This document shows, in pieces, positions 1 through 33,177 of a DNA stretch of 33,177 bases (its first letter is position 1; each line of letters starts with the position of its first letter). Origin of the DNA: Bacteroidales bacterium (GTDB lineage Bacteria > Bacteroidota > Bacteroidia > Bacteroidales > UBA932); NCBI GenBank assembly GCA_015060225.1, contig SUYX01000022.1, forward strand, positions 1 to 33,177, written 5' to 3'. The translations under genes and the position numbers were made by a program. The notes under the pieces were generated by a model. It saw only the letters and a list, made by a program, of their open reading frames with translations. It did no database searches and was not told where the DNA came from.

Positions 1-521
1 TTGATGGCATCGTAGAGAAGTACGCTTTGGGTGGTATTTCCCAACTTGCCGAACGAGTTGGTTCCCTTACCCAACACACTGCTGTATTCGGAGTCCAAAC
101 CACTCAAAGAACGTGTGTTTACATCATTCTTATAGAAAACGAGGAAAACAACACGTGTTCTTTCCGGTTCGTCCTTCAACGATGCTTTCAGCTTGACGAT
201 GTGAGCATAGTAGGGTTGTTCAGCTTTGGCTACAGGAATGATGTAACGTGTTCCGTTGACCACTTCCTGTTTGAACTCATAATAGTCACTTTGGTACTCG
301 AAATCCAGATTCCGCAATGTAGATACCGGAATGTGGTATTGGTCCAAATTGTTGGCGTTAAGTCGGAACAATAACTTGCCGTCCATGATGTCCTTACGAC
401 CTTCGATGACTGCCGGTTCGTCAGCATACGGATCGAAGTCAACATCATCGTAGCACGCACTCATTCCGAATGTGAGCGTTACAGCCATAAGGGCTGTTCC
501 AATCATCCTAAATGTCTTCAT
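1..521 (-). CDS. Partial lipoprotein, possibly MACPF (perforin-like) family
   Basis: The gene starts at 521 and runs off the left edge, so only about 173 N-terminal residues are visible. The protein opens with MKTFRMIGTALMAVTLTFGM followed by SAC, a type II signal peptide with the lipidated Cys at about residue 23. The residues after the Cys (YDDVDFDPYADE) are strongly acidic, like the Bacteroidota signal that sends lipoproteins to the cell surface. The visible body is polar with beta-like segments. Near the cut, a stretch with LGKGTNSFG and then a hydrophobic VLLYDA resembles the opening of MACPF domains in Bacteroidales lipoproteins, including the secreted antimicrobial BSAP proteins. That family call is recall-based and weak; a surface lipoprotein of unknown function is the safe reading. 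A good promoter lies just upstream (555-586). Confidence 0.6.
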   Translation of the reverse strand, partial: MKTFRMIGTALMAVTLTFGMSACYDDVDFDPYADEPAVIEGRKDIMDGKLLFRLNANNLDQYHIPVSTLRNLDFEYQSDYYEFKQEVVNGTRYIIPVAKAEQPYYAHIVKLKASLKDEPERTRVVFLVFYKNDVNTRSLSGLDSEYSSVLGKGTNSFGKLGNTTQSVLLYDAI

Positions 522-554
522 AATCTTTATTATTTATACGAAATTAATTTAGAA

Positions 555-586
555 CAAAAGTATAGACGATGAAATTAGCTGTCAAA
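555..586 (-). promoter_or_regulatory. Bacteroidota-type promoter for the lipoprotein gene
   Basis: Read on the minus strand, TTTG (583-586) is followed after 20 bases by TACTTTTG (555-562), which matches the Bacteroidales TTTG / TAnnTTTG promoter with normal spacing. The predicted start of transcription is near 548, leaving a 5' leader of about 25 bases before the ATG at 521. Confidence 0.65.
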
Positions 587-680
587 TTATCAGCGTTACC
601 ATTTTACAAATCTTTGTTTCATATTTACAATTTCAGATAAAACGATCTTTCTTGAAGGGTGAAAAATACCCCTAAAATGC

Positions 681-718
681 AAAAATCGCCCATTTCATCG
701 AAGAAATGAGCGATTTTT
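681..718 (-). terminator. Intrinsic terminator after the AraC-family gene
   Basis: A near-perfect 16-bp inverted repeat (681-696 and 703-718) with a 6-base loop has A/T-rich outer ends, so it can work as a hairpin terminator with a T-run on either strand. It lies 24 bases past the stop of the regulator gene at 742. Confidence 0.75.
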
Positions 719-741
719 GATAGCTGTGCGCTAAAAATCCA

Positions 742-1812
742 TCATTGGGGAGAAGATGACCTCAATTGCTCAACAAACTCAGCGGGTGTGATGCCGGTAA
801 CTTTATAAAAATTTCGCCAAGCGGTGGAGCGGTTGCGATAACCTACCTCGGTGAGGAGCTGGTTTATGTCGGCATCGGGATGGCTTTTCATGACTTCTAT
901 CACATAATCGATACGGAGATTCGTGATGTATTTGATGAACGTCTGTCCGACATTACGGCGGAAAGCTTCGCTTACATACGTGCGGTTGGAGCCCAACTCT
1001 ACGCAAAGCGTATTCAAGCTCAAATCAGGACTACGCCATTGCTCTTGGTCTAACAAGAAATGTGAAATTTTATCCCAAATTTCATCGTCGGGAGTCGTTG
1101 GTATATTTACCGCTACCGGCTGTATGGAAGGCTGCATGACCAACAGACGCTCTTTCAATTCGTAATATGTAACGGACAAAAAGAACCCAAGCCATGCCAC
1201 CTGATGCAAAAGCACCAGCACATAGGCATGCGACATCTGAATGGAAAAATGAATCAACCCTATGAGACAGAACCCGCAAGCGTAACGGGTGATGAACTTC
1301 TTGTCGGCACTGCTCCTGCGCCAATCATAGGGCACCAGAAACAGGGAGAACGCATAAAAAAGCATCACCAGAAGGGCAAGTAAACGAAACCATACATTGA
1401 ATTCACCCAAATGCGACCACAAGTCGGCATAGGTATAGATGGGAGTGTACACAATACCCGTACACAAACCGATGAACACCAGCAGCAACAAAGGGGAAAA
1501 CAAAAGCGCATAAACCAGGGTGCGACTGACGGTAGGACGCATGACCTCCAGCGGATAGAGGAAAAATGTCATCTGCATCAGAAAAGGCACAAACGTGTGC
1601 TCCGGCTCGAAGAAAGCGCTATCGGCCGTAGTAGTACCCAACCAGGTACGGAAGATGAATGTCAAAGTAAAAAAGGCAGACACCCAGCTGAAGAGTGCCT
1701 GAATGGTACGTGAGTAATCCTGCGGTTCATGCCGGCGTCTCCACAACAGAAAGCCGCAGACCACAAACGCTAGGGTCATCAGTACTAAAAATAGGGTAGC
1801 TATGTATTTCAT
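742..1812 (-). CDS. Membrane-anchored AraC-family transcriptional regulator
   Basis: This 356-residue protein has two parts. Residues 1 to about 220 are a string of roughly seven hydrophobic segments starting at MKYIATLFLVLMTLAFVVCG. Residues of about 245-350 are an AraC-type double helix-turn-helix domain, recognisable from DLSLNTLCVELGSNRTYVSE, then RIDYVIEVM and INQLLTEVGYRNRSTAWRNF, ending with the usual KVTGITPAEFVEQLR. Such fusions are common in Bacteroides and are thought to sense a membrane-linked or external signal while binding DNA. The target is unknown; the lipoprotein gene downstream on the same strand is the nearest candidate, but it has its own promoter and a terminator lies between the two. 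Confidence 0.9.
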   Translation of the reverse strand: MKYIATLFLVLMTLAFVVCGFLLWRRRHEPQDYSRTIQALFSWVSAFFTLTFIFRTWLGTTTADSAFFEPEHTFVPFLMQMTFFLYPLEVMRPTVSRTLVYALLFSPLLLLVFIGLCTGIVYTPIYTYADLWSHLGEFNVWFRLLALLVMLFYAFSLFLVPYDWRRSSADKKFITRYACGFCLIGLIHFSIQMSHAYVLVLLHQVAWLGFFLSVTYYELKERLLVMQPSIQPVAVNIPTTPDDEIWDKISHFLLDQEQWRSPDLSLNTLCVELGSNRTYVSEAFRRNVGQTFIKYITNLRIDYVIEVMKSHPDADINQLLTEVGYRNRSTAWRNFYKVTGITPAEFVEQLRSSSPQ

Positions 1813-1854
1813 TGTCCGAATTATTTCATATTCTTCTCACTTATAAACTTTGCC

Positions 1855-2181
1855 TTAATGGTGGCCTATAAACCATCTATGTGGCAACAAAAATAATAAA
1901 AACTCGGATAAACGGCCGTAGTAGGCAAAATATTTGCCCAAATCACGTTCCTTGAACCACCCCCAGTAACCAAAGAAACCACCGCTTCCACAAATGCGTA
2001 TGGCTCCCATTGTTGGAGGAGATAAACGGACTGATTTTACATTGGCCATTGGGATGGTCTTAATCTTCAGGCCGCGGTTAACATATATGGCATCTTTGTC
2101 TGGTGAAATCCAACTGTATGTGCTTAATGCTACTCGCTGTTTTATATTGCATGTTTTTACAAAGTTATTTAGTTTTTTGAC
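1855..2181 (-). pseudogene. Remnant of a PH-domain (bacterial PH-like) protein
   Basis: The reading frame is open from 2181 to a stop at 1855 but has no ATG before an internal one at 2049. The translated part contains YSWISPDKDAIYVNRG, then IPMANVKSVRLSP and ICGSGGFFGYWGWFKERDLG. The last block is the hallmark of a family of Bacteroidota PH-domain proteins. The normal beginning is missing, and after YYGR the sequence turns into an unrelated hydrophobic tail ending in RWFIGHH, so both ends look lost. I read this as a decayed gene; a short functional product starting at 2049 cannot be excluded. Confidence 0.55.
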
Positions 2182-2237
2182 TTATGCTGAAACATATCTC
2201 CTGATGCAATTATTTTTCCCGACAATTCCTTCCCCGT

Positions 2238-2392
2238 AGTTCCTGTAATTCACCGTGGGCAACAAGATGCTCCTGAGACTATCTGGAGGTGATTCCTGCC
2301 CACGGTGCAACAAAATTGTTCTGCCGTGGGCGCACACCTTTGTCGGGAAGCAATCTTGGATTGGGTAGTGCCCACGGTGAATTGCAGGAACT
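2238..2392. repeat. Nested intergenic palindrome with four CCCACGG blocks
   Basis: The outer arms 2238-2261 and 2369-2392 are 24-base inverted repeats with one mismatch. Inside them a second perfect inverted pair, GCCCACGG (2298-2305) and CCGTGGGC (2324-2331), forms its own hairpin. The same heptamer core therefore occurs four times, alternating in direction. The element fills the spacer between the PH-domain remnant and proC and contains no gene. It could be a mobile miniature element, a bidirectional terminator or a structured RNA. Confidence 0.75.
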
Positions 2393-2476
2393 GCACCCAT
2401 ATTGTTTGACAGTATATAAACAGATCCAGAAATATAAAGTAAATGGTAATTGATACTTAGCCTCCACTTCCGGCAC

Positions 2477-3256
2477 TTACTTCACACACTCCTTGAGGCC
2501 CCTTATGATGGCGCTGGTGAAGCCGGCATGCTCCATCTCATTGAGGCCGCGGATGGTTATCCCTCCAGGTGTGGTAACTTTATCTATTTCTGTTGCGGGA
2601 TGGGCATTCTTTGCCAACAGAAGTTTGGCTGCTCCAATCATGGTATGCTCCACAATCCTTTGTGCGTCGGCAGCCTTTATTCCAATCTCAATGCCCCCTT
2701 GGGCAGATGCCTGTACATAGCGCATTGCAAAGGCAATTCCACAGGATGCCAGGGCTGTACATGCAGACAACTGGCTTTCGGGAATAACCATGGAGTTGCC
2801 CAGTTTGGAGAATATGCCGTTTACTGTTGCCACTTCCGGAGAATTGAGGTCAGATGCTGTTATAAAGGTCATGCTCTCCTGTATCTCAATGGCTGTATTT
2901 GGGATAACCCTTACAACAGAAGCACTCCCCAGCCACTCCTCCAGTTCATCACAGGAGATTCCTGCCGCAACAGAGATGTATATCTGGTGCATTGCATCAA
3001 GGGCTGGGTAAACCTGCTCAATAACCTCCTTCATCAGCCACGGCTTCACTGCAAAAATCACTATATCGGCCCCCTCTACAGCCTCGCGGTTGTTTGTGGT
3101 AAGCCTCATCTGAGGGCAGGTTTCCCTCAATTTATCCAGTGTGGCACCGCTCTTTGCAGTACAGGTAATGTTGCCCTCTGCCGTAATGTTCACTTTTGCC
3201 AACCCCTTGGCAATTGCGCCTCCCATATTTCCGGCACCGATAATTGTAATCTTCAT
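2477..3256 (-). CDS. proC: Pyrroline-5-carboxylate reductase
   Basis: The enzyme reduces 1-pyrroline-5-carboxylate to L-proline with NAD(P)H, the last step of proline synthesis, in the cytoplasm. The 259-residue protein begins with the Rossmann motif IGAGNMGGAIAKGL. It carries the internal family segments VKPW, ISVAAGI and RVIPNTA. The C-terminal dimerisation domain has the family signature TPGGITIRGLNEMEHAGF near residues 225-245. The length is normal for the family. The start at 3256 is supported by a strong AGGAGGT ribosome site (3263-3269), unusual for this phylum. It is a single gene on the minus strand, downstream of a -7 promoter element at 3285-3292. Confidence 0.97.
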   Translation of the reverse strand: MKITIIGAGNMGGAIAKGLAKVNITAEGNITCTAKSGATLDKLRETCPQMRLTTNNREAVEGADIVIFAVKPWLMKEVIEQVYPALDAMHQIYISVAAGISCDELEEWLGSASVVRVIPNTAIEIQESMTFITASDLNSPEVATVNGIFSKLGNSMVIPESQLSACTALASCGIAFAMRYVQASAQGGIEIGIKAADAQRIVEHTMIGAAKLLLAKNAHPATEIDKVTTPGGITIRGLNEMEHAGFTSAIIRGLKECVK

Positions 3257-3262
3257 TTCAGA

Positions 3263-3292
3263 ACCTCCTATGTTGGTAATGTTACAAAGTTA
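3263..3292 (-). promoter_or_regulatory. -7 promoter element and strong ribosome site of proC
   Basis: On the minus strand TAACTTTG (3285-3292) matches the TAnnTTTG -7 consensus. No convincing TTTG lies 19-21 bases farther up. AGGAGGT (3263-3269) sits 6 bases before the ATG and fixes the proC start. Confidence 0.5.
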
Positions 3293-3322
3293 AATATTAT
3301 TGGCTGATATTTATTGACGCCA

Positions 3323-3352
3323 TACCACCTTTTAGGGTGGTAAGTTACCACC
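3323..3352. promoter_or_regulatory. Mutually exclusive hairpins upstream of proC
   Basis: TACCACC (3323-3329) and TACCACC (3346-3352) flank one inverted copy, GGTGGTA (3336-3342), so the middle segment can pair with either neighbour. The element lies about 70-95 bases upstream of proC, probably outside its transcript if the -7 element at 3285-3292 is used. It could be an operator with three half-sites rather than an attenuator. Confidence 0.35.
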
Positions 3353-3366
3353 ATTCAGGAACGCCG

Positions 3367-3556
3367 GATACTGGTACCCATGCGGATATTTGCTTTCATC
3401 CCGACGATGGTTCTCCGCCGCTGCTTGTTCTCCTCCGCTGCTTGTTCTCCTCTGATGCCTGTTCTATGTCGTTGCCTGCTCTACGCTGATGCTTGTTCTC
3501 CTCCGCTGCCTGTTCTATGTCGCTGTCTGCTCTACGCTGATGCTGGTATCCAAGCC
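3367..3556. repeat. 17/18-bp minisatellite array (11 units)
   Basis: Eleven head-to-tail units of 17 or 18 bases, most starting with GATGC or GCTGC, run from 3367 to 3556. Examples are GATGCTTGTTCTCCTCC and GATGCCTGTTCTATGTC. The last unit, GATGCTGGTATCCAAGCC, is also the first part of the 145-bp repeat core that follows. The array would encode a repetitive 70-residue reading frame (3380-3592), but nothing suggests that it is translated. Confidence 0.85.
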
Positions 3557-3683
3557 GATGCGAACAAAAATTGCCGCTCCATGTGCATGTAATGTACTCA
3601 TCGGGAAGGACGACCGGTACGATGCGAACAGTATATGCTTTTACACGGGCCTGTAGGGCACATTAGTGTTCGCACCGGCTTGC
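3539..3683 (+). repeat. 145-bp dispersed intergenic repeat, copy 1
   Basis: This segment matches 6264-6408 without any gap, with about 20 differences over 145 bases (roughly 86 percent identity). Both copies hold two direct GATGCGAACA motifs (here 3557-3566 and 3621-3630) and an inverted TGTTCGCA (3667-3674). The second direct motif and the inverted one can form an 8-bp stem over a 36-base loop. Stops differ between the copies in every shared frame I checked, so conservation is not at protein level. It may be a structured RNA, a recombination site or a non-autonomous mobile element. Confidence 0.85.
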
Positions 3684-4103
3684 AATTGTGCATAGCACCA
3701 CCGGCTTGCAATTGTGCATAGCACAACCGCTTTTTTTCCCCCTCTTTGCTATTTCTACTGCTTCAACACTCCAATTGCCAGGTACAGGGAGCCAGAATCT
3801 GATACTCCCGATATCATTATAATTCCTGCAGATTCTGAAAAAAGGGAGAAAGTGATTCCTTACGGTTATTCTGTCATCATACAGGATAATATAAAAGAAT
3901 TTACCTATATATGAGTACCAGAGAGCAACCATAAATAAAGAGACTATACCTGATGCTACCCAAGTAGCCCAGTCGCCGGTAAGCAGGCAAGGGAGCAATA
4001 TGTATTTGCAAAATACAACCAGTGAAATTATGAATACCAGCAATTCAGCCACTGTAGAAAAAGACAATGTCCTGCTGAAGGGCCTTTTGTAATACTTGAT
4101 CAT
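3663..4103 (-). CDS. Two-helix membrane protein with PH-like C-terminal domain
   Basis: I do not recognise a named family. From the ATG at 4103 the product has 146 residues. Two hydrophobic helices lie at about residues 20-43 (ELLVFIISLVVFCKYILL) and 47-75 (WVASGIVSLFMVALWYSYIG). A beta-rich stretch follows (FFYIILYDDRITVRNHF, then YNDIGSIRFW) that resembles bacterial PH-like domains. An open extension to 4127 would need a TTG start, so I prefer 4103. The last 21 residues and the stop codon come from the tandem repeat and repeat core at 3663-3725, so the natural C-terminus was probably replaced when the repeat arrived. The gene is divergent from the sigma factor operon. Confidence 0.65.
   Translation of the reverse strand: MIKYYKRPFSRTLSFSTVAELLVFIISLVVFCKYILLPCLLTGDWATWVASGIVSLFMVALWYSYIGKFFYIILYDDRITVRNHFLPFFRICRNYNDIGSIRFWLPVPGNWSVEAVEIAKRGKKSGCAMHNCKPVVLCTIASRCEH
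3674..3725. repeat. Two tandem 26-bp units at the end of repeat copy 1
   Basis: Units at 3674-3699 and 3700-3725 both read ACCGGCTTGCAATTGTGCAT and continue AGCAC; they differ only in the last base. They overlap the end of the 145-bp core and encode the C-terminal residues of the membrane protein gene on the opposite strand. Confidence 0.85.
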
Positions 4104-4155
4104 AGTTGAAATACAGTCTATAAGCAAATATATACAATCATTTTCAGTTTATTGT

Positions 4156-4217
4156 TATTTTTGCCCCAACTGCTGTAGTTTTTTGAAGGGTTTGTTGTTT
4201 AACGTAGAAAACAAACC
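4156..4217 (+). promoter_or_regulatory. Promoter element and leader hairpin of the sigma factor operon
   Basis: TATTTTTG (4156-4163) matches the -7 consensus TAnnTTTG. In the leader, GGTTTGTT (4189-4196) and AACAAACC (4210-4217) form a perfect 8-bp stem that ends 14 bases before the ATG at 4232. The hairpin could affect translation of the sigma factor. No matching -33 box is visible, so the promoter may need an activator or another sigma factor. Confidence 0.45.
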
Positions 4218-4231
4218 GGATAACCCAATTT

Positions 4232-4705
4232 ATGGACAACAACGAGAGAGAATTTGCGCGGATTGTGCGGGAGAACAAAAGGAGGATCTATACGGTCTGC
4301 TATATGTTCTCCAAGGATGCTGAGCAGGTGAATGATCTGTTCCAGGATATTCTTATAAATATCTGGAACGGCCTCAAATCCTTTGAGGGGGAGAAGCATC
4401 TGAGCACCTGGATATGGCGGGTGAGCCTGAATACCTGCATCAATTACACCAAAAAGAAGAAAAGGGAGATCCCAACCCTCCCTTTGGATGTGAACTTTAA
4501 TCTGTATGAGGATACTGATGAAGATTCTATGCAGATAAAGCAACTCTACAACAGAATCAACAAACTTGGTTTCATTGACAGGAGTATAATCCTCATGTGG
4601 CTGGAGAATATGAGTTATGATGAGATTGGTGCCATTTTGGGAATTTCAGCAAAGAATGTTTCCGTAAAGTTGGTGAGGATACGGGAGAAATTGAAACAGA
4701 TGTAG
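4232..4705 (+). CDS. ECF-type RNA polymerase sigma factor
   Basis: This 157-residue protein has the two-domain layout of extracytoplasmic-function sigma factors. Region 2 (about residues 8-75) contains the typical RIYTVCYMFSKDAEQVNDLFQDI and the DNA-melting segment STWIWRVSLNTCINY. Region 4 (about 105-155) is a helix-turn-helix with ILMWLENMSYDEIGAILGIS followed by KNVSVKLVRIREKLKQ. It should direct core polymerase to a small regulon in response to an envelope signal. The next two genes follow within 22 and 1 bases and form an operon with it. The first of them is a membrane protein in the position usually held by an anti-sigma factor. Confidence 0.93.
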   Translation: MDNNEREFARIVRENKRRIYTVCYMFSKDAEQVNDLFQDILINIWNGLKSFEGEKHLSTWIWRVSLNTCINYTKKKKREIPTLPLDVNFNLYEDTDEDSMQIKQLYNRINKLGFIDRSIILMWLENMSYDEIGAILGISAKNVSVKLVRIREKLKQM

Positions 4706-4727
4706 AACCTTCAAAAAGCAGAGCAAG

Positions 4728-5318
4728 ATGAACAATAAAGATAATTTTGAGATATCACAGGAACTGGAGCAGATGCGCCGGCAGTTCAGTATCCTCTCCA
4801 AGAAGGTGGAGGAGCAGAATATTGTTACAGATTCCATATTGGACGTTGCCACATTAAAGGAGAATATCTATACAGTTGACAAAAGTCTTGAATACAAGCG
4901 TATCATGTGGCGAGTTGTACTCAGTATAATGGTGGCATATTTTATGGTAAAACAAATGTATCCTCTATGGAGTTGCATTGTAATCCCTGTACTTTGCCTT
5001 TTGAATGCAGCTGTATATTATTACAAAAGGAAAACTCAAGATAATCTGTTGGATTATGCAGGAGACTTGAAGGAGTTTGTACATAGAGTGAAAATCCTCA
5101 AATCACATCATATTTATACGTCAATATTCTCAAATATTATAACTGTGACAGCAGTTGCCTTGTTTGTATGGGTATACATGGGCCATAACCCTGGCCTTTC
5201 ACACTCATCCATTACAAACATTGCAATCTTTATCATTGTCTTTATAGGTACACTCATTTGGTATGAGAGAAAAAAACTAAGCACTTTGAATGAAATTATA
5301 AAAGAAATTGAGCAGTAA
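4728..5318 (+). CDS. Coiled-coil membrane protein, candidate anti-sigma factor
   Basis: The family is not one I can name. The 196-residue product starts with about 60 charged residues predicted to form a coiled coil (ISQELEQMRRQFSILSKKVE). Two hydrophobic hairpins follow, at about 65-102 (VVLSIMVAYFMVKQMYPLW, then VIPVLCLLNAAVYYYK) and 137-180 (IFSNIITVTAVALFVWVYMG, then IAIFIIVFIGTLIWYERK). This gives four membrane helices with a cytoplasmic N-terminus. The position directly after an ECF sigma gene, and a soluble head joined to a membrane anchor, suggest a regulator that holds the sigma factor at the membrane. No classical anti-sigma motif such as a zinc-binding HxxxCxxC is present. Function is inferred from context only. 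Confidence 0.7.
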   Translation: MNNKDNFEISQELEQMRRQFSILSKKVEEQNIVTDSILDVATLKENIYTVDKSLEYKRIMWRVVLSIMVAYFMVKQMYPLWSCIVIPVLCLLNAAVYYYKRKTQDNLLDYAGDLKEFVHRVKILKSHHIYTSIFSNIITVTAVALFVWVYMGHNPGLSHSSITNIAIFIIVFIGTLIWYERKKLSTLNEIIKEIEQ

Positions 5319-5319
5319 T

Positions 5320-6192
5320 ATGAAACGCATACTTGTAATTATAGCCTTGTTTCTACTGGCAGTTCCGGCAGCCAATGCCCAGCTGCTCTGGAAAATATCG
5401 GGAAGAGGAGTTGAGAAACCTTCTTATATTTTGGGTACTCATCACGCAGTTCCGTTTACCTATTGTGATTCCATTCCCGGTCTGATGAAGGCATTTGGGG
5501 AGGTTGCCCAGGTGGTAGGGGAGTTTGATATGCTTAAGATGGGTGCAATGACTCCGCAGCAGATGCAGAATATGCAGAGAATGATGATGATGCCTGCAGA
5601 TACTACCATGGCATCACTTTTCACCCAGGCAGAAATGGATTCCCTAGATACTTACCTCAAGAATACCATGGGTGCCAACTTGCAGATGCTCTCCTCCATG
5701 AAACCTATGACCATAATGGTAACCGTTCAGCAGAAGATGCTCATGGAGATTATTCCCGACATTGCTACCCGTACCGGTATGGACAAATATATGCAGACCA
5801 TTGCTGCCGAAAAAGGGAAACAGGTGGGAGGTCTTGAGACAATGGAATACCAATTGGACCTCCTGTACGGAAGTTCTCTGCAGGAACAGGCAGATGCACT
5901 TCTGGATATGGCCCGCAGAGGCAACAGCAAGGAATTGCTTGTAGAACTGACTGCTGCCTACAAGACTCAGGACATCGGTACTCTATGGAAAATTTTCCAG
6001 GAGCAGATGACCAGCCTGGAATATGATGCATTGGTAAAAACCAGAAATCTCAACTGGCTGGAAGAGATGAAAAAACTCCTGCCGTCCCGGAGCACCCTAT
6101 ATGTGGTTGGATCAGGGCATCTGCCGGGAGATTATGGTATGATCAATTTGCTGCGTGAGGCAGGATATAAAGTGAGGCCGGTGAAAAAATAG
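5320..6192 (+). CDS. TraB/GumN-family protein, secreted
   Basis: The start at 5320 (one base after the preceding stop) gives 290 residues beginning MKRILVIIALFLLAVPAANA, a clear cleavable signal peptide. The mature protein opens with LLWKISGRGVEKPSYILGTH, the family-defining start (WKisg..kpsYlLGTiH) of TraB/GumN proteins. These carry conserved GxxH motifs and are thought to be metal-dependent proteases related to Tiki. The second motif, YVVGSGHLPGDYGMINLLRE, sits at the C-terminus as expected. A Met-rich stretch occupies the middle (about residues 75-105). It shares an operon with the sigma factor and membrane protein, so it may be part of the same envelope stress response. Confidence 0.88.
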   Translation: MKRILVIIALFLLAVPAANAQLLWKISGRGVEKPSYILGTHHAVPFTYCDSIPGLMKAFGEVAQVVGEFDMLKMGAMTPQQMQNMQRMMMMPADTTMASLFTQAEMDSLDTYLKNTMGANLQMLSSMKPMTIMVTVQQKMLMEIIPDIATRTGMDKYMQTIAAEKGKQVGGLETMEYQLDLLYGSSLQEQADALLDMARRGNSKELLVELTAAYKTQDIGTLWKIFQEQMTSLEYDALVKTRNLNWLEEMKKLLPSRSTLYVVGSGHLPGDYGMINLLREAGYKVRPVKK

Positions 6193-6227
6193 TTCTACGT
6201 TTCCGTCTCTTGTCTATACTCCACGCC

Positions 6228-6281
6228 GTTGCGTGCATGCCTCCAGATGCTTGCGTTCCTCCAGATGCTGGTATCCAAGCC
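6228..6281. repeat. 18-bp minisatellite array (3 units)
   Basis: Three 18-base units start at 6228 (GTTGCGTGCATGCCTCCA), 6246 (GATGCTTGCGTTCCTCCA) and 6264 (GATGCTGGTATCCAAGCC). The last is the beginning of the 145-bp core, exactly as in the longer array at 3367-3556. It lies 35 bases past the stop of the TraB-like gene. Confidence 0.8.
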
Positions 6282-6408
6282 GATGCGAACAAAAATCACT
6301 GCTCAGCGTGAGTGTAATGTACTCATCGGGAAGGAGGTCCAGTACGATGCGAACAGCAAGTGCTTCTATACGGGCCTGCAGGGCACATCAATGTTCGCAC
6401 CGTCTTGC
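6264..6408 (+). repeat. 145-bp dispersed intergenic repeat, copy 2
   Basis: Gap-free match to 3539-3683, including both GATGCGAACA motifs and the inverted TGTTCGCA (6392-6399) that can pair with TGCGAACA (6348-6355). It occupies the spacer between the convergent TraB-like and ABC-F genes. Confidence 0.85.
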
Positions 6409-6463
6409 GGAAAAGAGGTTCATTGCACCGTCTTGCGGAAAAGAGGTTCATCGCACCGTCTTA
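6397..6463. repeat. Tandem 28-bp units at the end of repeat copy 2
   Basis: Two full units (6397-6424, 6425-6452) begin GCACCGTCTTGCGGAAAAGA and differ in one base; a partial third unit ends at 6463. The head of the unit (GCACCG.CTTGC) is shared with the tandem units of copy 1, but the tail is different. Each locus thus duplicated its own junction. The array ends 9 bases from the stop codon of the ABC-F gene. Confidence 0.85.
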
Positions 6464-6472
6464 TGCCAGGTA

Positions 6473-8110
6473 TCAGTTTTTCCTCTCAATCTCCCTGAGG
6501 TTTTCCATTTTCTTCTTTTCCAGGAAGTCATACACGCCGCCAAGATGCTCAATCACCCTCTTGTTGGAGAATTCGTAAACCTTGCTCACAAGGCCGTCCA
6601 GAAAGTCGCGGTCATGGGAAACCACTATAAGGGTGCCGTCAAAGTTTTTCAGCGCCTCTTTTAGGATATCTTTTGTCTTCAGGTCCAGATGGTTGGTAGG
6701 CTCATCCAGGATGAGCATGTTTACCGGTTCCAGCAGCAGTTTTATCATTGCAAGTCTGGTCCTTTCTCCTCCCGACAACACCTTCACCATCTTCTCCGAA
6801 TCATCCTTTCCGAACATGAATGCCCCAAGGATATCCCTCAACTTGGTACGGATATCACCCACCGCAACATCATCCACAGTCTTGAATACCGTCTTCTCCT
6901 CATCCAGCAGCGATGCCTCATTCTGGGCAAAATATCCAATCTTGAGGTTGTGCCCCAGATTCAGTTCCCCCTCATAATCAATCTCCCCCATAATAGCCTT
7001 TACCATAGTGGATTTTCCCTCTCCGTTCTTCCCGACAAATGCTACCTTGTCACCCCTCTCAATGGTAATGGAGGCATTTCCGAACACCTTGTGCTCTCCG
7101 TAGGATTTTGCCAGTTCATGGGTTACCACAGGATATGAACCTGAACGTGGAGCAGGGGGGAACCTGAGGTTCAGAGCGCTCCTGTCTTCCGGATCCACCT
7201 CCAGAATCTCCAGTTTCTCCAGCATCCTCACCCTCGACTGCACCTGATTGGTCTTTGAGTAGGTTCCCTTGAACCTCTCAATGAACTCCTTGGTCTCGGC
7301 AATCATCTTCTGCTGGTTATCGTAGGCGGCCTGTTGCTGCTGGCGCCTCTCGGCCCGCAGTTCAAGATATTTTGAATAGTTTACCTTATAGTCATAAATC
7401 TTCCCCATTGTAATCTCAATGGTACGGGTAGTTATATGGTCTACAAAAGCCTTGTCATGGGAGATTACCATCACCGAGTTGGCACTGTTTATGATAAAAT
7501 CCTCCAGCCACTCAATAGACTCAATATCAAGGTGGTTTGTAGGCTCATCCAGAAGGAGCAGGGTGGGTTTCTGCAACAGAATCTTAGCCAGTTCTATCCT
7601 CATTCTCCATCCTCCGGAGAACTCAGAGGTTTGTCGGGACAAATCATCCCTTACAAATCCGAGTCCCATGAGGGTCCTCTCTACATCCTCCTGATAGTTG
7701 GTGAGGTCTATCCTGTAGAATTTCTCAGATAGGGCGGTAACTTTTTCAATGAGAGCCATGTACTCTTCGCTGTCGTAGTCTGTACGGGTGGTGAGTTCAT
7801 TGTTGAGGGCCTCAATCTCCCTCTCAATTGCAAACAGGTGCTCAAATGCGAGACATGCCTCCTCAAAGACCGTTCTCCCGTTCTCCACCATAAGGTGCTG
7901 GGGAAGGTAACCTATCTTGCCGCCGTCCGTTACCGTAACCTTTCCCCTGTTGGGTGTCTTTACTCCGGCAAGAATCTTGAGCATGGTGGATTTTCCGGCA
8001 CCGTTCTTTCCCATAAGGGCAATCCTGTCCTTGTCATTGATAACAAAAGAGATATCCTTGAACAGCGTTGTACCGCTGAATTCTACTGTTAGCCCGTCTA
8101 CTGAAACCAT
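6473..8110 (-). CDS. ABC-F family ATPase (ribosome-associated)
   Basis: The 545-residue protein consists of two ABC ATPase domains in tandem with no membrane segments, the layout of ABC-F translation factors. Domain 1 has Walker A GKNGAGKST (about residue 35-43), signature FSGGWRMRIELAKILL and Walker B LLLLDEPTNHLD. Domain 2 has GKNGEGKST, LSGGERTRLAMIKLL and MLILDEPTNHLD. A charged linker of about 80 residues with ELRAERRQQQQAAYDNQQ joins them, as in EttA/Uup-type proteins that act at the ribosomal E site. There is no antibiotic-resistance-type extension that I can recognise, so a housekeeping role in translation is more likely than ribosome protection. It is convergent with the TraB-like gene. 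Confidence 0.93.
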   Translation of the reverse strand: MVSVDGLTVEFSGTTLFKDISFVINDKDRIALMGKNGAGKSTMLKILAGVKTPNRGKVTVTDGGKIGYLPQHLMVENGRTVFEEACLAFEHLFAIEREIEALNNELTTRTDYDSEEYMALIEKVTALSEKFYRIDLTNYQEDVERTLMGLGFVRDDLSRQTSEFSGGWRMRIELAKILLQKPTLLLLDEPTNHLDIESIEWLEDFIINSANSVMVISHDKAFVDHITTRTIEITMGKIYDYKVNYSKYLELRAERRQQQQAAYDNQQKMIAETKEFIERFKGTYSKTNQVQSRVRMLEKLEILEVDPEDRSALNLRFPPAPRSGSYPVVTHELAKSYGEHKVFGNASITIERGDKVAFVGKNGEGKSTMVKAIMGEIDYEGELNLGHNLKIGYFAQNEASLLDEEKTVFKTVDDVAVGDIRTKLRDILGAFMFGKDDSEKMVKVLSGGERTRLAMIKLLLEPVNMLILDEPTNHLDLKTKDILKEALKNFDGTLIVVSHDRDFLDGLVSKVYEFSNKRVIEHLGGVYDFLEKKKMENLREIERKN

Positions 8111-8136
8111 TGTAATAACCTGTTTTATATGAGCCG

Positions 8137-8144
8137 CAAAGGTA
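8137..8144 (-). promoter_or_regulatory. -7 promoter element of the ABC-F gene
   Basis: TACCTTTG on the minus strand matches TAnnTTTG and lies 27 bases before the ATG at 8110. A matching -33 box is not obvious. Confidence 0.45.
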
Positions 8145-8202
8145 GCATTTTTTGAGTTGAGTTTGAGCCTTGTTTTTTCAGTAAAGCATATGTAAATTTG
8201 CC

Positions 8203-8337
8203 ATGAAGTTTGGTATTTTTACTTCCAATCTGATTACGGATTGTTATGTTGTAATGAAAGGAAAAGCTATTAGAGTTAATGCCAGATATCAGACCAGGAA
8301 GGAAATTGAGAGCAAGTTGGAAAAACTAAGGCCATAA
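8203..8337 (+). CDS. Possible 44-residue small protein
   Basis: An ATG-to-TAA frame at 8203-8337 encodes MKFGIFTSNLITDCYVVMKG, continuing to KAIRVNARYQTRKEIESKLEKLRP. The composition is protein-like: a hydrophobic first half and a basic, helical C-terminus. A hairpin overlaps the stop. The family is unknown and there is no strong ribosome site. It could equally be the end of a decayed gene. It lies divergently between the ABC-F gene and rmuC. Confidence 0.3.
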   Translation: MKFGIFTSNLITDCYVVMKGKAIRVNARYQTRKEIESKLEKLRP

Positions 8338-8356
8338 GTATGAAACTTACGGCCTT
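8328..8356 (+). terminator. Hairpin at the end of the small open frame
   Basis: AAGGCCATAAGT (8328-8339) pairs with ACTTACGGCCTT (8345-8356) with a single G-T pair and a 5-base loop. No T-run follows, so if it terminates transcription it does so weakly or with Rho. It overlaps the TAA of the 44-residue frame. Confidence 0.4.
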
Positions 8357-8604
8357 GTACAACTGGACGGTTGCGGAGCTTGATGTAATCTCGCCTATAT
8401 GCAACTCTCATCTCCTGTTGCAAAGATAGTGATTTTATTGATATAAGCAACTATTAAGCTGATTTGTTCAGAATAAATTAGGTGGCAATTGAAAATTACA
8501 TATTGGAGCTTGTGGTTTTTTGTGTTGTACCGGCGAGGGGTGATGTAGCGTGCATATGGGAGTAAAAAGAATTTTTACTATTTTTACAATAAAATTAGGA
8601 GAGT
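8357..8604. other. Spacer before rmuC
   Basis: These 248 bases hold no open frame, repeat or hairpin that I can support. No clear TTTG/TAnnTTTG pair is visible in front of rmuC. Confidence 0.4.
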
Positions 8605-9960
8605 ATGGAATTGATGATAATTATAGCAGTAGTGGCGGCAGTTGGAGCTGCGGCGGCAGGGTATTTTATTGGCAAGAGAGAGGTGTCGGTGGTGAAGTTG
8701 GCAGCAGAAAAGGAGCTGGCAGCAGCCAAGGAGTCATACGCCGGGCAGATTGCCTTGATAAGGGAGTCTGCTGAAAAGCAGCTGCAGCAGCAGAAAACGG
8801 CGGCGGAGAACCAGATTGCGGAACTCAGGGCTGCAAATGAGAAGCAGCTGCTGGAGCTGAAGGAGGGGCACCAGAAGCAGATTGAGGCAATAAAGGAGAT
8901 GAACAGAGAGCAGATGGAGAGCCAGCTGAACCTTATTAGGGAGCAGATGCAGACAACCTCGGAGAAGGTCCTGAAGATGAGGCAGGAGGAGCTTGGCAAG
9001 GCCAACAGCGAGCAGATGATCAGGATTGTGGATCCGTTGACGCAGAGTTTCAAGCAGATAAAGGAACAGATGGCAAAAATGGAGGAGAGTGTGCAGAAGG
9101 TGAACACAGATTCTGCCGAACGCAAGGCCTCCATAACCCAAACCATTGAGGCGCTTGCCAAGGAGACAATGAAGGTTGGTTCGCAGGCGGAGGATCTTGC
9201 AAAGGCCCTCAAGAACAAAAGCAAGGTGCAGGGAGACTGGGGTGAGCAGGTACTGGAGAATATTCTGGAGGGGAGTGGCCTCCGTAAAGATGAGGATTAC
9301 CTTGTACAACACAATGTAAAGGGGGAAGGGAATGAAAATCTTCGTCCCGATATCATAGTCAGATGTCCCGGTGACAAAAACATAGTGATAGATTCAAAAG
9401 TATCCCTCTCTGCATATCTGGATTATGTTTCGGCCGAGAATCCGGAGGACCAGAAGAGGGGGGCAAAGGAGAACTTTGATTCGGTAAAGAAGCATATTGA
9501 TGAACTCTCTGCCAAGAATTATGAAAAACTGGTTGGAAATACAATCTCCCATGTTCTGATGTTCATCCCCAATGAGGGGAGCTACATCCTTGCGCTGCAG
9601 CATGATCCCAAGATTGCCCAATATGCATTCTCCAAGAATGTCCTTCTCATAAATCCTACCAACCTCATGATGAGCCTCAAACTCATCTACAACATCTGGC
9701 AAAGTGAGAGGCAGACAAAGAATGTTGAGACAATCGTACAGGAGAGTACAGGCCTTTATGAGAAGTTTGCCGGATTCCTCGATTCCTTCTCCGATATCGG
9801 GAAGAAGATAGAATCACTCCACACTTCATTCAGCACTGCAGAAAATCAGCTTTGCGTGGGTAGGGGCAACCTTATAAAGAGGGTGGAATCGCTGAAGGAG
9901 AAGGGAATTCTCCCCAAAAAATCCATTCCCGACAAATATCTCGACAAATCGATAGAGTAG
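8605..9960 (+). CDS. rmuC: DNA recombination protein RmuC
   Basis: The 451-residue protein has one N-terminal membrane helix (residues 4-22, IIIAVVAAVGAAAAGYFIGK). A long Gln/Glu/Lys-rich coiled coil follows (about 30-180, e.g. KQLLELKEGHQKQIEAIKEM). The conserved RmuC domain (about 200-420) includes QGDWGEQVLENILEGSGL, RPDIIVRCPGDKNIVIDSKV and SAYLDYVSAE. These blocks carry the residues of its predicted PD-(D/E)XK-like nuclease fold. RmuC limits inversion at short inverted repeats in E. coli, which is relevant in a genome region this rich in palindromes. It is a single gene; the ATP synthase operon starts 103 bases downstream. A weakly basic tail ends at residue 451. Confidence 0.95.
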   Translation: MELMIIIAVVAAVGAAAAGYFIGKREVSVVKLAAEKELAAAKESYAGQIALIRESAEKQLQQQKTAAENQIAELRAANEKQLLELKEGHQKQIEAIKEMNREQMESQLNLIREQMQTTSEKVLKMRQEELGKANSEQMIRIVDPLTQSFKQIKEQMAKMEESVQKVNTDSAERKASITQTIEALAKETMKVGSQAEDLAKALKNKSKVQGDWGEQVLENILEGSGLRKDEDYLVQHNVKGEGNENLRPDIIVRCPGDKNIVIDSKVSLSAYLDYVSAENPEDQKRGAKENFDSVKKHIDELSAKNYEKLVGNTISHVLMFIPNEGSYILALQHDPKIAQYAFSKNVLLINPTNLMMSLKLIYNIWQSERQTKNVETIVQESTGLYEKFAGFLDSFSDIGKKIESLHTSFSTAENQLCVGRGNLIKRVESLKEKGILPKKSIPDKYLDKSIE

Positions 9961-10057
9961 CTCCAGATAGAATTGTTACGAAATTGTTAAAATATTTTGC
10001 CCAAATATTGGATTTTGGTTTCATATTTATTTAATTTGCATGGATGTAGAGAATTAA

Positions 10058-11569
<1,512 letters not shown>

Positions 11570-11571
11570 AG

Positions 11572-11805
11572 ATGAAACTGATTGTAGTATCGCCAAAAGG
11601 GGTAATCTGTTCAACAGAAACCTGGAGTGTCACATTCCCAGGATCTGAGGGAAGCTTTACCGTACTCCGCAACCATGCCCCAATTATGGCAATGCTTGAA
11701 AAGGGTGATATAGTTTACAGGACAGAAGATCAGGAACACAGGATAGCTGTGGAGAGGGGTGTTGTAAATGTATCACATAATGTTATAGATGTATGCGTGG
11801 AGTAA
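11572..11805 (+). CDS. atpC: ATP synthase F1 subunit epsilon (short form)
   Basis: The 77-residue product covers only the N-terminal beta-sandwich (MKLIVVSPKGVICSTETWSV, then FTVLRNHAPIMAMLEKGDI) that ties the central stalk to the c-ring. The C-terminal two-helix domain, about 50 residues in E. coli or Bacillus and responsible for inhibition of ATP hydrolysis, is absent. Short epsilon subunits are known in this phylum, so this is probably not a truncation. The end overlaps the start of atpB by 13 bases, implying coupled translation. Confidence 0.95.
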   Translation: MKLIVVSPKGVICSTETWSVTFPGSEGSFTVLRNHAPIMAMLEKGDIVYRTEDQEHRIAVERGVVNVSHNVIDVCVE

Positions 11806-12875
11806 TTGCAAAAATATTCTTTCTCATCTTCATTTCACTCCCTTTTGTATCAAGAGCGGAAGGGGTTGATGTGAAGGAGGTTGTATTGGGCCATATAGGT
11901 GACAGTTACGACTGGCATATAACCACAATAGGGGAGAAGCACATCTCAATTCCCCTCCCTGTAATTGTAAGGGGGCACAACGGGGAATGGCACTGTTTCT
12001 CGTCGGGACATCTGCATCACTCCCATGACGGATATGAGGGATTTATAGTGGCGCATGACGGCCTTTATGCAGGAAAACTTGTGGAGATTCTTCCCGACGG
12101 AACCCAGTACCGTCCACTGGATCTCTCCATTACAAAGACTGTGGCAGGACTTTTTATCAACTGTATAGTGCTGCTGCTGATAGTGATGGGTGTAGCTCGC
12201 AGATACAGGGGCGATACCCCTACATCCAAAGCAAAGGGGGGATTTGCCGGGATGGTTGAGGTTATAATAACATTTGTAGTAGAGGAGGTTGTAAAACCTT
12301 GTATTGGAAAGAATTGGGCAAAGTTTGCCCCATTCCTCCTTACAGTGTTCTTCTTCATCCTTGTAAATAACCTTATGGGATTGATACCCCTTTTCCCTGC
12401 AGGTGCCAATGTTACAGGCAACATAACAATAACCATGGTGCTGGCATTGTCATCATTTGTGGCCATCAATGCATTCGGATCAAAACATTACTGGAAAGAT
12501 ATATTCTGGCCCGATGTCCCAACCTGGCTCAAGGTACCGGTTCCGCTGATGCCGGCAATTGAGTTTGTGGGAATATTTACAAAACCCTTCTCACTCATGA
12601 TAAGGCTGTTTGCAAATATCATGGCCGGACATGCAGTTATCCTTATCCTTACCTGTATTGTGTTTGCTACAGCAGAGATGGGGGCGGCTGTAAACGGCTC
12701 CATGAGTGTGGTTGCCGTATTTCTTGCAATCTTCATGAACTGTCTGGAGCTTATGGTGGCATTTCTGCAGGCATTTGTATTTACAATGCTTTCATCGGTA
12801 TTTATAGGATTTGCACAGATGGAGGGGGAGCATGCCGCTCATGAAGTGGAGGAAAAACATAGAGAGAAACAATAA
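11793..12875 (+). CDS. atpB: ATP synthase Fo subunit a
   Basis: Subunit a forms the proton half-channels next to the c-ring. The 360-residue protein is longer than the E. coli form (271). It starts with a hydrophobic signal-like segment (IAKIFFLIFISLPFVSRAEG) and a polar, His-rich extension of about 90 residues (GHLHHSHDGYEG) expected to face the periplasm. The a-subunit core of about five to six helices follows. The essential Arg lies in FSLMIRLFANIMAGHAVI (about residue 273). The C-terminal tail is His/Glu-rich. The His-rich extension is typical of Bacteroidota a subunits; its role is unknown. Confidence 0.98.
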   Translation: MRGVIAKIFFLIFISLPFVSRAEGVDVKEVVLGHIGDSYDWHITTIGEKHISIPLPVIVRGHNGEWHCFSSGHLHHSHDGYEGFIVAHDGLYAGKLVEILPDGTQYRPLDLSITKTVAGLFINCIVLLLIVMGVARRYRGDTPTSKAKGGFAGMVEVIITFVVEEVVKPCIGKNWAKFAPFLLTVFFFILVNNLMGLIPLFPAGANVTGNITITMVLALSSFVAINAFGSKHYWKDIFWPDVPTWLKVPVPLMPAIEFVGIFTKPFSLMIRLFANIMAGHAVILILTCIVFATAEMGAAVNGSMSVVAVFLAIFMNCLELMVAFLQAFVFTMLSSVFIGFAQMEGEHAAHEVEEKHREKQ

Positions 12876-12894
12876 CTTAAAATAACAATTTAAT

Positions 12895-13110
12895 ATGGAA
12901 TCATTAGGAATTTTGGGCGCAACTCTTGGCGCAGCGTTGGCAGTAATTGGAGCAGCCTTCGGTATCTCAAAAATTGGTAAAGCCACTATGGAGGCATCTG
13001 CAAGACAACCAGAGATTGCAGACAAAGCCCGTACAACCATGATTATCGCTGCCGCCCTTATTGAGGGTGTGGCTCTATTTGCCGTTGCAGTCTGCTTTAT
13101 GGCCCTATAA
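12895..13110 (+). CDS. atpE: ATP synthase Fo subunit c
   Basis: This 71-residue double-helix protein forms the rotor ring. Helix 1 is the Gly/Ala-rich LGATLGAALAVIGAAFGISK, the polar loop contains EASARQPEIADK, and helix 2 carries the ion-binding Glu57 in IIAAALIEGVALFAVAV. Helix 1 lacks the Gln and helix 2 the Thr/Ser after Glu that sodium-binding c subunits use, so proton coupling is expected. Confidence 0.98.
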   Translation: MESLGILGATLGAALAVIGAAFGISKIGKATMEASARQPEIADKARTTMIIAAALIEGVALFAVAVCFMAL

Positions 13111-13122
13111 AACCTTTGCACA

Positions 13123-13629
13123 ATGGGACTGTTACAACCGGAAATGGGACTCCTCTTCTGGATGTGCCTGGCTTTTGGTATTGTACTCTTTGTGTTGTGC
13201 AAATGGGGTTTTCCTGTAATTGTAAAATCGCTCGAGGAGAGGCGCAATTACATAGATTCTTCAATTGAGGCTGCCAAGGAGGCGGAGGAAAAGCTGAAGA
13301 AGATTACAGAAACCTCTCAGGCATTGATTGAGAGTGCCGAGGCCCAGAAACAGCAGATATTGCGCGATATTGCCAAAGAGCGTGAGCGTATCGTATCTGA
13401 GGCAAAAGAGAAGGCAGAACTGGAGGGTGCCAGAATAATCTCGGAGGCCAAGCGTGCAGCTGAGGTTGAGCGCGAAGACATTTTGCGCGAGGCCCGTAGC
13501 CAGATCTCCACAATTGCAATTGCAATTTGTGAGCGTCTGCTCAGAGGTGAGCTTGCAGACAAGGAGAGACAGAAAGAGCTGGCAGGCCGTCTGCTGGACG
13601 AATTGGAGAACGATAATACCAGGAACTGA
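13123..13629 (+). CDS. atpF: ATP synthase Fo subunit b
   Basis: This is the peripheral stalk subunit. The 168 residues start with one membrane helix (GLLFWMCLAFGIVLFVLCKW) and continue as a long charged helix rich in Glu, Lys, Arg and Ala (SLEERRNYIDSSIEAAKEAE onward). That helix dimerises and reaches up to subunit delta. Its stop overlaps the atpH start (TGATG at 13627-13631). Confidence 0.97.
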   Translation: MGLLQPEMGLLFWMCLAFGIVLFVLCKWGFPVIVKSLEERRNYIDSSIEAAKEAEEKLKKITETSQALIESAEAQKQQILRDIAKERERIVSEAKEKAELEGARIISEAKRAAEVEREDILREARSQISTIAIAICERLLRGELADKERQKELAGRLLDELENDNTRN

Positions 13630-14186
13630 TGTACATTGGACTTATAGCCAGGAGATATGCCGTAGCCTTGGCAGATTTTGCCTCCAGCAACGGTGAGGAG
13701 GATGTTGTTTACTCACAGGTGCAGCATCTTCTGGAACTTTATGCATCAGACAAATCCTTGAAAGTTGCCATAGAAACACCTGTGCTCAGCAGTGATATCA
13801 AGCAGAAGGCAATTCTCAAGCTTATGGGGCAACCTGCAAGCAAGACCTTGACAGGGTTCCTTAAACTGGTATTTGCCCATGACAGGGAGAAGTGGCTGCA
13901 GTACATATTCCACTCTTACATTGCATTATACAAGGAGAGACATGGAATAGTGGATCTGAAACTTACAGCAGCAGTACCTCTTGGAAAAGAGGTGGAAGAG
14001 CGTATCTCTGCTCTGGTAAAGGAGCAGACAGGAGGCAAGGAGATTGTGGTGAAGACCATAACCGATGAAGCAGTATTGGGTGGCTTTGCCATCCGTATGG
14101 ATGATTATCTGATAGATGAGACAATTGCTACGCAGCTGAACCGGATTAAAAGGCAGATGACAAGCAAAAATAACAGGATAGTATAA
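13629..14186 (+). CDS. atpH: ATP synthase F1 subunit delta
   Basis: Subunit delta joins the peripheral stalk to the top of F1. The 185-residue protein begins [20 protein letters not shown], the N-terminal helical bundle that binds alpha. It ends with the conserved [20 protein letters not shown] segment of the OSCP/delta family near residues 135-160. It starts inside the atpF stop codon and is separated from atpA by one base, consistent with translational coupling. Confidence 0.96.
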
Positions 14187-14187
14187 T

Positions 14188-15765
14188 ATGAAAGAGAATA
14201 TTAAACCGGCTGAAGTATCACAATTGCTTCTGGCTGAACTACAAGGTATTGATCTTAAGGCAACTTATGCAGAGGTTGGTACAGTCCTGCAGGTAAGTGA
14301 CGGAGTTGTACGACTCTATGGGCTGGACAATGCGGAAGCTGGAGAGCTGCTTGAGTTTGATAATGGAGACAAGGCTGTTGTAATGAACCTTGAGGAGGAT
14401 AATGTAGGAGCAGTGCTTCTTGGTCCTACAGACCATATTGAGGAAGGTGATACTGTAAAACGTACAGGACGTACCGCCTCAATTATGGTTAGTGAGCAGA
14501 TGCTCGGCAGGGTGATTGATCCTCTTGGCGAGCCGTTGGACGGGCGGGGTGATATAGGTGGTGAGAGGATAGAGATGCCTCTGGAGCGTAAGGCTCCGGG
14601 TGTAATCTTCCGCCAGCCGGTAAATGAGCCTCTGCAGACAGGCCTCAAGGCCATTGATGCAATGATTCCTATAGGCAGGGGGCAGCGTGAGCTTATCATT
14701 GGTGACCGCCAGACAGGAAAGACCGCCATTGCCATAGATACAATCATCAATCAGAGGAGCCGTTATGAAAACGGTGATCCTGTTTACTGTATCTATGTGG
14801 CAGTAGGCCAGAAGGCTTCAACCGTAGCTTCAATAGTTGAGACATTGCGCAAACACGGAGCAATGGAATATACAGTTGTTGTAGCTGCCACTGCAGCTGT
14901 TTCTGCAGCAATGCAATATCTGGCTCCGTTTGCAGGTGCTGCCATCGGTGAGTATTTCAGGGACACAGGCCGCCATGCACTTGTGGTTTATGATGACTTG
15001 TCTAAACAGGCGGTTGCATACAGGGAGGTGTCACTTGTGCTCAGAAGACCGTCGGGAAGGGAGGCATACCCTGGAGATATCTTCTATCTCCACTCACGTC
15101 TTCTGGAGAGAGCTGCAAAGATCATCAACCAGCAGGAGGTTGCCGAGCAGATGAATGACCTTCCTGCATCCTTGAAAGGGAAAGTGAAGGGTGGCGGTTC
15201 GCTTACTGCACTTCCAATCATTGAGACCCAGGCAGGTGATGTATCTGCATATATCCCTACCAATGTAATTTCAATTACCGATGGACAGATCTTCCTGGAT
15301 GCCAACCTGTTCAACCAGGGTAACCGTCCTGCAGTGGATGTGGGTATCTCTGTGTCCCGTGTAGGTGGAAATGCCCAGATCAAGGCAATGAAGAAGGTGG
15401 CAGGTACCCTTAAGATAGACCAGGCGCAGTACCGCGAGCTTGAGGCATTCTCAAAGTTCTCAAGTGACATGGATGCTGTTACCGTAAATACATTGGACAG
15501 GGGCCGTAAGAATACCAGACTGCTTGTACAGCCACAGTATTCACCTATGGCTGTAGAGCATCAGATTGCAGTGCTTTATTGCGGTACAAGAGGACTGATG
15601 AAAGATATTGCAATTGATGATGTGCTTGAGTTTGAGAAGATGCTCGTTACTACCCTTGAGGGAGAGGATGTATTTGATACACTCAGAAAGGGCATCATTG
15701 ATGATACCATAACACAGAAGATAGAAAAGGCTGCGGCATCGGTTGTGGCACAATTGAAAAAATAG
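14188..15765 (+). CDS. atpA: ATP synthase F1 subunit alpha
   Basis: This is the non-catalytic nucleotide-binding subunit of F1, 525 residues. The P-loop reads [14 protein letters not shown] at about residue 170. Family blocks include [40 protein letters not shown] and the Arg-finger region [20 protein letters not shown]. Length and domain order are normal. It lies between atpH and atpG, three bases before the latter. Confidence 0.99.
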
Positions 15766-15768
15766 CGT

Positions 15769-16599
15769 ATGGCTGCATTACAGGACATAAAGGCCAGGAT
15801 TGCCTCAGTGCAGAGTACCCTTAAGATAACCTCTGCCATGAAGATGGTTGCTTCTGCCAAGCTCCACAAGACTCAGAATGAGTCGTTGGCGTTCAATGAG
15901 TATTCTGGGAGGCTTTCTTCAATGGTTTCAACTCTCCTTGGTGCAACTGCCGGGAAGGTAGAGTCTCCACTTATGGTGCATCATGAGGGGAAGGTACGGG
16001 CGATTGTTGTTGCAATGGCTTCAGACATGTCTTTGTGCGGTGCTTTCAACCATAATGCGGTAAGGTTGCTTGAGGAGACAATGGGGAAACTCAAGGAGGA
16101 GGGTTATGGACGGATAACAGTTGTTCCCGTAGGTAACAAGATGGTACAGGCTGTTGCAAAGTTGGGATATGAGGTGGAGAATACCCTCACTCCCGACAAT
16201 ACCGGCGATTACCTGATAAACGAGTATATTGAGGGAAAGGCGGATGAAGTGCTTCTTCTGCATCACCATTTCCTTTCTGTGGGTACTCAGAAACCGGTTG
16301 CTGAGCAGCTCCTTCCATTCAGCTTTGAGGAGGGTACTCAGGGGGCGGTAAGTGATGACTATATCTTTGAACCTTCTGCAGCAGAACTTATGAATTCTGT
16401 TGTTCCGTATTGTGTAAAGACAAAAGTTAGGGCAGCGCTCCTTGATAATACCATTTCTGAGCATGCGGCTCGCATGGTGGCAATGCAGACAGCTACAGAC
16501 AATGCAAAAGAGCTGCTTGATGAGCTCAAACTCACCTACAACAAACGGCGCCAGCAGGCCATTACTGATGAGCTTGCAGATATTGCATCGAACTCGTAG
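15769..16599 (+). CDS. atpG: ATP synthase F1 subunit gamma
   Basis: This is the central rotor shaft of F1. The 276 residues show the two conserved terminal helices that form the coiled coil: ALQDIKARIASVQSTLKITS followed by AMKMVASAKL at the N-terminus, and MQTATDNAKELLDELKLTYN followed by RRQQAITDELADI at the C-terminus. It is the last gene of the operon; a terminator follows 20 bases after the stop. Confidence 0.98.
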   Translation: MAALQDIKARIASVQSTLKITSAMKMVASAKLHKTQNESLAFNEYSGRLSSMVSTLLGATAGKVESPLMVHHEGKVRAIVVAMASDMSLCGAFNHNAVRLLEETMGKLKEEGYGRITVVPVGNKMVQAVAKLGYEVENTLTPDNTGDYLINEYIEGKADEVLLLHHHFLSVGTQKPVAEQLLPFSFEEGTQGAVSDDYIFEPSAAELMNSVVPYCVKTKVRAALLDNTISEHAARMVAMQTATDNAKELLDELKLTYNKRRQQAITDELADIASNS

Positions 16600-16619
16600 C
16601 GGTACATCTGTTATATTTT

Positions 16620-16672
16620 AATGCCCTTTTTGTAAATTATTTTACCAATTATTTGCAGAAAGGGCATTTTTT
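16620..16672 (+). terminator. Terminator of the ATP synthase operon
   Basis: ATGCCCTTT (16621-16629) pairs with AAAGGGCAT (16659-16667) and is followed by TTTTT. The loop of 29 bases is longer than usual, but the T-run and the position after atpG make the role clear. Confidence 0.85.
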
Positions 16673-16686
16673 ATGGAAATTTTATT

Positions 16687-16694
16687 TACTTTTG
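16687..16694 (+). promoter_or_regulatory. -7 promoter element of the pot operon
   Basis: TACTTTTG matches TAnnTTTG and lies 32 bases before the potA start at 16727. The -33 position falls on the T-run of the preceding terminator and lacks a clear TTTG. Confidence 0.5.
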
Positions 16695-16726
16695 GTCTTA
16701 TTTATATTGCATAGACTGCACCTGAA

Positions 16727-18124
16727 ATGGAAAACAAAGAGTATATTATTGAACTCAATAATATTTCCAAGAGCTTTGGAGATAAAGTAATCCTTGATGA
16801 TGTGAGCATTAAGGTTAAAAAAGGTGAATTTGTCACTATTCTGGGACCGTCGGGATGTGGAAAGACTACCCTGCTCAGGTTGCTGGCGGGTTTCGGGCAG
16901 GCAGACAAAGGTGAGATAAAGATCAACGGAAAGGATTATACGGATATCCCTCCGCATGAGCGCCCCGTAAATACGGTTTTCCAGCGTTATGCCCTGTTCC
17001 CTCATCTTGATGTGTATGAGAATATTGCTTTCGGACTCAAGCTCCAGAAGGTTCCTGCTCCTGAGATTGACAAGTGTGTGAGGAGGGTGCTCAAGATGGT
17101 GAGCATGACTGATTATGAGGATAGGGATGTGGAGTCTTTGTCGGGAGGACAGCAGCAGAGGGTTGCCATTGCAAGGGCTATTGCCAATCAGCCTAAGGTG
17201 CTCCTTTTGGATGAGCCGCTTGCAGCCCTTGACCTTAAGATGCGCAAGGATATGCAGATTGAACTTAAGGAGATGCACAAGAAGTTGGGCATTACCTTCA
17301 TATATGTTACCCATGACCAGGAAGAGGCACTTACCCTTTCAGATACCATTATTGTTATGAATGAGGGTAAGATTCAGCAGATAGGTACCCCTACAGATAT
17401 CTATAATGAGCCTCAGAACTCGTTTGTGGCAGATTTCATTGGAGAGTCAAATATCCTTAACGGTACTATGATAAAGGATAAGCTGGTGGAGTTTGTGGGG
17501 CACGAGTTTGAGTGTATTGATGAAGGTTTCGGTGAGAATGCCCCTGTAGATGTTGTAGTGCGTCCGGAGGATATCTATATTGTGAGGAACCTTGAGAGCG
17601 CCCAGTTTACCGCTACCGTAAAATCATGTACTTTTAAAGGTGTCCATTATGAGATGTATGTAGATACAGACAAGGGGTATGAACTTATGATCCAGGATTA
17701 CAATGCATTTGCTCCGGAGCAGGAGGTGGGTCTGATCATAAGGCCGGCTGATATACAGGTTATGCACAAGGAGCGCACATGCAATACCTTTGAGGGTGAG
17801 ATTGTTGATGAAACACATGTCAAGTTCCTGGATGAGACATTCGAGTCTCTTCCTCTGGAGGGTTTCAAGGAGGGCGAGAAGGTTCAGGTACAGGTGGACT
17901 TCTCCAAAGTTGACCTTATAGACCATGTGGAGGATGGTATGCTTGAAGGAGATGTTCATTTCATAATTTACAAGGGAGACCATTATCACCTTACCATCCT
18001 TACCGACGAAGGATACCATATTTGGGTGGATACAACAGATATTTGGGACAAGGGAGACCTTGTTGGTATTAACATTGCCCCTGCGGACATAAAAATTGTG
18101 AAGTGCAATGAGCATAATGACTAA
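16727..18124 (+). CDS. potA: Polyamine ABC transporter ATPase with duplicated TOBE-like domain
   Basis: This subunit powers spermidine/putrescine import. ABC motifs are Walker [10 protein letters not shown] (about 39-47), signature [15 protein letters not shown], Walker [13 protein letters not shown] and the switch His in YVTHDQEEA. At 465 residues it is about 90 longer than E. coli PotA (378). The extra length is a second TOBE-like module. [11 protein letters not shown] leads into [20 protein letters not shown] and RPADIQVM, and a similar block, [20 protein letters not shown] leading to IAPADIKIV, repeats at the C-terminus. First gene of the potABCD operon; its end overlaps potB. Confidence 0.96.
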
Positions 18125-18881
18125 AAGGAGTACCTGGGCATTGCCATATGCAATTTTTCTGTTGCTGTTTGTTGCCCTTCCTCTGATTATAATTATCCTG
18201 TATGCATTCCAGGATTCGTCGGGAAACTTCACATTTGGAAATTTTGTAAAGTTCTTCACCGATGCGGATGCCATTGGAACCTTTGCCCTCTCTCTGGAGG
18301 TGGCAATTGAGAATACTATCATCTGTATTCTGCTGGGATATCCTGCAGCGTGGATTCTGGCAAACAGGAAACTCAACAGGAGTACGATTACCGTGGTGCT
18401 CTTCATAATGCCAATGTGGATAAACGCCCTTATGCGTACTTTGGCTACAGCGGAGCTTTTCCATATGTTGGGAATACAGTTGGGGAAAGGGACTTTGCTT
18501 GTGGGTATGGTATATGACTATCTGCCGTTTATGATTTATCCTATCTACAATATCCTCAACAAGATGGACAAGTCTTATGCAGAGGCGGCATCCGATTTGG
18601 GGGCTACCCCATGGCAGGTGTTCTGGAAGGTGCAGGTACCGCTTTCAATGCCTGGTGTTGTAAGCGGCATAATGATGGTATTCATGCCTACCGTAAGTAC
18701 TTTCGCAATTTCTGAATTCCTTACCAACAACAAGATAAAGCTTTTTGGTACCATAATCCAGGAGAACATAAACTCCTCAATGTGGAACTACGGAGCTGCA
18801 CTCTCGCTGGTAATGCTCATAATTATAGGTATCACATCCTTATTGCAGGACAATAAGAAAGAAGTTAACGGGGTTGTATAG
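18108..18881 (+). CDS. potB: Polyamine ABC transporter permease PotB
   Basis: Inner-membrane permease of the spermidine/putrescine importer. The 257 residues have six hydrophobic segments. The EAA loop that docks on PotA reads [20 protein letters not shown], placed at about 160-180 as usual for this family. Starts at 18108 and 18117 are both possible; both overlap the 3' end of potA, which implies coupled translation. The stop is two bases before potC. Confidence 0.95.
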
Positions 18882-18883
18882 TT

Positions 18884-19687
18884 ATGAAGAAATTTTTTGC
18901 ACAGTGTTATATATGGTTGCTCCTTGTGGTGCTTTACGCCCCAATTGTCTTTATAGGCATATTCTCATTTACTGGGAGCAAGGTGTTGGGCAACTGGACA
19001 GGTTTTTCAACTAAACTTTATACCAACCTTTTTACAGGAGACATGCAGGGGACAGGTTCCCTTATGTCGGCAATTGAGAATACCATTATAATTGCACTTA
19101 TAGCGGCATCTGTGGCAACCCTGTTGGGAACAGTGGCGGCAATTGGAATCCATAACATGAGGGGGAGGGGCAAGCAGGCCATCTCTTTCCTCAACAGTAT
19201 TCCTATCCTTAATCCCGACATTATTACCGGTGTTTCCCTGTTCCTCCTCTTTGTATTCCTGCACATAAGCCAGGGATATGTTACTGTGGTGCTGGCACAT
19301 ATCACCCTTTGCACCCCTTATGTGGTGCTGAATGTGTTGCCGAGGCTTACACAGATGAACCCAAATATCTATGAGGCGGCCCTTGACCTTGGGGCAACCC
19401 CTTTCCAGGCCCTTAAGAAGGTGCTTCTTCCAATGTTGAAACCAGGAATGATATCGGGATTCATACTGGCATTTACAATGTCACTGGATGATTTTGCAAT
19501 CACATTCTTTACCCGTGGAACAGTGGGGCTGGACACCCTCTCAACCTACATTTATACAGATGCCAGAAAGGGAGGTCTTACCCCTGAACTCCGCCCCCTC
19601 ATCACACTTATGTTTGTAGGGGTACTTGTACTGCTTATAGTAATTAACATTAGGGCAATGCGCAATGCCAAAAACAATGCTCAATGA
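18884..19687 (+). CDS. potC: Polyamine ABC transporter permease PotC
   Basis: The second permease subunit, 267 residues, with six predicted helices and the docking loop EAALDLGATPFQALKKVLLP at about 165-185. The beginning FFAQCYIWLLLVVLYAPIVF is typical for PotC. Its stop overlaps the start of potD in an ATGA arrangement (19684-19687). Confidence 0.95.
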   Translation: MKKFFAQCYIWLLLVVLYAPIVFIGIFSFTGSKVLGNWTGFSTKLYTNLFTGDMQGTGSLMSAIENTIIIALIAASVATLLGTVAAIGIHNMRGRGKQAISFLNSIPILNPDIITGVSLFLLFVFLHISQGYVTVVLAHITLCTPYVVLNVLPRLTQMNPNIYEAALDLGATPFQALKKVLLPMLKPGMISGFILAFTMSLDDFAITFFTRGTVGLDTLSTYIYTDARKGGLTPELRPLITLMFVGVLVLLIVINIRAMRNAKNNAQ

Positions 19688-20997
19688 TGAAGAGACTTAT
19701 ATATTTTATTGCAGCAGCATTGATGTTTGCATCCTGCTCAAGCGGCAGGGACAATATCCTTAAAGTATATAATTGGGCCGACTATATAGATGAAGAGCTC
19801 CTTGGGGAGTTTGAACAGTGGTACTATGAGCAGACGGGCGAGAAGGTGCAGATCATATACCAGACCTTTGATATCAATGAGACTATGCTCTCAAAAATTG
19901 AGTTGGGACATGAAGATTATGATGTGGTGTGCCCTTCGGACTATATAATTGAGAGGATGCTCAGCAATGATCTCCTCATCCCGATAAACAAGGATTTTGG
20001 GGATACTCCAAACTATATGGGGAATGTCTCTCCATACATAGCGCAGATGTTCAAACAGATAAAATCAGACGGCAAGGATGCCAACGATTACAGCGTGGGC
20101 TACATGTGGGGAACAGTGGGCCTTATATACAACCCAAAATACATACAGGACCATGAGGTGGTTACCTGGGATGTGCTCCGTAACCCTGCATACAAAGGCA
20201 AGGTGCTTATGAAAGATGCCTTTAGGGATGTATATACCTCATTCCTTGTAGCACTCAATGGAGAGGCTATAGACAGGGGCGAGAAGGACCTGGGTACCAT
20301 TGCTTTTGATGACTCGGATGAATCCATTGCACTGGTGGAAGAGTATTTGAACTCCTTCAAGGAGTCTGTAGCCGGCTGGGAGGCAGACTTTGGAAAAGAA
20401 CAGATGACCAAGGAACTTGCCTGGATAAACCTTTCATGGAGCGGTGATGCCCAGTGGGCCATTGATGAGGCTGCAGAAATAGGGATGGAACTCAGATACG
20501 CAATCCCACAGACGGGGAGTTCTGTATGGTTTGACGGTTGGGTAATTCCTAAATATGCCAGGAATGTTAAGGCGGCAAGTTACTTCATCAACTTCATGTG
20601 CATGCCCGAAAATGCCCTCCGCAATATGGATATGACAGGCTATGTAAGTGCTGTAGGTGGAGACCATGTGCTGGAAAACATGCAGGATGAGGAATACGAC
20701 CCTATAGATGCATCCTATTTCTTTGGACCTGCCGCAGACAGCGTATGTGTGAATCCTGTAATGTATCCCGACAAGGCTATCATTGAACGTTGTGCCATGA
20801 TGCACGATTCCGGTACCGAAAAACTCCTGAGGATGTGGAGCCGCGTTAAAGGTGACAGCGCCTCTGCATGGACATACATTCTGATTTGTCTTGTCTTCCT
20901 AGGGCTTATTGCGGCAGTTATTGTAAAATACACAAGGAACTATTACCGCCGGCAGTACTACGCCAAAAAACGCAAGAAAAGGAACCAGAAGAAATAA
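19684..20997 (+). CDS. potD: Polyamine-binding lipoprotein PotD with C-terminal membrane helix
   Basis: This is the solute-binding component. The precursor begins MMKRLIYFIAAALMFASCSS, a lipoprotein signal with the lipid Cys at 18. The binding domain starts LKVYNWADYIDEELLGEFEQ, the family signature, and continues through VCPSDYIIERM, YMWGTVGLIYNP and SWSGDAQWAIDEA. At 437 residues it exceeds E. coli PotD (348). After about residue 390 there is a strong membrane helix, AWTYILICLVFLGLIAAVIV, and a very basic end (YYAKKRKKRNQKK). A lipid anchor plus a C-terminal helix on one binding protein is unusual. It would hold the domain against the inner-membrane permeases. A terminator follows the stop. 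Confidence 0.93.
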   Translation: MMKRLIYFIAAALMFASCSSGRDNILKVYNWADYIDEELLGEFEQWYYEQTGEKVQIIYQTFDINETMLSKIELGHEDYDVVCPSDYIIERMLSNDLLIPINKDFGDTPNYMGNVSPYIAQMFKQIKSDGKDANDYSVGYMWGTVGLIYNPKYIQDHEVVTWDVLRNPAYKGKVLMKDAFRDVYTSFLVALNGEAIDRGEKDLGTIAFDDSDESIALVEEYLNSFKESVAGWEADFGKEQMTKELAWINLSWSGDAQWAIDEAAEIGMELRYAIPQTGSSVWFDGWVIPKYARNVKAASYFINFMCMPENALRNMDMTGYVSAVGGDHVLENMQDEEYDPIDASYFFGPAADSVCVNPVMYPDKAIIERCAMMHDSGTEKLLRMWSRVKGDSASAWTYILICLVFLGLIAAVIVKYTRNYYRRQYYAKKRKKRNQKK

Positions 20998-21002
20998 TTA
21001 TC

Positions 21003-21037
21003 CGGGGAAGGCTCAAATGCTTTCCCCGTTTTGTTTT
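21003..21037 (+). terminator. Terminator of the pot operon
   Basis: CGGGGAAGGC (21003-21012) pairs with GCTTTCCCCG (21019-21028) through one G-T pair and a 6-base loop, followed by TTTTGTTTT. It lies 6 bases after the potD stop. Confidence 0.88.
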
Positions 21038-21104
21038 CTTGTGCTTCCCGACAAAAGATTTCTTCGATTAAATTTTCCATTTGCAGAATTCTCCACTGCA
21101 GAGA

Positions 21105-21261
21105 AATAAAGGTCAGGTTCCGCCTTTCACCCGGCTGGCAACCTATTGCATCTGTGCCTGGTTCAGGAACTCGACAACTGCGTTGTCTCAAACATGCCTG
21201 AACCTGCCGTCACATCTGCAATGGTTGCTTACGCCGTTCCAGGAGTCACCTGACCTTTATT
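21105..21261. repeat. Imperfect palindrome A (157 bp)
   Basis: AATAAAGGTCAGGT (21105-21118) is a perfect inverted copy of 21248-21261. Further matching blocks run inward (GCAACC, ATTGCA, TGTG, GGTTCAGG), ending at a central hairpin GACAAC/GTTGTC (21173-21178 and 21182-21187). The frame that crosses it (21081-21398) shows no protein character. It lies in the gene-free spacer downstream of potD. Confidence 0.75.
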
Positions 21262-21318
21262 CCCTTCCGTTGCAAATTATGCAAATATATTATTTACTGA
21301 ACATTACCATTGGTCTGT

Positions 21319-21530
21319 ACATTCGTGGAGGGAACAAGTACCTGAGAGATTTCCCGGAAGAGGCGGTAAGTGAGGCTGAAAAAATCATCGTCTCGTGACG
21401 GCGTGTGTTTGACGAATGTTAGACATCCAGAGGATGGCTAAAAATGAGGAGTTAGCCGTCAAGATGATTTTTTCAGCCGAGCAGCCTCTGACGGGCATGA
21501 ACGAAGGTACTTGGTTCCCGCGGAGAATGT
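21319..21530. repeat. Imperfect palindrome B (212 bp)
   Basis: GGCTGAAAAAATCATC (21374-21389) is a perfect inverted copy of 21463-21478. Outer blocks also pair: ACATTC with GAATGT, GGGAAC with GTTCCC, AAGTACCT with AGGTACTT, and AGAGGC with GCCTCT. Inner blocks include TGACGGC with GCCGTCA (21396-21402 and 21455-21461) and a small central hairpin near CATCC/GGATG. It follows palindrome A after 57 bases and ends 55 bases before the stop of the next gene. Both could be transcribed structured RNAs or non-autonomous mobile elements. Confidence 0.75.
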
Positions 21531-21585
21531 GCAGAAAAATCGAAGGATTAAGCGGATGCAGAAATTGACTCAACGGGAAGTGCGG

Positions 21586-22101
21586 TTATTTCAGTTCAAT
21601 GACAATGACGCCGCCGGAGGTGTCTCCCCATTTGCTGAAATCCCTCTTTGCATCCTCATTTTTTATAACAGTAACAGATTTGATTGTTTGCGGCTGGATT
21701 ATTTTCATGTCGTCAATGACTTCTGTCTTGCCGTCTGGACTTTTTACTATTACAAGAGGTTCAGGAGAGCCTTCTGCATTCCGGATAGAGATACTTTTTA
21801 CCCTTTTATCTCCAAGTATTTTTTGTATGCCCACGGCAGATCCTGTGCTGTCAGCCACATCTGTTTTCCTAACCCCTTTAACTACTACTACCTTATTTTC
21901 ATTTTTCTTTGTGTTTACAACCACAACATTCTCTATCTTCTTTATTACATTCATATTTTTTATAATATCAGAAGGCAATGAATCCAGGGCCGCTTTTGTG
22001 GCAACTTGGCCGTCAATTATATAAACTGTTTTCTCCTGTGTCTGCGCCATTGCAATGTCAGCCGATATTGCAAGGATGGCAATGATGAGCAATTTTTTCA
22101 T
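21586..22101 (-). CDS. Secreted protein with two TonB-plug-like segments
   Basis: The 171-residue product begins MKKLLIIAILAISADIAMAQ, a cleavable signal peptide. The rest resembles two degenerate copies of the segment found at the start of TonB-dependent receptor plug domains. Copy one is YIIDGQVATKAALDSLPSDI then NMNVIKK. Copy two is PLVIVKSPDGKTEVIDDMKI then IKSVTVIKNEDAKRDFSKWG and GGVIVIEL. No barrel follows, so it is not a receptor. Stand-alone plug-like periplasmic proteins are known in Bacteroidota but have no firm role; a part in envelope signalling is a guess. It is divergent from a histidine kinase gene, and both face a shared regulatory region. Confidence 0.75.
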   Translation of the reverse strand: MKKLLIIAILAISADIAMAQTQEKTVYIIDGQVATKAALDSLPSDIIKNMNVIKKIENVVVVNTKKNENKVVVVKGVRKTDVADSTGSAVGIQKILGDKRVKSISIRNAEGSPEPLVIVKSPDGKTEVIDDMKIIQPQTIKSVTVIKNEDAKRDFSKWGDTSGGVIVIELK

Positions 22102-22150
22102 TTCAATGTTTTTTTTGATTGTACATAAAACTTAAACCGGTTTTGCTCTG

Positions 22151-22251
22151 CAAAGGTAATCTGCGGCGCAGGTGTTTCATGTTAACACAAAGTTAAGGAA
22201 TGTTAACTAATGTTAATTGTAAATGAGGGGCCCTGAATTTGATTATTTTTG
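22151..22251. promoter_or_regulatory. Divergent promoter region with four TTAA-type direct repeats
   Basis: TACCTTTG on the minus strand (22151-22158) and TATTTTTG on the plus strand (22244-22251) are -7 elements pointing away from each other. Neither has a TTTG box at the right distance. Between them, TTAAC, TTAAG, TTAAC and TTAAT start at 22182, 22193, 22203 and 22213, about 10-11 bases apart. Direct repeats one helical turn apart are the normal binding pattern of OmpR/PhoB-family regulators. The response regulator encoded just downstream belongs to that family, so it probably binds here. Confidence 0.65.
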
Positions 22252-22269
22252 TAATGGCAAGAGAATCGT

Positions 22270-23526
22270 ATGAACAGAAATTTTTTCAAGAATATATCAA
22301 TTCTGGCAATTGTGTCATTAGTGCTTCTGGCAACTGTGCAATGTATTTGGGTTGTAAGGATGTACAATGATCAGGTTTCAGATTTTTGCCGCAGGGTTGA
22401 GTCTGCTGCCTACAAGAGCATATATAAGGCGTTCCGTATGGATGCGGTTCCCGGGATACACAAGGCGGAGCGGATAAATATAGATTTGGAAGAGTTTGCC
22501 CTCCATTTTGTTCCCAATCTGCTTGAACTGGATATTGTGGAGCCATATTACGCGGAAATTCTGAGTCTCCCGACCGATGCAGGTGAGGGGAAGGGGAGTG
22601 ATTCTGAAAAACTCATCCTTATGCGTAAGGGGGAGAGTGAAATCCTCAGTGGAAAGGTTCATACAACAGAAATCATTATTGATGATGATTTTATGTTCGC
22701 CCTGCGCCTTTCAATTGGAATCCCCTACATGGAATTTTGGAGCAGGCTCCAATGGATAGTATTGTCTTCCGTTGCAATTGTGGCACTTCTGGCTGCCGTA
22801 CTTATATATCTTCTCAAAACCATGTTCCACCAGAGGTCATTGGAGCAGATGAGACGCGATTTTACCCACAATATTACCCATGAACTGAAAACCCCAATTG
22901 CAGTAGCATCTGCAGCCACAGATGCCCTCACAAACTTTTCTGCGGAGGCAAATCCGGAGAGGAGGGGGAGATATCTGGAAATTGTCGGTAAGCAGTTGGG
23001 GCAACTCTCTGCAATGGTGGAGAGGATTCTTTCAGTTTCGGTTGATGGGAGGGAAGAAAAAATGGATATGGGATCTTTCAAACTCTACCCTATAATCAAT
23101 TCTGTAATTGAAGAGATTTTTATTGGATTGGAAAGCCCTCCACAAATTGAGGTGTGTTGTCCGGAGGGAATTGGCGTTTATGGAGACAAGTTCCATCTGC
23201 AGAATGTAATTGCCACAATGGTTGACAATGCTGTAAAATACGGGGGGGATAAAATAAGGATTGATGTTTGTGAGCATATGAAGGTTGTAGCCATTTCAAT
23301 TGCCGATAATGGTCCCGGAATTTCCAAGGGGCATCTGCAGCATATATTTGAGAAGTATTACAGGGTGCCTCAGGGGGATTTGCATAAAGTCCGCGGGTAT
23401 GGGCTCGGGCTCTATTATGTCCAAAAGGTTGTGGAGCAGCACTCGGGTACAATCAGAGCAGAAAGCAAACCTGGAGAAGGCTCTGTATTTACAATAACTT
23501 TACCTTTTGAACATGATGGACAATAA
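22270..23526 (+). CDS. Sensor histidine kinase
   Basis: This is the membrane sensor of a two-component system, 418 residues. Helix 1 lies at about 9-30 (ISILAIVSLVLLATVQCIWV). A periplasmic domain of about 125 residues with no recognised fold follows, then helix 2 at about 163-185 (IVLSSVAIVALLAAVLIYLL). The HisKA domain has the phospho-acceptor His in FTHNITHELKTPIAVAS (about 205). The ATPase domain has the N box MVDNAVKYGG, G1 box IADNGPGIS and G2 box GYGLGLYYVQKV, ending FTITLPF. The stop overlaps the response regulator start, so the two are translated together. Confidence 0.95.
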   Translation: MNRNFFKNISILAIVSLVLLATVQCIWVVRMYNDQVSDFCRRVESAAYKSIYKAFRMDAVPGIHKAERINIDLEEFALHFVPNLLELDIVEPYYAEILSLPTDAGEGKGSDSEKLILMRKGESEILSGKVHTTEIIIDDDFMFALRLSIGIPYMEFWSRLQWIVLSSVAIVALLAAVLIYLLKTMFHQRSLEQMRRDFTHNITHELKTPIAVASAATDALTNFSAEANPERRGRYLEIVGKQLGQLSAMVERILSVSVDGREEKMDMGSFKLYPIINSVIEEIFIGLESPPQIEVCCPEGIGVYGDKFHLQNVIATMVDNAVKYGGDKIRIDVCEHMKVVAISIADNGPGISKGHLQHIFEKYYRVPQGDLHKVRGYGLGLYYVQKVVEQHSGTIRAESKPGEGSVFTITLPFEHDGQ

Positions 23527-24232
23527 AATTAAGATATTGCTTGTAGAAGATGAAAGGATGCTTGCTGAAATTCTCTCGGATACCTTGTCTGACAGGAATT
23601 TTGAGATATCACTTGCCTACGATGGGGCACAGGGGCTGGAAATGGCATTCAAAGGGGAGTATGATGTAATTGTTGCTGATGTGATGATGCCCAAAATGGA
23701 CGGCTTTACAATGGTGAAGAAACTCAGGGGGAAAGGGTGCCGGGTTCCGGTCCTGTTCCTTACTGCCAGGTGTGCTACTGAGGATGTGGTAAAGGGGTTT
23801 GACATGGGTGGAAATGATTATCTGAAGAAACCTTTTGCCATAGATGAACTTATTGTAAGGGTAAGGTCTCTCTCCGGCAAGAACAGAGTGTCAGGTACTG
23901 TTGTGGAGAAACAGCGGTACATATTGGGAGATTATGAATTTTACCCCTCAAAGGGGACCTTGGGCAATACTGCAAATGGGGACAGCATAAAACTTGCAGC
24001 AAGAGAGAGTGCTGTGCTGGAATATCTTTGCCGCAATATGGGAAATACAGTAGAGGCTTCTGCTATTCTGAATGATTTGTGGGGAGACGACAATTTTTTC
24101 AACCTCAGGAGCCTCAATGTATATATAACCCGTCTGCGTGGGCATTTGAAAGTGGCTCAAGGGGTTGAGATTATAAGCGTAAGGGGAATAGGGTACAGAC
24201 TGGAGACAGGAGCCGCCTCTTTACCCCATTAA
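23513..24232 (+). CDS. OmpR/PhoB-family response regulator
   Basis: The start at 23513 (or 23516) overlaps the kinase stop and gives about 239 residues. The receiver domain shows the acidic pair in ILLVEDE, the phospho-acceptor Asp56 in DVIVADVMMPKMDG, and the conserved Thr and Lys in LFLTARC and GGNDYLKKPF. The C-terminal winged helix (about 140-232) has LAARESAVLEYLCRNMGNTV and SLNVYITRLRGHLK, then IISVRGIGYRLE, all typical of the OmpR/PhoB class. Likely targets are its own operon and the divergent plug-like gene, given the TTAA repeats between them. It ends 9 bases from the convergent aldehyde dehydrogenase gene. Confidence 0.95.
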   Translation: MMDNKIKILLVEDERMLAEILSDTLSDRNFEISLAYDGAQGLEMAFKGEYDVIVADVMMPKMDGFTMVKKLRGKGCRVPVLFLTARCATEDVVKGFDMGGNDYLKKPFAIDELIVRVRSLSGKNRVSGTVVEKQRYILGDYEFYPSKGTLGNTANGDSIKLAARESAVLEYLCRNMGNTVEASAILNDLWGDDNFFNLRSLNVYITRLRGHLKVAQGVEIISVRGIGYRLETGAASLPH

Positions 24233-24241
24233 ATATGAGTT

Positions 24242-25651
24242 TTACATTATCCTCCTTATAAGGGAAAACATCTTATAAGGGGTGTACCTGAAAGGGAGAT
24301 CGAGGCGGGGTTTGTTTACCAGAACGGATCTGGTGTGTGAGAAGCATTCGAAACTCTCCCGGCCGTGATAGTGCCCCATTCCGGAATTTCCTACCCCTCC
24401 AAAAGGGAGGTTGCCGTTTGCTATGTGCATTATCACATCATTTATACATCCTCCTCCCGACGAGGTGTGCTGCACAACTTCCCATCCCTTCTCTTCAACT
24501 CCAAAGTAATATAGGGCAAGAGGCTTCTCCCTTGATCTTATGAAATCAATTGCCTTTTGGTTGAAGGAGGTACCGTTGTCATCCATTACAATCATAGGGA
24601 AGATGGGGCCGAAAATCTCCTCCTCCATCACTGGGGAGTCCAATGGAACATCTTCCAGCAGGGTGGGTTCTATACAGCGGGTGCTTGGGTTGCTTCTTCC
24701 GCCGTAGGCCACTTTGCCGTATTTCATGTAACTGCATATCCTCCGGAATGCCTTTTCATTAACCATATGCACATAGTGTGGGCTCTCCAGGATGTCGTTG
24801 CCGTGCAGTTCCTTTATTCTCTTCCCGAAAGCATCTATGAATGCCTCCTTTACATCTTTGTGGATTATGATGTAGTCCGGTGCTATGCAGGTCTGGCCGC
24901 TGTTGAGGGTCTTGCCCCACGCTATCCGTCGGGAAGCGGTTTCAATATCTGCTGTGGAGTCAATTATACATGGACTTTTGCCTCCCAGTTCCAGTACCAC
25001 AGGGGTGAGGTTGCGGGCAGCCGCTGCCATTACGGTTTTCCCAAGGGCTGGGCTTCCTGTAAAGAAGATCATATCCCAGCGCTGCTCCAGCAGTTGTTCA
25101 TTGGTATCTCTGTGTCCCTGGATAACCTTTATATATTTGGCCTCAAATATTGTCCCTATCATCTCCTCCAGTACCCTGGATACATTTGGTACATAAGGTG
25201 AAGGCTTGAGGACTGCTGTGCAACCGGCCGAGATTGCCCCTACAAGGGGGGCCAGAAGCAGTTGTACGGGGTAGTTCCATGGGGCAATAATGAGGGCGGT
25301 GCCCAATGGCTCCTTAACAAGATACGATTTTGAAGGGAGAAGTGTGGCAGGGGTAGATACCCTTTTGGTGCGGGCCCATTTGTGGAGGTTTTTCAGGTGC
25401 CCCTTTATCTCCTCTTTAACTATGCTTATCTCTGTGAGGTATGCCTCCTCTGTGCATTTGTGCAAATCTTCCCACAAGGCCTTGGAAAGTTCCTCCTCCC
25501 ACTGTTCTACGGCATTGTAGAGCCTGTGCAGCATCTCTCTTCGGAATTTTATGCTCAAGGTTGCACCGCTTCTGAAGAACTTGCGCTGCTCCTCTACAGT
25601 TGCGGGGATATCCACAGGAGGGTATTGGATGTTTTCTGTTCTCGTATCCAT
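24242..25651 (-). CDS. NAD(P)-dependent aldehyde dehydrogenase (ALDH3-like)
   Basis: The enzyme oxidises aldehydes to carboxylic acids. The 469-residue length, shorter than the usual 490-500, fits class 3 ALDHs. Visible residues are the catalytic Cys in LNSGQTCIAPDYIIIH (about 245), the general base Glu in LELGGKSP (about 218), the cofactor loop FFTGSPALGKTV, the catalytic Asn in APWNYPVQL and the EEEIFGPIFP block. The C-terminus ends in a hydrophobic-basic stretch (YKMFSLIRRIM), as in membrane-associated class 3 enzymes. The natural substrate cannot be told from sequence. The gene is upstream of nothing on its strand and shares no operon with the phosphatase gene, which starts 600 bases further right. 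Confidence 0.93.
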   Translation of the reverse strand: MDTRTENIQYPPVDIPATVEEQRKFFRSGATLSIKFRREMLHRLYNAVEQWEEELSKALWEDLHKCTEEAYLTEISIVKEEIKGHLKNLHKWARTKRVSTPATLLPSKSYLVKEPLGTALIIAPWNYPVQLLLAPLVGAISAGCTAVLKPSPYVPNVSRVLEEMIGTIFEAKYIKVIQGHRDTNEQLLEQRWDMIFFTGSPALGKTVMAAAARNLTPVVLELGGKSPCIIDSTADIETASRRIAWGKTLNSGQTCIAPDYIIIHKDVKEAFIDAFGKRIKELHGNDILESPHYVHMVNEKAFRRICSYMKYGKVAYGGRSNPSTRCIEPTLLEDVPLDSPVMEEEIFGPIFPMIVMDDNGTSFNQKAIDFIRSREKPLALYYFGVEEKGWEVVQHTSSGGGCINDVIMHIANGNLPFGGVGNSGMGHYHGRESFECFSHTRSVLVNKPRLDLPFRYTPYKMFSLIRRIM

Positions 25652-25756
25652 ATTAGGGAAGAATTATATATACATATACAATTTGCGTAGGAATCTGTTC
25701 AATCCAGGTCCTCAGCCAGGGTGGTCAAATAGGTTAATAAGGGTACTGAACCTGAT

Positions 25757-26248
25757 TTATCGTATCTGTTCAATCAATCCTCTGCACCCCTCAAGAACAT
25801 CCCGGTAGGTCTGTTCAAAATCTCCGGTATACCAAGGATCGGCCACATCCCTGGTTTTCCCTGCAAACTCCATCATCAGGTGTACCTTCCCCTTTATTCC
25901 GGAATCCTGGAGTGAGGCCCCGGCAGGGGTATCTTCCCAATTTGGTACAATGTGGCCCAATAGCTTCTGGTTGGAACGGTCCATGAGGATAACGAGGTCC
26001 TGCTGGGCAAACTCGTCGGGAGTAATCTTGTGTGCTGCATGGCGGGAGAATTGCACCCCTTTCTCGTGGAGTTTCCTCTTTGCAGGGGGATAGATGTCAT
26101 TCCCAATCTCCTCGGTGGAAACCGCTCCCGAAGTTATCTCAAACTCATTTTCCAGCCCGGACTTTCCTACAAGGTCCTTCATTACATATTCTGCCATTGG
26201 GCTGCGGCAGATATTGCAGTGGCAGACAAATATTATTCTCTTTTTCAT
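25757..26248 (-). CDS. Low-molecular-weight protein tyrosine phosphatase
   Basis: This cytoplasmic phosphatase has 163 residues. The active-site loop reads FVCHCNICRSPMAEYVM at residues 8-24. The nucleophile is the first Cys, followed by X5 and Arg-Ser, but the usual Gly in the loop (CxGNICRS) is replaced by Cys, giving CHCNICRS. The general acid Asp lies in DPWYTGDFEQTY, as usual. A second Cys in the loop could form a disulfide with the nucleophile and so make activity redox-sensitive. In other bacteria such enzymes act on tyrosine kinases of capsule export; no such kinase is in the window. Confidence 0.9.
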   Translation of the reverse strand: MKKRIIFVCHCNICRSPMAEYVMKDLVGKSGLENEFEITSGAVSTEEIGNDIYPPAKRKLHEKGVQFSRHAAHKITPDEFAQQDLVILMDRSNQKLLGHIVPNWEDTPAGASLQDSGIKGKVHLMMEFAGKTRDVADPWYTGDFEQTYRDVLEGCRGLIEQIR

Positions 26249-26342
26249 GGTGCAAAGATACTAATTCTTGCATCATGTTTCTACCTTGAGTTCATCAAAC
26301 AGATTCCCTTCCCGACAGATGATTTCAAACTGCTGCAAATTC

Positions 26343-26460
26343 AGCCCTTTTTGATGCAGTTCCCCTTTCAAACAAACTTTCTGCTTCAATATGAGCCCTT
26401 TTTGATGCACTTGTGACAACTGGATGGAGAACTGCCACATAAATACCCTTTTTTGATGCA
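26343..26460. repeat. Three 16-bp direct repeats with an exact 51-bp period
   Basis: AGCCCTTTTTGATGCA occurs at 26343-26358 and 26394-26409, and the near-copy ACCCTTTTTTGATGCA at 26445-26460. The starts are exactly 51 bases apart and the two 35-base intervals have unrelated sequence. The array sits between the divergent phosphatase and thioredoxin-like genes, ending 30 bases before the -33 box of the latter, so binding sites for a regulator are a plausible reading. Confidence 0.75.
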
Positions 26461-26490
26461 GAGTTGGTATTGTAGCAATGTTCTGCGGAA

Positions 26491-26521
26491 TTTGCCGTTT
26501 GGTGTTATTTGAGTATATTTG
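26491..26521 (+). promoter_or_regulatory. Promoter of the thioredoxin / deformylase-peptidase operon
   Basis: TTTG (26491-26494) and TATATTTG (26514-26521) are 19 bases apart, a full match to the Bacteroidales promoter. Transcription would begin near 26528, which rules out the upstream TTG start at 26509 for the following gene and supports an ATG at 26536 or 26542. Confidence 0.7.
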
Positions 26522-26535
26522 GGCATTATTATTTG

Positions 26536-27588
26536 ATGAGTATGAGAAAGTTCAGAGTTTTTATGCTGCTGGTGGCAGCCGTGATGTGTTTGGCAGGAAA
26601 CGCAAATTGTCAGGAACCTACAAAGTTTACCCTTAAAGGAGATATCGGTTATATTCTTAAAATGTATGACAATGGGTCTGTAATTGAGTCGGTGGCTTTA
26701 AGGCAATATCCAAATATGAAACTTATCAGCAATGGAGGTAGTGAAATCTCCTATTATGGAGTTTTTGACGGGAAACCTCAGGTTGCGGAACTTGTGATAG
26801 ATCTTACTGTACCTGGTGGTACAGGTTCTACAAGTCTGGCTTTTGTGCTGGAGGAGGGAACAATTGAATTTGATGGAGCTCCTGCACCTAAAGGGGGCAG
26901 ATTGAACAATGCGTTGAGAGGATTGTTGGTGGAACTGCCAAAAATGAAGGAGAAGGATGCAGTTGAAACAATCCGCAAGTTTGTTGCCCAGGCAGATAAT
27001 GCACCAGCATCTGTTATATTGCTGTCAACAGTAAAAGAACTGATAGGGGCCGGCAACACATTCTCCATTATAGCACAGGCCCCCAAGGAGGTGAAGAACC
27101 ATTGGGCAATTAAGTCCATGCTTCCACAATTGCGTGCAGATGCATTTATGGAACAGAATATGAAAGCTACAGACAGCGGGAAAAAATTCAAGGATTTTAC
27201 CGTTTATTACAAGGGTAAGGAGCAGAACCTTTCTGATTATGTGGGGAAAGGGAAGTATGTGCTTGTGGATTTTTGGGCAAGCTGGTGCGGACCGTGCATG
27301 CAGGAGATTCCAAACCTGATAAATGTTTACAAGAAGTATGCAGGGGAGAATTTTGATGTTTTGGGAGTTGCTGTAAATGACAAGCCCCAGAACACAGAAC
27401 AGGCAATAGAAAAATTGGGAATCCCATATCCTCAGATAATTGGTGCAGGAGGGGAAATTTCTGCACTTTACGGTATAAATGCAATCCCACACCTTATCCT
27501 GTTTGCTCCCGACGGCACAATTGTACAGAGGGGGATGCGTGGCCCACAGATTGAGGAGGCAGTGAAAAAGGCACTTAAACTGAAATGA
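26536..27588 (+). CDS. Periplasmic TlpA-like thioredoxin-fold protein
   Basis: From the ATG at 26536 the product has 350 residues and starts MSMRKFRVFMLLVAAVMCLA, a signal peptide. The middle (about 30-200) is a beta-rich region followed by helices, resembling the DUF4369-type domain that precedes thioredoxin domains in Bacteroidota. The C-terminal domain (about 215-350) is a thioredoxin fold with VLVDFWASWCGPCMQEIPNL, that is a CGPC redox pair. The cis-Pro lies in GINAIPHLILFAPDG. It should act as a periplasmic disulfide reductase or peroxide-linked redox protein. It is the first gene of an operon with the deformylase-peptidase 15 bases downstream, so its client may be that enzyme or its substrates. 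Confidence 0.92.
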   Translation: MSMRKFRVFMLLVAAVMCLAGNANCQEPTKFTLKGDIGYILKMYDNGSVIESVALRQYPNMKLISNGGSEISYYGVFDGKPQVAELVIDLTVPGGTGSTSLAFVLEEGTIEFDGAPAPKGGRLNNALRGLLVELPKMKEKDAVETIRKFVAQADNAPASVILLSTVKELIGAGNTFSIIAQAPKEVKNHWAIKSMLPQLRADAFMEQNMKATDSGKKFKDFTVYYKGKEQNLSDYVGKGKYVLVDFWASWCGPCMQEIPNLINVYKKYAGENFDVLGVAVNDKPQNTEQAIEKLGIPYPQIIGAGGEISALYGINAIPHLILFAPDGTIVQRGMRGPQIEEAVKKALKLK

Positions 27589-27602
27589 TTGGAGGAAACC
27601 AT

Positions 27603-29897
27603 ATGAAAAGGGTATTTGTTTTTGCATTGGCGGCGTTTGCTGCATTTCTTATGGTATCCTGTGGAACTGCAGCAGGTGGTTTTACGGAGGCAGAGAAGGA
27701 GATTATAAATGCTTCTCCCGATGATATACTCAAGGTCTTGACTGTCGGGAATGAAGAGGAACTCTCCGTGTTGAGGAGGGTTTCAGAAGATCTTTCTGTG
27801 GAGGAACTTGAGGGTGAACTTTATGGTTTGCTGGCCAGGAGAATGGTGGAGACAGTTTCAGATTCCACTGTAGATGGCGTTGGACTGGCCGCTCCCCAGA
27901 TAGGGATAAACAGGAATATAGTGGCGGTGCAGAGGTTCGACAAGCCCAGTGCTCCATTTGAGGTTTATCCTAATATCTCTATTGTAGAGTATTCAGATTC
28001 GCTGGCATTGGGGCCGGAGGGGTGCCTTTCGGTTCCGGGCCGCAGACATGATGTGGAGCGTTCAACAGGGGTTACAATAAGATATTATTCCCTTGAGTCC
28101 GGTGCTATGGTTGAGGAGAAGATAGAGGGGTTCACTGCAGTGATTTTCCAGCATGAGGTCGATCATCTTGGAGGAGTCCTGTATATAGACCGCCTTCCCG
28201 AATTTCTCACTTATGCGGAGGCGACAATGTTCCGCAAGACCCCAAAATATGATCAGACTATTGAGTATTTCCGACGTCTGGAGGAGTATTCCCCAATGGT
28301 TAATGTAACCTCCTTTGGTGAATCTCCACTTGGCAGGGAATTGCCCCTGGTGATAGTGGATAAGGATGGGTTGCGTTCGCCGGAGAAGATTCGTGCAAAA
28401 GGGAGGGTGATTATTCTTGTGGAGTCCTGTATCCATGCAGGTGAGCCGGATGGAAAGGATGCTTCAATGATATTTTTGAGGGATCTGGTTGCGGAAAAGA
28501 AAAATATTGGGTTGCTGGATGATGTGAGTTTCCTGTTCATTCCAATCTTCAATGTTGACGGGCATGAGAATTTTACCGCACTCAACAGAATTAACCAGAA
28601 TGGTCCCGACGAGTTGGGTACCAGGAACACCTCGCAGCAGCTGAACCTTAACCGCGATTTCCTTAAGGCGGATGCTCCCGAGATGAGGGCATGGCTGCAG
28701 ATGTACAACCATTGGCTTCCGGAACTCTTTATAGATGTGCATGTTACAAATGGTGCAGATTTCCAGTATGTGATGACATACGCTATTGACAACATGACGG
28801 GCAATATGGAGCCTGGGATTACCCGTTGGAGCCGTGATGTTTATGAGAAGCAGTTGTGCGGAATGATGGAGCAGGCGGGATACCCTATATTCCCGTATGG
28901 TTCCTTCAAGAAATATAATGCTCCTGAGAGCGGTTTTGTGCCGGATACCTTTGATCCGCGCTATTCCCAGGGGTATGCTGCTGCCCATAACAGGTTGGGA
29001 CTCCTCATTGAGAACCATATCTACAAGCCTTACGGCCAGAGGGTTGATGCTACAGTAAAGGCCCTTTGGGCAAGTGCCCGCATTCTGGCAGAAAATAAAG
29101 AGTCTCTGGTTGAGACTTTGGCTACTGCTGATGCTTTTGTTTCATCCCCTGCCTCCAGAAAGGAGCCTTTCGGGTTCAGGTACAGATCTACTGATGACGC
29201 CCCTGTGATGGTGGATTATTTGAGTTGGGGCCGCGATACCGTTTTGAGTGATTTGAGTGGTGGGGAGTGGGTTACTCACGACTATTCTGATCCAATAACC
29301 ATGAGGATACCGTTCTACCCATCTTTCGCTCCGGCAGATTCTGTGTATCTCCCTAAGGCATATATTCTTATGCCACAATGGAAAGAGGTTGTGGATCTGC
29401 TTGCCCTCCATGGGGTGAAATACTCCGTTTTACCTGAGTCTGGAGAGGTGGAGGTGGAAACCTACCGTTATACAGGAGGAAAATTCTCTTCCCGACAAAG
29501 TGAAGGGCGTATCCCTGTAACCCCACAATATACCACCCAGATTGAGAAATTACAGTATCCTGCAGGGAGCATCTATATAGATATGGACCAGCCTGCTTCC
29601 AGGGTTGCCATGTGGCTGCTGGAACCTGCTGCTCCCGGCTCCCTTACCTATTGGGGTTTCTTTAATGTATGTGTGCAGGCCGGCAACGAGTTCTGGATCC
29701 GTCCCCAGTATATGGAGGTGAAAGGACGCGAAATGCTTGCCGCAGACCCTGCCCTGAAGGCCGAATTTGAAAAGAAATTGCGTGAAGACCGCTCCTTTGC
29801 CTCTTCTCCTCAGGCAATTCTCGGCTTCTTCTACGATATCGTCCGCAAACGCGCCCATCAGAACAATGAGCTTCATCCTGTTTGGCGTGTATTGTGA
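27603..29897 (+). CDS. Exported lipoprotein fusing peptide deformylase and M14 carboxypeptidase
   Basis: The ATG at 27603 is preceded by GGAGG (27591-27595) and gives 764 residues starting MKRVFVFALAAFAAFLMVSC, a lipoprotein signal with the lipid Cys at 20. Residues of about 30-200 are a peptide deformylase with all three motifs: GVGLAAPQIG (92-101), EGCLSVPG (139-146, metal ligand Cys141) and QHEVDH (183-188, ligands His184 and His188, catalytic Glu185). Residues of about 212-764 are an M14 zinc carboxypeptidase. Its ligands are in HAGE (His278, Glu281) and DVHVTNG (His380), the substrate-binding Arg in NLNRDF (351), and the catalytic Glu in LLIENH (about 470). Both active sites look intact. 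Deformylases normally act on new proteins in the cytoplasm; this one should be outside it. A role in using formyl-Met peptides is inferred. The stop lies inside the next palindromic element. Confidence 0.93.
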   Translation: MKRVFVFALAAFAAFLMVSCGTAAGGFTEAEKEIINASPDDILKVLTVGNEEELSVLRRVSEDLSVEELEGELYGLLARRMVETVSDSTVDGVGLAAPQIGINRNIVAVQRFDKPSAPFEVYPNISIVEYSDSLALGPEGCLSVPGRRHDVERSTGVTIRYYSLESGAMVEEKIEGFTAVIFQHEVDHLGGVLYIDRLPEFLTYAEATMFRKTPKYDQTIEYFRRLEEYSPMVNVTSFGESPLGRELPLVIVDKDGLRSPEKIRAKGRVIILVESCIHAGEPDGKDASMIFLRDLVAEKKNIGLLDDVSFLFIPIFNVDGHENFTALNRINQNGPDELGTRNTSQQLNLNRDFLKADAPEMRAWLQMYNHWLPELFIDVHVTNGADFQYVMTYAIDNMTGNMEPGITRWSRDVYEKQLCGMMEQAGYPIFPYGSFKKYNAPESGFVPDTFDPRYSQGYAAAHNRLGLLIENHIYKPYGQRVDATVKALWASARILAENKESLVETLATADAFVSSPASRKEPFGFRYRSTDDAPVMVDYLSWGRDTVLSDLSGGEWVTHDYSDPITMRIPFYPSFAPADSVYLPKAYILMPQWKEVVDLLALHGVKYSVLPESGEVEVETYRYTGGKFSSRQSEGRIPVTPQYTTQIEKLQYPAGSIYIDMDQPASRVAMWLLEPAAPGSLTYWGFFNVCVQAGNEFWIRPQYMEVKGREMLAADPALKAEFEKKLREDRSFASSPQAILGFFYDIVRKRAHQNNELHPVWRVL

Positions 29898-30023
29898 CGT
29901 TGTCTTTTTGTACAATTGTTTGGTTTCCAAACAATTGTAAAATGAGGTGCGTGGGATTTTCCAGCACCTCATTTTTTATTTTGCTGATACTCAGCAAAAT
30001 GTACAAAAAGACAACGTCACAAT
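29891..30023. repeat. Palindromic element with three inner hairpins, copy 1
   Basis: A perfect 24-base inverted repeat (29891-29914 and 30000-30023), containing the core ACGTTGTCTTTTTGTACA, encloses three more hairpins. The first is TACAATTGTTTGG/CCAAACAATTGTA (29911-29939), the second AATGAGGTGC/GCACCTCATT (29941-29973) followed by TTTTTT, the third ATTTTGCTGA/TCAGCAAAAT (29978-30000). The fold is a cloverleaf. The left arm contains the last codons and stop (29895-29897) of the deformylase-peptidase gene. The same core arm recurs at 32865-32989. Confidence 0.85.
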
Positions 30024-30042
30024 GTAAAAAAAATTATCACCT

Positions 30043-30132
30043 GTAAAGTTTCTTTACACTTTTTAGTTTGTGATTATTTGTGTAAGTAGCACATATATAG
30101 GTTGTTGTAATGTTTGGCACGGGCGTTGTGCC
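30043..30132 (+). promoter_or_regulatory. Candidate regulatory hairpins upstream of the tolC-like gene
   Basis: GTAAAG/CTTTAC (30043-30057, 3-base spacer) is a short perfect dyad that could be an operator. GGCAC/GTGCC (30116-30132) is a second small hairpin in the probable leader. No complete TTTG/TAnnTTTG promoter can be assigned in this 145-base spacer. Confidence 0.3.
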
Positions 30133-30167
30133 AATAGAGGGGAAAATGGTAAAAGTGTAAAGCAATT

Positions 30168-31580
30168 ATGATTAAAAAGTCAATAATATCGGTTGTTTCG
30201 GGAGTGATAGCAGTGATTATACTGTCGGGAAGAGGTGCAGCATATGCACAGGAGAAGGTTTATACCCTAAAAGAGTGTATGGAGTATGCCGTCTCAAATT
30301 CAACTCAAATGAGGATACAGCAGGCCAATACTAGGGATGCACAGCTGGAGAGGAGGAGTGCGATACTTCAGGCGTTTACCCCGGCAGTTTCTGCAGGTAC
30401 TTATGCATACTACAATTTTGGACGTTCGGTGGATCCGGAGACCAATACCTACAAATCTACAACATCGTTCCAGAACGGTTATTCGGCCTCGGGTTCTATA
30501 ACCCTCTTCAACGGGTTTGAGGCACTCAACAATCTTAAAATATCCAGAACAGCTGCCGCAATGGGGCTGAGCAGGGAGCAGCAGACAAGGGACGAGATTT
30601 GCCTGGCCACAATGGAGGCTTACTATAATGTAATTTATCATCATCAGATGTGCAGGGCTCTGGCCCAGGAGGTAGAGGCTGCAGCCAAGGCGGCCCATCT
30701 TTCAAAAAGGGAAGAGGAACTGGGGCGCAAGGGGTATGCGGATGTTGTGCAGATTGAGGCAGATCTTGCAGCAAAGGAGTACAGGCTTACCACTACCAGA
30801 AACATGTACAACGATGCTCTTATGACCCTTAAAGATATAATGTTCTGGCCTTTGGATGAGGAGTTGAATATAGATTTTTCCATAGCGGATGACTCCCTGC
30901 TTGCAAAAGCCGAAGAGTTGGTGTATGGCGGTTCATTGGATGATTGTCGGGAAGATATAATTGAAAATGCGTTGAATACCCTCCCTGCTGCAGCATTGGC
31001 AAAAGGGGAGATGATGAATGCCAAACGGGCACTCAGCACTGCAAGGATGCTGCTGCTCCCCTCTTTGAGCCTTAACGGAGGTTGGAGTACCAGTTATTTC
31101 ACTTATCCCGACGAAAAAGGTTACAAAACTGTCCCTTTCAGAGACCAGTTCTCCAACAACATGGGTGAGTATATACAGTTGTCAATGTCTATCCCTATTT
31201 ATGGTCGCCTGAACAGACAGGCAAATATCTCTCGCAAGAAAAATGCATATGACAGGGCAACTGCCCAGTATGAGCAGAAAACAAGGGAGATAGAGGCGGA
31301 AGTAACTCGAGCCCTTCAGGACAAGGAAGGTGCCCAGGCGGCTCTGCTGCAGGCCTGCAGGCAAGCAGAAGTTCAGCAGGAAGCATACAAATTCAATACA
31401 CGGAAATTTGAACAGGGGCTGATATCACCTATAGAGTATCAGACTTCGTCGGGAAACTGGTTGGCAGCCAGAGCAGAACAGATAAATGCTTTGCTGATAT
31501 ACTATTTGAAGAGAAGTGTTGTGGAGTATTACAGTGGTGTACCATACTTGGAACAGGAGTATTTGTCGGGAATAAAATAA
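30168..31580 (+). CDS. TolC-family outer membrane efflux protein
   Basis: This is the outer-membrane channel of a three-part efflux system, 470 residues. The signal peptide is followed by YTLKECMEYAVSNSTQMRIQ, the usual start of the mature TolC family. Two OEP repeats follow, with long helices such as EVEAAAKAAHLSKREEELGR and IEAEVTRALQDKEGAQAALL, and beta segments in between (YYNFGRSVDPETNTY; LSMSIPIYGRLNRQANISRK). The C-terminal KFEQGLISPIEYQTSSGNWL block is conserved in the family. The adaptor gene starts 25 bases downstream and an ABC permease after that, so the channel serves an ABC-type pump. Confidence 0.94.
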   Translation: MIKKSIISVVSGVIAVIILSGRGAAYAQEKVYTLKECMEYAVSNSTQMRIQQANTRDAQLERRSAILQAFTPAVSAGTYAYYNFGRSVDPETNTYKSTTSFQNGYSASGSITLFNGFEALNNLKISRTAAAMGLSREQQTRDEICLATMEAYYNVIYHHQMCRALAQEVEAAAKAAHLSKREEELGRKGYADVVQIEADLAAKEYRLTTTRNMYNDALMTLKDIMFWPLDEELNIDFSIADDSLLAKAEELVYGGSLDDCREDIIENALNTLPAAALAKGEMMNAKRALSTARMLLLPSLSLNGGWSTSYFTYPDEKGYKTVPFRDQFSNNMGEYIQLSMSIPIYGRLNRQANISRKKNAYDRATAQYEQKTREIEAEVTRALQDKEGAQAALLQACRQAEVQQEAYKFNTRKFEQGLISPIEYQTSSGNWLAARAEQINALLIYYLKRSVVEYYSGVPYLEQEYLSGIK

Positions 31581-31605
31581 TTTGAAAAAATATAAGATTT
31601 AAGAT

Positions 31606-32862
31606 ATGGATAAGATTATTGAAAAGAAGAAAGGTTTGGCGGTGGCCTTTACAGGAAAGGCTTTGCCGTATTGGTTGGGGGCATTTGTTGTGGTTTTTGT
31701 GTTATGGCTCGTTTTTAGGGATAATTCAAGTACTTTGAGGGTGAATGGAGAGACCCTTTCGTATGGAAATGTGGCCAAGGGTGAGTTCAATGACTACATA
31801 AGGGTTACAGGGCAGGTGCAGCCTATGACTACAATACAGATTTCACCGCTTGAGGGGGGAGTAGTGCAGGAGATTGTTACAGAGGAGGGCTCCAAGGTAA
31901 AGAAGGGGGATGTGATTCTGGTGCTGAGCAATGAGAGCCTTGATCTGCAGATTCTCAACTCGGAGGCTGAACTGGCGGAGAAGGAGAACATACTACGCAA
32001 TACCATGATCTCAATGGAGCAGCAGAAGTTGAGCGTGCATCAGGAGATGCTCCAGTTGAGGATTGAGGTGCGAAGGAGCCGCAGAGCGTATGAGAGTGCC
32101 AAGGAATTGTATGCGGAGAAACTTATTTCCCGAGAGGAGTGGCTGAAGGCTGAGGAGGATTTCATGCTGGCGTCGGACCGTCTGGAACTGGTGGAGACAC
32201 GTGCCAAACAGGACAGCCTTTACAGGGATGTTGAGATTACCCAGATGAGGGAGAGTCTGGACAATATGCGCCTTAATATGAGGATGATCCGCAAGAGAAA
32301 GGAGAATCTTACCATAAAGGCCCCTATTGATGGGGAACTAGGTTTGCTGGATGTTGTCCTTGGGCAGAGCATTGGAGCCGGTACCAAAGTGGGGCAGATA
32401 AACAATCTTGATTCATATAAGATTGAGGCACTTGTGGATGAGCATTATATAGACAGGGTAACTGCTGGCCTCATGGCCCAGTTTGAGAGACAGGACGAGA
32501 AATACAATACTGTTATCCGCAAGGTTTATCCGGAGGTGCGTGACGGCAAGTTCAAGACCGATTTCAAATTCAGCGGGGAGCAGCCTGCCAATATCCGCAC
32601 AGGCCAGACCTATTACCTGAACCTTCAGTTGGGACAGCCTGAGGAGGCGGTTATGATACCTCGCGGAACATTCTACCAGAAAACAGGAGGCCGTTGGATC
32701 TATGTAGTCTCAGAAGACGGAACCCGCGCCGTAAAACGCCCAATCCGCATCGGCCGCCAGAACCCTCAATTCTACGAGGTACTTGAAGGCCTGGAGCCTG
32801 GCGAAAGGGTTGTAGTAAGCGGCTATGACAACTTTGGTGACAATGAAGTACTAATTTTTTAA
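31606..32862 (+). CDS. HlyD/MacA-like periplasmic adaptor protein
   Basis: The 418-residue protein connects an inner-membrane pump to the TolC-like channel. A single membrane helix lies at about 22-38 (YWLGAFVVVFVLWLVFR). It is followed by a barrel-like segment and the lipoyl-type half-domain IQISPLEGGVVQEIVTEEGS, then a helical hairpin at about 110-220 (NSEAELAEKENILRNTMISM to VEITQMRESLDNMRLNMRMI). The second half-domain is NLTIKAPIDGELGLLDVVLG. The C-terminal membrane-proximal part includes GRQNPQFYEVLEGLEPGERV and then VVSGYDNFGD. The arrangement with an ABC permease downstream fits MacA-type adaptors. Immediately after the stop comes the second palindromic element. Confidence 0.93.
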   Translation: MDKIIEKKKGLAVAFTGKALPYWLGAFVVVFVLWLVFRDNSSTLRVNGETLSYGNVAKGEFNDYIRVTGQVQPMTTIQISPLEGGVVQEIVTEEGSKVKKGDVILVLSNESLDLQILNSEAELAEKENILRNTMISMEQQKLSVHQEMLQLRIEVRRSRRAYESAKELYAEKLISREEWLKAEEDFMLASDRLELVETRAKQDSLYRDVEITQMRESLDNMRLNMRMIRKRKENLTIKAPIDGELGLLDVVLGQSIGAGTKVGQINNLDSYKIEALVDEHYIDRVTAGLMAQFERQDEKYNTVIRKVYPEVRDGKFKTDFKFSGEQPANIRTGQTYYLNLQLGQPEEAVMIPRGTFYQKTGGRWIYVVSEDGTRAVKRPIRIGRQNPQFYEVLEGLEPGERVVVSGYDNFGDNEVLIF

Positions 32863-32864
32863 AG

Positions 32865-32989
32865 TTACGTTGTCTTTTTGTACAATATGCTGTATATCAG
32901 ATGTATGTAAAAAGAAAAGTTTAGGAAAATGTATAAAGGTGATTTTTAAGGTGCTGACATACAGCATATTGTACAAAAAGACAACGTAA
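32865..32989. repeat. Palindromic element, copy 2
   Basis: A perfect 31-base inverted repeat (32865-32895 and 32959-32989), extending to 36 bases with one mismatch (32865-32900 and 32954-32989), surrounds a 53-base A-rich loop. The outer 19 bases of each arm carry the same core, ACGTTGTCTTTTTGTACAA, as the element at 29891-30023. The inner part of the arms and the loop are unrelated to that copy. It starts 3 bases after the adaptor stop and ends 13 bases before the permease start. Confidence 0.85.
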
Positions 32990-33001
32990 ATAAAAAAAGG
33001 T

Positions 33002-33177
33002 ATGCTTAAGAACTTTTTGATGACGCTCAAACGCTACAAGGTGGCGGGGGTGTTGAATATACTGGGACTTACTTTGGCGTTCACAGCGTTTTATGTGATA
33101 GCGTCGCAGGTGTGGTATTCTGTAACCTACAACAGACCGTTGAAGGATTCGGATAGGGTGTATATGATTTCGGCACT
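33002..33177 (+). CDS. Start of an ABC transporter permease (MacB/FtsX type), partial
   Basis: The gene begins at the ATG at 33002 and runs off the right edge; 58 residues are visible. They read MLKNFLMTLKRYKVAGVLNI, then LGLTLAFTAFYVIASQVWYS and VTYNRPLKDSDRVYMIS. A basic amphipathic start, then a first membrane helix with NILGLTLAF, then the beginning of a periplasmic domain (V.YN....DRVY.I) is the usual N-terminus of MacB-type permeases in Bacteroidota. With the TolC-like channel and the adaptor it makes a MacAB-TolC-like exporter. The ATPase gene is not in the window and may lie farther downstream. Confidence 0.85.
   Translation, partial: MLKNFLMTLKRYKVAGVLNILGLTLAFTAFYVIASQVWYSVTYNRPLKDSDRVYMISA

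Follow-up and report, generated by a model that had tools for sequence, protein, structure and literature searches.

Research on peptide deformylases (PDFs) has treated them as essential enzymes of the cytoplasm, bound to the ribosome, and as drug targets. A gene on a contig of a Bacteroidales bacterium (SUYX01000022.1, assembly GCA_015060225.1), the whole 33,177 nt of which were analysed and are referred to here as the window, raises the question of what a deformylase would do behind an export signal and joined in a single frame to a peptidase.

A deformylase domain with an export signal joined to an M14 peptidase domain

The initial annotation of this DNA described one uninterrupted 764-residue frame carrying a lipoprotein signal, a deformylase with its three motifs and an M14 peptidase with all of its zinc and catalytic residues. 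Translation, Pfam searches and the positions of the individual residues bear out each of these elements, which are located as follows.

27603..29897, + strand: putative exported peptide deformylase::M14 peptidase fusion, 764 aa (translation, Pfam, same fusion in G024/L033 and G006/L034)
27603..27662, + strand: lipoprotein signal peptide to lipobox Cys20 (LMVSC, residues 16-20; sequence inspection, Cys invariant in 25/25)
27729..28199, + strand: PDF domain, residues 43-199, with motifs GVGLAAPQ, EGCLS and QHEVDH (Pfam PF01327, E=9.2e-33; conservation)
28200..29894, + strand: zinc peptidase of M14 type, including a C-terminal extension of its own (PF00246, E=1.1e-14, Pfam match at 28266-28667; alignments)

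The frame is free of stops over its whole length. It opens at an in-frame ATG at 27585, which would add six residues to the fusion, and the ATG at 27603 is the start that yields a clean lipoprotein signal, ending in LMVSC at residue 20. PF01327 matches residues 43-199 with 113.5 bits against a cut-off of 22.8 and PF00246 matches residues 222-355 with 55.2 bits against a cut-off of 21.6; scores above these cut-offs exclude chance for both domains. In the deformylase part Q99, C141, H184, E185 and H188 are present and, together with the lipobox Cys20, are invariant in 25/25 aligned exported PDFs, the window's included.

The residues expected of an M14 peptidase are also in place, namely HAGE (278-281), Arg351 (in LNRD), His380 (in DVHVT) and Glu470 (in LLIEN), all of them invariant in 9/9 aligned sequences including that of the window. 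We take the HxxE and His to be zinc ligands and the Arg and Glu to be catalytic. In these residues the domain resembles the M14 zinc carboxypeptidases (PF00246; carboxypeptidase A/B structures), but it differs from them in its extra C-terminal region, which is without a Pfam match, and in its position behind a deformylase. A profile search with the M14 part reached chains of carboxypeptidases A and B, with E-values of 4e-7 and weaker, and a single-sequence search returned no carboxypeptidase A/B chain at E 0.1. As far as sequence can tell, the window protein is confirmed to be a deformylase-like domain with an export signal joined to an M14 peptidase domain.

Recurrence and history of the fusion

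How far the fusion extends beyond the window was a check proposed in the initial annotation. Among 61 genomes searched it was found in three, that is, the window's own (G000), G024 (96% identity) and G006 (83%), full-length in both of the latter. The public MAG contigs L033 (SIG149) and L034 (dairy cattle colon MAG RGIG399) carry the same full-length fusion and are probably the same genomes as G024 and G006, respectively. Between the window and L034, dN/dS was 0.044 for the PDF part, where dS is near saturation, and the M14 part, taken as two halves, gave 0.084 and 0.082; between the window and L033 the corresponding values were 0.092 for the PDF part and 0.062 and 0.066 for the M14 halves. 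In the comparison of L033 with L034, the PDF part has a saturated dS. Both domains are under purifying selection. An assembly join or a frameshift between the domains is therefore rejected, given the recurrence in two other genomes and the low dN/dS of both domains.

Relatives of the M14 part (at least 79% identity) were present in 6/37 genomes of the genus, and 6/6 of these also have an exported PDF. The two parts are arranged in several ways. In two genomes (G022/L036 and G015/L037) the order is reversed, with the M14 gene followed by the PDF gene 7-8 nt away, and in G008 the two genes are separated by ~18.5 kb. The stand-alone M14 proteins start, as judged by eye, with signal-peptide-like stretches. 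The M14 part of the fusion begins at about the place where the mature stand-alone M14 protein of L035 begins, and alignments read by eye place the junction between the end of the PDF core and approximately this mature start. One other M14 match is present in G000. On the PDF tree described below, the window, L034, L036, L037 and L038 constitute one starred clade.

Gene neighbourhood of the fusion

Two further features of the window adjoin the fusion.

26536..27588, + strand: TlpA/ResA-like thioredoxin-fold protein with CGPC (Pfam AhpC-TSA/Redoxin; spacing; co-location)
30168..32862, + strand: TolC-like outer-membrane protein and HlyD-like adaptor pair (by eye; clusters c13 and c14)

The TlpA-like gene ends 14 nt 5' of the fusion start and is a probable operon partner. 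Its relatives (at least 63% identity) occur in 4/39 genomes of the genus and adjoin the exported PDF in 4/4. They were not found beside the PDF in the two genomes with the M14-PDF gene pair, nor at any other locus clustered. The earlier suggestion that this thioredoxin-like protein keeps the metal-binding Cys of the PDF reduced gains weak support from the adjacency in all four genomes, set against its absence beside the PDF at the other clustered loci. The PDF has relatives of c13 and c14 in its vicinity in the window, L033, L036, L037 and L038, marking a single syntenic locus; the L034 contig stops short of this region.

A 141-nt nested inverted repeat is located at window positions 29890-30030, with arms also at 32856-32900 and 32943-32987. 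Its DNA fold is a cloverleaf (-55.3 kcal/mol, z -14.9), and it has 63 whole or partial matches over many contigs of its own genome, some places being counted on both strands. It resembles a non-coding mobile repeat that has dispersed through the genome. In the genus, a protein of 550-580 residues, by eye a glutaminyl-tRNA synthetase, adjoins many copies of the exported PDF.

Distribution of the exported deformylases

A profile built from 25 exported PDFs was used for the family searches. In the genus it found a full-length exported PDF in 26/39 genomes and one fragment at a contig end. The remaining 12/39 genomes, including the one-contig genome G034 (95% complete), gave no exported PDF, and the protein is therefore dispensable. 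In the order, at least 42/295 sampled genomes (the window's included) had a match above 134 bits, the other 41 being distributed over 27 families; this is a lower bound, as only some of the candidates in each genome were scored, and it was counted by hand. Matches at E 1e-37 or better were present in 12/395 genomes of a class sample and 11/395 of a phylum sample, two samples that share the window's genome and two others. Beyond the order these matches represent 18 different genomes (10 in each sample, two in both), of which one, L134 (G857), proved to be of cytoplasmic type when read. Four genomes of family f141 (G882, G931, G973 and G995) lie outside the set of loci read. The family extends to lineages of the class with large genomes of 6.9-9.5 Mb (family f121).

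Exported PDFs are usually stand-alone. Outside the genus no conserved gene neighbourhood was found around them; the cluster c24 (SPFH/Band 7) recurred at 4 loci and c51 (proteins with a T9SS tail) at 3 loci only. By raw counts over 90 neighbours, these are mostly unrelated to peptide breakdown, and the 25 families listed of 103 include few peptidases, with M23 in 2/90. Single peptidase neighbours are an S46 peptidase by L128, a C1-like one by L130 and an M64 by L079. By similarity alone, 14/72,556 plasmid records match the exported PDF of L036, all below 60% identity and 9/14 annotated as peptide deformylase, and viral contigs hold 50 loci with PDF relatives, the best at 44% identity, which were left out of the analysis.

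The PDF half of the fusion belongs to a family of exported PDFs of Bacteroidota. Since this family is widespread, the fusion as a unique oddity was rejected as the main story.

Export signals and facing side

The window protein has a hydrophobic N-terminus followed by the LMVSC lipobox, as read by inspection and by a rough rule for lipoproteins. The same rule finds a lipobox in 20/20 members of the genus and in 40/56 of the other exported rows in the tree. By eye, L108, L112 and L125 among these 40 resemble ordinary signal peptides; among the 16 rows in which the rule finds no lipobox, L080, L083 and L100 resemble lipoproteins and the remaining 13 start with other signal-peptide-like stretches. 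With the exception of L134, the fetched members from the class and phylum start with a lipoprotein or other signal-like sequence, as judged by eye and by rough rules.

In Bacteroidota, acidic residues just behind the lipid-bearing Cys constitute a surface-export motif. The window protein has no acidic residue at positions +2 to +6, and at least two such residues close behind the Cys were found in 0/20 members of the genus and in 11/40 of the others. Because the motif is seen in none of the 20 genus members examined, a periplasmic face seems the more likely one for them.

Comparison with cytoplasmic deformylases

The initial annotation predicted that the organism should have a normal cytoplasmic deformylase elsewhere. 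A PDF gene of cytoplasmic type, of 188 aa from its ATG, is present on another contig (G000:C36). A weaker match of cytoplasmic type was found in 39/39 genomes of the genus searched, the window's included; these matches were read in four of them (G000, G024, G006 and G015). The PDF of the fusion is like the cytoplasmic Def of E. coli and of its own genome in profile family (PF01327; TIGR00079), in the three motifs, in the metal ligands and in the catalytic Glu. It differs from them in its export signal, in the lack of a basic C-terminal tail, in its separate branch on the tree, in the fused peptidase and in a score just under the TIGR00079 cut-off (99.5 bits against 103.95 for this NCBIfam equivalog). 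Together with P0001, three of four exported PDFs scanned (L036, L045 and L111; not L121) fall under every curated NCBIfam deformylase cut-off.

In a tree of 98 rows, one branch parts 76 exported from 22 cytoplasmic PDFs, with support of 96/85 and presence in 97% of 200 bootstrap trees. This split is partly a split by score, as a row was labelled exported by a score above 128 bits with the exported profile first and by a reading of its N-terminus second. L134 was shifted by hand to the cytoplasmic side of the tree set. The root is not fixed and long branches meet on the cytoplasmic side. Of 103 PDF-like matches, five in which the pattern used found no motif I were dropped before the tree was built (the degenerate first repeats of L098, L102 and L107, the partial L054, and L168), and the exported PDF of G021 lies outside both alignment A1 and the tree.

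The active site is conserved in the exported PDFs. In E. coli numbering, G43, G45, Q50, L91, S92, R102, Q131, H132, E133, D135 and H136 are invariant in 76/76 exported rows, and C90 is kept in 73/76 exported rows, the other three having Asp, and in 21/21 cytoplasmic rows. By a relaxed pattern, 67/67 exported PDFs match all three motifs; the three rows with Asp for Cys were fetched later. In these three (L131 4862-5500, L132 4893-5543 and L133 4741-5367) Asp stands in place of the metal-binding Cys (EGDLS) and the two His ligands are kept. Variation is seen behind motif II, where positions 95-99 differ among exported PDFs and most of them depart at position 96 from the Ile of 19/21 cytoplasmic rows.

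A second difference is located in the tail past the last motif. Its net charge is +4 or more in 21/22 cytoplasmic PDFs compared to 2/72 exported PDFs, a count that leaves out four fused or run-on rows. The E. coli PDF binds ribosomal protein L22 via its C-terminal helix, according to a passage of PMC8712518, and the loss of the basic tail therefore fits work away from the ribosome. The fusion itself differs from a ribosome-associated cytoplasmic PDF in having a lipobox signal and in carrying the M14 domain where the tail would be. Short tails also occur outside the exported PDFs; the title of one cited reference calls the phage PDF Vp16 the smallest PDF.

Other architectures of exported deformylases

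A second fusion with a peptidase was identified in L121 (G650; 5223-7709), where a single frame of 829 residues joins a signal, a PDF and a Peptidase_M1 domain; it lies on an 8.16-Mb contig of a 9.5-Mb genome that is 99% complete. Its relatives carry the parts separately, and the fused form was found in 1/13 genomes of its family. Like the window protein, L121 is an exported PDF in frame with a metallopeptidase, here of an aminopeptidase family; unlike it, L121 has a peptidase of another family (HExxH), has no lipobox and is represented by a single genome. The two lie in different starred clades of the exported part of the tree and are independent fusions of an exported PDF to a peptidase, one with M14 and one with M1.

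Several other architectures were observed. In L122 (4976-6208) a DUF1684 domain, of a family of unknown function, precedes the exported PDF and is a possible clue to DUF1684. Tandem exported PDFs, with a first repeat lacking motif I and an intact second one, are present in L098 (4479-5633), L102 (4759-5934) and L107 (4591-5745), each followed by a gene for a protein with SPFH/Band 7 and GYF domains. About 300 residues precede the PDF in L110 and L113; a Pfam scan of L113 gave no match in this stretch. In L135 (G251; 1422-2537) the exported PDF frame runs into a cytidine/deoxycytidylate-deaminase-like domain; this may be a true fusion or a lost stop and was excluded from the fusion count.

Proposed function

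Our favoured reading, which we consider rather probable, is that the window protein is a lipid-anchored, extracytoplasmic enzyme that degrades formyl-peptides. We infer its catalysis, lipidation, facing side and substrate, and the order of its two reactions, as follows. Outside the cytoplasm, the deformylase domain would remove the formyl group from the N-terminus of formyl-Met peptides by hydrolysis, and the M14 domain would trim C-terminal residues off the same peptides, giving formate, free amino acids and a peptide whose free N-terminus would be open to aminopeptidases. The likeliest substrates would be formylated signal-peptide fragments and the N-termini of the cell's own membrane proteins, together with formyl-peptides from lysed neighbouring bacteria. 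Passages of PMC5454389 (2017) report that nascent signal sequences bound by SRP are kept from being deformylated and propose that N-out membrane proteins retain their formyl groups outside the cytoplasm, inaccessible to PDF; a passage of PMC12690207 states that membrane proteins and exported proteins in general avoid deformylation. As signal sequences and N-out termini escape the cytoplasmic PDF, an exported deformylase would have a ready substrate in its own envelope.

Degradation is the simplest reading because the partner of the PDF is a C-terminal trimmer in one of the lineages with a fusion and an M1 peptidase in the other. Against it, most genes beside exported PDFs outside the genus have no link to peptide breakdown, 12/39 genus genomes do without an exported PDF, the M14 partner is present in 6/37 genomes of the genus only and the M1 fusion in 1/13 genomes of its family. 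The dedicated extracytoplasmic pathway for formyl-Met peptides suggested in the initial annotation is in part upheld by the export signal, the intact active-site residues and the peptidase fusion, and the M1 fusion favours breakdown; it is extended by the finding that export marks a whole family and not the fusion alone. In its broader form the proposal is of a conserved Bacteroidota pathway of extracytoplasmic deformylation, in which an exported PDF branch freed from the ribosome would clear formyl-Met peptides from the envelope or surface. Independent fusions of this branch to peptidases, at least two in number (M14, M1), would have made complete enzymes for the degradation of formyl-peptides. 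For this wider proposal we regard the case as evenly balanced.

An exported PDF might alternatively be a maturation enzyme which removes the formyl group from fMet retained on N-out membrane proteins or leaderless exported proteins, the M14 domain being a passenger in a few species. Most exported PDFs read are indeed stand-alone, and the passages of PMC5454389 lead one to expect N-termini of this formylated kind in the envelope. However, fusion to M14 and M1 peptidases suggests peptides as substrates and the absence from 12/39 genus genomes speaks against an essential step, and we find this explanation unlikely.

It is quite unlikely that the exported PDF serves to destroy the formyl-peptides seen by mammalian formyl-peptide receptors (FPRs) and thereby to dampen neutrophil recruitment in the gut. 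This was the host-directed form of the pathway in the initial annotation, and nothing specific for it emerged. The named records of 4/5 near relatives come, by their titles, from ruminant gut samples; in the passages concerned, bacterial signal peptides are described as FPR ligands (PMC12432127) and the use of a deformylase as a drug to break down N-formyl peptides is put forward (PMC6563851). Set against this are the reach of the family into the 6.9-9.5 Mb lineages of the class, the acidic surface-export motif in 0/20 genus members examined and the genus genomes that do without an exported PDF.

A role as a decoy, in which the exported PDF would bind or withstand actinonin-like inhibitors before the essential cytoplasmic enzyme meets them, draws on a passage of PMC12690207, where an accessory PDF of Vibrio cholerae and an integron PDF lower susceptibility to actinonin, and on the catalytic pocket, which such inhibitors bind and which is conserved in the exported PDFs. 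It would leave unexplained both the fusion to two different peptidases and the strong conservation of both domains, and it seems improbable to us. That the signal is unused or that the substrate is another one (e.g. other N-formyl or N-acyl compounds), so that there is no extracytoplasmic formyl-peptide enzyme at all, would accommodate the variable positions 95-99, the departure at position 96 and the low NCBIfam scores of L036, L045, L111 and P0001, but is highly improbable given the invariant catalytic core and the export signals across a wide tree.

Relation to described deformylases and significance

No exported or lipoprotein PDF is named in the titles and abstracts of the matched open-licence PMC papers, and the phrases periplasmic, secreted, exported and extracellular deformylase gave no match in the open-licence PMC literature; this is not proof of novelty. 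Likewise, the deformylase passages of PMC8567305, PMC12864828, PMC4339577, PMC12020853, PMC3094199 and PMC5593965 describe no exported PDF. An ordinary PDF is listed in proteomics tables of an outer-membrane or cell-free fraction in parts of PMC4339577, where it is classed as cytoplasmic, and of PMC12020853, where its location is given as unknown. The accessory PDFs of the 2025 survey PMC12690207 are, in its passages, like the exported PDFs in being extra to an essential one. In the main text of that survey, 'lipoprotein' and 'Bacteroid' are absent, 'signal peptide' is used for substrates only and 'periplasm' for a vector only; the fusion in its passages is def-fmt of Exiguobacterium, unlike the PDF-peptidase fusions described here.

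If true, the existence of a PDF family outside the cytoplasm would bear directly on the fate of exported formylated signal peptides and membrane-protein ends and on how surveys count and interpret accessory deformylases. It would also bear on the formyl-peptide signal that gut bacteria release to their hosts.
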